Shown here in pieces: positions 1 through 64,000 of a DNA stretch of 64,000 nucleotides. Made by a program: the position numbers and the translations under genes. A model generated the notes under the pieces. That model made no database searches. It saw only the letters and a program-made list of their open reading frames with translations, and was not told the DNA's origin. The DNA comes from Holdemania sp. Marseille-P2844 (GTDB lineage: Bacteria; Bacillota_I; Bacilli_A; Erysipelotrichales; Erysipelotrichaceae): the NCBI RefSeq assembly GCF_900120005.1, contig NZ_LT635451.1, forward strand, positions 539,848-603,847, written 5' to 3'. The number at the start of each line of letters is the position of its first letter. The stretch's first letter is position 1.

Positions 1-933
1 GTCAATTTCGCGCATCAGAGATGGAAAGCAAACCCATTTTTTGAAGTCCTGATCATTCAGGTCATCTTCAAATTTAAGAAGGAGTTTCCAATAGCGTTTG
101 AGCTTATTGTAATGAGGCTTACTCTGATTCATGAAATTGACGCGGGTCTTATTGAGAGCGCGGCTGAGCAGCTGAACGATGTGGAAGCGGTCAAGAATGA
201 TCTTGGCGTGAGGGAAACAGTGGTGAACGACAGAGAAGTAAGGGGAATACATATCCATACAAACGGTTTTAACGGCTTCGCGGGCTTTCCTGGAATAGCT
301 CATGAAATAGCGGATGAGAGCGGGCATTCTGCGATCAGGAAGGATATTGAGGATCTGACCGGATTCTGCGTTAAGAAAGAGAAAAGACATTGAAGCATCA
401 ACCCCTTTGACAGAGCGAAACTCGTCAAAACAGAGATGAGGGGGAAGAAAATTCCGCTGGACTTTAAAATCCTGATAGAGCTGTTGAAGAAGGGAATTCA
501 CCGTGGCATGAGAAACAGAGTGACGGAAAGCGATATCTTTTTCAGAAGTCTTCATCTTGGCGTCGAGGGCAATGGAGAGACGAGTGTTATTGGAAATGAA
601 ACAATGAGGGAGAACGATGGAAGTCGAAGCCGTAAAAGTATGGCCGCAATGTTTACAAAGGAAGCGTTGTTTTTTGAGGCGGAGATAAGCGGGGCGGCGG
701 GAAACGGAAGGCAGGGTGATGAGGGAGGATTTCGTACCATGTTTGATGATAGCCGAGCCGGGGTTGGAGGACCCGCAGAGAGGACAGGAAGAGGGAGGGT
801 CATAAGAAAGCGAGCCGGAAAAGACAAGGGAGTCAACACCACGAATCGACTGAGAAGAGACACAATCCTCAGAGAAATGAAGATGAGGGTCTTTTAAATT
901 GAGAACAGATACGATAGAATGAGTAATGGACAT
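1..933 (-). CDS. ISL3-family transposase, C-terminus beyond window
   Basis: The frame is open from the ATG at 933 to base 1, giving 311 residues without a stop. An N-terminal zinc ribbon is visible (CPLCG near residue 52, then CKHCGHTF about 40 residues later), as expected for ISL3 transposases. It is followed by an HTH-like stretch and the DDE catalytic domain. The first acidic residue sits in CFDEFRSVKG and the second in ILDRFHIVQL; the third (Glu) would lie outside the window. The ribosome site AGAAAGGAAA stands just upstream of the ATG. The product would excise and insert the surrounding element. No frameshift or internal stop is seen in the visible part, so the copy may be functional. 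Confidence 0.88.
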   Translation of the reverse strand, partial: MSITHSIVSVLNLKDPHLHFSEDCVSSQSIRGVDSLVFSGSLSYDPPSSCPLCGSSNPGSAIIKHGTKSSLITLPSVSRRPAYLRLKKQRFLCKHCGHTFTASTSIVLPHCFISNNTRLSIALDAKMKTSEKDIAFRHSVSHATVNSLLQQLYQDFKVQRNFLPPHLCFDEFRSVKGVDASMSFLFLNAESGQILNILPDRRMPALIRYFMSYSRKAREAVKTVCMDMYSPYFSVVHHCFPHAKIILDRFHIVQLLSRALNKTRVNFMNQSKPHYNKLKRYWKLLLKFEDDLNDQDFKKWVCFPSLMREID

Positions 934-1020
934 AGTGAGATTTCCTTTCTATATTGTGTGGTAACTTTATTGTAACGGAAATTCTTACCTATGTCTCTTT
1001 TTTTTATGCTCAAGAAAAAA

Positions 1021-1058
1021 AAGCGTTGGTTTCTACCAACACCAAAATTTATAGAACC
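1021..1058. repeat. Terminal inverted repeat of the ISL3 element
   Basis: These 38 bp form the outer end of the insertion sequence, with GGTTCT at the tip on the minus strand. The perfect GTTGGT/ACCAAC dyad inside it could fold in DNA or RNA. The matching repeat at the other end is not in the window, so the boundary rests on similarity to family ends. Confidence 0.7.
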
Positions 1059-1085
1059 GATTTTAATCCATCCATGATTTTAATG

Positions 1086-1145
1086 AAAAACGTTTCTTAC
1101 TTGAGTCCTGGCTTCAACCGGACCCGATTTAAGAAACGTTTTTTC
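1086..1145. terminator. Long-stem hairpin, probable bidirectional terminator
   Basis: AAAACGTTTCTTA at 1087-1099 pairs with TAAGAAACGTTTT at 1130-1142, a stem of about 13 bp around a loop that can itself pair (GTCC/GGAC). T-rich tracts follow on both strands. It lies about 170 bases past the stop of the minus-strand gene 1312-2904 and just outside the IS end. It may therefore end that transcript or insulate it from the element. Confidence 0.55.
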
Positions 1146-1311
1146 TGTAACAGCGGAAAGATCGGGAATCCGTCTTCTTCTCTGATCTTCTGCTCCGCTT
1201 TTCGTATTTCAATGTAGGCCTTCCTTGCACCGCAAGTCTTTCTTTTACCGAATCAAATCAATGCTAACAAATTTTCATTCTTTGCCCCGGAAGGAAAGGG
1301 TCTTCGACACT

Positions 1312-2904
1312 TTAAGCTAATCCGAATTCCCTCCAGACGGATAAAATTGTAGTGTGACTGTGACCGGTTAATCGGCCGGCCTCTCTGGCAGACAGAAGCG
1401 GATGATCCTGTTTCATCTGGCAGATTGTCTGAATATCACAATCTTTGATTCTCTTCTTCGACATGGAAATTTTGAAATTTTTGTTCTGTTTCTCCGCTTG
1501 CTCATCGTAGAGCCCGCTTTGTTTCAAAATCCGGTAAACCGCATGACGCTCCATGCCGACAAGCTCGGCAATCTCCTGAGTGGAGGCTTGCGGACGGTCC
1601 TTTTTCATCTGGCAGATCTTTTCATTCCGCGCTTGGGTCCGATGATGATAACGCACTTGTTGTCGCTTTACGCCCAGCTTTCGTTCCTTCTGACTGTCAT
1701 AAATTCCGGCGTTAATCTGGACTTCTTTTACTAAATCCCGGCTGACGCCGAAGTGTTCCGCCAGGGCCCGCACTGACAGTTCAGGATTTTTAACGCTCAT
1801 TTCCAGGATGTTCAGTTTTTCCGATTTCCACGCAACTTTTGTGAGTTCGACCCAATCCAGCTCGGCCAGATCACATTTCAGGATTTGAGACAGTGAGGAG
1901 CGAAGCAAATTGGCTTTAATTACTTCGGTCTCGCTTTTCTTACAGTTAATTTCAAGATAGCGCTCAGCGGCGATGCCATGGTCCAGGGCCAGCTTTCTTT
2001 TTTGCGCGTCGTTCGCTTTGTTTTTCTTTAACGTATTCTTAAAATAACCAGTGCCTTCCTCATAATGCTGCTTTCCATGCGCTTCCAGGATCACGCCGAA
2101 ATCCGGCAGATAGAAATCATAGGAAAACGACTGCGCCCAAGGCAGCTCTTTTCTGGAAGCTTCCTGAATATAATGAATTTCAAGATGATCCAGCACGGAT
2201 TTGATCAGCCGGTGCGGAAAGGAGCGCCCGACAGACCAGGAACAGGCGCAGCCGATGGAATGCGTATGATGCAGCGTCGCAATCGCAATCGCTTTTTCGC
2301 GCACGTTGCCGCAATAGGGACAACGGAAGCGAAGCTTTTTGTTTTGCCCGCGGGTGTATTGTCGGGCTTCGGCTTCACCGCCGGGAAAGAAGAGGATCAT
2401 CCAGCGATCGGTTTGGGCGATGGAACGCTTGCCGGACAGAGGCGAATACCGGCAGCGACCGCAGGCACAGCTTTTTGGCGGCAGGACCCGTTCTTCCGCC
2501 ATCCAGGTTTTAGCGCCGCACTGCGAACACAGGATCAGAACTTCGCGCTGTGTCATCCGAGGATTGGATTTTAAACGCCCGCGGCGCTGATCTATAATCG
2601 TATAATCCCGCCGGGCGTCCGCAAACCGCTGCCCCAGCGACGTAACAAAATCGAAATGGCGCGTTTGAAGGATCCTGCCTAAAATACAATGCTTGACGGA
2701 GCTGGCCGGCACCGCGGGAATAATCCTACCGGCATACCGGATATCCAGCACCGCTTCGCCATGATTTCCTTTTCCAGCCCGCAGGATCGTCAGCAGGCCC
2801 TGATGATCATCATACTGAAAGGGAACGTCAAAGCCTTCCGACTGATTCCAGGCTATGAAATGACGCGCATCGCGGGGAAGTCCGGATAAATCAATAGAGC
2901 GCAT
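1312..2904 (-). CDS. Zinc-ribbon, PD-(D/E)XK-like nuclease and HTH-repeat protein
   Basis: 530 residues. Two zinc-ribbon clusters are visible: C126-x2-C129 with C146/C148/C151, and C195-x2-C198 with C219/C221. Residues 262-325 look like a Vsr/PD-(D/E)XK-type nuclease: YDFYLPDF, then E274 in ILEAHG, then Q279-H280-Y281. This D...E-x-x-G-x-Q-H order is typical of phage- and homing-associated endonucleases. The C-terminal third holds three similar HTH units (about 372-402, 430-466, 492-530), each preceded by a run like MKKDRP or MKQDHP. The N-terminal 110 residues are unrecognised. The ribosome site GTGAGGTGATCC supports the start. It stands alone beside an insertion sequence. A mobile or defence-related DNA endonuclease is inferred, but the target is unknown. 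Confidence 0.6.
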   Translation of the reverse strand: MRSIDLSGLPRDARHFIAWNQSEGFDVPFQYDDHQGLLTILRAGKGNHGEAVLDIRYAGRIIPAVPASSVKHCILGRILQTRHFDFVTSLGQRFADARRDYTIIDQRRGRLKSNPRMTQREVLILCSQCGAKTWMAEERVLPPKSCACGRCRYSPLSGKRSIAQTDRWMILFFPGGEAEARQYTRGQNKKLRFRCPYCGNVREKAIAIATLHHTHSIGCACSWSVGRSFPHRLIKSVLDHLEIHYIQEASRKELPWAQSFSYDFYLPDFGVILEAHGKQHYEEGTGYFKNTLKKNKANDAQKRKLALDHGIAAERYLEINCKKSETEVIKANLLRSSLSQILKCDLAELDWVELTKVAWKSEKLNILEMSVKNPELSVRALAEHFGVSRDLVKEVQINAGIYDSQKERKLGVKRQQVRYHHRTQARNEKICQMKKDRPQASTQEIAELVGMERHAVYRILKQSGLYDEQAEKQNKNFKISMSKKRIKDCDIQTICQMKQDHPLLSAREAGRLTGHSHTTILSVWREFGLA

Positions 2905-3104
2905 GGGATCACCTCACTTTTATCCAACGGATTGTTTCTGAGATAGAACTTAACTGTAAGTAAAAAGAGAATTAAGGAACAGTCTGCGCTTAAAATCCTG
3001 ATGAAAGCGGGATGCGGAAAGCAAAGCAATGGGGGGGGGAAGGGCGGCCGCACTGTTTCTTTAGGAATGTATCTTTTTTGCCGGAAGAACGGTCTTCAAC
3101 AGGA

Positions 3105-3131
3105 AGAAAAGCGGCTGTTCTGCGCCGCTTG
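3105..3131 (-). terminator. Terminator of the DUF5662 gene
   Basis: On the minus strand AAGCGGC-8 nt-GCCGCTT is followed by TTCTTCC. The stem is 7 bp and GC-rich and lies about 70 bases past the stop of the gene ending at 3197. I see no gene in the remaining 2905-3196 spacer; short frames there lack ribosome sites. Confidence 0.6.
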
Positions 3132-3196
3132 CTTATCCTCTGTAAAAATCTGTTAAACAAGCGATCGGGGCCTTTAAAACATGAATTCAGAATACT

Positions 3197-3754
3197 TTAA
3201 ACAACCTCCGAGCGCCGCAAATTCTGCTTGATTTTCTTAAATGCCGCGTCAATCCCGAAATCTCTAACCCATTCCAAATACTGCTGAAGCAGCGCTGCGG
3301 TATGCGGATGCATGAACTGCTTGTCGCTGCCCTGAAGGAAATACTCGATCGGCGAAGCGTTTGTATACTTCTCTTTCTGATACGTCTGACACGCTGCGAT
3401 CCGGTCGCAGACCATCTCCGCGACATACCGCTTCGGCATTTCCACGCAAAATAAGCCCTGACATTGCTTGTTCCGGTCAATCCAATACTCCCAATGGTGC
3501 TTGTTATGCCCTTTGTGATGCAGCCAGCCCTCGGAATAGCCTTTGGCTTCTTTTTCGGCGTCAATCGGCGAGCGGTAGCCTTGGAAATAACGCACTCCCG
3601 CCCAGAATTCAACCGGGCTGTATTTCGACAGATCATGAAGCAGACCCTGCTTGATCAAGCCCATTTTAAAGCACAGCCGTGTCACCCGCAGCTTGTGCAG
3701 TGTAATCGTCTTTAAATGTCCCCAGAAACGTAAGGGGAATGAGGAAGAACGCAT
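3197..3754 (-). CDS. DUF5662 family protein
   Basis: 185 residues from the ATG at 3754, which has AGAAGGA seven bases upstream; a longer frame from 3784 lacks such a site. The protein is rich in conserved histidines: LLHDLSKYSP near residue 38, and HHKGHNKHHWEYW near residue 78. This layout is typical of DUF5662 proteins of Firmicutes, some of which are mislabelled catalase in databases. The HD-like and HH motifs suggest a metal-binding, perhaps hydrolytic, protein, but no activity is known to me. It is monocistronic and transcribed away from nusB. Confidence 0.72.
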   Translation of the reverse strand: MRSSSFPLRFWGHLKTITLHKLRVTRLCFKMGLIKQGLLHDLSKYSPVEFWAGVRYFQGYRSPIDAEKEAKGYSEGWLHHKGHNKHHWEYWIDRNKQCQGLFCVEMPKRYVAEMVCDRIAACQTYQKEKYTNASPIEYFLQGSDKQFMHPHTAALLQQYLEWVRDFGIDAAFKKIKQNLRRSEVV

Positions 3755-3843
3755 ATCGATCCTTCTTTCTGTTCTGTTTTTCATTCTATAGGAATGTTAA
3801 AAAAAAGGCAAATCAAAAGTCCGCAAAAAGGCATGAGAAAGAG

Positions 3844-3872
3844 TTTCACCAAACCGTTTTTCATGCTAAAAT
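3844..3872 (+). promoter_or_regulatory. Probable promoter of the nusB-recN operon
   Basis: TTTCAC (3844-3849), a 17-base spacer and TAAAAT (3867-3872). The spacer ends in TGC, giving an extended -10. The predicted start near 3879 leaves room for the GGAGGG ribosome site at 3884. Confidence 0.5.
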
Positions 3873-3895
3873 AATACAATGAGCGGAGGGTTAAC

Positions 3896-4273
3896 ATGAA
3901 CCGACATAGTTGTAGAGAAAAAGCGATGATCTGTTTGTATCAGCATCGTCTGCTGAACAAACCGATGGATGAAATCATTGAGGAAGTCATGGAGATGAAA
4001 ACCGGAGAGCTGGATGATTTCAGCCGGATTCTGATCCTGGATACCTTGGACAATGAAAACCGATATATCCAATACATTAACGAAACCTTAAAGGATTGGA
4101 GCTTCGAGCGCTTAGGCGTTCTCGAACAGGCGATTCTGCTGATGGCGTGCAGCGAACTGGATCACCAGACGGCCTCGGCAGCGATCATCATTGATGAAGC
4201 CGTGCGGTTAGCGAAAGATTACTGCGACGACGAAGCCTACCGATTGATCAACGGCGTTCTGGACAGAATATGA
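3896..4273 (+). CDS. nusB: Transcription antitermination factor NusB
   Basis: 125 residues, slightly short for NusB (usually 130-145). NusB binds boxA RNA with NusE/S10 and assists antitermination of rRNA transcription. The all-helical family pattern is clear: RHSCREKAMICLYQ at the N-terminus, VLEQAILLMACSEL in the middle, and the hallmark INGVLDRI at the C-terminus. GGAGGG with a 7-base gap precedes the ATG. It heads a run of six tightly joined genes (xseA, xseB, ispA, dxs, recN). This order is conserved in Bacillus, although folD, tlyA and argR of the Bacillus cluster are absent here. Confidence 0.95.
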   Translation: MNRHSCREKAMICLYQHRLLNKPMDEIIEEVMEMKTGELDDFSRILILDTLDNENRYIQYINETLKDWSFERLGVLEQAILLMACSELDHQTASAAIIIDEAVRLAKDYCDDEAYRLINGVLDRI

Positions 4274-5601
4274 GAAACCGGCAGCTGAGCGTCAGCGCCT
4301 TAGTCCGGTATCTGAAAGGCAAGCTGGATCAGGATCCGCTGATTCAGCGTGTGATCGTTGCAGGCGAGATTTCCAATTTCACAGCGCATCGCAGCGGTCA
4401 TTGGTATTTTACATTAAAGGATGAGAAATCACGCATCAGCTGTGTGATGTTTGCTTCCAATGCGGCCCGCTGCAAGTTTATTCCCAAGGAAGGCGACTCC
4501 GTGCTGGTGCAGGCCAACACGTCGATCTTTGAAGCCAGCGGACAGCTTCAGCTTTATGTTACGGCGATGAAGCCGACCGGTTTAGGCGATCTGTATTTAA
4601 AATATGAAGAATTGAAACGCAGGCTGCATGAGGAAGGTCTGTTCGATCCGGCCCGGAAAAAACCGCTGCCCCAGTATCCGATGCGGATAGTCGTCATCAC
4701 TGGAAAAAACACCGCGGCGCGCCAAGACGTTGTTACGACGCTGGCCCGGCGGTGGCCGATTGCCCAGGTGAGCGAAATTCCTGTGCTGGTGCAGGGCGAA
4801 GGTGCGGCCGCACAGATCTGTGCGGCACTGCGGCAGGCGGACACGTTAGGTTTTGACGTCATGATCTTAGCCCGCGGGGGCGGATCGATTGAAGATCTGT
4901 GGTCGTTCAATGAAGAAAGCGTAGCCCGGACGATGGCCGGTTTGCAAACACCGGTAATCTGCGGCGTCGGTCATGAAGTCGACGTCACGATTGCCGATCT
5001 GGTCGCTGACCGGCGGGCTCCGACGCCCACCGGCGCGGCTGAGATGGCAACGCCGCAGTTGGCAGAGGTGCAGAGCCATTGTCTGCGCCAGCGGCAGCAG
5101 CTGATCTATCTGATGAATCAGAAACTGCGTCAGCAGCGCCAGCGTTATCAGCAGCAGGTTGAAAGCCGGATCTTTCAGGATCCGATGAGTCTGCTTCAGC
5201 CGCTTCAGATGCGGCTGGATTACGACAGCTCACGGCTGCAGAACACAACCCAGCGGCTCCGCAGTCAGCGGGCCCGGCTGGATCAGCTGAGCGCAGTTTT
5301 ATTAAACCAGACCTCGCGTCAGGTCCATCTTCAGCAGCAGCGCTTGGGACAGCTGCGGCTGAATCTGAATCACCATGAGAAACAACAGCTGATGCTTCGC
5401 CAGCAGCAGCTGAAAGAAAAGATCCGGCTGCTGGACGCCTATTCCCCGTTAAAGATTCTGGGGCGCGGCTACGGTCTGATCGCTCAGAACGGGCATTTGG
5501 TCCGTTCTATCCAGGAAGTTAATGTCAACGAGGAGCTGCGGATCCGGCTGCATGACGGTCAGATCCAGGCCCATGTCAAGGAAAAGGAGGAACAAGCATG
5601 A
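4270..5601 (+). CDS. xseA: Exodeoxyribonuclease VII large subunit
   Basis: 443 residues, normal for XseA. With XseB it degrades single-stranded DNA to oligonucleotides in both directions. The N-terminal OB fold is seen at GEISNFTAHRSGHWYFTLKD (about 30-50). The catalytic core contains LARGGGSIEDLWSFNEE and PVICGVGHEVDVTIADLVADRRAPTPTGAAE. A long Gln/Arg-rich coiled coil fills about 275-400, and the C-terminal GYGLI motif is present. It overlaps nusB by four bases (ATGA) and has no strong ribosome site of its own, so translational coupling is likely. Confidence 0.97.
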   Translation: MRNRQLSVSALVRYLKGKLDQDPLIQRVIVAGEISNFTAHRSGHWYFTLKDEKSRISCVMFASNAARCKFIPKEGDSVLVQANTSIFEASGQLQLYVTAMKPTGLGDLYLKYEELKRRLHEEGLFDPARKKPLPQYPMRIVVITGKNTAARQDVVTTLARRWPIAQVSEIPVLVQGEGAAAQICAALRQADTLGFDVMILARGGGSIEDLWSFNEESVARTMAGLQTPVICGVGHEVDVTIADLVADRRAPTPTGAAEMATPQLAEVQSHCLRQRQQLIYLMNQKLRQQRQRYQQQVESRIFQDPMSLLQPLQMRLDYDSSRLQNTTQRLRSQRARLDQLSAVLLNQTSRQVHLQQQRLGQLRLNLNHHEKQQLMLRQQQLKEKIRLLDAYSPLKILGRGYGLIAQNGHLVRSIQEVNVNEELRIRLHDGQIQAHVKEKEEQA

Positions 5602-5819
5602 GTGAAAAGCCGACGTTTGAACAGTCAATGGACCGGCTGGATCAGATCGTTTCGCTGTTGGAACGCAATGAAATCGCGTTGGAACAAGCGATCGGATTGT
5701 TTGAGGAGGGTCTGAATCTAGTTCAGGATCTCGATACCCAGCTGCAGGGATATGAAAATAAGGTACAGGAACTGATGCTGCGGCATCAGCCGAAAGAAAG
5801 TCAGGACGAAAACTTATGA
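5598..5819 (+). CDS. xseB: Exodeoxyribonuclease VII small subunit
   Basis: 73 residues, typical of XseB. The family pattern is clear: FEQSMDRLDQIVSLLE, then ALEQAIGLFEEG. These form two helices that wrap the coiled coil of XseA in the multi-subunit nuclease. It overlaps xseA by four bases and ispA by four bases. AAGGAGG at 5584-5590, inside the end of xseA, provides a strong ribosome site. Confidence 0.95.
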   Translation: MSEKPTFEQSMDRLDQIVSLLERNEIALEQAIGLFEEGLNLVQDLDTQLQGYENKVQELMLRHQPKESQDENL

Positions 5820-6658
5820 TGAACGAATTTGAAGTATTCATGCAGCGCCAGTGCCGGCTGCTGAAACGTTCCGAGGTTAGCGAAGCGATGGAATATTCGC
5901 TGATGGGCAAGGGAAAACGGCTCCGCCCGCAGCTGTTGTTCGCGGTCGCGGAGGGTTATGGACTATCAGCACAGGACGGTTTTATGGCCGCCGGAGCACT
6001 GGAAATGATGCATACATATTCCCTGATTCACGACGATCTGCCGGCAATGGATAACGACGATTACCGCCGGGGCCGCAAGACGTGTCATAAACAGTTTAAC
6101 GAGGCGACGGCAATTCTGGCCGGCGACGGTTTGCTGACGCAGGCCTTTGCCTTAGCCGCCAACAGCAGCGACGACCCGGTCAAAGCGTTAAAAATCGTAA
6201 AGGAGCTGGCCTCGGCCGGCGGAGCGGAAGGCATGATCTTAGGCCAGATTAAGGATCTGGAGGCGGAAAACAGCCCGGCTGTAACGCTGGAACAGCTCAA
6301 AGAAGTCCATTTGTATAAAACCGGCTGTCTGTTTACTGCGCCGCTGGTCATGGGCGCGATTCTGGCCGGTCAGGACGCGGCCATTTCGCAATGGCGAAGG
6401 ATCGGCGCACTCATGGGTTTGGCCTTTCAGATTCAGGACGATATCCTGGACGTCACCAAGAGCAGCAAGGAGCTGGGAAAATCAGCCAGCGATCTGGATA
6501 ACAAAAAATCGACTTATGTCACTTTATTGGGGTTAGGTCAGGCGCAGGATGCGATGACCGAGGTTTACCGTCAGACGCGCGATGCGATCCGTCAGATGAA
6601 TCTGGATACGCAGCGGCTGATCGCGATTCTGGACGCGATGGAATTTCGTCAGTATTAA
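5816..6658 (+). CDS. ispA: Farnesyl diphosphate synthase (polyprenyl synthetase)
   Basis: 280 residues. It condenses isopentenyl diphosphate with dimethylallyl/geranyl diphosphate to give farnesyl diphosphate. The first Asp-rich motif is DDLPAMDND and the second QIQDDILD; GKGKRLRPQLL near the start binds the diphosphate. It sits directly before dxs, so precursor supply and use are encoded together. The start overlaps xseB by ATGA and the local ribosome site is weak, again pointing to coupling. Chain length (C15 versus longer) is inferred from family and context. Confidence 0.93.
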   Translation: MMNEFEVFMQRQCRLLKRSEVSEAMEYSLMGKGKRLRPQLLFAVAEGYGLSAQDGFMAAGALEMMHTYSLIHDDLPAMDNDDYRRGRKTCHKQFNEATAILAGDGLLTQAFALAANSSDDPVKALKIVKELASAGGAEGMILGQIKDLEAENSPAVTLEQLKEVHLYKTGCLFTAPLVMGAILAGQDAAISQWRRIGALMGLAFQIQDDILDVTKSSKELGKSASDLDNKKSTYVTLLGLGQAQDAMTEVYRQTRDAIRQMNLDTQRLIAILDAMEFRQY

Positions 6659-6682
6659 GTGAAGATAAGGAGGTTAGCGGAA

Positions 6683-8548
6683 ATGGATTTAACCGATATA
6701 CACGATCCCGCGTTTTTAAAACAGCTGGATCAGCGGCAGCTTAAAGCGCTGGCGCAACAGATTCGGGAATTCCTGATCGATCATGTCAGCAAGACCGGCG
6801 GACATCTGTCCAGCAATCTGGGCGTCGTCGAGCTGACGATCGCTTTGCATAAGGTGTTTGATTCGCCGCAGGATAAAATCTTTTTTGACGTTGGACATCA
6901 ATGCTATACGCATAAAATTTTAACCGGACGGGCCGGCCAGTTTGATACGCTTCGTCAGTATGAGGGGTTGTCCGGCTTTCAGAAACGAGCCGAAAGTGAG
7001 CATGACGTCTGGGAGGCGGGACATTCCTCGACCTCGTTGTCAGCGGCGTTAGGTATGGCGGTTGCCCGGGATCTCAACCATGAACATTACCACATCGTGC
7101 CGGTTATCGGCGATGGCGCCCTGGGAGGCGGGATGGCACTGGAAGCGCTGAATCAAATCGGCAGCGAACAGCGCAACATCATCATCATTTTCAATGACAA
7201 CAACATGTCGATTTCAGAGAATGTCGGTGTTTTGACGCAGAACTTTGCCAAGCTGCGCGCATCCAAGCCGTACAATGCGTTGAAGAATGATCTCAAGACG
7301 GCGCTGAATCGAAACAATGTCGGTCAGGTGGTGCTGACCGGCCTGCAAAACATGAAGGACGCGGTGAAAAAAGGCGTGATTGATACCGGCGTGTTCGGTG
7401 AATTCGGATTGGAATATCTCGGACCGGTCGACGGCCATGACATCAAGAGCCTGATTCAGATCCTGAAGGTTGCAAAATCCCATCAAGGGCCGGTCGTCGT
7501 GCATGTGCTGACGAAAAAGGGCAAGGGTTATTCCTATTGCGAGGAAGATAAAGAAGGTGTCTGGCATGGCGTCGGACCGTTCAATCCCCAGACAGGAAAA
7601 CCATTGTCGGCCACGCCGGCGGGCTATCTTTCATGGTCTTCAGTTATCAGCGAAACACTGGTTCGTTTAGCGAAGGACAACAAAGATATCGTCGCGGTGA
7701 CGCCGGCAATGATCACCGGCAGTAAGCTGGAAAAATTCTTCGCGGTTTACCCGGAGCGTGCGTTTGACTGCGGGATTGCCGAAGAACATGCGGCGACGTT
7801 CTGTGCGGGACTGGCGATCAGCGGGAAACGGCCGTTTATCTCGTTGTATTCCTCATTCCTGCAGCGCTGTTATGATCAGATCAATCATGATATCTGCCGG
7901 ATGGATCTTCCGGTCGTGATTGGTATTGACCGGGCCGGACTGGTAGGGGAAGACGGCGATACACATCACGGCGTCTTCGATATCGCGATCCTGCGTTCCT
8001 TGCCGAATCTGATTTTAGCGCAGCCTAAAGATGCCGGGGAAGCCCAGCAGCTGATGGCAACGGCGTTTGCCCAGCCGCATCCGATGGCGATCCGCTATCC
8101 GCGCGGGACTGCGCTGTATAACGAGCTGGCGCAGGTTGAACCGATTCCGGTCGGCAGCTGGACGCTCGTCAATACGGAACCTGATCATCAATGCACCGTC
8201 GTGACCTATGGCCCGGATGTCGATAAAGTCGTATCCAAAGTGCTGACCAATTCGCTGCCGGTTCAGGTTGTCAATGCCCGGTTCTTCAAGCCGCTGGACG
8301 AAGTCATGCTGCAGCGGCTGGCGGAGGAAGGCAAGCCAGTTATCGTGTATGAAACAGATATGCTGGCGGGCGGTCTTTCCAGCGCGATTCTGGAATGGGC
8401 TGCCGATCATCAGGCGGCGATGACCATCCGGCGCGTCGGCATCGGCGATACTTACGTACCGCAGGGTTCGCTGAATAAAATTCGGCGGCTGGAAGCGATT
8501 GATATCCTGAGTTTGTTCGATGTGATTAAAGAATACTGCGAAGCTTAA
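6683..8548 (+). CDS. dxs: 1-deoxy-D-xylulose-5-phosphate synthase
   Basis: Dxs condenses pyruvate and glyceraldehyde 3-phosphate, the first step of the methylerythritol phosphate pathway. I place the start at the ATG at 6683 (621 residues), because AAGGAGG lies nine bases before it. A GTG at 6659 would put that site inside the gene. Visible motifs: DVGHQCYTHKILTGR, the thiamine diphosphate site GDGALGGGMALEALNQ...NDNNMSIS, and the transketolase-like domain with DRAGLVGEDGDTHHGVFD. A C-terminal transketolase domain completes the fold. It follows ispA by 24 bases and precedes recN by 23. Confidence 0.96.
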   Translation: MDLTDIHDPAFLKQLDQRQLKALAQQIREFLIDHVSKTGGHLSSNLGVVELTIALHKVFDSPQDKIFFDVGHQCYTHKILTGRAGQFDTLRQYEGLSGFQKRAESEHDVWEAGHSSTSLSAALGMAVARDLNHEHYHIVPVIGDGALGGGMALEALNQIGSEQRNIIIIFNDNNMSISENVGVLTQNFAKLRASKPYNALKNDLKTALNRNNVGQVVLTGLQNMKDAVKKGVIDTGVFGEFGLEYLGPVDGHDIKSLIQILKVAKSHQGPVVVHVLTKKGKGYSYCEEDKEGVWHGVGPFNPQTGKPLSATPAGYLSWSSVISETLVRLAKDNKDIVAVTPAMITGSKLEKFFAVYPERAFDCGIAEEHAATFCAGLAISGKRPFISLYSSFLQRCYDQINHDICRMDLPVVIGIDRAGLVGEDGDTHHGVFDIAILRSLPNLILAQPKDAGEAQQLMATAFAQPHPMAIRYPRGTALYNELAQVEPIPVGSWTLVNTEPDHQCTVVTYGPDVDKVVSKVLTNSLPVQVVNARFFKPLDEVMLQRLAEEGKPVIVYETDMLAGGLSSAILEWAADHQAAMTIRRVGIGDTYVPQGSLNKIRRLEAIDILSLFDVIKEYCEA

Positions 8549-8571
8549 ATCATTCCGGAAGGAGGAAGCTG

Positions 8572-10242
8572 ATGCTTAAACATCTGTATGTCAAAAACTT
8601 CATTCTGATCGATGAGGCCGATTTGGATTTTGATGCGGGCTTCAGCGTGTTCACCGGAGAAACCGGCGCGGGCAAGTCGATTTTGATCGACGCGATCAGT
8701 TTGCTTTGCGGGCAGCGCGCCCAGGCGGGATTCGTTAAACAAGGCGAAAATAAGGCACTGATTGAAGGCGTCTTTGATTTCTCCACGAATCCGCGGGTGC
8801 TGGCATTATTGCAGGAAGCTGGCTTCGATGGGGATGAGGACGTCGTCATTAACCGGGAGATCAGCGCGGAAGGCAAAAGTCAGATGCGTCTGAATCACCG
8901 CGTGACCACGGCGAACTTCATTCGCGAGCTGCTGGGACATGAAATTGACATTCATTCCCAACATGATACGCAATATTTATTAAACCGCAATTCGTTTTTA
9001 AATCTTTTGGATCAATATCTGGATGACGAAGCGTTATTAGCCAGCGTCAGAACTCAGTTTAAAGCTTACCGACAACTGAATGATCAGCTTGAGGAAGCAC
9101 GCAGCCCGAAGGCTGAGCAGGACTTGGAATTCCTGCGGTTTCAGCTGAATGAAATTGAACAAGCGCAGCTGAAGCCGGGCGAGGATGAGGAGCTGGAAGC
9201 GATCGAACGGCGGATTGCGGCCCGCGAGAAAATCTATCAGCGGGTAGCGGAAAGTCTGGAAATTCTGGATGGTGAACAAAGCGCGGTTCCGCAGCTGTAC
9301 GAGGCGGCGCGGCTGACCGGCGGATTTCCGGAAGAAACGGAACTGGCAGAAATCAGCGAAGCGTTGAATGAGCACTATTATGGCCTGCAGGATTTGAAAG
9401 AACGGCTGCAGCGTTATTTTGAGTCGCTGGAATTCAGCGAGGAACAAATCAACGAAGTTCAGAGCCGATTGTTTGAAATCAATCGTTTAAAGCGAAAATA
9501 CGGCCGCAGTCTGGATGAAATTCTGGAAAAGGGAGAAAGTTTCCGGCAGCAGTTAAATCAACAGGAGCACCGTCAGGAATACTTGCAAGAGCTGCAGAAA
9601 CATGTGCAGACCGCCTACAAGCAATTTGAAGAAAGCGCGCTGAAACTGCGCCAGATCCGGCAGCAGAAAGCCCTGGCGCTGCAGAAGGAAGTTGAAATTC
9701 ATCTGCACGATTTAATGCTTCCGCATGCGCGGTTCATTTTGCAGCTGAAAGACGCCAAGCCGTCGGCGCATGGCCTGGACGAAGCGGACTTCATGATTTC
9801 CATGAACCCCGGCGAGCCGGTCCGCTCACTGACGCAGGTTGCCAGCGGCGGTGAATTAAGCCGTTTAATGTTGGGGCTGAAAACGATCTTTACCCGGCTG
9901 GAGGGGATTCAGACCGTCATCTTTGACGAGATTGATACCGGTGTCAGCGGCCAGGTCGCAACTGCGATCGGCTTGAAGATGAGTTTATTAGCTCGTGACG
10001 CGCAGGTCTTCTCAGTCACGCATCTGGCGCAGGTTGCGGCATGCGCGGATCAACATTACCATGTTACCAAGCGTCAGGGACAGGATTTCACGGAAACCCA
10101 AATCCAGTGTTTGAGCAAAGAGGAACGGATTGACCAGCTGGCCCTGATCTCGCAGGGCGAATTGTCCGATACGGCCCGGCAGGCAGCCCAGGAGTTATAT
10201 CAACGCAATCAAAAGAAAGTGAATGAAGCACGGTCAGTTTGA
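8572..10242 (+). CDS. recN: DNA repair protein RecN
   Basis: 556 residues, full length for this SMC-like ATPase, which gathers DNA ends during double-strand break repair. Walker A is FTGETGAGKSILIDAI near residue 30. The middle is a long antiparallel coiled coil. The C-terminal head has QVASGGELSRLMLGLK (signature) and VIFDEIDTGVSG (Walker B). The ribosome site GGAAGGAGG is strong. recN followed by spoIVB and spo0A is the Bacillus order. No LexA-type operator was recognised upstream, so it probably depends on the operon promoter. Confidence 0.96.
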   Translation: MLKHLYVKNFILIDEADLDFDAGFSVFTGETGAGKSILIDAISLLCGQRAQAGFVKQGENKALIEGVFDFSTNPRVLALLQEAGFDGDEDVVINREISAEGKSQMRLNHRVTTANFIRELLGHEIDIHSQHDTQYLLNRNSFLNLLDQYLDDEALLASVRTQFKAYRQLNDQLEEARSPKAEQDLEFLRFQLNEIEQAQLKPGEDEELEAIERRIAAREKIYQRVAESLEILDGEQSAVPQLYEAARLTGGFPEETELAEISEALNEHYYGLQDLKERLQRYFESLEFSEEQINEVQSRLFEINRLKRKYGRSLDEILEKGESFRQQLNQQEHRQEYLQELQKHVQTAYKQFEESALKLRQIRQQKALALQKEVEIHLHDLMLPHARFILQLKDAKPSAHGLDEADFMISMNPGEPVRSLTQVASGGELSRLMLGLKTIFTRLEGIQTVIFDEIDTGVSGQVATAIGLKMSLLARDAQVFSVTHLAQVAACADQHYHVTKRQGQDFTETQIQCLSKEERIDQLALISQGELSDTARQAAQELYQRNQKKVNEARSV

Positions 10243-10254
10243 TCGTGCTTTTAC
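10226..10254 (+). terminator. Terminator of the nusB-recN operon
   Basis: AAGCACG (10226-10232) pairs with CGTGCTT (10244-10250), followed by TTACTTTC. The stop codon of recN lies inside the loop, so the last codons form half of the hairpin. Confidence 0.7.
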
Positions 10255-10421
10255 TTTCTTCAAAGACTGGCAGGGGCATTCCGCGCTGGAAAAGACTGCG
10301 ATCCCTTGGACAGCCGCTATTTTCGTTGGAAATATTTTAAAGTTAAATAAATTCCTCGTCTTATTCCAACGGTTATATGCGACGTTTTCCCAGTTGAAAC
10401 AAAGCCTTGGTAAGATTTTCT

Positions 10422-10453
10422 GGATATAGTTGAAGCCTGGAAGCGCCATACTA
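10422..10453 (+). promoter_or_regulatory. Possible forespore-type promoter of spoIVB
   Basis: CATACTA (10447-10453) fits the sigma-F/G -10 pattern CATnnTA. GGATA at 10422-10426 is a weak -35 candidate, but the 20-base gap is longer than usual. Bacillus spoIVB is under sigma-G. Treat as a suggestion only. Confidence 0.25.
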
Positions 10454-10474
10454 TCAGTACTGCGAGGTGAGGCC

Positions 10475-11479
10475 ATGAAAAGAATTTTCGGTTTGACGGC
10501 CTTCCTATTGACGTTAACGCTTTTACCCGTTCAGGCCCAGGAGAAAACCGTCATTCTGGGCGGCGATACGATTGCGATCACAGTCAATTACGAAGGCGTT
10601 TATGTCAGCGGTATGTATGATTTCCAAGTCAATGGGGAAACGCTGTCGGCAGCGAAGGAAGGGACAGTGCAGGTAGGGGACCGGATTATTGAATCCAATG
10701 GCCGGACCGTGTCGACACTGGAGGAACTGTTTGCGAATCTGAAAACGTTGCAGAAAGAGCGGAATCAGGTTCCGGTGACCGTCATCCGCAATGGGCAGCG
10801 GGAAGCGGCTTCATTGTTTGTCTGTTATCTGGAAGCAGAAAAGGTATTCAAGACGGGATTGTATGTGAAGGATAAGATCAAGGGTGTCGGGACAATGACG
10901 TATTATGATCCGGCGACCAAAACCTTCGCTGCTCTGGGGCATGAAATCGCGGAGGAAGGGCAAAGCCGGCCTGCCGATGTCACAATGGGACAGATCTTTG
11001 AAGCGACCGTCGTTTCCGTCCGGCGCTCAACCTCCGGAAATCCTGGTGAGAAAATCTGTCAGTCGGAGAGTCTGGTTCCTATTGGTACGGTCAGGAAAAA
11101 CACGATCTATGGCTTGTACGGCAAAGTCCAGACACTGCCTTCCGCCGCGCAGAGCGTACCTGTCGCTTCGCGCGAAGAAGTTACCGTGGGCCCGGCGGAA
11201 ATTTATACCGTCGTGCAGGGAACGACGCCAAAGCGCTACGCAATCCAGATTACCGAGGTGCGCAAACAGAACGGTCAGGCCGTGAAAGGAATCCGCTTTC
11301 AAGTTACCGATTCCGCACTGCTCAACCAAACCGGCGGCATTATTCAGGGAATGAGCGGATCGCCAATTCTTCAAAATGGGAAACTTATCGGCGCGGTAAC
11401 GCATATGGTTACCAGCCAGCCCGACAGCGGTTATGGGATTTACATCGACTGGATGTTGGAGGAAGCCCGGCACGATTAA
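10475..11479 (+). CDS. spoIVB: SpoIVB family serine peptidase (S55)
   Basis: 334 residues from the ATG at 10475, which has GAGGTGAGG just upstream and opens a clear signal peptide ([21 protein letters not shown]). An upstream ATG at 10430 would spoil that signal. A PDZ domain spans about 70-130 ([19 protein letters not shown]). The S55 peptidase follows, with catalytic His in [10 protein letters not shown] and Ser in the hallmark GMSGSPI. In Bacillus, SpoIVB is secreted from the forespore and cleaves SpoIVFA to start sigma-K processing. It lies between recN and spo0A as in spore formers. Confidence 0.93.
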
Positions 11480-11494
11480 CAGACACAAACTAAG

Positions 11495-11524
11495 GAAATG
11501 CCTGAAATTCAGGCATTTCTTTTG
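11495..11524 (+). terminator. Terminator of spoIVB
   Basis: GAAATGCCTGA (11495-11505) pairs perfectly with TCAGGCATTTC (11509-11519) over a 3-base loop, followed by TTTTGG. Strong 11-bp stem. Confidence 0.85.
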
Positions 11525-11570
11525 GCTTGAGTTCAAAAACAGGCAAAAAAGCAGAAACTTTTCCATGGAC

Positions 11571-11614
11571 TTCGACCTGTTTCGACTTCTTTTTCAGTTC
11601 AAATTCCATAAAAT
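11571..11614 (+). promoter_or_regulatory. spo0A promoter with two 0A-box-like sites
   Basis: TTCGACC (11571-11577) and TTCGACT (11581-11587) each match the reverse 0A box TTCGACA at six of seven bases and are spaced 10 bp, one helical turn. TAAAAT at 11609-11614 is a fair sigma-A -10, and no good -35 exists where the boxes lie. Spo0A boxes in place of a -35 is the layout of Spo0A-activated sigma-A promoters in Bacillus, so positive autoregulation is inferred. Confidence 0.5.
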
Positions 11615-11642
11615 GGAAACATCGAACAGAGGAGTGAACAAG

Positions 11643-12476
11643 ATGAAACAGATCAGAATCCTGTTGTGTGAATCCAACAGCGAGATCAGAGAACAAATGG
11701 AACAGGAACTGCGGAAGAAAAACGATTGGCTGCTTTTACCCAGCTGCAAAGATGGTCAGGAGTGTCTGGAACGGATAAGGATGAGCCATCCTGACGTTCT
11801 TGTCCTTGACTGCATTATGCCTAAACTCGACGGGATGGAAGTCCTCAGCACATTGAGCCGGGAGGGGATCCGGATAGGAAAAATTTTATGTACATCCAGC
11901 TTTATCAACGACTTTATGGTGACGGAAATGCAGAAATATCAGGTCGATTATTTTCTGATGAAACCGGTGGATCCCAAGACGGTCAGCGAGAAAATCGCTC
12001 AGGTCTGCAGCTATCAGAAAGTCTCTGCTCCAACCCCATCCACTGCGCCGGCCAACGCCAATGAAAATCAGGATGATGAACGAATGATGCGCCTGCAGCT
12101 GGAACGGGAGATCACGGAGATCTTACATGAAATCGGTATTCCTGCCCATATCAAAGGATATATGTACCTGCGCACTGCGATTCTGGAAACTTACTTAAAC
12201 GTCGATTACCTCGGTCAGATCACCAAGGTGCTCTACCCGGAAATTGCCCGCCGCTATATGACGACCAGCTCCCGCGTGGAACGGGCAATCCGGCATGCAA
12301 TCGAAGTCGCCTGGAACCGCGGCAACATTGACGCGATTGACGAAATCTTTGCCTATACGATCAGTGCTTCCAAAGCCAAGCCGACCAATTCAGAGTTTAT
12401 TGCCATGATCGCCGATAAGCTGCGGCTGGAGCATCGGCTGAAGAACAATACCAGCAGCTACGCTAAAATTGGATAA
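11643..12476 (+). CDS. spo0A: Sporulation master regulator Spo0A
   Basis: 277 residues from the ATG at 11643 (AGAGGAGTG upstream); the open frame reaches back to 11433 but without a ribosome site. Receiver domain at 1-120: phosphorylated Asp is D56 in [13 protein letters not shown], the conserved Thr/Ser lies in LCTSS, and Lys in LMKPVD. The C-terminal DNA-binding domain is unmistakable ([48 protein letters not shown]). Odd: the acidic pair that binds Mg2+ (D10-D11 in Bacillus) reads E10-S11. It follows spoIVB as in spore formers. Confidence 0.96.
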
Positions 12477-12491
12477 CATGATCATCTTTGC

Positions 12492-12517
12492 ACGGAGGAG
12501 AAATCTTCCGTTTTTTC
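12492..12517 (+). terminator. Terminator of spo0A
   Basis: ACGGAGGA (12492-12499) pairs with TCTTCCGT (12504-12511) with one wobble, followed by a run of T residues. Confidence 0.75.
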
Positions 12518-12548
12518 TGGTCTGAAAGATGAAAGTTGTTCAAGTCCG

Positions 12549-12557
12549 TGCTATAAT
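12549..12557 (+). promoter_or_regulatory. Extended -10 promoter of dinB
   Basis: TGC-TATAAT at 12549-12557 is a perfect extended -10, with no good -35. A start near 12564 would leave a 5' leader of about 138 bases before the GTG start at 12702. The leader has a short repeat (AGCAAAGC/TCTGCTT) but matches no riboswitch class I recognise. Confidence 0.5.
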
Positions 12558-12701
12558 AAATCACGATAGGTTAAAAGCAAAGCTGGGCCATCTGCTTGAA
12601 TCCTGCGGTGAACCGGAATATTTGACTTGAAACAGGATTGGTTTCTGAAGAAGCAATCAACAAATCTGTTCAATATAAAAGAAAGAAAGGGGGAACGCCG
12701 C

Positions 12702-13895
12702 GTGGGCCGGGTTATTTATCATATTGATTTAAATGCTTTTTTTGCCAGCGCGGAAATTCTCCTTGACCCCCCGCTGGAAGGAAAACCGGTCGTCGTCAGC
12801 GGTCTGACCAAGCGCAGCGTCGTGTCCACCGCCTCCTATGAAGCCCGGCAGTTCGGCGTTCACTCGGCGATGCCGATCAACGAAGCCTTGAAATTATGCC
12901 CGCAGTTAGTCGTCGTGAAAGGACATCACGGCTATTATGAACAGCTTTCCGAACAGTTCATCTCCTATGTAAAGAAATACACTGACCTTGTTGAACAGGC
13001 CAGTATTGACGAATGCTATGCCGATATGAGTCAGGCAATTCATCGTTTCCCGCGGCCGTTGGATTTAGCGTGGCAGCTGCAGCAGGAATTGCTGAGCGAC
13101 CTGCATTTAAAATGCTCCATCGGCGTCGCCCCGAATAAATTTCTGGCCAAAATGGCCAGCGACATGAAAAAACCGATGGGGATCACCGTCCTGCGGAAAC
13201 AGGAGGTTCCGGTGAAGCTGTGGCCGCTGCCGATTGAAGACATGCGCGGAATTGGCAAGAAAACCGCGCCGCAGATGAAAGCATTAGGCATTAAGACAAT
13301 CGGCGATCTGGCTGCGGCCGATCCAGAACAGCTGCGGCCGCTGCTGGGAAAAAATACGATGACCTACATTCAGCGGGCAAATGGCGAGGATGACCGCGAA
13401 ATCATCAGCGATGCCGAAATCAAATCCATGAGTCAGTCAACAACGCTGAATTATGATTTCTCTACTGAAGAAGAAGTGCGGACACTGTTTCGCAAGCTGG
13501 CGAATAAGCTCAGCGAACGCATGATCGAAGAAGATAAAATGGGGACGATCGTTTCCATTTCCATCCGCTATTTCGACTTTAACACCAACGTCCGTTCACG
13601 AAAGCTGGATCATCCGGTGTACCGCAGCGAAGACTTGTTTGAGCTGGCGATGGAACTGTTCGATGAAAACTATGAAGATCAGCCAATGCGCCATTTAGGC
13701 ATTGGCGTCGGTTCGCTCAGCAGCATCCATGATCAGAAAATTCAGATGAATCTGTTTGAAGCGCCGCCCGTCGATCCGGCCTGCGCAACGCTCGATCTCA
13801 TCAGTCAGCTGAATCAACAGCTTACTTCCGGCGGCAAGCTGACGACCGCCGCGGCGCTGATCAAAAAACCGGTTGATACCCAACACAAGAAATAA
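12702..13895 (+). CDS. dinB: DNA polymerase IV (Y family)
   Basis: 397 residues from the GTG at 12702, which has AAAGGGGGAA nine bases before it; the frame is open further upstream but lacks such a site and family similarity. It performs error-prone lesion bypass. Motifs: YHIDLNAFFASAE at the N-terminus with the metal-binding Asp and the steric-gate Phe; SIDECYADMS with the catalytic Asp-Glu pair; helix-hairpin-helix DMRGIGKKTAPQMKALGI; little-finger domain at about 240-350. The C-terminal QMNLFEAP resembles a beta-clamp binding motif. It is separated from spo0A by a terminator and has its own promoter. Confidence 0.95.
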   Translation: MGRVIYHIDLNAFFASAEILLDPPLEGKPVVVSGLTKRSVVSTASYEARQFGVHSAMPINEALKLCPQLVVVKGHHGYYEQLSEQFISYVKKYTDLVEQASIDECYADMSQAIHRFPRPLDLAWQLQQELLSDLHLKCSIGVAPNKFLAKMASDMKKPMGITVLRKQEVPVKLWPLPIEDMRGIGKKTAPQMKALGIKTIGDLAAADPEQLRPLLGKNTMTYIQRANGEDDREIISDAEIKSMSQSTTLNYDFSTEEEVRTLFRKLANKLSERMIEEDKMGTIVSISIRYFDFNTNVRSRKLDHPVYRSEDLFELAMELFDENYEDQPMRHLGIGVGSLSSIHDQKIQMNLFEAPPVDPACATLDLISQLNQQLTSGGKLTTAAALIKKPVDTQHKK

Positions 13896-13940
13896 GTCTA
13901 ATCTGTCCTGGCTGTCATACATTGATACCAGGAGGGAAAC

Positions 13941-14561
13941 ATGAAAACAATACAACCCCAGTTGAAGAATTTTTCCAATAAGCATAAAAACTCCATCAAC
14001 TTCTTATTAATTCTGTTAATTTTCGGCATGATTACCGGTGTCCTGCTTTCCCGCTGGATCAGCAGCGCCGACGTTGAGCGTTTGTCCTCTTACTTGTTGA
14101 CGACGGTGATCACCAGCGTAGAACCGCAGTCGTTTTTTACAAGTCAGTTTGTCACCAACATTTTATTCATGCTTGCGATCTTTTTTCTCGGCTTCTCCTT
14201 GGCCGGGATTCCGCTGATCGGGTTTATCGTCTTTACCAAGGGCGTCCAGATTGGATTTTCCTGCGTTTTATACGTTCTGACCTATCAGTTGAAAGGGGTC
14301 CTGGGGATCCTGTTAACGCTGATTCCGCAGATTCTGTTCGATTTGATCGCCTTGTTTCTCGTCTCGGTGATCAGCACGGAAATCTCCTATGCCTTGATTC
14401 AGCGTTGTCTGGGCTACAGCCGCAGTGATTTTTCGTTGATCCAGCTGATCAACGGCCGCTTAAACGTTTTGATCGTTTCCTTGCTGCTGATCTTCTTTTC
14501 CGCCTGGATTAAATCGACGCTGGTCATCCGCTTGATGGAAATTTTCGCCATGATGGAATAA
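13941..14561 (+). CDS. spoIIM: Stage II sporulation protein M
   Basis: 206 residues with about five hydrophobic segments (near 20-40, 68-95, 100-120, 125-145, 172-195), as in SpoIIM/DUF95 proteins. In Bacillus, SpoIIM forms the DMP complex with SpoIID and SpoIIP, which thins septal peptidoglycan and drives engulfment. CCAGGAGGG precedes the start. It is followed by xerD and deoB, reproducing the Bacillus spoIIM-ripX-drm order. SpoIIM-like proteins also occur in non-sporulating lineages, but spo0A and spoIVB nearby favour the sporulation role. Confidence 0.9.
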   Translation: MKTIQPQLKNFSNKHKNSINFLLILLIFGMITGVLLSRWISSADVERLSSYLLTTVITSVEPQSFFTSQFVTNILFMLAIFFLGFSLAGIPLIGFIVFTKGVQIGFSCVLYVLTYQLKGVLGILLTLIPQILFDLIALFLVSVISTEISYALIQRCLGYSRSDFSLIQLINGRLNVLIVSLLLIFFSAWIKSTLVIRLMEIFAMME

Positions 14562-14595
14562 CTCTGGTATAATAAAGCTGGAAAGCAGGGAGAAT

Positions 14596-15510
14596 ATGAC
14601 GCTAGAGGAAGCCTTCCGGCAATATCTGATTTACATCTCAATTCAGTTTCCAAAATCAGAAAAAACGATTGCCGGCTATCGCAATGATCTCAGCCGGTAT
14701 TTTCAGTTTCTTGCGCAGAAAGAAATCGATCGGATCGATCAGATTGATTCGGCGATGCTGGAGGAATATGTGCGGGTTCTGGCGCGGGATCACGCCGCCG
14801 CTTCTGTTAATCACGCAATCACCGCAATCCGTGGATTCCATCAGTTTTTAGCCTTTCGCTTTGACGAACTGGACCCAGCGGAATATCTGGAGCAGCTGCA
14901 GCGGACGCAGTCCTTGCCGGTCTACTGCACGCGGGATGAAATTGAGAAGATCATGGCACAGTTCGGACATAGCCCGGAGGATATCCGCTGGCACGCGATT
15001 GCCGAGCTTCTCTATGGATGCGGGCTGCGCGTCATCGAATGCGCGGCGCTGACAATGAATCAGGTGGATCTGGAATTGGGGATGCTGCGGATCTGGGGCA
15101 AAGGGAATAAGGAGCGGTTAGTGCCGATGCCAAAGCAGACGATAAAAATTGTACGCGAATATGTCGACACCGTCCGGCCGTTATATCAGAAAAAACCGAC
15201 GTCCTGGCTGTTTATTACACGACTGGGCAAGAAAACGACTACTGCTTCCATCGAAAGTATGATAAAATCAGTGTGTATCCAGGCTGGGATTCAGAAGCCG
15301 ATCACGCCGCATAAGCTCCGCCACACCTATGCCACGCACATGCTGGAAGGGGGTGCGGATCTGCGCAGCGTTCAGGAATTATTAGGTCATTCCGATATCA
15401 CGACGACGCAGATCTATACGCACATCGACCGCAACCGGCTGCGGACGGCTTATGATGAAGGGCTCGGAAAATTGATGGATCAAGAAGGAGAAAATGACGA
15501 TGAAATATAA
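14596..15510 (+). CDS. xerD: Tyrosine recombinase XerD
   Basis: 304 residues, normal for XerC/XerD. It resolves chromosome dimers at dif. The N-terminal SAM-like DNA-binding domain is followed by the catalytic domain. The catalytic residues are Arg in [12 protein letters not shown], Lys in [12 protein letters not shown], His/Arg in [14 protein letters not shown], His in [11 protein letters not shown] and the Tyr nucleophile in IYTHI. Position between spoIIM and deoB supports the XerD rather than XerC assignment. It is preceded by the ribosome site AGGGAG and ends overlapping deoB. Confidence 0.9.
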
Positions 15511-16681
15511 ACGGATATTTACAATTGTAATGGATTCTGTCGGCTGCGGTGAAATGCCGGATGCCGAACATTATGGGGACCACGGTGCAGATACGATCGG
15601 TCATATCGCAAAAACGGTCGGCGGCTTGGCAATGCCGGCAATGGAAAAGCTGGGCTATGGCAACCTGCATTCAATCCTGGGCGTAGAACCGCAACGTGAT
15701 CCGCAGGGGTATTACACAAAAATGTTGGAAGCTTCGGTCGGCAAGGACACTATGACCGGCCATTGGGAAATGATGGGCTTATACATTGATAAACCATTTC
15801 AGACGTTTACGGACACCGGATTTCCGCAGGAATTGATCGACGAGTTGGAAAAACGCACGGGCTATAAGATTGTCGGCAACAAATCAGCCAGCGGGACGGA
15901 GATTCTGGATGAACTGGGTGAGCATCACATGAAGACCAAGGATATGATCGTCTATACATCGGCGGATTCCGTGCTGCAAATCGCGGCCCATGAAGAAGTC
16001 TTCGGCTTAGAAGAACTGTATCGCTGCTGCGAGATTGCGCGTGAGCTGACGATGAAGGATGAATGGAAGGTGGGACGCGTCATCGCCCGGCCGTTTGTCG
16101 GTGAAGGCAAGGGCCATTTCACTCGTACCAGCAATCGTCATGACCTGGCATTGAAGCCGTTTGGCCGCACCGTGTTGAACGAGCTGAAGGATAAGGGTTA
16201 TGATGTGATCAGCGTTGGCAAGATTAAAGATATCTTTGACGGCGAAGGGATTACGGAAGCGTATAAGTCGACAAGCAGTCATCACGGTATGGAGCAGACG
16301 ATTGAACTGACGCAGAAGGATTTCACCGGCCTGTGCTTTGTGAATCTGGTTGATTTTGACGCAAAGTGGGGACATCGCCGCAACCCGCAGGGTTATGCGC
16401 AGGAATTGGAGGATTATGATCAGCTGTTAACCACGTTCCTGGGACAACTGCGGGAAGAGGATCTGGTGATCATTACCGCCGATCACGGCAACGATCCTTG
16501 TCATACGGGAACAGATCATACGCGTGAAATGGTGCCTTTGATTCTGTACTCGCCATCGCATCAAGGTTCCGGTTTGTTGCCGCTGGCGAATACGTTTGCC
16601 AATCTGGGCGCAACGGTGGCCGAGAATTTTGAGGTGTCGATGCCGGAATATGGCGAATCGTATTTATCATATTTGAAATAA
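15500..16681 (+). CDS. deoB: Phosphopentomutase
   Basis: 393 residues from the ATG at 15500. AAGGAG sits at a good distance from this codon; another ATG at 15494 is only about three bases from it. DeoB interconverts ribose or deoxyribose 1- and 5-phosphates in nucleoside salvage. Alkaline-phosphatase-superfamily metal residues are visible: [16 protein letters not shown] at the start, [11 protein letters not shown] (phosphorylated Thr), [12 protein letters not shown] and ITADHGNDP...TDHTRE. It overlaps the end of xerD. No punA follows, unlike Bacillus. Confidence 0.95.
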
Positions 16682-16689
16682 AACCAGTG

Positions 16690-16728
16690 ACGCCGCAGAC
16701 GGGAGTGTTCTCTCTGCGGCGTTTATTT
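16690..16728 (+). terminator. Terminator of deoB
   Basis: ACGCCGCAGA (16690-16699) pairs with TCTGCGGCGT (16713-16722), a perfect 10-bp GC-rich stem, followed by TTATTTTC. Confidence 0.85.
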
Positions 16729-16794
16729 TCGATATCACAACGATTGAATTGCTTATTCCAAATATAAAAATTGGATAAGATACATTATGCGAAG

Positions 16795-17259
16795 CTATGT
16801 AGATGAATCATATTTCCCAGATTTACTCATACGTTTCTGCTTCCAGCGGATAAATGAATAACAGATGATCCCGTTTACGAGTAAACCAAAGATCGCGATA
16901 ATCCATTCAGAGATGGAAAAATAATAAACGAAAAGAATCTGAAATGCTTTGAATATCAGGACCTCAATATTTATGATTCTTGCATATTCGACTAAGCAGC
17001 TGACTCGCTGCTTCTTATTTAAATCATTCATCTGGGGATTAAGAATTAACAAAAGACAGACGAGGACGTCTGTTAACCCATAAAAAGCAGAAAACAATAA
17101 AATTATGAAAACGTCCCATTGATGGAAACAATTTAAATGATTGATCAGTAAGTTGCTTATTCCCGACACAATCAAAACAAGTAGCAATCCAATAAGAAAT
17201 GAAACCCGGAAATAAAAATCACAGTGAATCCATGTAAAAATACTCTTTAAGTAATCCAT
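16795..17259 (-). CDS. Hypothetical four-helix membrane protein
   Basis: 154 residues, not recognised. Four hydrophobic segments are visible (about 17-40, 48-72, 102-115, 117-135), with a basic C-terminus (RWKQKRMSKSGK). The coding sequence is clearly more AT-rich than its neighbours and uses many ATA/AAA/TTA codons, which suggests recent acquisition. AAAGG precedes the ATG and a good promoter lies upstream. It is monocistronic. It is real by promoter and ribosome site, but I infer no function. Confidence 0.7.
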   Translation of the reverse strand: MDYLKSIFTWIHCDFYFRVSFLIGLLLVLIVSGISNLLINHLNCFHQWDVFIILLFSAFYGLTDVLVCLLLILNPQMNDLNKKQRVSCLVEYARIINIEVLIFKAFQILFVYYFSISEWIIAIFGLLVNGIICYSFIRWKQKRMSKSGKYDSST

Positions 17260-17313
17260 ATTCTATACCTTTGTTAAAGTGAAGATGACTCCCCTTCATC
17301 CTTGCTAGTTACA

Positions 17314-17342
17314 ATTATAACAAGCCGACATAGGAAACCCAA
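17314..17342 (-). promoter_or_regulatory. Promoter of the 16795-17259 gene
   Basis: On the minus strand TTGGGT (17337-17342), a 17-base spacer and a perfect TATAAT (17314-17319). Confidence 0.6.
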
Positions 17343-17369
17343 GCATTATTCCATTCTTAACTGTAATCT

Positions 17370-17395
17370 AAAAAGTCCGTTTATCCGGACTTTTT
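17370..17395. terminator. Bidirectional terminator
   Basis: AAAAAGTCCG (17370-17379) pairs with CGGACTTTTT (17386-17395), with A and T tracts usable on both strands. It ends the minus-strand gene finishing at 17421. Confidence 0.8.
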
Positions 17396-17420
17396 CTTAT
17401 ACTGCTTACCACGTTAGATT

Positions 17421-17669
17421 TCAGGCCGTTAAAACATGCAGGCAGGCGATTAGTTTCTGCCACAGCCCTGCCCTCTTGGATACTTCCACAACAACTGTAT
17501 CCGGATTGGAACGTCTTTCCTTTACCGCTTCCTGCAGCTTATGCAGCGGTAGCTTTTCCATCCGTTCTTCCATCTTCTTGAACTTTCGGTACTGCTTGTA
17601 ATAATTACAGGCGTAGAGCCCGGCTCCTGCCACAGCGACAACGCCAACAACTTTCAACGCTTTTTTCAT
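17421..17669 (-). CDS. Small single-pass membrane protein
   Basis: 82 residues from the ATG at 17669, which has GGAAAGG upstream; a longer frame from 17768 would run across the promoter. One N-terminal membrane helix (KVVGVVAVAGAGLYACNYY) is followed by a highly charged stretch (KQYRKFKKMEERMEKLP) and a hydrophobic C-terminus. Not recognised. The layout resembles small YtxH-like membrane anchors. Own promoter and terminator, so monocistronic. Confidence 0.65.
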   Translation of the reverse strand: MKKALKVVGVVAVAGAGLYACNYYKQYRKFKKMEERMEKLPLHKLQEAVKERRSNPDTVVVEVSKRAGLWQKLIACLHVLTA

Positions 17670-17715
17670 GATCTTTCCTTTCCGGACGACGGTCCTGATT
17701 CTGTTTTCTGATTCT

Positions 17716-17744
17716 ATTATACCCTTGTCCCGCCGATCCGACAA
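17716..17744 (-). promoter_or_regulatory. Promoter of the 17421-17669 gene
   Basis: TTGTCG (17739-17744), a 17-base spacer and perfect TATAAT (17716-17721) on the minus strand. Confidence 0.7.
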
Positions 17745-17788
17745 TCGTCGTTTTTTGGTCAGATTCATAAATCTGTCGTAAAGCGAAC

Positions 17789-18538
17789 TTACAGATTGCG
17801 CATGCGATAGAAATATTTGTCGATAATGGCGAAGTTATGCTCACCCAACGCCGGATTGTTAACCCGTAAGGAGCCGTTATAATAGACATCCGGAATAAAG
17901 CCTTCCTTTACGCACAAATCCACCGCTTCCGCCAGAATCGCGTTGATCAGGAAGAGAAATGGTATGGAGGACGTCGATCCCACCTTCATCGGCAGTCCTT
18001 CAATCGCCACCGCGGCATCGCCAAGGGCAGAACAATTTGAAATCACAACGTCGCCAAAATCCATCAAATGCTTGCCGCTGGAATGTCTTGGTTTCAATGT
18101 TGCGGAATATTCGGTATTCGTCAGAACAATGACCGGAAAGCCCCTTTCCTTACAGATCTTCGCAAATTCCAGCGTGACGGCATTGTTGCCGGAATTGGAA
18201 ATGCAGATCACAGCGTCGTTTGGTTCAAAGCGGTAGTAATCAATGATCTTCTCAGCATAGCCTTCCATTTTTTCCAGGAATCCTGATTTAGTAATCTGGG
18301 TATTTCCAGTCACAGCTTCTTCCAAAACGGCCTGAACGTTGCCCAAGGTGGCAGAACGATAGAAGACATCATCTGCGATCAGATGCGAATGACCGCAGCC
18401 GAAAACCCGGATTATTCCGTCGTTCTTCGTGCAGTCGGCCAGAATCCGCGCGGCTTGTTCAATCGCAGTCGTCTGGGTCCTTTCAATCCGGCGTAAAGCA
18501 TTGATTTCCTCCTCAAGATATTGCTGCCAAACTTTCAT
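17789..18538 (-). CDS. SIS domain protein (UPF0309 type)
   Basis: 249 residues. A sugar-isomerase (SIS) fold of the UPF0309 group: IIRVFGCGHSHLIADDVFYRS near 42-62, the phosphosugar-binding CISNSGNNAVTLE near 110, and VVISNCSALGDAAVA near 163. Relatives bind or isomerise phosphosugars, often in amino-sugar metabolism, but no sugar operon is adjacent here. Strong AAGGAGG and an extended -10 promoter precede it. Substrate unknown. Confidence 0.85.
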   Translation of the reverse strand: MKVWQQYLEEEINALRRIERTQTTAIEQAARILADCTKNDGIIRVFGCGHSHLIADDVFYRSATLGNVQAVLEEAVTGNTQITKSGFLEKMEGYAEKIIDYYRFEPNDAVICISNSGNNAVTLEFAKICKERGFPVIVLTNTEYSATLKPRHSSGKHLMDFGDVVISNCSALGDAAVAIEGLPMKVGSTSSIPFLFLINAILAEAVDLCVKEGFIPDVYYNGSLRVNNPALGEHNFAIIDKYFYRMRNL

Positions 18539-18559
18539 AAAAACGCCTCCTTTTTCTCA

Positions 18560-18568
18560 AGTATACCA
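18560..18568 (-). promoter_or_regulatory. Extended -10 promoter of the SIS gene
   Basis: TGG-TATACT on the minus strand, about 20 bases before the start codon at 18538. No convincing -35. Confidence 0.45.
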
Positions 18569-18585
18569 CACCGCTGCTCAAGATA

Positions 18586-18618
18586 AAGAAAAACTCACAG
18601 CTGTTTTATAGCTGTGAG
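18586..18618 (-). terminator. Terminator of the membrane zinc peptidase gene
   Basis: CTCACAGCT (18594-18602) pairs with AGCTGTGAG (18610-18618); on the minus strand the stem is followed by TTTTTCTTT. Confidence 0.85.
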
Positions 18619-18637
18619 CATCGCTGCAGTATGGAAT

Positions 18638-19309
18638 CTAATCCCGGTTCCGGTTGAAGATCAGAAGCAGCCGCAGGATCTGCAGCACTGAGGAAATTAA
18701 CGATGCGATATAAGTAAACGCAGCCGCGCTCAGCATCGCTTTGACATCTTTCCGCTCTTCCTGAACGACAAATCCTTCCTCATAGACCAGCGCCATGGCC
18801 CGCTTGGAAGCATCAAGTTCTACCGGCAGCGTCACTAACTGAAAGACGGCGACGCAGCTCAACATCAGAATGCCGGTGTAAAACAGGCCAGTGGAGCTGA
18901 ACAACAGTCCCAAGATCAAGACAAGCCAGGAAAGCTGACTGGATACCATCGCAAAGGGAAGAATGGAGTTCCGCAAAGCGATGAATCCATAATTCTCTGC
19001 ATGCTGGATCGCATGGCCGCATTCGTGCGCCGCCACCGCCACAGAAGCGATACTGGAATTGGCGTAAATGTCTTCGGACAGCCGGACAACATTCGCTTTT
19101 GGATCGTAATGATCAGACAATGCCCCGCCAGGAGCGGGTTCGACCTGAACATGCTGCAGACCATGATCGTCTAGAATCCGCCGAGCCACCTGGGCCCCAG
19201 TATAACCGCGCAGCGTCATCACCTGCCGGTAACGCGCATAGGCGCCCTGAACCTTGATCTGAGAGAACATAACCAGGAATAAAGCCGCTAAGTAAAGGAT
19301 CCAATCCAT
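18638..19309 (-). CDS. Membrane zinc metallopeptidase (YugP family)
   Basis: 223 residues from the ATG at 19309, eight bases after AAGGAG; a GTG at 19318 is too close to that site. The catalytic motif HECGHAIQHAE lies near residue 93, within VAVAAHECGH. Membrane segments are seen at the N-terminus (MDWILYLAALFLVMF), at two central hydrophobic stretches (near 120-165) and at the C-terminus. YugP-like proteins are conserved in Firmicutes as putative membrane proteases of unknown substrate. A TATACT -10 lies at 19333-19338. I see nothing else in the 19339-19540 spacer. Confidence 0.88.
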   Translation of the reverse strand: MDWILYLAALFLVMFSQIKVQGAYARYRQVMTLRGYTGAQVARRILDDHGLQHVQVEPAPGGALSDHYDPKANVVRLSEDIYANSSIASVAVAAHECGHAIQHAENYGFIALRNSILPFAMVSSQLSWLVLILGLLFSSTGLFYTGILMLSCVAVFQLVTLPVELDASKRAMALVYEEGFVVQEERKDVKAMLSAAAFTYIASLISSVLQILRLLLIFNRNRD

Positions 19310-19542
19310 CTTCATCACTCCTTCTATTCTCTAGTATAACCCAAATTGGCAGGAACATGTGAGTCTGCTGCTGCGCTGATCTTGAGTTTTTGTTATTCTA
19401 CCATAGAATATCCGAATTGGCGAATGAATTGCTTCACGCAGAATTCCTGTTGATCAAGCGATCTTATTGAATTATCAGTCTCTCCTCATTTCATCCTTGT
19501 TTCAGCCTTTGAGAGAGTCTCGGCACGGATTCACCCTTTTTC

Positions 19543-19568
19543 ACAAAAAAAGAAGCGCAAGGCTTCTT
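19543..19568 (-). terminator. Terminator of the HU gene
   Basis: AAGAAGC (19550-19556) pairs with GCTTCTT (19562-19568), with a run of seven T residues on the minus strand. The stop codon of the HU gene is inside the stem. Confidence 0.8.
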
Positions 19569-19851
19569 ATTTTACAGCGTCTTTTAAGGCTTTAGCAGCT
19601 TTGAATCCTGGAACCTTTGTCGCAGGCACGGTGATCTTTTCCTTTGTTGCAGGATTGATGCCTGTTCTTTCAGCTCTTGTCTTCACTTCGAATTTGCCGA
19701 AGCCGCTGATATCGACTTTGCCGCCGTCTTTCAGCGTTGAAGTAATTTCATCAAAGATCAGATCGACAGTTTCGCCTGCCGCTTTCTTTGTCATTCCCAT
19801 CTGATTCGCAACAGTATCTACTAATGCTTTTTTGTTTAACAATTCACTCAT
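19567..19851 (-). CDS. hup: DNA-binding protein HU
   Basis: 94 residues, typical HU. It bends and compacts DNA as a dimer. Dimerisation helices at the N-terminus (NKKALVDTVANQMGMTKKAAGE) are followed by the core GKVDISGFGKFEVKTRAERTG and the beta-arm INPATKEKITVPATKVPGFKA, with the conserved Pro in the NPAT motif. GGAGGT precedes the ATG. It has a single strong promoter and terminator, consistent with high expression. Confidence 0.96.
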   Translation of the reverse strand: MSELLNKKALVDTVANQMGMTKKAAGETVDLIFDEITSTLKDGGKVDISGFGKFEVKTRAERTGINPATKEKITVPATKVPGFKAAKALKDAVK

Positions 19852-19875
19852 ACTTATTACCTCCGGTACTCGTAT

Positions 19876-19904
19876 ATGATACCATCTTTCGTTTCAGAGT
19901 TCAA
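19876..19904 (-). promoter_or_regulatory. Promoter of the HU gene
   Basis: TTGAAC (19899-19904), a 17-base spacer ending in TGG, and TATCAT (19876-19881) on the minus strand. Confidence 0.65.
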
Positions 19905-19947
19905 CAGAAACTAATCTTAAATTTTGCTTTATTTCAGGCGTTTTTGC

Positions 19948-21624
19948 TTATTCGTAATCCATTTCCAAATTGTCAAAACGACTTCCGGCAACCGTGTTGC
20001 CGACAGTATCCAGATACTCGATCATGACGTTTTGACCCGCCTGGGTGAGTGTCAGCTCCGCACTGATGTCCAGAGAGAGTACATACAGATGCACATCGTT
20101 CTCCAGCGTGAGATAATAATGCGTTGTGCCTTCCTGCACGGCAGAAGCGATCGCAGCCACCTTTCCCGTGACCGTTTTCATTTCCGCCACTTCACCGCTG
20201 ATCTGCTTGTTCGCAGTTTTCAGCTTTCGCAGATAATCGTCATGCGCCGTCTGCATCGTTTCACCGATCCCGACAATGGAGTAGTCCGTAACGTCGACGA
20301 AGGAATACATTTTGACCAGCCCTTCGGAATCTTTCAAGGAGATGAAATATGTCGGCTCATCCGCGATATTCAACAGAATCGGGAAGGTTGCGCGATAGTT
20401 CAGATGCTGAACCTGCCCTTCCGCGGAAGCCATCGCCGAAACCTCGTCAGCGCCGCCGACTTTGATATAGCTGGCTTCCTTGGTGCGCAGATTGATCAAG
20501 GCAAAGCCGTTGATCGAATGATCCGCCGCGACGGAAGTCAGGCCGGAAAAGACATAGGTTTGCCCGTCGATATTGACAAAATTGTAGCCGTCGGTCGTTT
20601 GAATCATATCCTTCTGACCAAACAGCGTGTTGAAGAAACCATGGACGTAATAGCCCCAGTTGTCAATCTGATTCCATGCCAGCTCCGCCGGCTGGACACG
20701 ATCCACCCAGGCTGGAATTTCATCCATAGCGTATTTGTTCATCTCACCGGTCATTGGATCGACGATGATCACGCCCTGAGCGCTTAATCCGCCGTAGTAA
20801 CCGATTTCCGGTGCGACGACGGAAACAACCCAATACGGATGACCTTCGTCATCCAGCTCAAATGAATAATCGGAAAGCAGCTCTGTGCGATAACGGAAGC
20901 GGATGTGCCGGAACAGATTTTGATTGAACCAGGCCGACGGGGAATACTTAATCCCTTCCTGAAGCATGACCATATCGACGTCGTTGGGATCGTTCACATT
21001 GACCTGGATAAAGCCCGGGATTCCAGTGCCGTTGTTCTGGAACCATTTGATGAAATCCCGGTATTCCAGCGGCGATACACGGTATAAATGCTGATCAGAG
21101 CTGATCAGCGTGTAGGTCTGATCGATCTGATACTGCGAACCCAGACCAGCCTGCTTGCCGATCTGTTTGTCGCCTAACAATGCCGCAGTCTGCTGATCAA
21201 CGACCGGAATCCGCTCGGTTGAAATCGCCTGGAACTGTGAGCTGAAATCAGACACGTCTTTTATCGCGATCTGATCGCGGTATTTCTCAGCATTGAGCAG
21301 CTCGCTGCCTAAAAACATCAGTAGCAGCATCGCGGCAAACAGGAATCCTGCCCCGAAAATGCAGCATTTCTGGATCAGCGCCCACTTGCCGGACAGCACA
21401 AAATCGCTGATTCCAAAGACGACAAGCAGAAAGACCACGAGCATAACGGTCGAGGGACTGTGCAGATTCCAGGCCGGCAGCGTCACATAGTCAATCAGAA
21501 TGGCCAGCGCCAGCGTGATCACCAGAGCTGTCAGATGAGCTTTCCCCGGCTTCATTTTCGGTTTGCGCGGTGTCTTGAATTGGTTGAAGGCGTTGGGATC
21601 AAAGTTAAAATGGAATTGAGTCAT
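19948..21624 (-). CDS. Membrane protein with large extracytoplasmic domain
   Basis: 558 residues, function unknown to me. Three membrane helices lie in the first 115 residues (near 32-50, 60-80, 90-110). They are followed by a hydrophilic domain of about 430 residues, presumably outside the cell, containing GVIIVDPMTGEMNKYAMDEIPAWVDR. The C-terminal 70 residues (from about VTGKVAAIASAVQEGTTHYY) look like a small beta-rich OB-like domain. It overlaps nrnA by four bases, so it is the last gene of ackA-nrnA-this gene. Such proteins recur in Erysipelotrichia and Clostridia without assigned roles. Confidence 0.75.
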   Translation of the reverse strand: MTQFHFNFDPNAFNQFKTPRKPKMKPGKAHLTALVITLALAILIDYVTLPAWNLHSPSTVMLVVFLLVVFGISDFVLSGKWALIQKCCIFGAGFLFAAMLLLMFLGSELLNAEKYRDQIAIKDVSDFSSQFQAISTERIPVVDQQTAALLGDKQIGKQAGLGSQYQIDQTYTLISSDQHLYRVSPLEYRDFIKWFQNNGTGIPGFIQVNVNDPNDVDMVMLQEGIKYSPSAWFNQNLFRHIRFRYRTELLSDYSFELDDEGHPYWVVSVVAPEIGYYGGLSAQGVIIVDPMTGEMNKYAMDEIPAWVDRVQPAELAWNQIDNWGYYVHGFFNTLFGQKDMIQTTDGYNFVNIDGQTYVFSGLTSVAADHSINGFALINLRTKEASYIKVGGADEVSAMASAEGQVQHLNYRATFPILLNIADEPTYFISLKDSEGLVKMYSFVDVTDYSIVGIGETMQTAHDDYLRKLKTANKQISGEVAEMKTVTGKVAAIASAVQEGTTHYYLTLENDVHLYVLSLDISAELTLTQAGQNVMIEYLDTVGNTVAGSRFDNLEMDYE

Positions 21625-22574
21625 GCTTGATTCTCCTTTAAGCGCCGGCGCAGATCAGCGATCAGTGCGTTCAGACTGGCATCGTCCAGACATTTGCAGC
21701 CAGCCGCGTTCTTATGCCCGCCGCCGCGGTAATTCATCGCGATGTCGTTGACCGGCAGCGTCTTGGAACGCAGCGAACCAGCCCACCAGGTGTTTCCCTG
21801 ATCGTCGTGATCGTTGGCAAAGACCGCCCAGATCTCAATTTCGCGGATTCCACCGAACTGATAGACTTGATCCTTTGCCTGGGAAGCTGTCATGGACCAG
21901 CGGTCTAAGAAGGCCTGATCGATAACGGAAATCATCAGATGATCATCCAGAATTTGAGCTTCAGCCCGGATCGCGCTGGCAAATTCATATTCTTTAAGCG
22001 GAACGTCGAACAGATCACGGTTGATCTGCGGAATATTCAAGCCGCTCTGAGCCAGATAGGAAGCCATCGCGAGCGTATGTTCCGTTGTATTGCTCGTCTT
22101 GAAGCTCAGTGTATCCGTCAGTAAACCGCGGTACAGATATTCCGCGACCTCCGCTTCCAGCGGTTCCTGATCAACGTTGCTGAAAAATTCCGCAAGAATT
22201 TCACAGGTCGCCGCGTAGTGATCGATGACATATTCGAGATCGGCGAAATGCTCGATCTGCGGATGATGGTCGAGATGGATGATCTGCCGGGCGCTTTGCC
22301 AGCGCTCGTCGTCAATCCGCCGCACGTTCGCCGTGTCCAGCACGATCGCCAGCGACTGCCGGATGGTTTCGTCATCAATTTCATCGCTGTCCGGAAACAA
22401 GCCGTTGGTCATTTTCTGATGTCCGAGCACAATCACCCTTTTTAAAGGAAAGCGATGCTTTAACCAGGTGGCAAGCCCCCATTGGCTCCCTAAAGCATCG
22501 CAGTCCGGATTGATATGTCGGTAAAGTGTAATGACCTCAGACTGCTCCAGTGCGGAATACAGTCCTTCAAACAT
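21621..22574 (-). CDS. nrnA: Bifunctional oligoribonuclease/PAP phosphatase NrnA
   Basis: 317 residues of the DHH/DHHA1 superfamily. NrnA degrades short RNA oligomers and dephosphorylates 3'-phosphoadenosine 5'-phosphate. The DHH domain shows HINPDCDALGSQWGLA near residue 20, VLDTANVRRID and HLDHHPQIE. The DHHA1 domain ends with NYRGGGHKNAAGC. It sits two bases after ackA and overlaps the following membrane protein gene, so the three are probably co-transcribed. Confidence 0.92.
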   Translation of the reverse strand: MFEGLYSALEQSEVITLYRHINPDCDALGSQWGLATWLKHRFPLKRVIVLGHQKMTNGLFPDSDEIDDETIRQSLAIVLDTANVRRIDDERWQSARQIIHLDHHPQIEHFADLEYVIDHYAATCEILAEFFSNVDQEPLEAEVAEYLYRGLLTDTLSFKTSNTTEHTLAMASYLAQSGLNIPQINRDLFDVPLKEYEFASAIRAEAQILDDHLMISVIDQAFLDRWSMTASQAKDQVYQFGGIREIEIWAVFANDHDDQGNTWWAGSLRSKTLPVNDIAMNYRGGGHKNAAGCKCLDDASLNALIADLRRRLKENQA

Positions 22575-22576
22575 GC

Positions 22577-23773
22577 TTATAACCCTAACAGACGAACAGT
22601 GTCGCGGGCGATGACGAGTTCTTCGTTGGTCGGTACGATATAGACCTGAACCTTGCTTTCCGGATTGGAAATGCAGACTTCCTTGCCGCGGGTCTTATCG
22701 TTGAGTTCATAGTTGATGGACAAGCCCAGGCATTCTTCCATCTTCTCGAGGATCTGATGGCGCAGGTTCGTGTCGTTTTCACCTAAGCCGGCCGTAAAGG
22801 CGATCGCATCGACGCCGCCCATCTGCATGACGTAGCCGCCGACCACATTGATCACGCGGTTGACATAGACAGCCTGGGTCAGAATAGCGCGTTCGTTGCC
22901 CTGCTTCACTGCATCTTCAATATCACGGGCATCGCTGGAAATGCCGCTGACGCCCAGCATGCCGGATTTCTTATTTAAGATCGTGTCCATTTCCTTCGGG
23001 GAAATACCCTTCTTATCCATGATATGGCAGATGACGGATGGATCGATGTCGCCGCAGCGGCCGCCCATCATGATGCCGCCTAACGGTGTGAAGCCCATCG
23101 ACGTGTTGACGCACTTGCCGCCCTTGACCGCCGTGATCGAAGCGCCGTTGCCTAAGTGGCAGGTGATGATGCGGGTATCCGCAATGTCCTTGCCCATCAA
23201 TTCCGCGGTGCGCTGGGAAACATACTGGTGGCTGGTGCCGTGAGCGCCGTAGCGGCGGACCTTATCTTCCGTGTACCATTCGTACGGAACCGGGAAGATG
23301 TAGGATTCCGGTGTCATCGTCTGATGGAACGCCGTATCAAAGACGAACACGTGACCGATTTTCGGCAGCGCTTCGCAGAACGCGCGGTAACAAATCAAAT
23401 GCGCTGGATTGTGCAGCGGCGCCAACGGCGCCAGTTCTTCAACTTTATCGACGACGTCCGCGTCGACCTTGACGGACTGATCGAAGTATGCGCCGCCCTG
23501 AACAATGCGGTGGCCGGCAGCGGAAATCTCATCCAGCGTTTCGACGATGTGATATTTAACCAGAGCTTCCAAAAGCAGTTCGACCGCGACCTTGTGGTCC
23601 TTGATCGGCAGGTTCTGGGTATGTTTTTCCCCGTTGACCTTGATCGTGAAGATGCCTTCGTCCAGACCGATCCGTTCTGCCACACCGGAAGTCAGAACTT
23701 CCTCCTCTGGCATGTTGAACAGCTGGAACTTAAGGGATGAACTGCCTGCGTTGACTGAAATAACTTTACTCAT
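22577..23773 (-). CDS. ackA: Acetate kinase
   Basis: 398 residues from the ATG at 23773. The ATGGAGG just before it is the ribosome site and would be coding if the upstream ATG at 23785 were used. AckA makes ATP from acetyl phosphate at the end of fermentation. Signatures: ISVNAGSSSLKFQLF at the N-terminus, HRIVQGG, VFDTAFHQTM, HLGNGASITAVKGGKCVNTSMGFTPLGGIMMG in order, and a C-terminal AFTAGLGEND. No pta is adjacent. Confidence 0.97.
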   Translation of the reverse strand: MSKVISVNAGSSSLKFQLFNMPEEEVLTSGVAERIGLDEGIFTIKVNGEKHTQNLPIKDHKVAVELLLEALVKYHIVETLDEISAAGHRIVQGGAYFDQSVKVDADVVDKVEELAPLAPLHNPAHLICYRAFCEALPKIGHVFVFDTAFHQTMTPESYIFPVPYEWYTEDKVRRYGAHGTSHQYVSQRTAELMGKDIADTRIITCHLGNGASITAVKGGKCVNTSMGFTPLGGIMMGGRCGDIDPSVICHIMDKKGISPKEMDTILNKKSGMLGVSGISSDARDIEDAVKQGNERAILTQAVYVNRVINVVGGYVMQMGGVDAIAFTAGLGENDTNLRHQILEKMEECLGLSINYELNDKTRGKEVCISNPESKVQVYIVPTNEELVIARDTVRLLGL

Positions 23774-23785
23774 ATGTACCTCCAT

Positions 23786-24112
23786 TTATTCTGTCTGCAT
23801 ACAGACCTCGACCAGCGCGTCGACTTCGGCAATGTGCAGCGCTTTCAGCTTTTCATATTGCGCGATGCGGACCTGATAGTGACGCAGCAGGTGAAGTTTC
23901 GATTCATAGTCTTCCAAAATCTTTTCACAGCGTTTCAGAAGATCGTACACGGCGCTGCGGCTGGTTTGCTGCAGCTCGGCGATTTCCGAGAGCGAATAAT
24001 CCTCTTGAAAGTAGTAATCCAGGATCGTGCGCTGCTTTTCTGTCAGCAGCGTACCATAGAAATCGATCAAAAGATTCATCCGTTCGGTTTGAGCTAATTC
24101 TTTATCCGACAT
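23786..24112 (-). CDS. ylxM: YlxM family SRP-associated HTH protein
   Basis: 108 residues from the ATG at 24112, overlapping the end of ftsY by 11 bases; earlier in-frame codons lie deep inside ftsY. A sigma-70 region-4-like HTH is seen at LTEKQRTILDYYFQEDYSLSEIAEL followed by TSRSAVYDLLKRCEKILEDYE. YlxM binds the signal recognition particle with Ffh and FtsY. The usual next gene, ffh, is missing here and ackA follows instead. Confidence 0.88.
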   Translation of the reverse strand: MSDKELAQTERMNLLIDFYGTLLTEKQRTILDYYFQEDYSLSEIAELQQTSRSAVYDLLKRCEKILEDYESKLHLLRHYQVRIAQYEKLKALHIAEVDALVEVCMQTE

Positions 24113-25073
24113 CCCGGATGCCTTCCGAAATGCTGTAAAGATACAGATCGAGATCAAACGGCTTGAGGTCGTCTTCCCTTTCGCCTAAGCCCAGATAATA
24201 GACCGGAATGTGCAGCACATCCTTGATCGCCAGCACGATGCCGCCCTTGGCGGTGCCGTCCATTTTGGTCAGGATGATGCCGGTCACATCCGTGACCTCC
24301 TGGAAGATCTTGGCCTGGGATAAGCCGTTCTGGCCGGTTGTGGAATCGAGCACCAGCCATACATGATGGGGCGCGCCTTCGATTTCACGGCCGATGACCT
24401 TGCGCATCTTGGCCAGCTCGTTCATCAGATTGACCTTGTTCTGCAGGCGCCCGGCAGTGTCGCACAACAGGATATCCAGATTGTGTTCCTTGGCATAGCG
24501 GCAGCCGTCGACCAGCACGCTGCTGGGATCGCCGTTCTCACGGCCTTTGATGCACGGGACGCCGAGCTTATCAGCCCAGCGCGCCAGCTGCTCGATCGCC
24601 CCGGCCCTAAACGTGTCCGCGGCCACGACGCCGACTTTTTTGCCCTGACTCTGATACAGCTTGGTCAGCTTGGCGCACGTCGTGGTTTTGCCGCTGCCGT
24701 TGACGCCGACCATCAAGATCACGGTCGGGCCGTTCTCATTCATCACGATCGGCGCGTCGGCGCTTTCCAGATAGATATTCTGCATGATCTCCATCAGAAA
24801 GGCCATGACGTCCTTGAACGTAACGTAGCGGTATTGATCGACCGTCGTTTTCAGCTGATCGCAGATCTTCTCCGCGGTCTGAATGCCGACGTCGCTCTCC
24901 AACAGCACGATCATCAGTTCTTCGAGGAAATCCTCGGTGACGCCGTTAAAGCCGAACGCCATCTTGTTGAGCTTTTTGCCCATCGTGTCGCTTGTTTTGT
25001 TGAAACCGCTCAGATAGCGGTCGCCGTCTTTTTTCTTGGAAAATTTATCTTTCAGCGTATCAAAGAAACTCAT
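24102..25073 (-). CDS. ftsY: SRP receptor GTPase FtsY
   Basis: 323 residues. FtsY docks ribosome-SRP complexes to SecYEG at the membrane. The short basic N-terminus (MSFFDTLKDKFSKKKDG) lacks the long acidic A domain of E. coli. The N domain precedes the GTPase: GVNGSGKTTTCAKL (G1), DTFRAGAIEQLARWA (insertion box), DTAGRLQNKVNLMNEL (G3) and TKMDGTAKGG (G4). It overlaps smc by four bases and ylxM by 11. Confidence 0.97.
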   Translation of the reverse strand: MSFFDTLKDKFSKKKDGDRYLSGFNKTSDTMGKKLNKMAFGFNGVTEDFLEELMIVLLESDVGIQTAEKICDQLKTTVDQYRYVTFKDVMAFLMEIMQNIYLESADAPIVMNENGPTVILMVGVNGSGKTTTCAKLTKLYQSQGKKVGVVAADTFRAGAIEQLARWADKLGVPCIKGRENGDPSSVLVDGCRYAKEHNLDILLCDTAGRLQNKVNLMNELAKMRKVIGREIEGAPHHVWLVLDSTTGQNGLSQAKIFQEVTDVTGIILTKMDGTAKGGIVLAIKDVLHIPVYYLGLGEREDDLKPFDLDLYLYSISEGIRDVG

Positions 25074-28009
25074 GCCGGCTGCACCTCCTTGGTTTCGGCC
25101 ATTTCAATCGCGTCGGTCAGTTCGACCTTCAGCATCTGCGAAACGCCCTGCTTCTGCATCGTGACGCCGTAGAGGACCTCGCACTGCCCCATCGTTCCGG
25201 GACGATGGGTGACGACGATGAACTGCGTCCGTTCGCTGAAATTCTTGATGTAGCGGGCGAACCGTTCGACGTTGCCCTGATCCAGCGCTGCCTCGACTTC
25301 GTCGAAGATACATAACGGAACCGGCCGGGCCTTGAGAATCGCAAACAGCACGCTGATCGCGATCAGGCTCTTTTCGCCGCCGGAGAACAGCCGGATATTT
25401 TGAACCGACTTGCCCGGGGGCTGGACGTCGATATCAATGCCGGTGTTTAACAAATCCGTCGGATCCTCCAAGATCAGGCGGGCCTTGCCGCCGCCGAACA
25501 ACGCGCGGAACGTATCGCCCAGCTCCTCGTTGATCTTATCGAACATGTCCTTGAACTGCCGGACCATGACTTCGTCCATCTCGTCGATCGCCGACAGGAT
25601 TTTATCACGGCTGGCGATCAGATCGTCCACCTGCTTGCGCATGAATTCGTACCGGTCGTTGACCTCAGTGTATTCTTCCGGCGCGTTCATGTTGATGTTG
25701 CCGAGCGCTTCAATTTCCGAGCGCAGCTGCAGCACTTCCTCGCGCGCATTTTCAATGTGGCTTTCCTCAACCTTGGTGCGGGCGTATTCATAGGTCAGCT
25801 GATATTCGCTGGTCAGCCGCGCCAGATTGTTTTCCAGGCGCGTTTCAATCTTCGCCTTGTCGAGCTGAATCGCGTGCGAGCTGGCGGTCGCCGTTTCCAG
25901 TTCCCGGCGGATCTGCCGGATCTGCTGCTCACGCCGTTCGATGTCGGCGGTCAGCTTCATCTTCTGCTGTCGCTTCTGGGACAGGGACGTCGTGATTTCA
26001 TCCCGGCGGGAATAGGCCTGGTTAAGCGATGTGATCAGCGAATCCGCAAACGTTTCCTGCTCGCCGTCTACCGCTTCCGGCGCTAACAGCTCGTAATCGT
26101 TTTTCAAGCGTTCAAATTTGGCGCGCTTAGCGTCGACGACCGGTTCCAGCTGAGCGCTGGCGATCCGTTTCTCCGTCAGCGACCGCTCCAGCTCAGAGCG
26201 CTGGCGTCCGGACTGATCCAGCGCCTTCTGCGCCAACTGGCATTTCGCCTGCTGCGATTGAATCGTTCCCGTGATTTCTTCCAGTTCGCGCTGAACCGTC
26301 ATTAAGGACGAACTGTTGCGGGCCTTGCCGCCGGTCATCGAACCGCCGCGGTGGATGACGTCGCCGTCCAGCGTTACGATTTTATAACTGAACTTTAATA
26401 AATCGGCCAGGTTGTTGCCATGTTCCAGCGTATCGCAGACCAATACGTTCTGCAGTAACGACTGACTGACTAAATCAAACTGCGGATCACAGTGGATGAA
26501 CTCGCTGGCGACGCCTAAGAAGCCTTCGGTGTTCTGCGCCACGATGCGGTGATCCTGCGCGATCCAGCGGGGTTTTAAGACCCGGATCGGCAGAAACGTC
26601 GCGCGCCCGCTCTGGTTCTTTTTCAAAAAGCTGATCGCCTGACGGGCGCTGGCCTCGTCGGTGGTCACGATGTTGTACATCGCGCCGCCTAAGGCAACCG
26701 AAATCGCTTCCTCATAGCCTTTTTCCGGTTCCAGCACTTTCGCCACGACGCCTAAGACGCCGGGCAGAAACGCCTGGGAATCCATGACAGCCTTGACGCC
26801 GGCTTGTGAATTGAACGGCTGACGGGCCAGGTTTTCCAGCACTTCCCTGCGGTTCTGCAGCCGCCGCAGAATGCCGGCGGCCTCGTCGTTTTTCTGCGAG
26901 TTTTCAGCCAGCTCCATCGCGGTCTGCGACAGCTGTTGGGAAAGCAGCGCCACATCCCGCTGCAGCTGATCCAGCCGCTGCTGCCGGTCTTCGTATTCAA
27001 AGCGCGCTTCTTCCAATAACGACTGCATCTGCTTTGCTTTTTCCTCGCGCGTGCCGACCTCAATTGCGTATTTCCGCTTTTCATCCAGCTCGATCTTGCG
27101 GGTTTCCAGCGTTTGGATTTCATTGATGACGTGCATCAATTCTTCCTGCAGCTTGTTGATTTCAACTTCCAGCCCGTTGGAATCCTTCTTGGCCTCCAGA
27201 TTGGCCGTTTCATGAACCTGAATCGTCGTCTGCTGCATCGTCGTCGAATTCTCGATATCGAACAGTGTCTTAACGGCTTCGTCGATCTGCTGGTTAAGAT
27301 GCGTGATCTCCTCGACTAAGACGGCGATCTCGATTTCCTGCAGCTGTGCTTTCTTTTCCCTGTAAATCTCAGCCTTGCGGGCCTGGCGTTTCAACGGCGA
27401 AACCTGCCGCTCCAATTCGCTTAAGATATCCTGGGTGCGGTCGAGGTTTTCCTTGGTCCGCTCCAGCTTGGACAGCGATTCAAGCTTGCGTTTCTTGTAC
27501 TTGCTGACGCCGGCGGCATCCTCAAAGATCGCCCGCCGTTCGATCGGCTTCGCTTCCGCGAATGAACTGATATTGCCCTGAGAAATCATCGACAGGGAAT
27601 CTTTTCCCAGGCCGCTGTCCAGAATCAGATCCACAACGTCCTTTAACCGGACCGGGTTGCGGTTGATCAAATACTGGGCTTCACCGTTATTGCGGTAAAG
27701 CCGGCGTGTGACTTCTATTTCATCCAGCTCGCTGTTGAGATCCCGGCGGCTGTTGTCAAAGACAAGGGTAACCTCAGCCATGTTGACCATTCGGCGGTCG
27801 GCGCTGCCCGCAAAGATGACGTCGGTCATCGCGTTGCCGCGCAGAGACTTCACGGACTGTTCGCCCAGAACCCAGCGGATCGCGTCGGTAATATTGCTTT
27901 TCCCGCAGCCGTTGGGGCCTACGATCCCGGTGACGTCGTGATCAAACTGAATCACGACCTTATCGGCGAAAGATTTAAAGCCCTGCATTTCTATTCGTTT
28001 TAGAAACAT
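25070..28009 (-). CDS. smc: Chromosome segregation protein SMC
   Basis: 979 residues from the ATG at 28009 (GAAGGAGG upstream); the frame continues upstream without family similarity. SMC forms the condensin ring with ScpA and ScpB. Walker A is GPNGCGKSN (31-39), the arm is coiled coil from about 165, the hinge about 400-565, the return arm to about 760. The signature LFSGGEKSL (874-882) and Walker B PLCIFDEVEAALD follow. Odd: the total is about 200 residues shorter than Bacillus SMC (near 1186), and the loss lies in the two arms. It heads smc-ftsY-ylxM; rnc is not upstream. Confidence 0.97.
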   Translation of the reverse strand: MFLKRIEMQGFKSFADKVVIQFDHDVTGIVGPNGCGKSNITDAIRWVLGEQSVKSLRGNAMTDVIFAGSADRRMVNMAEVTLVFDNSRRDLNSELDEIEVTRRLYRNNGEAQYLINRNPVRLKDVVDLILDSGLGKDSLSMISQGNISSFAEAKPIERRAIFEDAAGVSKYKKRKLESLSKLERTKENLDRTQDILSELERQVSPLKRQARKAEIYREKKAQLQEIEIAVLVEEITHLNQQIDEAVKTLFDIENSTTMQQTTIQVHETANLEAKKDSNGLEVEINKLQEELMHVINEIQTLETRKIELDEKRKYAIEVGTREEKAKQMQSLLEEARFEYEDRQQRLDQLQRDVALLSQQLSQTAMELAENSQKNDEAAGILRRLQNRREVLENLARQPFNSQAGVKAVMDSQAFLPGVLGVVAKVLEPEKGYEEAISVALGGAMYNIVTTDEASARQAISFLKKNQSGRATFLPIRVLKPRWIAQDHRIVAQNTEGFLGVASEFIHCDPQFDLVSQSLLQNVLVCDTLEHGNNLADLLKFSYKIVTLDGDVIHRGGSMTGGKARNSSSLMTVQRELEEITGTIQSQQAKCQLAQKALDQSGRQRSELERSLTEKRIASAQLEPVVDAKRAKFERLKNDYELLAPEAVDGEQETFADSLITSLNQAYSRRDEITTSLSQKRQQKMKLTADIERREQQIRQIRRELETATASSHAIQLDKAKIETRLENNLARLTSEYQLTYEYARTKVEESHIENAREEVLQLRSEIEALGNINMNAPEEYTEVNDRYEFMRKQVDDLIASRDKILSAIDEMDEVMVRQFKDMFDKINEELGDTFRALFGGGKARLILEDPTDLLNTGIDIDVQPPGKSVQNIRLFSGGEKSLIAISVLFAILKARPVPLCIFDEVEAALDQGNVERFARYIKNFSERTQFIVVTHRPGTMGQCEVLYGVTMQKQGVSQMLKVELTDAIEMAETKEVQPA

Positions 28010-28179
28010 GGCATCCTCCTTCTCACTCCATCTATGTATTATAACAAACCAGCGTTTAAATTTAAAGGAAACCCAGGACGAAAAGCGGTGCTTTCGCATG
28101 TTTTTTAAGCAATTCCGCACATCCGTGATCACTTTGATAAAAATTGCTCAAGGAATGCGCTTCCATTCAAAAATCCCGG

Positions 28180-28208
28180 TTGCGCCGGGGTTTTATTTCC
28201 GGTATACT
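28180..28208 (+). promoter_or_regulatory. Promoter of lrgAB
   Basis: TTGCGC (28180-28185), a 17-base spacer and TATACT (28203-28208), 37 bases before the lrgA ATG. Confidence 0.7.
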
Positions 28209-28244
28209 GGTAACGATCTTTTTAAAGCGAGGTTCTTTTCCCCT

Positions 28245-28607
28245 ATGAAAATTTTAAAACAAATCACGATTGTGTTTCTGTTATGCTGGCTGGGCGAGGT
28301 GATCAGCGCCCTGCTGCCGTTTGCTTTTCCCGGCAGTATCGTGGCGATGCTGCTGTTATTAGGCTGTCTGTCGACGTCGCTGCTGCGGATCGAGGATATT
28401 TCCGGATTCGCCGGGTTTCTCCTGGCCAACATGGCGTTCTTTTTCATTCCGGCGGGCGTGTCGATTCTGGACAGCTTCGGGGCGATCCAAAATGATCTGC
28501 TTCCGATCCTGGCGGTGATCGTGCTCAGCACCCTGATCACCGCGGCGGTAACTTGCGGCAGCATCCTTTTGATCACGAAATTACAGAAGCGGGGGTCGGC
28601 GCGATGA
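28245..28607 (+). CDS. lrgA: CidA/LrgA family holin-like protein
   Basis: 120 residues from the ATG at 28245; the longer frame from 28008 runs through the promoter. Four hydrophobic segments and the family core LLPFAFPGSIVAMLLLLGCL and FLLANMAFFFIPAGVSIL are visible. CidA/LrgA proteins are membrane proteins linked to autolysis control and, in some species, export of pyruvate or murein products. It overlaps lrgB by four bases. The ribosome site is weak (GCGAGG, rather far upstream). The name LrgA rather than CidA is by general practice. Confidence 0.87.
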   Translation: MKILKQITIVFLLCWLGEVISALLPFAFPGSIVAMLLLLGCLSTSLLRIEDISGFAGFLLANMAFFFIPAGVSILDSFGAIQNDLLPILAVIVLSTLITAAVTCGSILLITKLQKRGSAR

Positions 28608-29278
28608 ACGAGCTGCTCAACGGTCCGTTTTTCTTCACGGGTCTGTGCCTGATCGTTTATCTTCTGGCCTGCCGGCTGCAGCGGATCACGCGGAAGACAT
28701 GGCTGAATCCGTTGTTGGTTTCGATTCTGATTCTGATTGGGATTCTGTTAGTTCTGCGGATTCCCTATGCTCATTTTAAGGAAGGCAGCAGCGTCATCGC
28801 CATGATGCTGACGCCGGCGACGTGTGTCCTGGCGATTCCCATGTACAATCAGCGGAAAATCCTGAAGCAGAACCTGACGGCGATTCTGATCGGAACGTTT
28901 CTGGGAGCGCTCAGCTCGATCCTTTCCGTCACACTCCTATGCCGGATCTTTGGCTTAAACGAGCTGATCACCCGCTCGCTGCTGCCGAAGTCAGTAACGA
29001 CGCCGATTGCGGTCAGCGTGTGTGAGGTCAGCGGCGGCCTGCCCGCGATCACCGTAGCGGCGGTGATCCTGACCGGAATTCTCGGTTCGATCGTGATCCC
29101 CCTGTTGTTCACTAAACTGAAGATTAAAAACAGCGTGGCGCTGGGCATTACCCTGGGCACAGCGTCGCATGCGATGGGCACGTCCAAGGCGATTGAGATC
29201 GGCGAACAGGAAGGCGGCCTGTCCGGACTGGCGATCGGGATCACCGGCATCTTTACGGTCATCCTGTCGCTGCTGTGA
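28604..29278 (+). CDS. lrgB: CidB/LrgB family autolysis modulator
   Basis: 224 residues from the ATG at 28604, which overlaps the lrgA stop (ATGA). About six membrane helices. Family motifs: RSLLPKSVTTPIAVSVCEVSGG near 140 and GTASHAMGTSKAIEIGEQEGGLSGLAIG near 185. It works with LrgA as an antiholin-like or transport pair in the cytoplasmic membrane. Confidence 0.92.
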   Translation: MNELLNGPFFFTGLCLIVYLLACRLQRITRKTWLNPLLVSILILIGILLVLRIPYAHFKEGSSVIAMMLTPATCVLAIPMYNQRKILKQNLTAILIGTFLGALSSILSVTLLCRIFGLNELITRSLLPKSVTTPIAVSVCEVSGGLPAITVAAVILTGILGSIVIPLLFTKLKIKNSVALGITLGTASHAMGTSKAIEIGEQEGGLSGLAIGITGIFTVILSLL

Positions 29279-29298
29279 ACATTCAAACCAAAATAAAG

Positions 29299-29338
29299 GC
29301 ATATCGTTCAGCGCAGAAACTGACGATATGCTTTTTTT
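29299..29338. terminator. Bidirectional terminator between lrgB and amidase
   Basis: GCATATCGT (29299-29307) pairs with ACGATATGC (29323-29331) and extends by TCAG/CTGA with a bulge. T7 follows on the plus strand and a T-rich tract on the minus strand, so it can serve both convergent genes. Confidence 0.8.
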
Positions 29339-29345
29339 GACTTTA

Positions 29346-30758
29346 TTAGAAAATCGGGGCATGGCGGGCGCACAGTTTTGTTTCAAGCGCATGGGCAGCG
29401 GTGATCAACGTTTCTTCGCTCCAGGCCGTAGAAATAAACAAGACGGAACACGGCGTCCCCTGGTCCGGACTTTGCGCGCAGACCGCGGCGCAGGGATATC
29501 CGGCAATCGGCGCATAACCGGTGATTTTAACCGTCATCAGACAATCCAGCTGATATTCCTTCAACAGCCGGTCGATTCCTTCTGTGCGTGTTTGACGGGT
29601 CAACGCTAAGCGCTGCCGGAGATAGTCGGCTTCCCGCAGCGTGCCGGAGGTGCGGTTGCTGCTTTCCAGAAGATCCTGTCCGTAACGCAGGCAGGTTTGC
29701 GCATACCGGCGGTTATACGCTAGGATATCGTCCAGCGTACGCATCGCGGTGCAGCCGCGGACAGACCCCAGCCAGGCGTTGATTCCATTTTTGAATTCAT
29801 GCTCTAGCACCGGCATATTGTTCAGCCGGCCCTGCGGGAGGGAAACCGGCACCAGCGTTGCGCCCTGCTGTACCAGAATCTGCCGCGCCTGCTCCAGAAT
29901 CGTGTTTTCAAGCTCATCCTGCGGTGCGTCGTCAAACGTCAGAACGCCGATCCGGAAGCCTGCGACCCCGCGGTTCAGCGCACCGGCGAAATCGAAGTGA
30001 TCCGGGCACGCCAGCGTCGCCGGGTCCAGTTCATCCTTGCCCCATAACGCATCCAGGACGACGGCGCAGTCCGCGATCGTCTTGCCCATCGGTCCAGCCG
30101 TATCCTGCATCGAGGAGATCGGAATGATGCCGCTGCGGGAAATCAGCCCCACCGTCGGCTTGATCGTCGCCACGGCGTTGTTGCGGGCTGGGGAAACAAG
30201 CGAACCGTTGGTTTCCGTACCGATGGAAAACGGTACAAGCTGAGCGGCGACGACCACGGCGGAGCCGGAGCTGCTTCCGGACGGATCCAGCTGCGGATCA
30301 TAGGGATTGACGACCTGACCGCTGCGCGAGCTGAACCCTGACGGCATCTTCCGCTTCCGGGCTACCCAATACGCGAATTCAGAAAGACAGGCTTTACCGA
30401 GAATGACGGCTCCCGCCTGCTTCAGCCGGTGCACGACTTCGGCGTCCTGCGGTGCGTAAAAATCAGCCAGTGCCGCCGAACCGGCCGTGGTGTGCATCTT
30501 GCCGGCTGTGCTGATATTATCTTTCACGACGACCGGCAGCCCATGCAGCGGTCCGCGCGGTCCTGTTTCCCGCAGCTCGCGGTCGAGCGCGTCCGCAATC
30601 CAAAGCGCATCCGGATTCACCTCGGCAATCGCGTTCAAGCCCGGTCCGGACTGGTCGATCTCCGCGATACGGCGCAGTGCTTCCTCGGTTAAACTCCGGC
30701 TGGTCCAGCGGCCGGTCCGCAAGCCTTCCGCCAGTTCTGAAATTGAAGCTTCAAACAT
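29346..30758 (-). CDS. Amidase signature family hydrolase
   Basis: 470 residues. The Ser-cisSer-Lys triad is visible: Lys in VVKDNISTAGKMHTTAGS near 77 and the serines in DPSGSSSGSAVVVAA near 160 plus TNGSLVSPA near 184. The family hydrolyses amides (GatA, amidases, fatty acid amide hydrolase). Length and sequence fit a stand-alone amidase. No gatB or gatC neighbours are present, so a tRNA amidotransferase subunit is unlikely. AAGGGGGAA precedes the ATG. Substrate unknown. Confidence 0.85.
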   Translation of the reverse strand: MFEASISELAEGLRTGRWTSRSLTEEALRRIAEIDQSGPGLNAIAEVNPDALWIADALDRELRETGPRGPLHGLPVVVKDNISTAGKMHTTAGSAALADFYAPQDAEVVHRLKQAGAVILGKACLSEFAYWVARKRKMPSGFSSRSGQVVNPYDPQLDPSGSSSGSAVVVAAQLVPFSIGTETNGSLVSPARNNAVATIKPTVGLISRSGIIPISSMQDTAGPMGKTIADCAVVLDALWGKDELDPATLACPDHFDFAGALNRGVAGFRIGVLTFDDAPQDELENTILEQARQILVQQGATLVPVSLPQGRLNNMPVLEHEFKNGINAWLGSVRGCTAMRTLDDILAYNRRYAQTCLRYGQDLLESSNRTSGTLREADYLRQRLALTRQTRTEGIDRLLKEYQLDCLMTVKITGYAPIAGYPCAAVCAQSPDQGTPCSVLFISTAWSEETLITAAHALETKLCARHAPIF

Positions 30759-30856
30759 GAAAATTCCCCCTTTTTGTTAGTGTAGCATAATTGAAAACGT
30801 TAAACCAGCTCATCCCGCTTCCGAAACGGAACTTTTGATTTTCATATCGAAACATA

Positions 30857-30882
30857 GTAAAACCGCGGCGTTTCGCCGCGGT
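30857..30882 (-). terminator. Terminator of the U32 peptidase operon
   Basis: ACCGCGGCG (30862-30870) pairs with CGCCGCGGT (30874-30882) around a 3-base loop; TTTTAC follows on the minus strand. Confidence 0.75.
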
Positions 30883-30922
30883 GGAAGTGTACGATCTTGT
30901 TTTCTTTTCAACCAACAGTTCC

Positions 30923-33217
30923 TTATTCTCCCTGAATCCGGTTGCGGATACGAAGGAAACGTTCAACGATCTGCCGGCTGGCAGCGCCGTCTTCCAGCGT
31001 CAGCCGGATCTTCCACGCAGAATGTGGATCCAGCTCGCCGGCTTTGAGCTCAAACGGCGTTTTTTCAAGACAATGACTGTAACAGGCGGCGTCGCCGAAA
31101 ACGGGGTAGAGTTCACCTTTTTTATTTTTCAGCGCATAGGCCTGCTGATGACATAGCTGACAGTTCCGCTTCGTCCCGTCTTTCAACAATCGGTTGACCG
31201 GGCAAGCCTTAGACACCATCAGATCGCGATAACCGTAGACGTACTGCACGGTCGGCGCGGAAAATCCGTATTGTTCTTTAAACGCTTCACGAATCGCACT
31301 CTGCTGCATTGGATTAATTTCCAGTGAAAACTCCACACCTGCTACCGAAGTCTGGCTGAGCAGCAGCGCCAGCGCTTCGCTGTTGGTCACATTGAAGCCG
31401 CTCGTACAGATCAACCGCGTCGTTGTCCGGGTCAGCGTTCCGATTTCCTCGGTCTGTAGCCATTCCGTTTCGCAGCGGGCCGGATGCTCCTGGACCCGCA
31501 GCGTTGAGGGCATGATCTGCGGATACGCCTGAATCAGGGCCGGCACGCTGCTGATCAGCTGCACTGGAAGCTCAGCCAACGCTTCCGCCTGTTCGCGGGT
31601 TTCAATCTGCACGATCAATCCCGGCAGCGGCTGTTTTTCTTGGATCGTTAAAGGCTGAACAGCCTGACGCTGAAGCTGAGCCCGCTCAGGATAGCGGACA
31701 GCTCGCCGCTGCGCAAGTTGATCAAGCGCCTGGCGGCGGGCTTCGTTAATTTGCTGAACTGGCAGAAACAACGCCCCTTCCAGCTGATTGTCGACGCTTT
31801 CCAGCTGAAACGGCGTATCGTTCAGCTTGCCCAGCTGCTGGGTTAACCGCCCCGTGTCCAACGGTGCTTTCTGCGCGGGCTGCAGAACTTGTTCCGTCCG
31901 GGCCTGCGCCTGAAATCCCATTTCGTCGCAGACGTCCACCTGCATCGGTTCGCCAGCCCGGCCTCGGATCGTAAACCGCACGGCCGTCCGGCGCGCCGGC
32001 TGGGCAGACTGCGCCTGGATTTCCTTCATCAGCTCGCTGTCAGTCGTCTGAAGCAAAGCAGCCTCCGGCCGGACTTTCTCCCGCACCGGCAGCTCAATGA
32101 TCTCGCCCGGCTGTCCCTGGGCGCATAACAAATCATGCTTATAGATGTAATTGGCAATGAAGCCGATATCTTCGCCGTTTTCACGTAAAATCCGCAGTCC
32201 GTCGCCCTGATGCAGCGGCGCGGTTAATTTTACCTGGACACGGCCGTTGCGTTGGCTGAGCACCGTGCCGATGCGGATTCCAACGTGATTGGGGCGCAGC
32301 GGATTCATCAACGCCGGTCCGCTTTGATGAAACAGATAGCCGGTGGTGAAGCCGCGGTTGAACAACTTCTTTAACCGGATCTGTTCCTCTTCCTCAGAAG
32401 CCGGCCGCATTCCGGCCAGAACCGCGTCGATTTTCTCACGGTAAGCCCGCACGACCGCACCGACATATTCCGGCCGCTTCATCCGGCCTTCAATTTTAAA
32501 GCTCGTCGCTCCGCTGCGGATCAACTCCTCAACCTGGTCAAGGGTATTGAGATCCATCGGACTTAATAAGTATTCCCCCGGAGCTTCGATGACCCGGCCG
32601 CTGTCCCTTTCAACCAGTTGATACGGCAGCCGGCAGGGCTGTGCGCACTGGCCGCGGTTGCCGCTGCGGCCGCCGTTGATGCTGGACATCAGGCATTCGC
32701 CGCTGTAACAGACGCACAAGGCGCCGTAGACGAAAATCTCCAGATCCAGCCCTTCCTCAGCGCACTCCCTGACCAGTTCGACCGGGGTTTCCCGCGCCAG
32801 CACAGCGCGCTTCATCCCCAGCTGTCTGACCCAGCGCACACCCTCCCGGTTATGGATGTGCATCTGCGTCGAAGCATGCAGCTCAAAATCCGGATAAGCC
32901 CGGCGGATCCAGGAAACCAAGCCGAGATCCTGTACGATCAGAGCGTCGACGTCGGTGTGATACAGAAAATCAATCAACGCCTTGGCATCGTCCAGCTCGT
33001 TTTCAAAAATCAGCGTGTTGACGGTGACATAGACCTTCACCTCGTGTTGATGACAATAGTGCACCGCCTGACGCAGCTGCTGCTCGTCGAAATTGCCGGC
33101 ATAGGCCCGCGCGCCGAAGCGCGTCGATCCCAGATAGACCGCGTCCGCCCCGTTGTTGACGGCGGCGATCAGCGCGTCCATGCTGCCCGCCGGCGCTAAA
33201 AGTTCCGGGCGTTTCAT
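30923..33217 (-). CDS. U32 family peptidase with DUF3656-type C-terminal region
   Basis: 764 residues. The N-terminal U32 domain begins PELLAPAGSMDALIAAVNNGADAVYLG and holds the conserved cysteine cluster CVCYSGECLMSSINGGRSGNRGQCAQPCR region (about 168-196). A long linker and C-terminal part carry another Cys set (CPVNRLLKDG, CQLCHQQ, CYSHCLEK). E. coli RlhA, of the same architecture, is needed for 23S rRNA C2501 hydroxylation; other members are called collagenase-like. The RNA-modification role is therefore more likely than proteolysis, but is inferred. Last gene of the operon from the serine dehydratase. Confidence 0.85.
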   Translation of the reverse strand: MKRPELLAPAGSMDALIAAVNNGADAVYLGSTRFGARAYAGNFDEQQLRQAVHYCHQHEVKVYVTVNTLIFENELDDAKALIDFLYHTDVDALIVQDLGLVSWIRRAYPDFELHASTQMHIHNREGVRWVRQLGMKRAVLARETPVELVRECAEEGLDLEIFVYGALCVCYSGECLMSSINGGRSGNRGQCAQPCRLPYQLVERDSGRVIEAPGEYLLSPMDLNTLDQVEELIRSGATSFKIEGRMKRPEYVGAVVRAYREKIDAVLAGMRPASEEEEQIRLKKLFNRGFTTGYLFHQSGPALMNPLRPNHVGIRIGTVLSQRNGRVQVKLTAPLHQGDGLRILRENGEDIGFIANYIYKHDLLCAQGQPGEIIELPVREKVRPEAALLQTTDSELMKEIQAQSAQPARRTAVRFTIRGRAGEPMQVDVCDEMGFQAQARTEQVLQPAQKAPLDTGRLTQQLGKLNDTPFQLESVDNQLEGALFLPVQQINEARRQALDQLAQRRAVRYPERAQLQRQAVQPLTIQEKQPLPGLIVQIETREQAEALAELPVQLISSVPALIQAYPQIMPSTLRVQEHPARCETEWLQTEEIGTLTRTTTRLICTSGFNVTNSEALALLLSQTSVAGVEFSLEINPMQQSAIREAFKEQYGFSAPTVQYVYGYRDLMVSKACPVNRLLKDGTKRNCQLCHQQAYALKNKKGELYPVFGDAACYSHCLEKTPFELKAGELDPHSAWKIRLTLEDGAASRQIVERFLRIRNRIQGE

Positions 33218-33420
33218 CCCAGAACTCCTTTAATGATCAGCGAAATCCCTAATATAGCTAACGGAATGCCCAGCCACAGACCGATCAGCGTCGCGCACAG
33301 CATCAAACCCAGCGCGCAGACGGCTAACCCCAAAATGATGGTGATCAGCTTGCCGCATAAGGACAATACCAGTCCTGTCAGCCAGAATACCAGTTTAAAC
33401 GGCCATAATAAAATTCCCAT
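33214..33420 (-). CDS. Small hydrophobic membrane protein
   Basis: 68 residues, almost entirely hydrophobic with two to three membrane helices (about 8-25, 26-46, 48-66). AAAGGAGG eight bases before the ATG is a strong ribosome site, and it overlaps the U32 gene by four bases, so it is a real operon member. Family not recognised. Confidence 0.72.
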   Translation of the reverse strand: MGILLWPFKLVFWLTGLVLSLCGKLITIILGLAVCALGLMLCATLIGLWLGIPLAILGISLIIKGVLG

Positions 33421-33452
33421 GCCATGTCCTCCTTTGGAACTTCAATTTTTCT

Positions 33453-33947
33453 CTAAAGCTCAAACAGAAACCGATAGGCTTCGATCAGCTGCTCGAACGA
33501 CACCGCGGCGTTGGCGGGCGAGGTGGAAGGCAGCACGATCGCTTCGATGCCGGTTTTCGGCTGAGCGTATTTCTGATAGCAGCGGCCGGCGGTCTTGCCG
33601 GTCGTCACAATGGTTTTGATTTCCGTTTCCGCAAGCAGCCGGTTGAAATCGTTGGCGGTGACGTCGCGGATACTGGCGTCGCTGCTGCCGGTAATCGTGC
33701 AGCTGGCGATCACATCCCACAACGCGAAGTGCCGGCGGTGCAGAAAGGCCACGCGCTGCGCCGTGGTATCCAGCGGACTTCCGTCCAGCGCCGCCATGAC
33801 CGGCCAGAACCGGTTGCGCGGATGAGCGTAATAGAACGCCTGCTGACGCGAGGCGACCGAAGGCAGCGATCCGAGAATCAGCACCCGGCTGTGCGCGTCG
33901 TAGATCGGCGCGAACGGATGCACGACGGTCTGCGCCGCGTTGTTCAT
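33453..33947 (-). CDS. DNA-deoxyinosine (hypoxanthine) glycosylase, UDG superfamily
   Basis: 164 residues. RVLILGSLPSVASRQQAFYYAHPRN region near 20-44 carries the GSLPS motif of the hypoxanthine-DNA glycosylase group; ALWDVIASC and the C-terminal LPSTSPAN motif complete the uracil-DNA-glycosylase fold. Members excise deaminated bases, mainly hypoxanthine. Its start overlaps the stop of the serine dehydratase gene by four bases, so the two are coupled, though no metabolic link is evident. Confidence 0.85.
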   Translation of the reverse strand: MNNAAQTVVHPFAPIYDAHSRVLILGSLPSVASRQQAFYYAHPRNRFWPVMAALDGSPLDTTAQRVAFLHRRHFALWDVIASCTITGSSDASIRDVTANDFNRLLAETEIKTIVTTGKTAGRCYQKYAQPKTGIEAIVLPSTSPANAAVSFEQLIEAYRFLFEL

Positions 33948-35248
33948 AGATCGAACCGGATCGGCGAAGCCAGCACGTCGTTTTCCATGACGGCTTCCTC
34001 AACGATCAGATGACCGTCCAGACAGGAAGGATGTTCCTCAGGTACAATCTGCACCTCTTTGGCTAAGCCGCCAAGCGAGGTTTCCTTAAGTTCAATCGGC
34101 AGATGTTTGCCGGTATAGTTCATCGTTTTGACAACGACGTCGAAGCTGACGCGGTTCTTTTTAATCCGGCTCATCGTGCGAGCAAGCGACATCGCGTCCA
34201 AGGCGCGCAGGACTGCGACAGCGTTGCGTTCGATGCACGGAATGATGACATAGCCGCCAACCGGATCACACGTTAATCCAAGGTGGTGCTCCATGCCGAT
34301 TTCCGCGGCGTATTCGATCTGACCGCAGTTCATGCCGTTAAGATAGGCGGCTGCGGCCGCAGCCATCGCGCAGGCTGCGCCGATCTCTGCCTGACAGCCG
34401 CCGACCGCACCGGAAATCGTGGCGTTGGTTTTGATCAGATCCCCGAACAAACCCGCCACTGCCAGCGCTTTGACCAGCTTGCCGCGGGTGATCTGCTGAT
34501 CGTTATAATAGTAATACATCAAGGCCGCCATGACGCCGCAGGAGCCCAATGTCGGCGCAGTGACGACGGTGCCGGCCGAAGCGTTCTGTTCGCTGGCCGC
34601 ATAGGCATAGGCCGCCAGCTTCATCTTCGTCCGTTCCGCTTCATCCTCGATCGTTCCCGCCTGTAAAAGCATTGCCTTCGCTGCGCGTTCCATCTTCAAC
34701 CGTCCCGGCAAAACGCCGCTGGCCTGCAGACCTTCCTTTACGGATGCGAGCATCGCGGTCAGAATCTTATCCAGATACGGCTCCAGTCCGGCTTCCGCCC
34801 GCAGCGCGTATTCCGCAAAACCGATCTTTTCTTTGTCGCAGATTTCACGGATCGCCTGCATCGTATTTTCCGGATAAACGTTTTCGCCCGTTTCCAGATG
34901 CTTTTCTAAAATCTTAATCGAACCGCCGCCGACGGAGAACACCGTCCATTTTGCCAGCAGCTGATGATCCCGGTTGTAGCCGCGGATATAAAAACCGTTG
35001 GGAAAGCTTTCCTTCCAGTCCTTTAAAAAGAAGATTGTCGTCTTCGCCGGCTCAAAGGTCTTGCGGATGATATAATCTGTCAGATGACCTTTGCCGGTTA
35101 ACGACAGCGAGCCGTACAGCTCAACTTCGACGTGGTGCAGCTGCTCGCCGTATTCTGCCTTATACAGCTGGCAGGCCCGCTGCGGCCCCAGCGTATGCGA
35201 ACTGCTGGGACCCGGACCGATTTTATAAAGTTCCTTTAATGAATCCAT
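33944..35248 (-). CDS. sdaA: L-serine ammonia-lyase, iron-sulfur dependent, single chain
   Basis: 434 residues with beta and alpha domains fused. It deaminates serine to pyruvate using a [4Fe-4S] cluster. The N-terminal domain begins ELYKIGPGPSSSHTLGPQRA. The alpha domain has the motif GAVGGCQAEIGAACAMA, then LTCDPVGGYVIIPCIERNAV. The cysteines in GGCQ, TCDP and IPCIE are the expected cluster ligands. It opens the operon with the glycosylase, small membrane protein and U32 genes. Pyruvate from serine would feed the acetate kinase route. Confidence 0.93.
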   Translation of the reverse strand: MDSLKELYKIGPGPSSSHTLGPQRACQLYKAEYGEQLHHVEVELYGSLSLTGKGHLTDYIIRKTFEPAKTTIFFLKDWKESFPNGFYIRGYNRDHQLLAKWTVFSVGGGSIKILEKHLETGENVYPENTMQAIREICDKEKIGFAEYALRAEAGLEPYLDKILTAMLASVKEGLQASGVLPGRLKMERAAKAMLLQAGTIEDEAERTKMKLAAYAYAASEQNASAGTVVTAPTLGSCGVMAALMYYYYNDQQITRGKLVKALAVAGLFGDLIKTNATISGAVGGCQAEIGAACAMAAAAAAYLNGMNCGQIEYAAEIGMEHHLGLTCDPVGGYVIIPCIERNAVAVLRALDAMSLARTMSRIKKNRVSFDVVVKTMNYTGKHLPIELKETSLGGLAKEVQIVPEEHPSCLDGHLIVEEAVMENDVLASPIRFDL

Positions 35249-35325
35249 CGTAACACTCCCTTTATTCTTTCAGCGTATGAAAACACGCGGATTCTGACTG
35301 TTTCTCTGGTGATTTCACAGATTTT

Positions 35326-36285
35326 TTAGTGCGCGGCTTTGATTAAGAACATTTCAAAGCCCAGCCTGCGGTCCAGCGTCCCGCTTTTAAACCGTTGATC
35401 AAGCTCGGCTAAATCGTTCAGAATTTCCAATAACCGTTCGGAATTCAGCCGGGCTACGGCTTCATGCGCTTTCTTGACGCGGAAAGGATGAACCTTCAGC
35501 TGCTGGGCGATCATCGATTCGCTCATCCGCCGATCGCTGAGCATGCGCACCTGCGCCATCAGGCGAAACTGCGAAGCCAGCAGGGCGACGAGGTAAATCG
35601 GATCCTTGTTCAGGAAATCCAGATCGTGCCAAAGATGCATCGCCTGTTTTAAATCATGCGTGATGACGGCGTTGACCAGATGAAACACATCCTCGTCCAA
35701 CGGCCGGCTGACCAGATGCACGATGTCGTCGCGGCTGATCTTCGTTCCAAACAGCGTCAGCTTGATCAGCTCCTGATGGAAGTTTTCCAAATCAAGCGGC
35801 AGCCGCTGCATCAGCTCGTCCATCGCATCGCGCGACAGGATCAGCTGGTGCGCCGATAACTGCTGATTGACATACGAACGAAACTCGCGTTCATCAAGCC
35901 GCTTCATCGTGAACACCCGGCACGTTTTTACAGCCAGCTTGACCAGCTTCTTGCGCTGATCCAGATTTTCAAACTCACCGCAGAAAATTAAATCAGTGCT
36001 CGGGCAGCTGTGATTGAGGTAATCCTCCAGCGCTTTGCCGTCCTTCTCGTTTAACGATCCGCTTGTCGTTAAAAAGACCGGATTGCGCACGACGACGGTT
36101 TTCTTTTCCGCAAAGAACGGAATTGTCCAGGCGTCTTCCAGAACCGCACGAAGCTGAAAATCGGCGTTGCCTGCTTCGTAGACCACCGTGTTCATGCCCG
36201 TGTTTTCCGGATCGTTCGCTTTCAGCAGCTCGTCCAGTTTTTTCTTCAGCCGATACGTTTCCGACCCGTACAATAAATAGTTCAT
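35326..36285 (-). CDS. holA: DNA polymerase III subunit delta
   Basis: 319 residues. Delta opens the beta clamp within the clamp loader. NYLLYGSETYRLKKKLDELL at the N-terminus, a degenerate AAA+ fold with TIPFFAEKKTVVVRNP, and the C-terminal helical domain (QFRLMAQVRML, HPFRVKKA) are typical. It is nine bases after comEC, an arrangement also common in Bacillus (comEC-holA). Confidence 0.93.
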   Translation of the reverse strand: MNYLLYGSETYRLKKKLDELLKANDPENTGMNTVVYEAGNADFQLRAVLEDAWTIPFFAEKKTVVVRNPVFLTTSGSLNEKDGKALEDYLNHSCPSTDLIFCGEFENLDQRKKLVKLAVKTCRVFTMKRLDEREFRSYVNQQLSAHQLILSRDAMDELMQRLPLDLENFHQELIKLTLFGTKISRDDIVHLVSRPLDEDVFHLVNAVITHDLKQAMHLWHDLDFLNKDPIYLVALLASQFRLMAQVRMLSDRRMSESMIAQQLKVHPFRVKKAHEAVARLNSERLLEILNDLAELDQRFKSGTLDRRLGFEMFLIKAAH

Positions 36286-36293
36286 CGAATCAC

Positions 36294-38231
36294 CTACCCT
36301 ATTATAGCAAATCCCCGGCGCGCGGTAAAAAGGAAATTACAAATCGGCGTTACGATAATCCGGATATCGCCTTCCTGCTTCGTATCGAACATCCCGATCC
36401 GGCAGTCTTCCAGGCGCTGCATGACCTCGGGATGGGGATGTTGGTAGCGGTTATTGCGGCCGCTGGAATTCAGCGCCACAATCGGTCTCAGCATTTGCAG
36501 CCAGCGCGCGCAGCTGGACGTGCGGCTGCCGTGATGCCCGAGCTTGACGATATCCGCGCGCAGGCCGGGAATCTGATCCAGAATTTTCTGCTCAATTTCA
36601 GCCGGGGCGTCCCCGCCCAGAATCATCGTCAGATCCTGCATCCGCAAAAGCAGCACCAGCGATCCCTCGTTCCCCTGCCGCGTTTCACTGTCAGGATTCA
36701 GATTGAAAATCGTTAAGCCGTGCAGGGTCAGCGGTTCGGTCATCGTCTCGATCACCTGCGCAGGTTGATAGGCTTCGATTAAAGCCTCCTTGTTGCCGCT
36801 GTGATCATCGTCCTCATGCGTTAAGATCAGCGCGTCCAGCCGCCGCACGCCCTCGCCTTGAAGCATTGCTTCAACCTGATCCAGCGCCGCCGGCTTGCCG
36901 GTATCGATCAGAAGATTCCCCTGATTGTACGGCAGGCGGATCAGGATGCTGTCGCCCTGACCGACGTCGATCAGCGTCAGACTGGCCCACGGATGCCACC
37001 AGCCCAACAGCGTCCAGCCCCCGATCAGCACGCAGAAAAGAATCATCCGCACGCGCTTGGGGAACACCCCGGCAACCCCGGCCAGAATCACAATCAGCCA
37101 CGACAGCTGCCCCGGCAGCTCCCTACCCCAGCTTAACACCCGATCCAACAGACCGGCGAGGCTCACACTGAAGGACAGAAACGGCGTAAAGACAAGCCCG
37201 GCCAGAGAACCCAGCGTACACAACGCCAAGCCCCAGCGCAACACGCGCATCCCAAGCACCATCATGGGATTCACGGTATGAAACAGGAAGCTTTGCATTG
37301 CCCAGCTCAGCGTAAAACGGGCGGTCCGCAGCGCTGAGCGAGCAGGAAACATAGCGAGCAGCGCAAACGCGAACGGAAGCAGAAAGGCCGCTGTCGCGAC
37401 CCTTCGCGGCGCTAACAGCGCCAATAACAGCCATTTGGTTTTAAACGTTTCGATTTTATCGCGATGGGGATTCAGCCGGAAGCCTTCGCTGAGCACCAGA
37501 CGAACCAGAGGATAGGGAAAATGCAGTATCGCGGCGATGCCCAGCACGGTCCCAAAGCGGATCCTCCGCACGCTCCGGTCCGTCCAGAACCAGCCGCAGA
37601 TCATTCCCAGGCCCTGGATCAGCACGCTGATTTGAAATCCGCAGCGAAGCAAGATCGCCAGTCCGCCTTCTTCCTCATTCACACCCAGAATCAGCTTGCC
37701 TGCCAGCGCCCGGGCAGCCGGATCGCGGATCGCTTCAATGCGGCGGTAAAGAAAAGCCCGCGGTGTTTTCCCGGCGCTTACGATCTTAACGGTTTTGGCA
37801 AACATGCGGCCGTTAAGCTTTTCCCGCAGCGACCAGGCTTTCGCGTCAAAACCATAGAACGAATAATTTTCCTCAAACGCACTGCTTTCCCCTTCGACCT
37901 CGACCTGATCGTCTAACCCGGGGCGATTTTCGCTGATCACCTGAAAGCGGCCTTGAGAATTTTCGAGGATAAAGCTGTTGGCGGAAACCGCGCTCACCGT
38001 GCCGCTGATCCGTGGTGCAGTGAGCGCCGGCGACGGTTTCAGCTGCCAGAACAGAATGACAAGAACCGAGGACAGCCAGAAAAACAGAAACTTCCGCTGC
38101 TTCGGGCGGGCGGAGACCAGCACGAAGACCAGGCTGAAAAGCAGGCCGGTTTTCTGCACAGGGAGCGGCAGACACAGACTGATCACGACGCAAACCAGCC
38201 ACCGCAGCGCGTCAGTGTCGTTTATAAGCAT
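36294..38231 (-). CDS. comEC: DNA uptake channel ComEC
   Basis: 645 residues from the ATG at 38231, overlapping comEA by 10 bases; the open frame further upstream is the shadow of comEA. ComEC moves single-stranded DNA across the membrane in transformation. Visible parts: N-terminal membrane segments and OB-like region (to about 190), a competence membrane domain (about 195-400), and a metallo-beta-lactamase-like domain starting LTLIDVGQGDSILIRL with LILTHEDDDHSGNKEA and KLGHHGSRTS. It is shorter than Bacillus ComEC (near 776), the deficit being in the membrane region. Confidence 0.92.
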   Translation of the reverse strand: MLINDTDALRWLVCVVISLCLPLPVQKTGLLFSLVFVLVSARPKQRKFLFFWLSSVLVILFWQLKPSPALTAPRISGTVSAVSANSFILENSQGRFQVISENRPGLDDQVEVEGESSAFEENYSFYGFDAKAWSLREKLNGRMFAKTVKIVSAGKTPRAFLYRRIEAIRDPAARALAGKLILGVNEEEGGLAILLRCGFQISVLIQGLGMICGWFWTDRSVRRIRFGTVLGIAAILHFPYPLVRLVLSEGFRLNPHRDKIETFKTKWLLLALLAPRRVATAAFLLPFAFALLAMFPARSALRTARFTLSWAMQSFLFHTVNPMMVLGMRVLRWGLALCTLGSLAGLVFTPFLSFSVSLAGLLDRVLSWGRELPGQLSWLIVILAGVAGVFPKRVRMILFCVLIGGWTLLGWWHPWASLTLIDVGQGDSILIRLPYNQGNLLIDTGKPAALDQVEAMLQGEGVRRLDALILTHEDDDHSGNKEALIEAYQPAQVIETMTEPLTLHGLTIFNLNPDSETRQGNEGSLVLLLRMQDLTMILGGDAPAEIEQKILDQIPGLRADIVKLGHHGSRTSSCARWLQMLRPIVALNSSGRNNRYQHPHPEVMQRLEDCRIGMFDTKQEGDIRIIVTPICNFLFTARRGFAIIG

Positions 38232-38695
38232 ATAAACTCCTTCAGCGCTTCCCATTTCTTCTGCTTGATGCCCGGCACCTGCATCAGATCTTCCAACGTT
38301 TGAAACAAACCATGCTCCGCGCGGTAAGCCACGATCTTTTCCGCCGTCGCCTGCCCCACTCCCGGCAGCTGCGTCAGCTGCTCGGCGGATGCGGTGTTGA
38401 TCGAAATCCGCGGCGTTTCCTGGAAATGGGGAATCTGGATCACGTCGTGATCCTTGACGATCATCGTCATTGAAAACGGCGAGAGGTCCGCGTCGTCCAA
38501 CAGCGTCACCTGGTCCAGCAATTCGCCCAGCTCGGTGTAGGGCGGACATTCCAGGGTGACCGGCTCCCGCACAGCCCCCTCGATCGTCACGGTAATCGGC
38601 TGCCCGCGCATAGCCTCCAAATCGACGACGCGCTGCGGAATCAGCGGCAGAAGCAGAAAAACGAAACAAAAAATAAGCAGGAACTCTTTTCTCAT
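38222..38695 (-). CDS. comEA: DNA-binding competence protein ComEA
   Basis: 157 residues. An N-terminal signal anchor (EFLLIFCFVFLLLPLIPQ) is followed by a SLBB-like region and a C-terminal helix-hairpin-helix pair (INTASAEQLTQLPGVGQATA, FQTLEDLMQVPGIKQKKW). ComEA binds incoming double-stranded DNA at the cell surface and passes it to ComEC, encoded by the overlapping next gene. A 17-bp element shared with the comK homologue lies 35 bases upstream. Confidence 0.94.
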   Translation of the reverse strand: MRKEFLLIFCFVFLLLPLIPQRVVDLEAMRGQPITVTIEGAVREPVTLECPPYTELGELLDQVTLLDDADLSPFSMTMIVKDHDVIQIPHFQETPRISINTASAEQLTQLPGVGQATAEKIVAYRAEHGLFQTLEDLMQVPGIKQKKWEALKEFICL

Positions 38696-38712
38696 AAGAT
38701 CACCTGCTTATT

Positions 38713-38746
38713 CTATTGCGCAAATTGTTAAAAATCCTGTTTTTTT
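38713..38746 (-). promoter_or_regulatory. ComK-box-like element and -10 upstream of comEA
   Basis: 38730-38746 reads AAAAATCCTGTTTTTTT, which has the AAAA-N5-TTTT form of a ComK AT-box. On the minus strand a TAGAAT -10 (38713-38718 region) follows with about 17 bases between it and the box, so the box replaces the -35. The same 17 bases occur at 55752-55768 before comK. It overlaps the greA stop codon. Confidence 0.5.
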
Positions 38747-39215
38747 ACCGAATCTCTAAAATCTTTACCTGATACGGCTCGTCGACCAGAACTTCAACGG
38801 TCTGACCAACTTTGTGTTCCAGAATTGCTTCCGCCAGCGGCGTGACGTTGGACAGCTTGCCGTTGAGCGGATCCGCTTCTACGGAACCCACGATTGTGAA
38901 CTCGTCAATCTGATGCGTGTCGAGTTCTTCGATCTTAACGGTTGAGCCGATTTTCGCAACCCGTACCGAGCCCTGCTTATCGTCGATGATTTCGATATTG
39001 TTAAGCATGACTTCCAGCTCGCGGATCCGGGCTTCAACCTGAGCCTGACGATCCCGCGCGGCATCGTAGTCGGCGTTTTCAGACAAGTCGCCCTGCGCCC
39101 GGGCGGCCTTTAAATCTTCAATGACTTCCTGACGAACGACATGGATCAGGTTTTCCTGTTCCTTTTTTAATTCTTCAAGACCTTCTTGAGTTACATAAAT
39201 TTTATCATCTGCCAT
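38745..39215 (-). CDS. greA: Transcription elongation factor GreA
   Basis: 156 residues from the ATG at 39215 (AAGGAG upstream; a GTG at 39227 overlaps that site). GreA rescues backtracked RNA polymerase by stimulating transcript cleavage. The N-terminal coiled coil carries the acidic tip in ARAQGDLSENADYDAARDRQ, and the C-terminal FKBP-like domain has ISPL-type sequence (VTPLAEAILEHKVGQTVEV). It ends the alaS-reoM-ruvX-DUF1292-mltG-udk-greA run. Confidence 0.96.
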   Translation of the reverse strand: MADDKIYVTQEGLEELKKEQENLIHVVRQEVIEDLKAARAQGDLSENADYDAARDRQAQVEARIRELEVMLNNIEIIDDKQGSVRVAKIGSTVKIEELDTHQIDEFTIVGSVEADPLNGKLSNVTPLAEAILEHKVGQTVEVLVDEPYQVKILEIR

Positions 39216-39242
39216 TGGTTTTCTCACTCCTTAGCTCGGCTA

Positions 39243-39872
39243 TTATAGCATATTTGGACTGATGATGCTACTGATTTTTGTCTTCAGCAGATCGATCGCA
39301 ACGACGTTGCTTCCGCCCTCGGGGATGATCACGTCGGCATACCGTTTGGACGGTTCGATAAACTGCTCGTGCATCACCCGCACGGTTTCTGTGTATTGAT
39401 TAACGACCGACTGCAGTGTTCTTCCGCGTTCCTCGACATCCCGCAAAAGCCGCCGGATAAAGCGGATATCGGCATCGGTATCGACGTACACCTTGATGTT
39501 TAAGCGCTTGCGCAGCTCCGGCTCCTCCAGCACAAACAGCCCCTCAAGCACGACGACATCGCACGGCTCGATCACTTCCGTAACAGTGCTGCGGGTATGC
39601 TGGACAAAGTCGTAAACCGGCTTCTCAATCGCTTGCCCGGCTAACAGGGCGTCGATCTGTTCGATCATCAGCGCGTGATCGAAGGCAAACGGATGATCAT
39701 AATTCGTTTTTACCCGCTCCGCCATCGTTTTCTGCGACTGGTCTTTGTAATAATCGTCCTCGCGGATGATCACGACCGACCGCGTCTGTTCAAATTCTTC
39801 CTTCAGACACTGGGCAATCGTCGTTTTGCCCGACGCGCTGCCGCCGGCGATGCCGATCAATAACGGCTTCAT
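39243..39872 (-). CDS. udk: Uridine kinase
   Basis: 209 residues. It phosphorylates uridine and cytidine in pyrimidine salvage. Walker A GGSASGKTTIAQ near 10-20, DDYYKDQSQ (substrate loop), NYDHPFAFDHALM, and the RxxRD-type FIRRLLRDVEERGRT near 140 are all family hallmarks. Order mltG-udk-greA matches Bacillus apart from lost intervening genes. Confidence 0.95.
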   Translation of the reverse strand: MKPLLIGIAGGSASGKTTIAQCLKEEFEQTRSVVIIREDDYYKDQSQKTMAERVKTNYDHPFAFDHALMIEQIDALLAGQAIEKPVYDFVQHTRSTVTEVIEPCDVVVLEGLFVLEEPELRKRLNIKVYVDTDADIRFIRRLLRDVEERGRTLQSVVNQYTETVRVMHEQFIEPSKRYADVIIPEGGSNVVAIDLLKTKISSIISPNML

Positions 39873-39899
39873 CTTCCCTCACCTCTTCCTGACTGACGT

Positions 39900-40982
39900 T
39901 TATTTTAAATACTTGCGGACATTGGCCTGATGCTCGGCGTAGGTCTTGGCGTAATACACCGTGCCGTCACCCTTCACATCGGCCATGAAATACAGGTAAT
40001 CGCTGGCCTGCGGCTGCAGGACCGCCTGAATCGCATCGCGTCCCGGATTGAGAATCGGGCCGGGCGGCAAACCTTCGACGCGGTAGGTGTTATACGGGGA
40101 ATCAAAGTCCGGATTGACCTCGCACGCCATCCAGTCGTCGTCTTTTTCCTTATCTATCGCATAGCACACGGTGACGCTCGACTGCAGCTTCATGCCGGCG
40201 GCCAGACGGTTGTAGAACACGCCCGCGACCAGCTGCATATCGCTCGGCTTGGCCGCTTCATACTGAACAATCGAAGCCAGCGTAAACAGCTGGTGCACGC
40301 TCAGCTGCGACTGCGCGAACTGATCCGCAAACTCATTGTAAACCTTCAGCGTCTGATCCAGTATCTTGCGGGTAATCTGATCGGCGTCGGCGTCGACAAA
40401 GAAATTGTAGGTTTCCGGAAACAGATAGCCTTCTAATAAAATCCGGCTGTCCGCGTTGAAGATTTCCTCGGTTAAAAACGGATAATCACTCATCAGCGAA
40501 CGAACATAGCTTTCATCGTTCCACAGCGCCAACATTTCATCCTTGCTGCAGCGCGTCGTCTCGCCGATTTTTTCAGCGATATGCTTCGCCCAGTCGCCCT
40601 CGATGAACGTTAAGCGCGTGTCGTTAACGACCGCCCCGTGGGAATCGTTGAGCACTTCAAAAATCTCCCGGACTTCCCAGCTCGGATCCAAGATGTACGT
40701 GCCGGCTTTGATGTTCGTCAGCTTCGCCAGCTTGACACTGATCTTCGCCGCCCAGCCGCTGCGGATCACGCCCTGATCTTCCAGGTTCTTAATGACCCGG
40801 TTGAGCGATTCGCCCTGACTGACGGTAAAGGTGATCTGTTCGCTTTCCGAAGCGGCCGGCTTCAGCTGACCGTTGTAAAAGAAAATCCCGCCCAGAACCA
40901 GGCCGGCGCATACGACCAGCACGATCAGTACGGCGGCCAGTCCGTTATTCTTTTTGCGCCGTTTATTCTTCGACTTCGGCAT
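39900..40982 (-). CDS. mltG: Endolytic murein transglycosylase MltG
   Basis: 360 residues. MltG cuts nascent glycan strands and sets their length. Basic N-terminus and one membrane helix (GLAAVLIVLVVCAGLVLGGI), a LysM-like domain, then the catalytic domain with LLEGYLFPETY, ASIVQYEA and LPPGPILNPGRDAIQA. The usual EKE reads QYE; the second Glu, equivalent to E218 of E. coli MltG, is kept. The start overlaps the DUF1292 gene by 20 bases, where GAGGAAT serves as ribosome site. Confidence 0.94.
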   Translation of the reverse strand: MPKSKNKRRKKNNGLAAVLIVLVVCAGLVLGGIFFYNGQLKPAASESEQITFTVSQGESLNRVIKNLEDQGVIRSGWAAKISVKLAKLTNIKAGTYILDPSWEVREIFEVLNDSHGAVVNDTRLTFIEGDWAKHIAEKIGETTRCSKDEMLALWNDESYVRSLMSDYPFLTEEIFNADSRILLEGYLFPETYNFFVDADADQITRKILDQTLKVYNEFADQFAQSQLSVHQLFTLASIVQYEAAKPSDMQLVAGVFYNRLAAGMKLQSSVTVCYAIDKEKDDDWMACEVNPDFDSPYNTYRVEGLPPGPILNPGRDAIQAVLQPQASDYLYFMADVKGDGTVYYAKTYAEHQANVRKYLK

Positions 40983-41229
40983 CGTCTAATTCCTCGACAA
41001 AAGCCCCGAAGACTTCCTCGATCATGCTCCACTCCTCGGGATCCTCAACCGGTTCCATTTCGCCCTCGTCGGTGTAGCTGCAGGCGAAAACCTCGCCTTC
41101 CTCATCCTTCGGATCGGTGAACAGCACATAGCTTTTGCTGCGGCTGTCGTCGTCGAAGGTGAACAGGATTTCCATTTCTGTTTCCGTGCCGTCTTCTTCC
41201 GTAATTAAAATTTTATTTGATTCCAACAT
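40963..41229 (-). CDS. DUF1292 family protein
   Basis: 88 residues from the ATG at 41229, eight bases after AAAGGAGG. Very acidic, beta-rich: ILITEEDGTETEMEILFTF, then YVLFTDPKDEEGEVFACSY. It corresponds to YrzB of Bacillus, which occupies the same place between ruvX and mltG. Function unknown; the constant linkage suggests a role tied to the cell wall or ReoM module. Confidence 0.92.
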   Translation of the reverse strand: MLESNKILITEEDGTETEMEILFTFDDDSRSKSYVLFTDPKDEEGEVFACSYTDEGEMEPVEDPEEWSMIEEVFGAFVEELDDAEVEE

Positions 41230-41280
41230 CGCTTTTTCCTCCTTTTTGCGATTCAAATGAAAGAGTGCATTGCTGCACTC

Positions 41281-41700
41281 TTAGCGCTTCTGATCTAAAT
41301 AACTCTGCAGGATTTGCACTGCCGCCATCTGATCGATCACCGCTTTGCGCTTTTTGCGGGAAACGTCCGCAGAGATTAAGATTCGCTCGGCCGCCGCCGT
41401 CGTCAGCCGTTCATCCTGCAAGATGACCGGCAGGCCGCAGGCTGCTTCCAGCTTCGCCTTGAAATCCAGCGATATCTGGCCGCGGATCCCGACATCGCCG
41501 TTCATGTGCTTCGGCAGGCCCAGTACAAACTTCACTGCACCCAGCTCCTTCGCCAGCTGCACCGCCCGGGCGCAGGCCGCGTCGTAATCGTCATCCGCAA
41601 ACCGGAACGTTTCCACGGTCCGGGCAATCATGCCCAGGGGATCGGAAACCGCGATGCCCAGCGTGCGGCTGCCCAGGTCCAGCCCCATGATCCGTTCCAT
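41281..41700 (-). CDS. ruvX: Holliday junction resolvase-like/pre-16S rRNA nuclease RuvX
   Basis: 139 residues with the RNase H-like fold: MGLDLGSRTLGIAVSDPLG at the N-terminus (catalytic Asp), FVLGLPKHMNGDVG near 58, QDERLTTAAAERIL and a C-terminal KRKAVIDQMAAVQILQSYL with the last acidic residue. YqgF proteins process pre-16S rRNA; recombination roles are also proposed. It overlaps reoM by one base. Confidence 0.94.
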   Translation of the reverse strand: MERIMGLDLGSRTLGIAVSDPLGMIARTVETFRFADDDYDAACARAVQLAKELGAVKFVLGLPKHMNGDVGIRGQISLDFKAKLEAACGLPVILQDERLTTAAAERILISADVSRKKRKAVIDQMAAVQILQSYLDQKR

Positions 41701-41957
41701 TACTTTTCTTCCAGGTAGGAACGCACCAGTTCCTCGATGATTTCGTAACGCTCGACCGACTGAATGATGCTGCGGGCGTTGTGATGCGAGGAAATGTAGG
41801 CCGGATCATTGGAAATCAGATACCCTGCCAGCTGGTTCACTGCATTGTAGCCTCGTTCTTCGAGCGCTTCTTTTGTCAGCCGGAGCACCTGCTTGATGTT
41901 ATCTCTGCGGATCTCCTCTGACTTAAAAGACATCGTTTCGGTAATTTGTTTTGACAT
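41700..41957 (-). CDS. reoM: ReoM/IreB family regulator of peptidoglycan synthesis
   Basis: 85 residues (DUF965). In Listeria, ReoM controls ClpCP degradation of MurA and is switched by PrkA phosphorylation of a threonine near the N-terminus; IreB of Enterococcus is similar. Here that threonine is probably T8 in MSKQITETMSF. The conserved EERGYNAVNQLAGYLISNDPAYIS and RYEIIEELVRSYL segments are clear. It lies between alaS and ruvX as in Bacillus. Confidence 0.94.
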   Translation of the reverse strand: MSKQITETMSFKSEEIRRDNIKQVLRLTKEALEERGYNAVNQLAGYLISNDPAYISSHHNARSIIQSVERYEIIEELVRSYLEEK

Positions 41958-42013
41958 GGATATCCCTCCTTGAATTCATTTTAGCGTAAACTGCGGAAAT
42001 TGGAAAGGGATTT

Positions 42014-44635
42014 TCAAAGTTTTGAGCGAATCAGCGCAAAGACTTCGTCCACTTTGGAACCATCCTTGCCGCCCGACTGCGCCATGTCCGGCCGGCCGCC
42101 GCCGTTGCCCTGGCTCATCTGGGCCGCCATTTTCACGAAATCTCCGGCTTTTATGCCCTTGGCGATCGCTTCCTTGCTGCAGGCGCAGACATAGGTGACC
42201 TTGCCTTCCGAAGGATTGGCTAAGAAGATGAAAGATTTTTCACACTTATTGCGCAGCGTTTCCGCCAGATTCTTCATCGCCTGTCCGTCAAGTCCGGAAA
42301 CCTCTTCCAGAATGATATTCAGACCGTTGACCGCTTCCGCATGATTGACCATGTCGTCTGCTTTTAAGACCATCATTTTCTGGTTCAGCTGCCCGATTTC
42401 TTTTTTCAGCGCCGCGTTTTCTTCCAGCACGCCCGCAACCTTTTCACTGACGCCGTTAAGGCTGTTCATCTTCAGCTGCGCGGCAATCGTTTTTAACACG
42501 TCCTGCTCGCTGACAAACTCCTGATAAGCCGCATAGCCAGTCTTGGCGGTGATCCGGCGAATGCCGGAGCCGATGCTTTCTTCGCTGACGATTTTGAACA
42601 CACCGATATCCTGCGTATTGTGGACATGCGTGCCGGCGCACAGTTCCTTGGAAACCTCGCCCATGGATACGACGCGGACTTCATCGCCGTATTTTTCATC
42701 AAACAGCGCGATCGCGCCGGAATGTTTGGCTTCTTCAATCGCCATGACTTCGGTATGGACCGGAAATTTCGCCATGACAAATTCGTTGACCAGCGCTTCG
42801 ACTTCCTTTAACTGCTGATCGCTGACCTTTTCAAAATGCGTGAAGTCGAACCGCGCGTAATCCTGGCAGACATAAGAGCCGGCCTGGGCGATGTGATTGC
42901 CGACGATCTTCTTCAGCGCGCTCTGCATCAGATGGACGCAGGAATGGTTGGCCATCGTGCGGATCCGGCGCTGGACGTCGACCTGCAGCTGCAGCTTCAT
43001 GCCTTCCTTCAGCACGCCGTCGACGACTTTCACATGATGCATAAACTGCTTGTGCGGCGCTTTCTTGACGTCGAGCACTTCGCAATCCGCTTCGTCGCAG
43101 CGCATCGTGCCGCCGTCGGCCACCTGTCCGCCGCTTTCGGCGTAGAAGCAGGAACGGTCGAGGATGACCTCGCCCTCGTCTTCCAGTATCGCGACGCGCA
43201 CGCCGTTTTTAAACAATCCGGTGATCGTTCCGGTATCGCTCATTGTTTCATAGCCCGTGAATTCAAACGGCGCCGTGAAATCCATCAGATCCGCCGACTG
43301 GCTGGCCATCGACTGCGCGTCTTCACGCGCGGCCCGGGCACGTTCACGCTGCTTCGCCATCTGCGCCTCAAAGCCTTCCTCGTCGATCGTATAACCGCGC
43401 TCGCCGGCGATTTCTTTCGTCAGCTCCAGCGGGAAGCCGTAGGTATCGTACAGCTTGAAGACGACCTCGCCGCTCAAGGTTTTCGCCGCTTCGGCTTTGG
43501 CCAGCTCCTCATTGAGCAGCTTTTCACCGTTGGCCAGCGTCGAGTGGAACGCTTCTTCCTCATTCTTAACCAGCTTGGCGACAAATTCCGACTTTTCTAA
43601 CAGATACGGATAAAAATCCTTCATGTTGTCGGCGACGACGTCGACCAGCTTGTACATAAACGCGCCGTTAATGCCTAATTTAATACCGTAGCGAACCGCC
43701 CGGCGCAGCACCCGGCGCAGCACGTAGCCGCGGCCCTCGTTGGAGAACATCGCGCCGTCGCTCAGCGCGAAGGTCACGGTGCGGATATGGTCGGCAATGA
43801 CGCGGTACGCCATTTTATATTCACCTTCATACGGATGCTTGGCGAGCTTTTCCGCCGCGCGGATGATCGGCAGGAACAGGTCGGTATCAAAGTTCGTTTC
43901 CCCTTCCTGGATGATCGAAACTAACCGTTCCAGTCCCATGCCGGTATCAATGTTCTTGTGCGGCAGCTCTTTATACAGCTTGCGGTCCGTTCCCGGCCGG
44001 CAGTCAAACTGACTGAACACGACGTTCCAGACTTCGATGTAGCGGTCGTTCTCCATTTCTTCAAAGAACAGCTTTTCGCCTAACCCCTCCGGGTCATACT
44101 TTTCGCCGCGGTCATAGAAAATCTCGCTGTCCGGTCCGCCCGGCCCTTCGCCGATCTCCCAGAAGTTATCTTCGGTTTTTAAGATATGGCTTGGATCGAC
44201 GCCGCACACCTCGGTCCAGATGCGGTAAGCTTCCTCATCGTCCGGATAGACAGTGACATACAGCTTGTTTTTGTCAAAGCCGATCCACTTTGGCGAGGTT
44301 AAAAATTCCCAGGCGAACGGGATCGCGTCCGCTTTGAAGTAATCGCCGATCGAGAAGTTGCCGAGCATCTCAAAGAACGTATGATGCCGGGCAGTCTTGC
44401 CAACGTTTTCGATATCGTTGGTGCGGATCGACTTCTGCGCGTTGGCGATCCGGTTGCAGGCCGGCTTCTCGCTGCCGTCGAAATATTTTTTCAGCGCCGC
44501 GACGCCCGCATTGATCCACAACAGCGTCGGATCGTTATGCGGGATCAGCGAAGCTCCCGGTTCAATCATGTGACCTTTGGATTGGAAGTAGTCCAGAAAC
44601 ATCTGGCGTACCTGGTTGCCTGTTAATTCTTTCAT
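42014..44635 (-). CDS. alaS: Alanyl-tRNA synthetase
   Basis: 873 residues from the ATG at 44635 (AGAAAGGAAG upstream). The aminoacylation domain starts QVRQMFLDYFQSKGH with LLWINAGVAALKKYFDG; the editing domain has NHSCVHLMQSAL (equivalent to the HxxxH metal site, here with Ser-Cys-Val between) and LCAGTHVHNTQDIG. The C-terminal DHHA1 domain contains GNGGGRPDMAQSGG. The gene is preceded by a T-box leader and followed by reoM. Confidence 0.97.
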   Translation of the reverse strand: MKELTGNQVRQMFLDYFQSKGHMIEPGASLIPHNDPTLLWINAGVAALKKYFDGSEKPACNRIANAQKSIRTNDIENVGKTARHHTFFEMLGNFSIGDYFKADAIPFAWEFLTSPKWIGFDKNKLYVTVYPDDEEAYRIWTEVCGVDPSHILKTEDNFWEIGEGPGGPDSEIFYDRGEKYDPEGLGEKLFFEEMENDRYIEVWNVVFSQFDCRPGTDRKLYKELPHKNIDTGMGLERLVSIIQEGETNFDTDLFLPIIRAAEKLAKHPYEGEYKMAYRVIADHIRTVTFALSDGAMFSNEGRGYVLRRVLRRAVRYGIKLGINGAFMYKLVDVVADNMKDFYPYLLEKSEFVAKLVKNEEEAFHSTLANGEKLLNEELAKAEAAKTLSGEVVFKLYDTYGFPLELTKEIAGERGYTIDEEGFEAQMAKQRERARAAREDAQSMASQSADLMDFTAPFEFTGYETMSDTGTITGLFKNGVRVAILEDEGEVILDRSCFYAESGGQVADGGTMRCDEADCEVLDVKKAPHKQFMHHVKVVDGVLKEGMKLQLQVDVQRRIRTMANHSCVHLMQSALKKIVGNHIAQAGSYVCQDYARFDFTHFEKVSDQQLKEVEALVNEFVMAKFPVHTEVMAIEEAKHSGAIALFDEKYGDEVRVVSMGEVSKELCAGTHVHNTQDIGVFKIVSEESIGSGIRRITAKTGYAAYQEFVSEQDVLKTIAAQLKMNSLNGVSEKVAGVLEENAALKKEIGQLNQKMMVLKADDMVNHAEAVNGLNIILEEVSGLDGQAMKNLAETLRNKCEKSFIFLANPSEGKVTYVCACSKEAIAKGIKAGDFVKMAAQMSQGNGGGRPDMAQSGGKDGSKVDEVFALIRSKL

Positions 44636-44659
44636 GTTTGTTTCTTCCTTTCTTTGTCT

Positions 44660-44901
44660 GATGCGTCTGCCAAAATAAAAAGCGCCCTGAAACTCCAGGA
44701 ACGCTTTACTCACGCGGTACCATCCTGATTCATTTCTTTTCTTCAAAAGAAATGCCCTCATTTCTCTTTAACGCAGAGCACACGTTGCTTTGGGCAAACT
44801 CGGAAGCGGCTTCGATCAGATTCCATGAAAACTTGCACCGCCGTTTTCTCTCTGCAATGGAACAGCCTGATCTACTCTTCTTCGTCATCGTTTTCAAAAC
44901 T
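44660..44901 (-). ncRNA. T-box leader of alaS
   Basis: The T-box core AATCAGGATGGTACCGCG lies at 44713-44730. A terminator hairpin follows at 44675-44705 (GCGTTCCTGG/TCAGGGCGC then T5). Stem I landmarks upstream are AGTAGATC, AGAGAG and GGTG. Aligning with the trpS leader of this window places the specifier at GCC (44808-44810), an alanine codon. Uncharged tRNA-Ala would pair there and with the T-box to prevent termination. Confidence 0.88.
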
Positions 44902-45939
44902 ATCGAAATTATACCACACTGTTTCCCACGTGCCAACTGTTTCCGTGCATTTTGCGAAAAGATAGCTGCGGTAGGCCAGCTGTACAATCGCGGCCAGGAT
45001 CGGCGCCAGAATGATCCCGATCATGCCGAAGAAACAACCCCCGGCCAATAGCGCGATCAGCGTATAAACCGGCCGCAGGTTCATGACCTTTTTGAAGATC
45101 AGCGGCTGCACCCAGTTGGCTTCAATCTGCTGGATCAGCCACAACAAGACACCCAATACCCACGGGATCTGACCGGTTGCGAAATATTGCGCAAGCAGGA
45201 TCACGATCTGACCGACCGTTGCGCCCAGATAGGGAATCAGATTGAACAGCGCAAGCATGATCGCGTAGAATACGGCGTTGGGTACGCTGAAGATCAACAA
45301 CAGCACCGACACGGTGATCATTAAAAACAACAAATCCAGCGCCAAGCCGCGCAGATAGTGGTAGACGACGCGCGAGCTGGTTTTGTAGAAAAGCAGCCAG
45401 TGCTGATAGGACGGAAGCCGTTTTTTGAGAATGCGCCCGAAGGCTTCCATGTCCAGCGCAATGAAATACGCACCTAAAAAGCTGACGCCGAAAAACGACA
45501 GCCGGTCGACGGCGCTGCGGGTCGCGCTCATCGCCGCCTCATAGCCGGCCGTGAATACGCCATGCCAATCCAGCTGCCCGGCCCAGTGAAAGAACTCGGT
45601 CGCCGCCAGCTGTTCTCTTAACCGGCCCGCTTCGCCCAGCAGCTGCGACCCCTGCTCCATCACTAACGGCACCATCATGCCGATGCCCAGAACCAACAGC
45701 CCGAGGAAACCGAAGTACACCAGCGAACAGCTGATCCCCCGGGGAAACGGCAGTTTCTCGACAAACGGCTCAAACAGAAACACGATCAGACAGGAGAACA
45801 ACAGCGGCGACAGCGCATGGAAGACGGCCATCAGCACAACATCCCAGCCTAACATTCTGAGCACGATCATCACGATCAGCACGCAGCCAAACAGCTGCAG
45901 CCAGCGTTTCCAATCCGTTCGTTCAAACAGGTCTTTCAT
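44872..45939 (-). CDS. AI-2E family transporter (YdiK/YueF type)
   Basis: 355 residues from the ATG at 45939. About eight membrane helices. The family core near 270-310 (NLIPYLGATVGQIVILLAQ) and the C-terminal FGMIGIILAPILAAIVQLAY are typical of this group, which includes permeases for autoinducers and Na+/H+ antiporters; no substrate can be named. The C-terminus is acidic (DSFENDDEEE). A frame start at 45957 (TTG) would fall in the preceding terminator hairpin. The gene end contains the alaS promoter. Confidence 0.85.
   Translation of the reverse strand: MKDLFERTDWKRWLQLFGCVLIVMIVLRMLGWDVVLMAVFHALSPLLFSCLIVFLFEPFVEKLPFPRGISCSLVYFGFLGLLVLGIGMMVPLVMEQGSQLLGEAGRLREQLAATEFFHWAGQLDWHGVFTAGYEAAMSATRSAVDRLSFFGVSFLGAYFIALDMEAFGRILKKRLPSYQHWLLFYKTSSRVVYHYLRGLALDLLFLMITVSVLLLIFSVPNAVFYAIMLALFNLIPYLGATVGQIVILLAQYFATGQIPWVLGVLLWLIQQIEANWVQPLIFKKVMNLRPVYTLIALLAGGCFFGMIGIILAPILAAIVQLAYRSYLFAKCTETVGTWETVWYNFDSFENDDEEE
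44908..44936 (-). promoter_or_regulatory. Promoter of the alaS T-box transcript
   Basis: TTGGCA (44931-44936), a 17-base spacer ending TGG, and perfect TATAAT (44908-44913) on the minus strand. It lies inside the last codons of the AI-2E family gene. Confidence 0.75.
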
Positions 45940-45942
45940 AAA

Positions 45943-45967
45943 AGAGAAACCCCGCAACGACGGGGTT
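45943..45967 (-). terminator. Hairpin between the 51-residue gene and AI-2E gene
   Basis: AACCCCG (45948-45954) pairs with CGGGGTT (45961-45967), with TCTCTTTT following on the minus strand. It overlaps the stop of the small gene and ends four bases before the next ATG, so it may act as a partial terminator or processing site. Confidence 0.6.
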
Positions 45968-46121
45968 AGTGTTCAAGATCCATCTGGTGCATTTTGCGGA
46001 TCAGCTTCTTTTTACATTTGCAGGCCTTGTAATAAGCGTCGTCGAGTTCATCTTCATTCGCAAACGCGACCACCATGCCGGCAGCCATACCGGCCATGAA
46101 ACCGAATAACCATTTTTTCAT
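45966..46121 (-). CDS. Small single-pass membrane protein (51 residues)
   Basis: 51 residues, too short for most gene callers. AAAAGGAGTGG is an excellent ribosome site nine bases before the ATG. The N-terminal helix is glycine-rich and hydrophobic (KKWLFGFMAGMAAGMVVAFA), followed by an acidic patch (NEDELDDAYY) and a basic tail with CKCKKKLIRK. Not recognised. It lies between recD2 and the AI-2E gene on the same strand. Confidence 0.65.
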   Translation of the reverse strand: MKKWLFGFMAGMAAGMVVAFANEDELDDAYYKACKCKKKLIRKMHQMDLEH

Positions 46122-46172
46122 ACGTTCCACTCCTTTTGGTGTTAGTATGTCCGCAAGCGGATAAACTTATGC

Positions 46173-48362
46173 TTAAAATTCCGGATTCAGCATCGCCGCG
46201 ATCCGCCGGGTAAGCGTCGTTGAGCGCAAATGATGTTCCTGGCTGGCAATCCCGCGGATCAACGCGTCCTTCTCGCCTAAGAGAACCAGTGATTTTTTAG
46301 CGCGGGTGACGCCGGTATAGATCAGCCGCCGCTGAAGCATGATCCCATAATCACGCACGACCGGCATGATGACGATCGGATATTCGCTGCCCTGGGATTT
46401 ATGCACGGAAATGCAGTAGGCGTGCGAAATGTTGAGCAGGTTATCCGAGGTGTATTCAACGAGAATTCCTTCGAAGTCGACGATCAGCCGGTTTTTGCCG
46501 GCTTCGTCCTCATTGGCGTAAACGATTTCCACGAGCATGCCGATATCGCCATTGTAGACGTCGTCATCCGGCTGGTTTTTTAATTGTAAAATTTTGTCGC
46601 CCTCGCGGAAGGTGCGGTAGCCCACCTTCCATTCACGCTTGCCCTTCTCCGGCGGATTCAGGCATTGCTGCAAAGCGGCGTTCAGCCGGTCGATCCCGGC
46701 CGGTCCGTTGTATTTGCTGGCCAGCACCTGAATGTCCTGAATATCGTAGCCCTTGTTGAGCGCCGACTGAACGACGTTGATGACCTGATCCTTGATCTCG
46801 TAAAGTCCGACCGGGAAAAACGCCACGTCGCCATGACAGTCCAGTTCCTCCGTCTGGCCCTGACGGATCTGATGCGCCAGCGTGATCACGTCGCTGCCCT
46901 CGCTCTGGCGGAAGATCCGTTCCAGCCGGACTAACGGAAACAGCTCGGAGGTGATTAAATCCTTCAAGACGCAGCCGCAGCGGACCGAAGGCAGCTGATC
47001 CTCGTCGCCGATGATGCACAGCTTCTTGACATGCACCGAGGCTTTGCACAGCGCCGCGAACAGCCAGCTGTCGACCATGGAAAATTCGTCGATGATCAAC
47101 AGATCGACGATCAGCGGATCCTGTTCCGTCTTGGTAAACGTATTCGATTCCAGATCCCAGCCCAACAAACTGTGGATCGTAAACGTATCGGTTTCCGTCA
47201 GCTCAGCCAGCCGTTTCGCTGCCCGTCCGGTCGGGGCGCAGCAGGCGATCCGCTGGTACGGATACAGTTTTTTAAACAACGCGGTCAACGCCCGCACAAC
47301 GGTTGTCTTGCCCGTTCCCGGGCCGCCGGTCAGGATCATCGCGTCATGTTCAAAAAACGTGTGGATCGCCTCCAGCTGCGCTTGATCGTAGGTGATCGCC
47401 AGCTTTTCCTGCAGCGCATCCAGCTCAAACTGCAGCGTTTCGGGATCGACCGGTTCCAGTTCTTCAAACGGAAACAGCGTCAGAAACTGCGCGATCTGGA
47501 CCTCCGCGTCATATTGATCGACATGATAGATCCGCCCTTCTTCTTCCACTAACCGTCTTTGTAAAAGCAGCGATTCCAGCAGTTCGTCAAAATCATAGGT
47601 CAGACCGGCGCACTGACGTTTCATCTGATGCGCCAGTCCTTCGCGGCTGACAAACGTATCGCCGCTCTGCATGTTCATCTGATCGACCAGCGCCACCATC
47701 GCCGCTTCCAGCCGGCGCGGATCCTCCAGCTCAAAGCCCAGCGACATCGCGACCTTGTCCGCCGTCGCAAACCCGATGCCGTCGACCTCATCGACCATCC
47801 GATACGGATTTTCCTGGATTTTCTCAACCGCTTCCTTACCGTAGATCCGCTCCAGCTTCATGACGTTGCGCATCCCCAGACCATGAGCGACAAAGAACTG
47901 GATCAGATTTTCCAGATCGTCGTCGCTTTCTTTTAACCCTTCCAGAATCGCTGTCCGGCGCTTGCTCGTCATTTTCGGCACGCTGTCCAGCACAGTTGGG
48001 TCGTTTTTAATCCGATGAATCGCGTCTTTACCAAGGGCCGCCACAATCGTTTCGGCATATTTTTTGCCGATGCCCTCAAATAACGGACCGGACAGAAAAC
48101 GAATCAGGGAATCCTCGTCGTCCGGCATGACGCGATGGAAGGTCTCAACCTGAAACTGCATTCCATAGCGGGGATGATCGACATAGCTGCCGCTTAACTC
48201 CATCAGCGCATCCTCGCTGAACACCGGCAGATACCCGGTGATCGTCACCTGCCGCTGCTGCAGATCATCAACGATAAAACGAGCGACAGTGTAGCCGTTG
48301 TCGTCGTTGCGGAAGACGATCTGCTTCAGTTTGCCGCGGATGACGTCGCGTTCCTCACTCAT
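46173..48362 (-). CDS. recD2: ATP-dependent DNA helicase RecD2
   Basis: 729 residues from the ATG at 48362, nine bases after AAAGGA. RecD2 is the stand-alone RecD-like 5'-3' helicase of Firmicutes and Deinococcus. The N-terminal OB-like and helix-hairpin-helix region (SGPLFEGIGKKYAETIV, GIGFATADKVA) precedes the SF1 helicase with Walker A ILTGGPGTGKTTVVRAL near 340, DEFSMVDSWL (Walker B), CIIGDEDQLPSV and the C-terminal SVHKSQGSEYPIVI, YTGVTRAKKSLVLLG. It follows the CPBP gene by 16 bases. Confidence 0.95.
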   Translation of the reverse strand: MSEERDVIRGKLKQIVFRNDDNGYTVARFIVDDLQQRQVTITGYLPVFSEDALMELSGSYVDHPRYGMQFQVETFHRVMPDDEDSLIRFLSGPLFEGIGKKYAETIVAALGKDAIHRIKNDPTVLDSVPKMTSKRRTAILEGLKESDDDLENLIQFFVAHGLGMRNVMKLERIYGKEAVEKIQENPYRMVDEVDGIGFATADKVAMSLGFELEDPRRLEAAMVALVDQMNMQSGDTFVSREGLAHQMKRQCAGLTYDFDELLESLLLQRRLVEEEGRIYHVDQYDAEVQIAQFLTLFPFEELEPVDPETLQFELDALQEKLAITYDQAQLEAIHTFFEHDAMILTGGPGTGKTTVVRALTALFKKLYPYQRIACCAPTGRAAKRLAELTETDTFTIHSLLGWDLESNTFTKTEQDPLIVDLLIIDEFSMVDSWLFAALCKASVHVKKLCIIGDEDQLPSVRCGCVLKDLITSELFPLVRLERIFRQSEGSDVITLAHQIRQGQTEELDCHGDVAFFPVGLYEIKDQVINVVQSALNKGYDIQDIQVLASKYNGPAGIDRLNAALQQCLNPPEKGKREWKVGYRTFREGDKILQLKNQPDDDVYNGDIGMLVEIVYANEDEAGKNRLIVDFEGILVEYTSDNLLNISHAYCISVHKSQGSEYPIVIMPVVRDYGIMLQRRLIYTGVTRAKKSLVLLGEKDALIRGIASQEHHLRSTTLTRRIAAMLNPEF

Positions 48363-48378
48363 TTCCCTCATTCCTTTC

Positions 48379-49077
48379 TCACAGCAGGATCAGCATCACG
48401 CTGATCAGATTGTTCAGCCCGTGCATCAGCAGCGGACTGACGATCGTCTGATTTTCTTCCTCGGCTGCGCACAACAGATAGCCCATCGTGCCGTAAACGA
48501 GGATAAAGATCCCGTCGCTGAAATTGCCGCTCAGCAACGACGTGAACACATGCAGAAGACCGAACAGAAACCCGCTGACCAGCGCGGCGGTGCGAAAGCT
48601 GCCCCGCTGGCGCAGCGGCGTAAAGACGGCCCCGCGGAAGACGGTTTCCTCGACGACCGGCGCAAACAGACAGGTGACCAGAATGATCTGCAGCGGCGAC
48701 TGGGTCAGCTGCTGGACGACGGTATCCTGATTCTGGCTGCTTGACAGCCCGGTGATCAGAATGATCGCCAGATTCATCCCATACATCACCAGCCACATCT
48801 GAACATAGCGCGTCAGCGTCGATTTGACAATCGCCCGCCGGTTTTGCCGAAAGCGCTCAAGGTGTTCCTTCAACAGCGGCCAGGCTGCGCCGACCGTCAC
48901 CGCGAAAACCAGGATATAGACCAGATTTTCCAGCATCCGGTCAAGATTGGGGATCTCTAAGGGTGCAAACAGCCGGAAAAGCACCCCGATCAACAGGGGA
49001 TAAAGAAACAGGTAGCCCGCGAAATAATTGAACAGGATGACCTGCACCCGGCGCTTTGACAGCATGACTCGGTTCAT
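48379..49077 (-). CDS. CPBP family intramembrane metalloprotease
   Basis: 232 residues with about seven membrane helices. The CPBP motifs are EETVFRGAVFTPLRQRGS (EExxxR) near 140, FLFGLLHVFTS (FxxxH) and HGLNNLISV at the C-terminus. Relatives include CAAX prenyl proteases and bacteriocin self-immunity proteins. It overlaps mnmA by four bases, so it is probably co-transcribed with mnmA and recD2; no bacteriocin gene is adjacent. Confidence 0.88.
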   Translation of the reverse strand: MNRVMLSKRRVQVILFNYFAGYLFLYPLLIGVLFRLFAPLEIPNLDRMLENLVYILVFAVTVGAAWPLLKEHLERFRQNRRAIVKSTLTRYVQMWLVMYGMNLAIILITGLSSSQNQDTVVQQLTQSPLQIILVTCLFAPVVEETVFRGAVFTPLRQRGSFRTAALVSGFLFGLLHVFTSLLSGNFSDGIFILVYGTMGYLLCAAEEENQTIVSPLLMHGLNNLISVMLILL

Positions 49078-50216
49078 GGTTCAAAGCTGCGGATCCGGTC
49101 CGTCAGCGATTGTCCGCGATGCCAGACTTCCTCGATCACGCCCCCGCCCAGGCACTGCTCGCCCAGATAGAAGACCGCCTGCTGCCCCGGGGTCACCGAA
49201 GCGACCTGTTGGGGATAGGTCAGTCTGACAGTCGTTTCATCGAGAAATTCCAACGTCACCGGATTATCCTTCTGACGATAGCGGAACTTCGCGCAGCAGG
49301 ACAGCGCGCCCTGCGGTTTTGTCCTGGCCAGCCAGTTGACGCCGCTGACCAGACAGGTATCGCTTAAGAGCCAGTCGTTGCTTTCGCCGCTGGCCACCAG
49401 CAGCTCGTTATGGACGACGTCCTTGCCGACGACAAACCACGGTCCGCCCTCACCGCCGATCCCCAAGCCTTTGCGCTGACCGATAGTGTAATACAGCACG
49501 CCCTCATGGTCGCCTAAGACGCGGCGGCTGATCACGTCGACGATCTTGCCGGATTTGGCCGGCAGGTAGTTCTTCAGAAATTCCCGAAAGTTGCGCTCGC
49601 CGATAAAACAGATTCCGGTCGAATCCTTTTTCTCCGCGATCGACAGCCGCAGTTCCTTCGCGATCCGCCGCACTTCCGGCTTTTCAATTTCGCCTAACGG
49701 AAACAACGTATGCCGCAGCGCATCGGACGCAACCTGGCAAAGGAAATAGCTCTGATCCTTATTCAGGTCGTGCGCCTTGTATAAACCGCTGAAGTCTGCT
49801 TCGTGCCGCACACGCGCATAATGGCCGGTCGCCAGCGTATCGAAGCCGCGGCTGCGGGCGAAATCGAGAAAGCTGGAAAACTTGATGTATTTGTTGCACA
49901 AAATATCGGGATTCGGCGTCCGCCCCTTCTTGTATTCCTGCAGGAAGTTAGAGAAAACGTTATCCCAATATTCCTTGACAAAATCCACGCGCAGCAGTTC
50001 TAATCCCAGACTGTCGGCGACGCTTTTAGCGTCCATCCAGTCCTTTTCCTGCGGGCATACGTCGTCGTCCGCATTCGGATTGCCTAAGAAATCATTGTTG
50101 GCCATTGAATCCCAGTTGCGCATGAACGCGCAGGTCACGTCCAGCCCCTGTTGTTTTAAAAGATACGCCGCGACGGCGGAATCAACGCCGCCGGACAAAC
50201 CGACTAAGATTTTCAT
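49074..50216 (-). CDS. mnmA: tRNA-specific 2-thiouridylase MnmA
   Basis: 380 residues from the second of two adjacent ATG codons (50216), seven bases after GGGAGG. MnmA adds sulfur to U34 of Lys, Glu and Gln tRNAs. The PP-loop ILVGLSGGVDSAVAAYLL is at the N-terminus. The catalytic cysteines lie in NPDILCNKYIKF and STGICFIGERNF. C-terminal beta domains follow (TIGQRKGLGIGG, PGQQAVFYLGEQCLGGG). Confidence 0.96.
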   Translation of the reverse strand: MKILVGLSGGVDSAVAAYLLKQQGLDVTCAFMRNWDSMANNDFLGNPNADDDVCPQEKDWMDAKSVADSLGLELLRVDFVKEYWDNVFSNFLQEYKKGRTPNPDILCNKYIKFSSFLDFARSRGFDTLATGHYARVRHEADFSGLYKAHDLNKDQSYFLCQVASDALRHTLFPLGEIEKPEVRRIAKELRLSIAEKKDSTGICFIGERNFREFLKNYLPAKSGKIVDVISRRVLGDHEGVLYYTIGQRKGLGIGGEGGPWFVVGKDVVHNELLVASGESNDWLLSDTCLVSGVNWLARTKPQGALSCCAKFRYRQKDNPVTLEFLDETTVRLTYPQQVASVTPGQQAVFYLGEQCLGGGVIEEVWHRGQSLTDRIRSFEP

Positions 50217-50251
50217 CATTCATCCTCCCTTTGTTTCTTTTGGATTTGAGG

Positions 50252-50279
50252 AAAAAAACAAGCATCCGCAGATGCTTGT
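50252..50279 (-). terminator. Terminator of spx
   Basis: ACAAGCATC (50258-50266) pairs perfectly with GATGCTTGT (50271-50279), and a T7 run follows on the minus strand. The spx stop codon abuts the stem. Confidence 0.85.
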
Positions 50280-50710
50280 CAGGCTTCTTCCCGGATCTTG
50301 CCGCAGCCGGCGTAATTCGGACAGCTGGCGTTGCAGGACAGCCGGGCCAGAGAGCGCAGCTGCTGCGGGACGAACGCGTCGATCTCCTCCTCGTCGTAGC
50401 CGACCTGGAAGTTCCGTTCATTCAGGATGATCGGCCGTTTCAGCACGGATGGATTTTCCTGGATGAAATGCACCAGCTCGCTGATCGTCATGTCGTCCAG
50501 GTCGATCGCGTTCTGCTGGATGATTTTTGAGCGCTTGGAGATGATATCCTCCGAGCCGTTTTCACTGCGCATCAACAAATGCCGGATCTCCGTTTCGTTG
50601 AGCAGCGTCGTAAAAATGTTCTTTTCTATATACGGCAGATTCCGCTCTTTCAGCCATTGTTTGACCTTTCGGCAGGAAGCACAGCCGGGTGAAGTATACA
50701 CTACGATCAT
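50279..50710 (-). CDS. spx: Spx/ArsC-like transcriptional regulator with Cys-rich tail
   Basis: 143 residues from the ATG at 50710, chosen because Spx proteins begin just before YTSPGCASCRK; the frame is open upstream and the ribosome site is poor. Spx binds the RNA polymerase alpha C-terminal domain and switches on thiol-stress genes. The redox CxxC is C10-x2-C13. The conserved RPIILNERNFQVGYDEEEI is present. Odd: the family usually ends near residue 131, but here the tail adds C126-x3-C130-x5-C136. It has its own promoter and terminator. Confidence 0.87.
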   Translation of the reverse strand: MIVVYTSPGCASCRKVKQWLKERNLPYIEKNIFTTLLNETEIRHLLMRSENGSEDIISKRSKIIQQNAIDLDDMTISELVHFIQENPSVLKRPIILNERNFQVGYDEEEIDAFVPQQLRSLARLSCNASCPNYAGCGKIREEA

Positions 50711-50788
50711 AAATTGCACCGCCATTTCTATTGCGCACAGCCGGGCTGAAATCAAGCTCAACGCCGTTGTGAGTTCTTTTGAGCTTTT

Positions 50789-50817
50789 ATCATACAATGA
50801 AACAGCCGGAAATTCAA
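50789..50817 (-). promoter_or_regulatory. Promoter of spx
   Basis: TTGAAT (50812-50817), 17-base spacer and TATGAT (50789-50794) on the minus strand, leaving a leader of about 70 bases. Confidence 0.65.
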
Positions 50818-50913
50818 TCCGGCCCTGCCGATTCTCGGATGAATTTCATGATTTTTTATGACCGTGCAGTTCGCTGCTGCGTCTCGGATTGACAAGATCC
50901 AGTCCGATCCGGC

Positions 50914-50942
50914 TTGCATGTTCGATCGGTTTGTGCTTAAAT
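50914..50942 (+). promoter_or_regulatory. Promoter of the trpS T-box transcript
   Basis: TTGCAT (50914-50919), a 17-base spacer ending in TGC and TTAAAT (50937-50942), an extended -10. It faces away from the spx promoter. Confidence 0.6.
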
Positions 50943-50959
50943 TAAGAAAAGCAACGAAG

Positions 50960-51180
50960 AAAAAGCAGTAGCGGGATTTTGTGACATCCAGAGAGATGAG
51001 GAACGGTGCGACTCATCCGCAGAAATCTTTCGTGAATTGGGTTTTTGGAGCCTTGGAAAGCGTCAGTTTTCCAACGGAACAGGCCGTTATCCTGCATGAG
51101 CGGTTTTTCAGGCGTCTGGAAAACAAGCTGGGTGGTACCACGCGGAAGCGTCCCGGTGATCGGGACGTTTTTATTTTAGG
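50960..51180 (+). ncRNA. T-box leader of trpS
   Basis: The core GGGTGGTACCACGCGG lies at 51130-51145, followed by the terminator CGTCCCG/CGGGACG (51149-51167) and T5. Stem I landmarks are AGTAGCGGG near 50970, AGAGAG at 50990 and GGTGCGA near 51005. The specifier is probably TGG at 51038-51040, the tryptophan codon. Uncharged tRNA-Trp would favour read-through into trpS. Confidence 0.9.
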
Positions 51181-51190
51181 AGGAGAAATG

Positions 51191-52201
51191 ATGGAAAACA
51201 CTGAAAAAAGAAAAGTCATGCTCAGCGGAATCAAGCCGAGCGGACAGTTGACGCTGGGCAACTATATCGGCGCCCTGCGCAATTTCGTCAAGTATCAGGA
51301 TGAATACGAAATGCTTGTGTTCATCGCCAACCTGCACTGCATCACGGTTTATCAGGATCCCAAAGAACTGAAAAAGAATCTGAAGGACGCGGTGGCGCTG
51401 TATCTGGCGTGCGGTCTGGATCCGCAGCGGGCGACGATTTTCTTACAGTCCGACGTCAAGGAGCATGCGCAGCTGGGCTTTATTATGAACTGCAACAGCT
51501 ATCAGGGCGAGCTGAACCGGATGACGCAGTATAAGGATAAGGTCGCAAAAGGCGAAACAAACCTGACGGTCGGCCTGTACACTTATCCGTGCTTAATGGC
51601 GGCCGATATTCTGATCTATGACGCGGATTACGTTCCCGTCGGCGAGGATCAGAAGCAGCATGTCGAGCTGACCCGCGATATTGCCAACCGCTTCAACAAC
51701 CGCTATGGCGAAACGTTCCGGATTCCGGAGCCGGTTGTTCCAAAGGTGGGCGCGCGGATCATGTCGCTCAGCGATCCGTCAAAGAAAATGTCCAAATCCG
51801 ACAAAGGCGACAAGGGCTGCATCTATCTGCTGGAAGATCTCAAATCGGCCCGCAAGAAAATCATGTCGGCCGTGACAGACAACGAAGCGTGTGTGCGCTT
51901 TGATCCTGAAAATCAGCCGGGCATCGCCAACCTGCTGACGATTATGTCTTCGCTCTCAGGTGAAGCGATCGAAACGATCGTCGAGCGTTTCGCGGGCAAA
52001 GGCTATGGGGAATTCAAAAGCGCCGTGGCGGACGTCGTCTGCGCCGAGCTGGAAAGAATTCAGGCCCGCTACAACGAGATCATCAATTCGACCTTGATCG
52101 AGGAAACGCTGGCCGAGGGCGCCGTCAAGGCGCAGCGGCTGGCCAGCCGCAAGCTGGAAAAGGTCCAGCGCAAAATCGGTCTTGAGTTCCGCAAACGATA
52201 A
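51191..52201 (+). CDS. trpS: Tryptophanyl-tRNA synthetase
   Basis: 336 residues from the second of two adjacent ATG codons, seven bases after AGGAGG. Class I synthetase: SGIKPSGQLTLGNYIGALRN near the N-terminus with the HIGH-like TLGNY, QSDVKEHAQLGF, PVGEDQKQHVELTRDIA and the KMSKS motif in DPSKKMSKSDK. The frame extends upstream through the T-box but that part is the leader RNA. Confidence 0.96.
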   Translation: MENTEKRKVMLSGIKPSGQLTLGNYIGALRNFVKYQDEYEMLVFIANLHCITVYQDPKELKKNLKDAVALYLACGLDPQRATIFLQSDVKEHAQLGFIMNCNSYQGELNRMTQYKDKVAKGETNLTVGLYTYPCLMAADILIYDADYVPVGEDQKQHVELTRDIANRFNNRYGETFRIPEPVVPKVGARIMSLSDPSKKMSKSDKGDKGCIYLLEDLKSARKKIMSAVTDNEACVRFDPENQPGIANLLTIMSSLSGEAIETIVERFAGKGYGEFKSAVADVVCAELERIQARYNEIINSTLIEETLAEGAVKAQRLASRKLEKVQRKIGLEFRKR

Positions 52202-52202
52202 A

Positions 52203-52256
52203 CGGACAGCCTCAGCTGTCCGCAGCCTGGGATGATGGTAGTCCCAGGTTTTTTTT
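52203..52256 (+). terminator. Tandem hairpins ending trpS
   Basis: CGGACAGC/GCTGTCCG (52203-52222) lies directly after the stop codon. It is followed by CCTGGGA (52226-52232) paired with TCCCAGG (52242-52248) and T8, a strong intrinsic terminator. Confidence 0.85.
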
Positions 52257-52388
52257 ATCCGCGTGCTTCCACCCCACGCTTTGCCAGTAGCGCTGCAGCC
52301 GGCTTTCCTGGCGGGTTTTCGGCTGGATGACATTGTCCGCCAGATCCAGCTTTCGCTGCAGTTCAGGATCGTTAACCTGATAGTCCAT
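52212..52388 (-). CDS. Possible small protein overlapping the trpS terminator
   Basis: 58 residues from the ATG at 52388, with AAGGGG eight bases upstream. Charged sequence beginning MDYQVNDPELQRKLDLADN. Its last 14 codons run through the trpS terminator hairpins in reverse. No family is recognised and no good promoter is seen, so it may be a chance frame; the ribosome site and even codon use keep it plausible. Confidence 0.4.
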   Translation of the reverse strand: MDYQVNDPELQRKLDLADNVIQPKTRQESRLQRYWQSVGWKHADKKNLGLPSSQAADS

Positions 52389-52462
52389 GTGCTTCGCCCC
52401 TTCCGTTAAGCTCAGCATACCCGCTTAAAAGCGCAAAGCTTGTTTAACTTCGTCGAAAAGCG

Positions 52463-52493
52463 GAAAAAAAGACGTTCTGATGAAAGAACGTCT
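52463..52493 (-). terminator. Terminator of the YitT gene
   Basis: AGACGTTCT (52470-52478) pairs with AGAACGTCT (52485-52493); on the minus strand T7 follows. Confidence 0.85.
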
Positions 52494-52502
52494 CAGGCTG
52501 GG

Positions 52503-53363
52503 TTAGTCCAGCGGTTTCTGATAATAGTTGCCGATGATTTTATCGGTTTTGGACACGTTGATGAACACCTTCGGATCGACCAGGCGGATTGCTTCGATCA
52601 AGCCGTGAACCTGATAGGCGTTGACCGTCATGAACAACAGACACCGCGGCGTATGCGAGAAGCCCCCTTCGCCCCACAGCTTGGTGATGCCGTGACGGCA
52701 GTAATGAAACACCGCGTCGCAGACTTCTTCCGGCTTCTCCGTGATGATAAACAAGGAATTCAGCTTGTAGCGCAGATGCATCGTCTGTACGACCTGGGTG
52801 CTGCAGAACTGATAAATAATTGAATACAGCGCCTGTTCCCAACCGAACAGAATGCCTGCCAGCACCAACATCGCGGCGTTGAAATACATGACGTAGGACC
52901 AGGTCGGCGCGTTGTATTTCGTCGAGGCGTAAATCGCGATGAAATCGGTGCCGCCGCTGCTGGCATCCGCACGCAGCGCGATTGAGATTGCCAGACCGCC
53001 CAAGATACCGCCGAACACGGCGATCAAAAGCATGTCGCTGGTGATCGGAAAGGTCGGAAGCAACTCTGTAAACAAGCTGGTTAACGAGTATTGCAGCACG
53101 GAAAAGATCGTGAAACGGTGGCCGACATATTTGTAGACTAACAACGTCGGCGGAATGTTCAGCAGGAAGTAGAAGACGCTGAACGGAATCGTAATCCCGC
53201 CGAATTTTGACAGCGACATGCTGAACATGCGGGACAGGCCGGCGAAGCCGCCCGGGAACAGATTGCCGGTCTCGACAAAAGCTTTCATCGCCAGCGCGTA
53301 GACAAAGGCGGAAATAATGACTGCAATCAGTGTTTTACAGTCCTTTTTGGCTTGGTTTGACAT
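52503..53363 (-). CDS. YitT family membrane protein (DUF161/DUF2179)
   Basis: 286 residues. Five to six membrane helices fill the first 200 residues with the family pattern GNLFPGGFAGLSRMFSM and ADASSGGTDFIAIYAS. The C-terminal cytoplasmic DUF2179 domain (FIITEKPEEVCDAVFHYCRHGIT) follows. Transport has been proposed for the family but substrates are unclear. Monocistronic with its own terminator. Confidence 0.88.
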   Translation of the reverse strand: MSNQAKKDCKTLIAVIISAFVYALAMKAFVETGNLFPGGFAGLSRMFSMSLSKFGGITIPFSVFYFLLNIPPTLLVYKYVGHRFTIFSVLQYSLTSLFTELLPTFPITSDMLLIAVFGGILGGLAISIALRADASSGGTDFIAIYASTKYNAPTWSYVMYFNAAMLVLAGILFGWEQALYSIIYQFCSTQVVQTMHLRYKLNSLFIITEKPEEVCDAVFHYCRHGITKLWGEGGFSHTPRCLLFMTVNAYQVHGLIEAIRLVDPKVFINVSKTDKIIGNYYQKPLD

Positions 53364-53443
53364 AAAATCTCCTCTTTTTTTCCATTCCTCATTTTATCAT
53401 CTTTATTTTGTCTTTCAAGCCAAAAAGACAGGAATCTGAAATC

Positions 53444-55213
53444 CTAGAATTCGATTCGGATCTGGTAGCGGCGCAGCCACAGTTCCAGCTGAATAAAATA
53501 CGCCAGCAGCTGCGGTCCCATCATCAGCTGACCGAACCACGGTTTGGCAAAACTGCCGCCGTCGGTGTCGATCAATTCCTGCAATCCCGCCGGCTCCAGC
53601 AGCTCGCACAAACGGCACTCAGGATCGTTGATCAGTGCCTGCAGACGGTCCTTGACACGCTGGGTATATTCCGGATGATAGGTCTTCGGATACGGGTTTT
53701 TCTTGCGGTGCGCGACCTTGGCCGGCAGGATGTCTTCAAACGCCAGCCGCAAAAGTCCCTTCTCCTCGCCTTTATAAAATTTCATCGACCACGGCACGTT
53801 ATACAGATATTGGTAGAGCTTCGCGTCGCAGAACGGCGCCCGCACGGTCAAGCCTGTCAGAGCCGCCATCGCTTCCTGGCGCTGCACCAGCGTCTGCATA
53901 AACCAATGCACAGTCAGATACGTCATGAGCTTGGCCCGCTGATCCTGTTCGCTGTCAAATGGATCCTTCGGAGCTCGTTGAACGGTCGCCCAGTAAGCGG
54001 AACGCATCGCGCCCTCATAGTCCAGCTCGTTCATCGGCGCGCGCAGCAGCTTCACGCGCTGCGGCAACGACTGCAGCCATGGAAAAGACTTCAGGCTGAC
54101 CAGATCGCTGCGGTAAAACCACGGATACCCGCCGAACAGCTCGTCCGAGCATTCGCCCGTCAACACCGAACCGTTCTGTTCCCTGACCTTGCCATACATC
54201 CATAACAGGCTGGAATCGACATCCGCCATGCCGGGACCATCACGGCCGATCATCGCCGGTTCCAGCAAGTCCGCGCATTTGCGCTGGGCGATGACTAGCG
54301 GATGGTGGTCGAACGCATACCGTTCGATCATCGCGTCGATATACTCGTTGTCGCGCGTCGTCTGATACGCGTAGCCCTTGAAATACTGCGCGTTGCCCTC
54401 ATAATCCAGCGAATACGTCGTTAATGGTCCGCGCTTTGACGCCAGCGCGCACAGAATGCTGCTGTCTAAACCACCGGAAAGAAACGCCGCGTGCACGTCC
54501 GAGGCTGCGCACTGGCGGTTCAGCGAATCGCTGACCATCTGCCGGACATGCGCCGCCGTCGCGGCCAGATCCTCGTTGTGCCGGTGCACGTTCAGCTCAA
54601 AGTATTCGTGCAGGCTTTCCTTGCGGTCGCGGATCAGCAGCGCATACCCCATCGGCAGCTCCGCGATGTTCTTATAAAACGTCTGCCCTTCGGTATGCGA
54701 CGGCCCTAACGCAAACAGCTCCAGAAGCGCGGTCCGGTTGACGACCGGCATGCGGCTGCCCTCGGCAAACAACCCTTTGATCTGATCGGAGAACAGCCAT
54801 TCCCCATCCGGCTTGCGCGTATAATACAACGTTTTCACGCCCATCGGATCGCGCACGATATGCAGCTGATGCCCCTGGACAAACACGATCACGAAACAGC
54901 CGTCGAGCTTTTCAAACAGCTTCTCACTTAAAATTTCATACAGCTGCGCCAACATTTTCGCACTGTTGCCTGTGCTTTGCGGCCGGTACTGAGCCCATAA
55001 CGACCGCAGCTCGTCCTCGTTATCAAGGACGCCCGACCAGAAGCAGCCGCACTTGCGCTGGCTGTCGTAGTAAATTTGATCTGGTTGTGCCGAAGCGAGA
55101 AGATGCTCGTCGCTGACGATCGCCAGTTCGTCTTTCAGCCCCATTCGTTCAAGCCGGGACTGTTCTTTTTGAATATTCCGATTTTCGTTGAATATCAGAT
55201 TGATCTTCGTCAT
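53444..55213 (-). CDS. Asparagine-synthetase-like protein without glutaminase Cys
   Basis: 589 residues. The C-terminal synthetase domain is complete: PP-loop AFLSGGLDSSILCALAS near 245 and LTGECSDELFGGYPWF near 350. The N-terminal domain has the Ntn fold of AsnB (EKLDGCFVIVFVQGHQLHIVRDPMG region near 100-125, and VKTLYYTRK). It lacks the invariant start MCG, however, beginning MTKINLIFNENRN instead. GAGGAGG right before the ATG makes a missed start unlikely. It may therefore use free ammonia, or amidate or adenylate another substrate. It follows the comK homologue by 47 bases with no terminator between. Confidence 0.82.
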   Translation of the reverse strand: MTKINLIFNENRNIQKEQSRLERMGLKDELAIVSDEHLLASAQPDQIYYDSQRKCGCFWSGVLDNEDELRSLWAQYRPQSTGNSAKMLAQLYEILSEKLFEKLDGCFVIVFVQGHQLHIVRDPMGVKTLYYTRKPDGEWLFSDQIKGLFAEGSRMPVVNRTALLELFALGPSHTEGQTFYKNIAELPMGYALLIRDRKESLHEYFELNVHRHNEDLAATAAHVRQMVSDSLNRQCAASDVHAAFLSGGLDSSILCALASKRGPLTTYSLDYEGNAQYFKGYAYQTTRDNEYIDAMIERYAFDHHPLVIAQRKCADLLEPAMIGRDGPGMADVDSSLLWMYGKVREQNGSVLTGECSDELFGGYPWFYRSDLVSLKSFPWLQSLPQRVKLLRAPMNELDYEGAMRSAYWATVQRAPKDPFDSEQDQRAKLMTYLTVHWFMQTLVQRQEAMAALTGLTVRAPFCDAKLYQYLYNVPWSMKFYKGEEKGLLRLAFEDILPAKVAHRKKNPYPKTYHPEYTQRVKDRLQALINDPECRLCELLEPAGLQELIDTDGGSFAKPWFGQLMMGPQLLAYFIQLELWLRRYQIRIEF

Positions 55214-55260
55214 AATTTCCTCCTCATCGTTTCATTCTATGACAAACATCATCGTCTGAT

Positions 55261-55689
55261 TCATCGCAGGCCGTTCAACATTTCCAAATATTGCAGGCTG
55301 CGGTTGCGCTGCTGACGCAGACTGCGGGCGCAGACCGGTATCCGGTAAACAACGCCGGTATCAAAACAAACCACGGCGATCCCGTCATCGCTCATAATCT
55401 TGCGAATGCGGTCAGCCCGCAGGTAAAGACAGTCATCGCGCTCCATGGACACGGTCGGAATAAAGATCTGGGGCGGATAGCCGCCGATATAAAGCGCCGG
55501 TTTCTGGATGATTCCCATTTTCTTACGGTAACCATCCAGCCGCCCTTCCAGGCTGCTTCCCGCCTCGACGCACCAGCGGCGCAGCCATTTTACCGGTTTG
55601 TCCGGCAGTGCGCTGATTGTCCCATCGAAATGGACCGCAATCGTGCAGCAGTTTGCTGAATCGTAGTAAAGTAGTAATAAGTCTCTCAT
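55261..55689 (-). CDS. comK: ComK-family competence transcription factor
   Basis: 142 residues (Bacillus ComK has 192; the C-terminal extension is missing). Against Bacillus ComK, as recalled, the shared core is: C..GSSLEGRLDGY near 40-55, then KPALYIGGYPPQIFIPT, then SMERDDCLYLRADRI, then VVCFDTGVVYRIPV, then LRQQRNRSLQYLEML. The order and spacing match the core of the factor. ComK binds AT-boxes and switches on DNA-uptake genes. AAGGGG precedes the ATG. An AT-box-like 17-mer lies 63-79 bases upstream, identical to one before comEA. Confidence 0.8.
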   Translation of the reverse strand: MRDLLLLYYDSANCCTIAVHFDGTISALPDKPVKWLRRWCVEAGSSLEGRLDGYRKKMGIIQKPALYIGGYPPQIFIPTVSMERDDCLYLRADRIRKIMSDDGIAVVCFDTGVVYRIPVCARSLRQQRNRSLQYLEMLNGLR

Positions 55690-55751
55690 AAATTCCCCTT
55701 TTTAATGCTTTGGTGAGTGATCCGTCACTAGTAATCATTGCAGAAAATTTA

Positions 55752-55768
55752 AAAAATCCTGTTTTTTT
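55752..55768 (-). promoter_or_regulatory. ComK-box-like element upstream of comK
   Basis: AAAAATCCTGTTTTTTT, identical in all 17 bases to 38730-38746 before comEA, has the AAAA-N5-TTTT form of a ComK AT-box. On the minus strand TGCAATGATTAC follows at the distance of a -10. The rest of the 55690-56040 gap holds the terminator at 55922-55945 and AT-rich sequence in which I see nothing more. Confidence 0.5.
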
Positions 55769-55921
55769 CTCGTTCTTCGTAAATATTTCTGTTACACACT
55801 GGGCAGGCAAATTTTTATTTTATTCGCATAATTCATACAAACCCGTCAGCTCTATTTATACCCGGCTGGCAGTTTTAACATTCTATTTTCAATTTATTCT
55901 TACCACTTGAAAAAAACATAA

Positions 55922-55945
55922 AAAAACTCCCGCAAAGCGAGAGTA
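55922..55945 (-). terminator. Terminator of the RidA gene
   Basis: On the minus strand ACTCTCGC-TTT-GCGGGAGT (one wobble) is followed by T7. Confidence 0.7.
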
Positions 55946-56040
55946 AAAACCGGAATTTCTGCTGCAATTTCCCTGTTTTTTGATTGTTCAAAGACAAAAC
56001 AATCCTTATAGAGAAGCCTCAGTCCAATTTTTGTGTTAGG

Positions 56041-56523
56041 TTATTCTCCGCAGCAGTCGCCGCCGCAGCAGCCGCCTTCATCCGAGGAGCAGCCCCCGCC
56101 GCAGCCTCCGCAGCCGCCCTGCATCTGGCGTTCATAGACGAGCGTGTCGATGACCAGGCATTCGATCTCAACCTTCGCGCCTTTCGGCAGCGCGCCGACC
56201 TGCACTGTGGAACGGGCTGGATACGGCCGGTCAAAATACGTAGCGTAAATCTCGTTCATCGCGTTGAATTCGCCCAGGTCGGTCATGAAGACCGTCGTCT
56301 TGACGATGTGGCGCATTTCCAGATTCATCTCCGCCAACAGCGCTTCGATATTCTTTAATACCTGGTGAGTCTGTTCCTGGATGCCGCCCGCGACGATTTC
56401 GCCGCTGGCCGGATCCACCGGAATCTGGCCGGACATATAAACAAAGTCGCCCAGCTTCACCGCCGGGGTGTACGGGCCAATCGCTTTCGGCGCATTGGCA
56501 GATGTAATTTCCTGAATCAGCAT
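56041..56523 (-). CDS. ridA: RidA family deaminase with Cys-rich C-terminal tail
   Basis: 160 residues. Residues 1-134 are a normal RidA/YjgF protein, which hydrolyses reactive 2-aminoacrylate imines: NAPKAIGPYTPAVKLGDFVYMSGQ, GEIVAGGIQEQTHQVLKNIEA and PARSTVQVGALPKGAKVEIE with the active-site Arg. Odd: a 26-residue tail rich in Gly with seven Cys (CGGCGGGC, then two CC pairs) is appended, like a small metal- or cluster-binding peptide. RidA protects from products of serine dehydratase-type and PLP enzymes. Confidence 0.93.
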   Translation of the reverse strand: MLIQEITSANAPKAIGPYTPAVKLGDFVYMSGQIPVDPASGEIVAGGIQEQTHQVLKNIEALLAEMNLEMRHIVKTTVFMTDLGEFNAMNEIYATYFDRPYPARSTVQVGALPKGAKVEIECLVIDTLVYERQMQGGCGGCGGGCSSDEGGCCGGDCCGE

Positions 56524-56574
56524 GTTTACCTCCTGTACGTTTGCCGTTTTGAGTCTGATTTTATGATCGGATTC

Positions 56575-56736
56575 CTATTCGTCTTCTTCAAAATCCTGGA
56601 TATAGTAATCCCGCTCCAGATCCATAATCCGCCGCGCGTGGCGCGAGCTGAAATGCTTGACGACCTGAAACGCCGCAATGATTAAAAGAAGCGCGAGAAA
56701 GGCAACAGATAAGAAGTCATTGACGTTTTCGATCAT
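56575..56736 (-). CDS. Small membrane protein (53 residues)
   Basis: 53 residues. AGAGGTGATGG is a good ribosome site before the ATG at 56736. One N-terminal helix (FLSVAFLALLLIIAAFQVV) is followed by a charged tail ending YYIQDFEEDE. Family not recognised. It lies between the DapF-like and RidA genes on the same strand and could be co-transcribed with ridA. Confidence 0.65.
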   Translation of the reverse strand: MIENVNDFLSVAFLALLLIIAAFQVVKHFSSRHARRIMDLERDYYIQDFEEDE

Positions 56737-56775
56737 TTTCCATCACCTCTGACGCCTATTATACTGGACTTCAGG

Positions 56776-57441
56776 TTAATTTTCAAATAGAGAACCCTCG
56801 GCGATGAAAAAAACCGGCGTCGTCAGGATCAGCGCCTTCCCCTGCGGCCGGATCCAGAACCGTCCGCCCTCGCACAACGCTAACGCCGGACCGGAAAGCA
56901 GTCCGTCTTTCCGCAGGCAGGCATAGGCGCACAGCGCCCCTTCCGCACTGCCGCAGATTCGTCCCTGCACCGGCACGCTGGAATCCAGATAAAAGGACTG
57001 CGCGTCGATCAGCCGCCAGCGATGCACCGCATGATCCGGCGGATCCCAGGGCAGAATCCCCTCCCCGCGGCATTCATGCTGACCATAATAGCCGATGAAG
57101 TCGTTGGTGGCCTGCGGACGCGGCAGGCACAGCGCGATTCCATTTTTCTCGATAAACCAGCTGATCCAGCGGTCCGGCGTCCGAATCGTGCCCTGAGCTT
57201 GATTCTGCATGCGTTTCTGCCAGGCTGCCTTGGCCAGCACCGCGGACAAGAGCGAGGGGCCGTCATTGCCCTGCGCATCGAGCAGAACGCTTCCTTCTTC
57301 AGCCTGTTCGCCAACGCCCGCCAGCTGATCGCCGCCGATGCCCAGCCCCCCGCTCAGAATCCGGGACGCCGATTCGGCATGGGGCGGCTGATCGATCAGT
57401 ACTGTCGACAAATCCGCAGCCGCAAATTTCCAGAATTTCAC
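56776..57441 (-). CDS. Diaminopimelate-epimerase-like protein, degenerate
   Basis: 221 residues from a GTG start with GAGGTGAT upstream. It resembles DapF: MKFWKF at the N-terminus, GGLGIGGDQLAGVGE near 31 (family RxxGIGADGL), and VLLDAQGND near 52 (family FNADGS). In DapF a Cys follows in MCGNG; here the place reads PSLLSAVLA, with no Cys. The second half keeps GRICGSAEGALCAYA near 160 (family ACGTGA). At 221 residues it is about 50 shorter than DapF. Probably not an active epimerase; role unknown. Confidence 0.5.
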   Translation of the reverse strand: MKFWKFAAADLSTVLIDQPPHAESASRILSGGLGIGGDQLAGVGEQAEEGSVLLDAQGNDGPSLLSAVLAKAAWQKRMQNQAQGTIRTPDRWISWFIEKNGIALCLPRPQATNDFIGYYGQHECRGEGILPWDPPDHAVHRWRLIDAQSFYLDSSVPVQGRICGSAEGALCAYACLRKDGLLSGPALALCEGGRFWIRPQGKALILTTPVFFIAEGSLFEN

Positions 57442-57502
57442 AATATCACCTCAAGTATATTTATGCTGACCGGGCTCAGAATAATGTCAGGAGGCGATAA
57501 AT

Positions 57503-57757
57503 ATGGCAAGAAAAAACGAGAAAACTGAATCCGGCAAAGAACGTTTCGTCGCTGTTCGTAAGAACAACGAAGGAAACCTGTGTGAATTCAAGTCCAACAC
57601 AGGCAAGGTCTATGACTATGAGATGGCGATCGAAGCTATCGAACAGGGCAAGATCGAAGGCGCGATGCTGTTTACAGGCCGTGACGGAAAGCAGCACATC
57701 CGTTCTAAGAACGATGGCGATCCGAACACGAAGTTCTCTAACCTGAAAGAGTTCTAA
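57503..57757 (+). CDS. DUF3892 family protein
   Basis: 84 residues, preceded by CAGGAGGCG. The DUF3892 pattern is seen in RFVAVRKNNEGNLCEFKSNTG, then YEMAIEAIEQGKIEGAMLF and KQHIRSKNDGDP. Small, conserved in Firmicutes, unknown role. It is the only plus-strand gene between 52.3 and 64 kb and is followed by a bidirectional terminator. Confidence 0.88.
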   Translation: MARKNEKTESGKERFVAVRKNNEGNLCEFKSNTGKVYDYEMAIEAIEQGKIEGAMLFTGRDGKQHIRSKNDGDPNTKFSNLKEF

Positions 57758-57805
57758 GTTTTCCTCCTTAACTCTAAATCAGGACTGCCGGATTCTCTCC
57801 GGTAC

Positions 57806-57838
57806 TGAAAAAAGCAGGGAAAAATCCCTGCTTTTTTC
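57806..57838. terminator. Bidirectional terminator
   Basis: AAAAAAGCAGGGA pairs with TCCCTGCTTTTTT around a 3-4 base loop. It ends the DUF3892 gene on the plus strand and, in reverse, the four-gene operon finishing at 57917. Confidence 0.9.
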
Positions 57839-57916
57839 TATTTTTCCACGCAGAACAAAATTAATCACCAATGCCGCGGAAAGGATCGTCGCCAACCTTG
57901 CCGCTTTTTAAGTGAA

Positions 57917-59062
57917 TCAGCCGAACCGGGCCAGATCCTGTTTCTGGAAAACCGCCTGAAGCAGCTCCGGCAGCCGCTGGGGCGTGCAGGCAAAACAGGG
58001 AATCGCGAGATTGGCCACGCGCTGCGCCATATCCTGGCTGTAATACGGCTTGCCGCCATCCTGAATCGCCAACAGGCAGATCACGGTCACACCGCTTTCC
58101 TTCATCGCCTGCAGCCGGTGAAGCAGTCCGGCGTGATTGCCGCCTTCATCCAGATCGGAAATCAAGAAAAAAATTGTTTTGTTCGGCTCCTCAATCAGCT
58201 GTTCACAATATTTTACCGATTTATGGATATCGGTTCCCCCGCCCAGCTGGAAACCGTAAAGCAGCTCGACCGGATCGCTGCACAGCTCGCTGAGATCCAC
58301 AATCGTCGTATCGAATGCCACGACGTGCGTGCGCACTGCGTTCATACTCGCCAAGATGCAGGCTGTGACGGAGGAATAGAGGATCGAGCTGGACATGGAA
58401 CCGCTCTGATCAATATCCAGAATCACATGCCAGCGGTTGCTTTTCTGCTTGCGGTCAAAAAAATAGACGCGTTCCGGTACGATCGTCTGCAGCGCAGGCG
58501 AATAGTGCTTCAGATTTTTGCGCACGGTATAAGGAAAATCAATCGCCGCGGCGCTGGGCAGCGGGGAATGCTCCTGCTTCGCCAGGGCGGCATGCACGCA
58601 CCGCTGCAGCTGTGAGGCCAGCTGACGGTTGATCAGCTCGACAATTTTACGGATGTAGGCGCGCGCCTGATCCTTCGACTTCGCCGGGATCAGATCTTTT
58701 AACGTAAGCAATACGCTGGCCATTTCCAAATCCGGTTCCAGCTGTTCCAGCAGCTCCGGCTCCATCAACAGCTGCTTCCAGCCTTTCCGTTCGATCGCAT
58801 CCTGCTGAATGACTTTGACCAGATCCGGATCAAACAGCGAGCGGATGTCTTTGAGCCACTTTGTAATCTGCGGATGGCTGGGGCCCAGGCCGGCTCCGCC
58901 GCCCGCAGCTTCCCCGATTCCGCCATACACCGCCGCCAGCGCGGCATCCAGCGCCAGACCGCGGCGGTCCAGCTTAAAATCGGGATCCAGCTTCTGAAAT
59001 TCAGACTCTGTTTGAGCGCCGAGGATTAACCGCCAGCGCGTTAGTTTTTGTTGAGTATCCAT
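57917..59062 (-). CDS. VWA domain protein of a MoxR operon
   Basis: 381 residues. The N-terminal 200 residues are helical and charged. A von Willebrand A domain follows from about 210 to 370. Its metal site (MIDAS) is complete: D218-x-S220-x-S222 in DIDQSGSMSS, T277 in GGGTDIH, and D303 in FLISDLDEGGN. The MoxR ATPase/vWA pairing is known from RavA-ViaA and related systems, where the vWA protein is the partner of the AAA+ ring. The start shares one base with the stop of the DUF5682 gene (TGATG). It is the last gene of the operon. Confidence 0.9.
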   Translation of the reverse strand: MDTQQKLTRWRLILGAQTESEFQKLDPDFKLDRRGLALDAALAAVYGGIGEAAGGGAGLGPSHPQITKWLKDIRSLFDPDLVKVIQQDAIERKGWKQLLMEPELLEQLEPDLEMASVLLTLKDLIPAKSKDQARAYIRKIVELINRQLASQLQRCVHAALAKQEHSPLPSAAAIDFPYTVRKNLKHYSPALQTIVPERVYFFDRKQKSNRWHVILDIDQSGSMSSSILYSSVTACILASMNAVRTHVVAFDTTIVDLSELCSDPVELLYGFQLGGGTDIHKSVKYCEQLIEEPNKTIFFLISDLDEGGNHAGLLHRLQAMKESGVTVICLLAIQDGGKPYYSQDMAQRVANLAIPCFACTPQRLPELLQAVFQKQDLARFG

Positions 59063-61272
59063 CAGAATTCACCAAAATCAAAATCTTCCAGTTCGCTCAG
59101 AAGATCTTGTTCCTCTTGTTTTAACTCGTCGTTGAGCACTTCCGCAACGCTGTCTTCATCCAGCTGCCACAGACTGCCCAGATTCTGCGCGACCGCTTGC
59201 TTTTCCGCGGCGCTGTATGTGCCGAACGCCCGCCGCAAAACCAGCAGAATACGCTGGAAATCGGGATCGGGCAGACTGGCGATGTATTCGTCGAGCTGCC
59301 GCCACAGATACGCGCGGGCGATCAGGGCGTAGTGATTGCGCAGCATCAGGCCCTCAAAGCTGGCCGCCGCGATTTCCGCGGGCACCCCCGGCGACAGCCG
59401 GTAGCTTATCCACTGCTCCAACTCCGCTTCCGCTAACAGTCCCCGTTCCAGCCGGATCGCCGCCGCATAGCCGCCTAACAGCGGATGGACGTCGTCGCGG
59501 CCGGACAATTCCGTTAAGACGTCCAGCCAGGTTTCCTCCATGTAATGGTCGTGCAGGATCGACAGCTCATTGATGGAACCCAGCGCTTCCATTACGCCGC
59601 GGGCGGCTTTGCCATCGCACTGGCAGCTGCCCGGACAGAGCAGCAGCGCGCGGTAAAACAGCTGGTGAAACAACGGCTCAATCGCCGTACTGTCCATCCG
59701 CCGCAGCGAACCAAACCGCAGCAGCGTGCTCAGCCGGCGCGCCGTCCTGACGATTTCCTCCAGCGCTGAGGAATCGATCGCCAGCGCCTGCACCGCTTTT
59801 AACGCATCGTCAAGACTTTCCTGCAAGCCGCAGAGAAACGCTTCTTCCATGACCGCCGCGCATTCGCTGAGCTGCTGCGCCTGAGTCAATTGCCGGCGCA
59901 GCACAAACTGAGCGGCGGAGGCGACGCTGTCGCCGGAAAGCGATGCTTCAATCAACGTGATCTCCGCCGTGCTGCTCCACTTCAAATCCCAGCTTTCCTT
60001 CCAATCGCCGCGGGCCTGAGTTCCCGGCCGCAGCGTGCCAAACGGAACGCCGAGTATCCGCAGCCGATGCAGAAACATCGACCGGCGCAGATCGAGAAAC
60101 GCGGACGCTTCCGTCTTCACCGTGGTCTTCTCCCGCAGATCCAGCTCCAGTAAATTCGCCGTCAGCGTGTTGTAGCGCTGCAGCTTCAACGTCCGCAGCG
60201 CATGATAAAAATCATTCTGAATCGCCGTCTGCGACAGACCCTGAGGCAGACTTCCGATCGCTGTGCCGATCTCCGTATCGACAAACGCTTCCATTAAAAC
60301 CGCCGGCCGGCCCTCACCCATACAGGCCATCGCGGCATCCTTTAAATCCTGCAAAGAAGGCGTCGCTTCCTGCCGCAGCGCGGCCAGACTCTGGGCCAGC
60401 TGCAGCGCTTCGATGACCTGGGCGGTGGAACAAGGATAGCCATGTTTACGTTGATAAAACGATAATTGCGACAAGTAAGCCGCGGCCGCCTGATCAGGGT
60501 GCCCCTTGCGTCCATACTGCCAGAGTTGTTCATAGTAGGCCGGCGCTTTGTTGCCGGCGCCATACCCTGAGAGCGAGGCCAGCCGGAAATAGGAATACGG
60601 CATGAGCGTTCGCCGGACGGACAGCGCTGGAAGCTTTTCTGCTTGTTCTGAGGCCGCCGGTGTTTCAAGACCTTCGCCATGGTACGCGCCGCAGATCACC
60701 GCAATTCGTTCTTCGTCGATTCCGCTTTCAATATAATGATCAATGACCCCGCGCATAAACGCCTCACGGCGCAGCGTCAGCGCAACCGGCGGCTGAAGCT
60801 GGCGCAGATGATGCGCGAACAGCGCCAGCGCTTCGGCAAACTTCGCCCCGTCCGTTTCATGCTCAAACATCCGTTCCCAACGATCCTCTTCATCCAGCTT
60901 CAAATCCATGGCCTGATCCTGCGCCTGATCGTTTTCCTGCGGTTTGTCCGGCGTATCATTCTCCAGAAACGCCGCGGCAGGCAGATCCATAAATGCGCAC
61001 GGTACCTGATGGGCATGCGCCCATTGCATCGCGACATACTCTGGCGAATAGCACGCAAACGGATATAAAACCGAGCGGACCGGCGTTGAGTCGGTATACG
61101 CCATGATCGCAAACGGCGGCGTCAGTTCGGCGCTGACGATCGCTTCGATGAAATCGCTGCAGTCACTCGGACCTTCGATCAGGACGACCTGGGGCTGAAG
61201 CTGATCAAGAAACGCGCTGAGATGGAGCGAACAGGCCGGCGAGAGATGACGGACGCCGAAAACCGCAGCCAT
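59062..61272 (-). CDS. DUF5682 family protein, TraB-like N-terminal motifs
   Basis: 736 residues. The N-terminal 200 residues show GVRH (6-9), E33 in VLIEGPSD, a basic RREAFMRGVI near 168, and GAYH (195-198). Two GxxH motifs with an intervening Glu and Arg are the pattern of the TraB/EreA-like superfamily, so a hydrolase-type fold is inferred. An acidic linker (near 108-140) follows. The rest, about 500 residues, is helical and leucine-rich with an acidic C-terminus (ELEDFDFGEF). DUF5682 proteins commonly neighbour MoxR and vWA genes. Starts one base into the MoxR stop (TAATG). Confidence 0.85.
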   Translation of the reverse strand: MAAVFGVRHLSPACSLHLSAFLDQLQPQVVLIEGPSDCSDFIEAIVSAELTPPFAIMAYTDSTPVRSVLYPFACYSPEYVAMQWAHAHQVPCAFMDLPAAAFLENDTPDKPQENDQAQDQAMDLKLDEEDRWERMFEHETDGAKFAEALALFAHHLRQLQPPVALTLRREAFMRGVIDHYIESGIDEERIAVICGAYHGEGLETPAASEQAEKLPALSVRRTLMPYSYFRLASLSGYGAGNKAPAYYEQLWQYGRKGHPDQAAAAYLSQLSFYQRKHGYPCSTAQVIEALQLAQSLAALRQEATPSLQDLKDAAMACMGEGRPAVLMEAFVDTEIGTAIGSLPQGLSQTAIQNDFYHALRTLKLQRYNTLTANLLELDLREKTTVKTEASAFLDLRRSMFLHRLRILGVPFGTLRPGTQARGDWKESWDLKWSSTAEITLIEASLSGDSVASAAQFVLRRQLTQAQQLSECAAVMEEAFLCGLQESLDDALKAVQALAIDSSALEEIVRTARRLSTLLRFGSLRRMDSTAIEPLFHQLFYRALLLCPGSCQCDGKAARGVMEALGSINELSILHDHYMEETWLDVLTELSGRDDVHPLLGGYAAAIRLERGLLAEAELEQWISYRLSPGVPAEIAAASFEGLMLRNHYALIARAYLWRQLDEYIASLPDPDFQRILLVLRRAFGTYSAAEKQAVAQNLGSLWQLDEDSVAEVLNDELKQEEQDLLSELEDFDFGEF

Positions 61273-62360
61273 TATTTATTCAGCTCCATGCATGCGTGAT
61301 AGAGCTCATAATAGGCCAGGCCTTTCTTCTTCAGAATATTTTCCAGATAGTCCTTCCACGCCACGCCGTCTTTCGCTTCATCCTTGACGATCGCTCCCTG
61401 CAAGCCCGCGGCCACATCCGCGGCGCGGATTTTTCCATCCCCAAAGCTCGCCGCCAGCGCCATACTGTTCGCCAAGAGCGAAATCGCCTCGGCAGAGGAC
61501 AAGACACCGGAGGTCGTTTTCACCTTCAGCTTACCATCCAGCGTCGCCCCGCCCCGCAGCTCGCGGAAGATCGTGACGACCTGTTCGACAATGTCCTGAT
61601 CCGGCATTTTCGCCTGCAGGCCCAGCGATCCCGACAGCTGGCCAACCCGCTGGGTGACGATGTCCATCTCCGTCTTCAAATCGCCCGGCGCCGGCAGCAC
61701 AACGATGTTAAACCGCCGTTTTAAAGCCGCTGACATCTCGTTGACGCCCTTATCGCGGGTATTCGCGGTGGCGATCAAAGAGAACCCTTTCTGCGCCGGA
61801 ATTTCCAGATTCAGCTCCGGCACCGACACCCGTTTTTCCGACAGGATCGAGATCAGCGCATCCTGGACCTCGCTGGCGCAGCGGCTGATTTCCTCAAAGC
61901 GCACAAGACTGCCGCTTTCCATCGCGTGCAGCAGTGGACTTTTGACCAGGGCTTCCTCGCTGGGACCCTTGGCGATCAGCATCGCGTAGTTCCACGAATA
62001 GCGGATTGCTTCCTCGCTGGTGCCGGCGGTGCCCTGGATCACCTTTGTCGAATCGCCGTTGATCGCCGCGCACAGATGCTCGCTTAACCACGACTTCGCC
62101 GTGCCCGGCTCGCCGATCAAAAGCAGCGCCCGGTCGGTGACCAGCGTCGCAATCGCGATTTCGACTAAGCGCGGATTGCCGATATATTTCGGCGTGATCT
62201 CGAGCTTGCCGCTGCGCCCGCCGCAGATATAGGTGAAGACGGAACGGGGCGACATGTTCCAGCCGGGCGGAACCGGGTATTGTTCGTTGGCGATTAACGT
62301 ATCCAGTTCCGTTTGATACAAGATCTCGGCCGGCAGCCGTTGAAATTTCTGATTTTCCAT
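61272..62360 (-). CDS. MoxR-type AAA+ ATPase
   Basis: 362 residues. Walker A is LIGEPGTAKSW (G83-S90), followed by GTAGTSEEAIRYSWNYAML. The Walker B region RFEEISRCASEVQDALISILSEKRV has the EE form seen in this group, and sensor 1 is SLIATANTRDKGVNEMSAALKRRF. The C-terminal lid is at about 270-350. MoxR ATPases form hexamers that act on protein partners, usually with a vWA protein. Starts overlapping the upstream stop by one base (TAATG). Confidence 0.93.
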   Translation of the reverse strand: MENQKFQRLPAEILYQTELDTLIANEQYPVPPGWNMSPRSVFTYICGGRSGKLEITPKYIGNPRLVEIAIATLVTDRALLLIGEPGTAKSWLSEHLCAAINGDSTKVIQGTAGTSEEAIRYSWNYAMLIAKGPSEEALVKSPLLHAMESGSLVRFEEISRCASEVQDALISILSEKRVSVPELNLEIPAQKGFSLIATANTRDKGVNEMSAALKRRFNIVVLPAPGDLKTEMDIVTQRVGQLSGSLGLQAKMPDQDIVEQVVTIFRELRGGATLDGKLKVKTTSGVLSSAEAISLLANSMALAASFGDGKIRAADVAAGLQGAIVKDEAKDGVAWKDYLENILKKKGLAYYELYHACMELNK

Positions 62361-64000
62361 TATTCATCCTCGCTTTCTTCACATTGCGTGATCGCACTTT
62401 CCAGCACGTAGAACTCCCACAACTGGGCGTTCGGCCGTTTCTTCTTCCAATAGTCCTGCAGCTCGTTTAAGACCGGAATTGCTTCGCGCGGGCGGCAGAA
62501 AGCACGCGTCATCATCGCCATCTGTCCCGGGCCGAAAGCGCTGTGTTTTAAATAGGCAAGCAGCTCTTCCTGCAGCGGCAGTCCGTAAACTTGTTTAAAA
62601 TACAAGTGCCCTGCCGTCTGGCGGCGTTGATCAAAATAATCGAAAAGCTTCTGCTTCAGGAGGGCATTTTCCGGATCGGCCAGATGCACCAGCACACTGC
62701 TGCCTAACGGATCCTCCGCCCCGTAAACCGTGGCCATGGTTTTCTTGAACAGTCCCTTCTCCACGTTCCGCTGTCCCGTTAACAGGTCGATCCAGCGCAG
62801 ATCGAATGTCTTCCCTAACGGAATAACTGCCGTGTCTTCCTGAAGTGGATTGGCGATCAAGGCGCTGCGGTAAACGTATTGCTTTAAAGCCTCATCGTAT
62901 TCCACACAGGCCCAGAGCTGATTGAAAAAGGAACGCGGCTGACCGGCAAACGCTTCCGTCAATTCCTCGTATGCCTGCTCAAAGTTCTGAATCAGACGCA
63001 TCCGGGCGTACAGCGCGGCGGTTTTGTCCGGCCAGCGCTGAACAAGCGTCTTGATCAATGCTTCGGCCGCGTCGTTTTGATCCGCCAGCCAGCTGGTGAA
63101 CACGATTTCCAAAACGGTTTCACTCAACGTCCGCTCGCAGCTGCCGGCGACCAGATAGGCTAACGGCTTGACCCGCGCAAAGCGGATATGCGTGCGGAAT
63201 GGCTTTTTTTGATGATCGCGGACCGCGCTGAACGCAGCGTCCTGATCGAGAATCCAGCTCACCAGCTCCGTGATGGCCGGATCGGTTTTATAGGCGAGAA
63301 GCTTCAAGGATTCGATCAGCGCCTTTTCCGCATCGAGCGTAGGCAGCGCCTGAGCTTCCAGCACAGACTGCAGCTGTTCCTTCACGCTGGCGCAGACCAG
63401 CGCGGTGATCTCAGGATCGTTGGTATAGCCGGCATAGTGCAGAAAACGGCTGTTTTTACGGATCTTTTCCAACAAAAACGCGTCGACCTTCGGATCGCGG
63501 ATGCGTGTCAGGGCGTACAGCGCAGTTTCTTTCAGCTTCCCCTTTTCGTTATTGGCAATCTGCATCAACAGATCACAGTTGTCCGGATCGCAGGCCAGTC
63601 CCCGGATGATTTCCTTCAAAATCGCCGGCTGGGCCAGCGGAACCATCGTCCGGTAGAATGCATTTTCCCGGTTTCCCGCCAGATCGACGATCAGCCGGAT
63701 CCGCCGCAGCATCGCCTTCTTGCCGGCGGGATCGAAGCCTTCCTTTAAAAACGGAACGATCCCCGCCCCGCAAGAACGCAGAATCTGTTCGTTAAGTTCA
63801 GCCAGTTCGCCATACGCGTCGTCCAGGTCCGCGATCAGCGCCGGCAGCACGCGGTAGTCCGCGAACCGTTCAGGATGATGCTGATACGTTTTTTCAATAA
63901 TTTCGTAGCGTCCGCTTCCGGTTGTCGTCAAAGCCTGAATCAACGGTTTCAGCTGGGAATAGCGGATGTCGGTATAGGCTTTTTCTGCCGGCAGAACGAT
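62360..64000 (-). CDS. HEAT-like repeat protein of the MoxR operon, 5' end beyond window
   Basis: At least 546 residues; the frame stays open to base 64000, so the start lies outside. The TTG at 63943 is not a credible start. The sequence is all-helical with HEAT-like repeats (ETALYALTRIRDPKVDAFLLEKI; SLKLLAYKTDPAITELVSWILD). In other genomes an analogous large helical protein (DUF5691 type) lies before the MoxR gene, often with a SWIM-domain protein; I assign this role by position and fold only. It reads directly into the MoxR gene through TAATG. Confidence 0.75.
   Translation of the reverse strand: MVLPAEKAYTDIRYSQLKPLIQALTTTGSGRYEIIEKTYQHHPERFADYRVLPALIADLDDAYGELAELNEQILRSCGAGIVPFLKEGFDPAGKKAMLRRIRLIVDLAGNRENAFYRTMVPLAQPAILKEIIRGLACDPDNCDLLMQIANNEKGKLKETALYALTRIRDPKVDAFLLEKIRKNSRFLHYAGYTNDPEITALVCASVKEQLQSVLEAQALPTLDAEKALIESLKLLAYKTDPAITELVSWILDQDAAFSAVRDHQKKPFRTHIRFARVKPLAYLVAGSCERTLSETVLEIVFTSWLADQNDAAEALIKTLVQRWPDKTAALYARMRLIQNFEQAYEELTEAFAGQPRSFFNQLWACVEYDEALKQYVYRSALIANPLQEDTAVIPLGKTFDLRWIDLLTGQRNVEKGLFKKTMATVYGAEDPLGSSVLVHLADPENALLKQKLFDYFDQRRQTAGHLYFKQVYGLPLQEELLAYLKHSAFGPGQMAMMTRAFCRPREAIPVLNELQDYWKKKRPNAQLWEFYVLESAITQCEESEDE

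Follow-up and report, generated by a model that had tools for sequence, protein, structure and literature searches.

What acts on an identical 17-mer that stands before two competence genes, comEA and comK, in the same stretch of DNA from a gut-dwelling Holdemania? The word, AAAAATCCTGTTTTTTT, occurs exactly twice in the window, by which we mean the whole 64-kb stretch analysed (Table 1), and since comEA and comK both lie on the minus strand, its gene-sense form is AAAAAAACAGGATTTTT. The initial annotation had described the two copies as lying in the same orientation to the gene, about 35 nt (comEA) and 63 nt (comK) before the start codons and at the -35 place, with no third copy in the window. 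It had read the element as the AAAA-N5-TTTT AT-box of ComK, conserved even in its N5, through which one competence regulator would act on DNA-uptake genes and on comK itself. Our window search confirmed the positions, orientation and distances as well as the absence of a third exact copy, and family models bore out the identities of the two genes (Table 1). The ComEA protein shares 97% amino-acid identity with that of Holdemania filiformis DSM 12042, the closest named relative. When up to three mismatches were allowed, the window contained four matches to the 17-mer where 0.36 would be expected, and in 100 shuffles the count always stayed below four. Across the 3.68-Mb genome, a 15-mer, AAAAACAGGATTTTT, is present in exactly three copies: those of comEA and comK, and one about 46 bp upstream of the gene for DprA (TIGR00732, 203 bits, cut-off 191). 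All three copies precede competence genes, which is not a matter of chance, and shared competence control is therefore a sound suggestion.

Table 1. Positions of the repeated element, the promoter blocks and the neighbouring genes in the 64-kb window.
Feature	Position	Strand	Basis or remark
17-mer before comEA, predicted sigma-H-type -35 block	38730..38746	-	window search, congener alignment
Parts of the comEA 17-mer	A-tract 38746-38740, then C, then AGGATTTTT (38738-38730)	-	
-10 block of the comEA promoter, GCGCAATA (GCAATA at 38719-38714)	38714..38721	-	same spacing in comGA and about 30 further sites
comEA, 157 aa, helix-hairpin-helix DNA receptor	38222..38695	-	TIGR00426, 66 bits
comEC, same operon, downstream of comEA	36294..38669	-	TIGR00361, 136 bits (sub-cut-off), and Lactamase_B
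greA, upstream neighbour of comEA	38745..39227	-	its stop codon and the comEA A-tract overlap
17-mer before comK, -35 block (AGGA at 55760-55757)	55752..55768	-	
-10 block of the comK promoter, GCAATG (55741-55736)	55736..55741	-	kept as GCAATATTTA in G002 and as GTAATGATTA in G001
comK, 142 aa	55261..55689	-	PF06338, 42 bits, cut-off 22.3

The proposed -35 placement held. A second conserved block, missed by the initial annotation, follows the element at a fixed spacing. This block, GCAATA before comEA and GCAATG before comK, begins N10 after GGATTTTT in both promoters, and 15 nt separate AGGA from GCAATA at comEA. The dprA promoter consists of GGATTTTT followed by GGAAAATCCTGCGTATATCT. The promoters of comGA, which has no A-tract, and of comFA, a helicase gene with comFC downstream, both read GGCTTTTT-N10-GCAATA; their -35 is GGGC/GGC, while comEA, comK and dprA of the same genome carry AGGA. 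The conserved unit is thus GG(A/C)TTTTT-N10-GCAAT(A/G), composed of a -35 (AGGA plus T-run) and a -10 at fixed spacing. We searched the genome by pattern matching, with the reversed pattern as control. GGMTTTTT-N10-GCAATR with at most one mismatch matched 35 sites (18 exactly), compared with 3 for the control; a few of the one-mismatch matches, such as L307 and L310 within other genes, are plainly chance. A longer pattern ending in CGCAATATTAA gave 30 sites against 3, and the same pattern gave 24 sites in each of two congeners, G002 and G003 (controls 3 and 4).

In 17 of the 19 sites with an assignable ribosome-binding site and start, GCAAT lies 27-32 nt upstream of the start codon. This distance leaves space just for a -10, a transcription start site and a ribosome-binding site, which is core-promoter geometry; an activator site is unlikely at the position of GCAAT because it would cover the transcription start. 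We also aligned a set of 23 class promoters on a fixed anchor, and GG was found in all of them, partly owing to the construction of the anchor. The AAAA half was perfect in three of the 23, namely comEA, comK and dprA. Since comGA and comFA are without the A-rich half, it is dispensable, whereas GG(A/C)TTTTT and GCAAT(A/G) are not. The initial annotation had proposed looking for copies before other com genes and had held that many copies unrelated to competence would speak against it. Genome-wide, the exact element precedes competence genes only, while the wider promoter class also stands before many genes without a known competence role. Among the other com genes, dprA has the exact 15-mer, and comGA and comFA lack the AAAA half. 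The dprA promoter further contains a perfect 9-bp inverted repeat, CAGGATTTT-TGG-AAAATCCTG, across its -35 (L017, near 1480-1520), which we dropped as a functional candidate because G002 and G001 have not retained it.

We compared these promoters with those of three congeners. The comK promoter is almost unaltered in G003, and the comEA promoter of this congener has a G inserted between the A-tract and CAGGA. The promoters of G002 read AAAGCAGGAATTTTG (comEA), CAGGTTTTTT (comK) and CAGTCTTTTTT (dprA). In both congeners the inserted G disrupts the AT-box of comEA, but CAGGA stays. The dprA promoter of G002 is the one case favouring the AT-box over AGGA, since AAAA-N5-TTTT is kept and AGGA is lost, and it counts against a sigma-H-type reading, as does the AGGT of G002 comK. 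This G002 comK promoter (G002:C1:524410-524437) is matched by the longer strict pattern (GGTTTTTTAAAATTTTCTGCAATATTTA) and bridges the comK and comG variants. In G001, the most diverged congener, AGGA lies 15-16 nt before the -10 in comEA, comK, dprA and comGA, with the -10 in the form CGTATA (comEA, dprA), GCAATA (comGA) or TAATG (comK), and no AT-box was found in these four promoters.

The CGTATA form extends beyond the genus. It is the top-enriched hexamer upstream of dprA, with 15 occurrences observed in 26 genomes against 0.9 expected (z 13.4; shuffle maximum 6.5), and AGGA-like words lie 15-17 nt upstream of the CGTATA-type core in 11 of 16 occurrences. The comG promoters outside the genus carry CGTATA (G006, G025, G009), CGTATT (G024) or CGAATA (G004), and CGAATA, which is the ComX core of streptococci, also stands in the dprA promoter of G004. 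In its other genera the family has TTTTT...CGTATA or CGAATA, similar to the ComX box of streptococci. The comK upstream regions of these genera, read by eye, showed no consistent CGTATA box, so that membership of comK in the class is limited to Holdemania.

A sigma factor gene that could read such promoters is present. Its product, of 212 aa (G000:C11, about 63308-63947), contains sigma-70 regions 2 and 4 and, among NCBIfam models, is matched best by those for SigH (59-60 bits). On TIGR02859 the protein scores 59 bits, far under the equivalog cut-off of 294.8; going by this equivalog test of its sequence, it is sigma-H-like and not a standard SigH. PF04542 is above cut-off in both proteins scanned, the one from this genome and the one from G001, and PF08281 is above cut-off in the G001 protein and just below it in the other. 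The closest solved structure by sequence is the sigma-H factor 3mzy. The order of the genes, cysS-mrnC-rlmB-sigH-rpmG-secE-nusG, with neighbour names read from the sequences, is that of the canonical sigH locus. All four congeners have such a gene, as do 44 of 60 genomes, and in most cases it occupies the sigH locus. The other sigma loci inspected in the genome had neither com-linked literature nor sigH synteny. One of the sporulation-type sigma genes (L191:2807-3286; G000:C14, about 148917) is apparently cut short after SRCIEN; the G002 gene has its full length and the G003 match is split, which could reflect a sigK skin-like insertion.

From the observed sequence class, its geometry, gene targets and conservation, and from the sigma gene, we propose that the element is, with good probability, the -35 of a sigma-H/ComX-type competence promoter whose regulon includes comK. 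The genus promoter would be (A)GG(A/C)TTTTT-N10-GCAAT(A/G)(TTA), with a transcription start a few bases upstream of the ribosome-binding site. It would drive comEA-comEC, comGA, comFA-comFC and comK, as well as dprA through a CGTATA-type -10, and about 25 further genes, many of them for Rpn-family nucleases. The reader of these promoters is likely to be the diverged sigma-H-like protein from the rlmB-sigH-rpmG-secE-nusG locus. We infer that the promoters are switched on together during competence and that ComK acts downstream of the sigma factor, as one of its targets. ComK may then add a second layer, like ComK1 beside SigH in Staphylococcus aureus. Our data also suggest that sigma-H controls late com genes directly in Erysipelotrichaceae too, as it does in Listeria, Staphylococcus and lactobacilli; our literature search found no report on competence regulation in this family.

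Known systems resemble the Holdemania class in some respects and differ from it in others. SigH promoters have a -35 AGGA and a -10 GAAT with 17-18 nt between them (PMC12456013). In comEA and comK, AGGA is 16 nt from CAAT, and in relatives it is 15-17 nt from CGTATA; the GAAT of the sigma-H -10 is replaced by CAAT or CGTATA. In Listeria monocytogenes and S. aureus, the comG and comE operons are driven by a SigH-family sigma factor, and ComK-type genes are also present, as in Holdemania (PMC4754846, PMC3486894). An AGGATTT -35 precedes the comG operon of Listeria, and its comGA sigma-H promoter, AAAGGATTT (PMC4754846), is close to the Holdemania ACAGGATTT. Unlike in these two species, the Holdemania -10 is GCAATATTA or CGTATA and not GAAT, and the class takes in comK, comF and about 25 other targets, many of them Rpn genes. 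The ComX motif of streptococci, TTTTT...TMCGAATA (PMC6560143), likewise places a CG-A/T-ATA core about 10 nt behind a T-run upstream of late com genes, and G004 has exactly CGAATA. It differs from the Holdemania class, in which AGGA/GGC directly precedes the T-run, the core is CGCAATATTA (CGCAATA) and the sigma gene sits at the sigH locus. Lactobacillus sakei also has a sigH-type gene at the cysS-nusG locus, where it serves competence, but has no ComK homologue (PMC3364868), whereas Holdemania has a comK that carries the class promoter.

The AT-box reading, by which ComK would activate comEA and its own gene, is in our judgement very unlikely. A perfect half site is present in comEA, comK and dprA, as a single AAAA-N5-TTTT like that of the Bacillus subtilis K-box, the genome has a ComK gene, and the AAAA half is kept in G002 comK and dprA in spite of the change in AGGA. 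However, neither comGA nor comFA has the AAAA half, nor does any com promoter examined in the diverged congener G001, and the G inserted in comEA of G003 and G002 breaks the AT-box with CAGGA intact. A K-box requires a pair of AT-boxes separated by 8, 18 or 31 bp (PMC3536758), and in four of the five Holdemania com promoters there is no properly spaced second AT-box better than in shuffles. The best arrangements had 4 mismatches in comEA, 4 in comK, 5 in comGA and 6 in comFA, which were matched by 14%, 45%, 88% and 98% of shuffles; that of dprA, with 2 mismatches and 4% of shuffles, is marginal. What had been taken for a conserved N5, CAGGA, is accounted for by the -35 core AGGA. Of the earlier proposal that one competence regulator acts on uptake genes and on comK, the common competence-type element stands, and ComK as its reader does not. 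The sigma-H-type promoter could nonetheless be overlapped at its -35 by a putative ComK site in comEA, comK and dprA, a compatible extension of our explanation to which we give a rather low probability. The A-tract and the exact 15-mer, common to these three promoters, absent from other class members and not explained by sigma-factor reading, point that way, as does the need for both SigH and ComK1 at most S. aureus transformation genes, where the two act jointly (PMC10182052). Against it, the A-tract is lost in G001, no AT-box is left in comEA of G002 and G003, and an A-tract beside a -35 could be a UP-like element or a coincidence, the one at comEA including the greA stop codon.

The genus -10, GCAATATTA, differing from both GAAT (Bacillus sigma-H) and CGAATA (ComX), counts against a sigma-H-type promoter, and so does the low TIGR02859 score of the sigma-H-like protein. 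Another alternative sigma factor, for example of the ECF type, might read these promoters, since CGTATA resembles some ECF -10 elements and the genome has several ECF-type and sporulation-type sigma genes. Yet ECF promoters have an AAC-type -35, unlike the AGGA/GGC and T-run found here. In Listeria, S. aureus, L. sakei and streptococci, moreover, late com operons are known to be under sigma-H or ComX (PMC4754846, PMC3486894, PMC3364868, PMC6560143), and we consider a different sigma factor improbable. That the sites are AT-rich words met by chance, or a dispersed repeat upstream of genes, is hardly credible. Some do lie at duplicated genes (Rpn paralogues and a small-ORF element), and the sites are accordingly not all independent. 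But the core has 18 exact sites, and the control no more than 3 even when a mismatch is allowed; spacers and flanks differ among the single-copy targets comGA, comFA, comEA, comK, WXG100 and RcpC, and largely the same targets are found again in G002 and G003. The differing spacers and the conservation of single-copy targets among congeners led us to reject a simple repeat or insertion-element artefact.

With a sigma-H-type promoter as the preferred reading, the suspected ComK box becomes a promoter class with a definable pattern, for which any genome of Erysipelotrichaceae can be searched. Besides comGA, comFA, comEA and comK, class sites precede a pilus-assembly gene of the RcpC/CpaB type (PF16976), genes for a WXG100 protein (PF06013), a TnpB and a small Cro-like protein (HTH_26, below cut-off), Rpn-type genes and a small hydrophobic ORF. 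The targets in G002 and G003 are largely of the same kinds. About 14 Rpn-type nuclease genes lie behind class promoters in this genome. The subtypes L202, L208, L222 and L309 match PF12784 above cut-off; a second group (L200, L204, L211 and paralogues), with a common DYR-NDVFR opening judged by eye, is weaker, with one sub-cut-off TIGR01784 match and two members without a family match. On this difference, eight of the Rpn genes have support of their own or from close paralogues, and another six are likely. We suggest tentatively, at somewhat less than even chances, that Rpn nucleases (about 14), TnpB, pilus-assembly genes and WXG100 outnumber the DNA-uptake genes in the competence regulon, with comK subordinate. 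If so, Rpn nucleases would be competence effectors, acting for example on incoming DNA or in cell defence during uptake, and this would tie intact, multi-copy Rpn genes to competence. In pneumococcus, degraded genes of the Rpn/transposase type are likewise driven by ComX (PMC6560143), which hints at a competence role for Rpn. The role of these nucleases is debated between horizontal transfer (PMC5350276) and anti-phage toxins (PMC10327210).

Several other loci carry the class promoter. About eight dispersed short elements (L197, L198, L206, L212, L215, L219, L220, L001), also present in G002 and G003, share the leader GTAGGGT..TTTG....GCCCGTCC and a hydrophobic/basic ORF of 40-60 aa (for example MEHFLELFVNVVLKVGLPLIECSIKVIE...). 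An Rfam search of the small-ORF element and the com loci returned just an unrelated T-box and a tRNA, the element itself being unmatched. A gene for a TnpB-type RNA-guided nuclease (NF040570) lies about 100 nt behind a class promoter at L221 (G000:C15:245386), and similar promoters occur in G003 and G002 (L324, L341). A conserved protein of 230 aa with no family assigned (MPEPSLNEYFNLTNDLLFKLI...) is encoded behind a class promoter in three congeners (L199, L318, L339).
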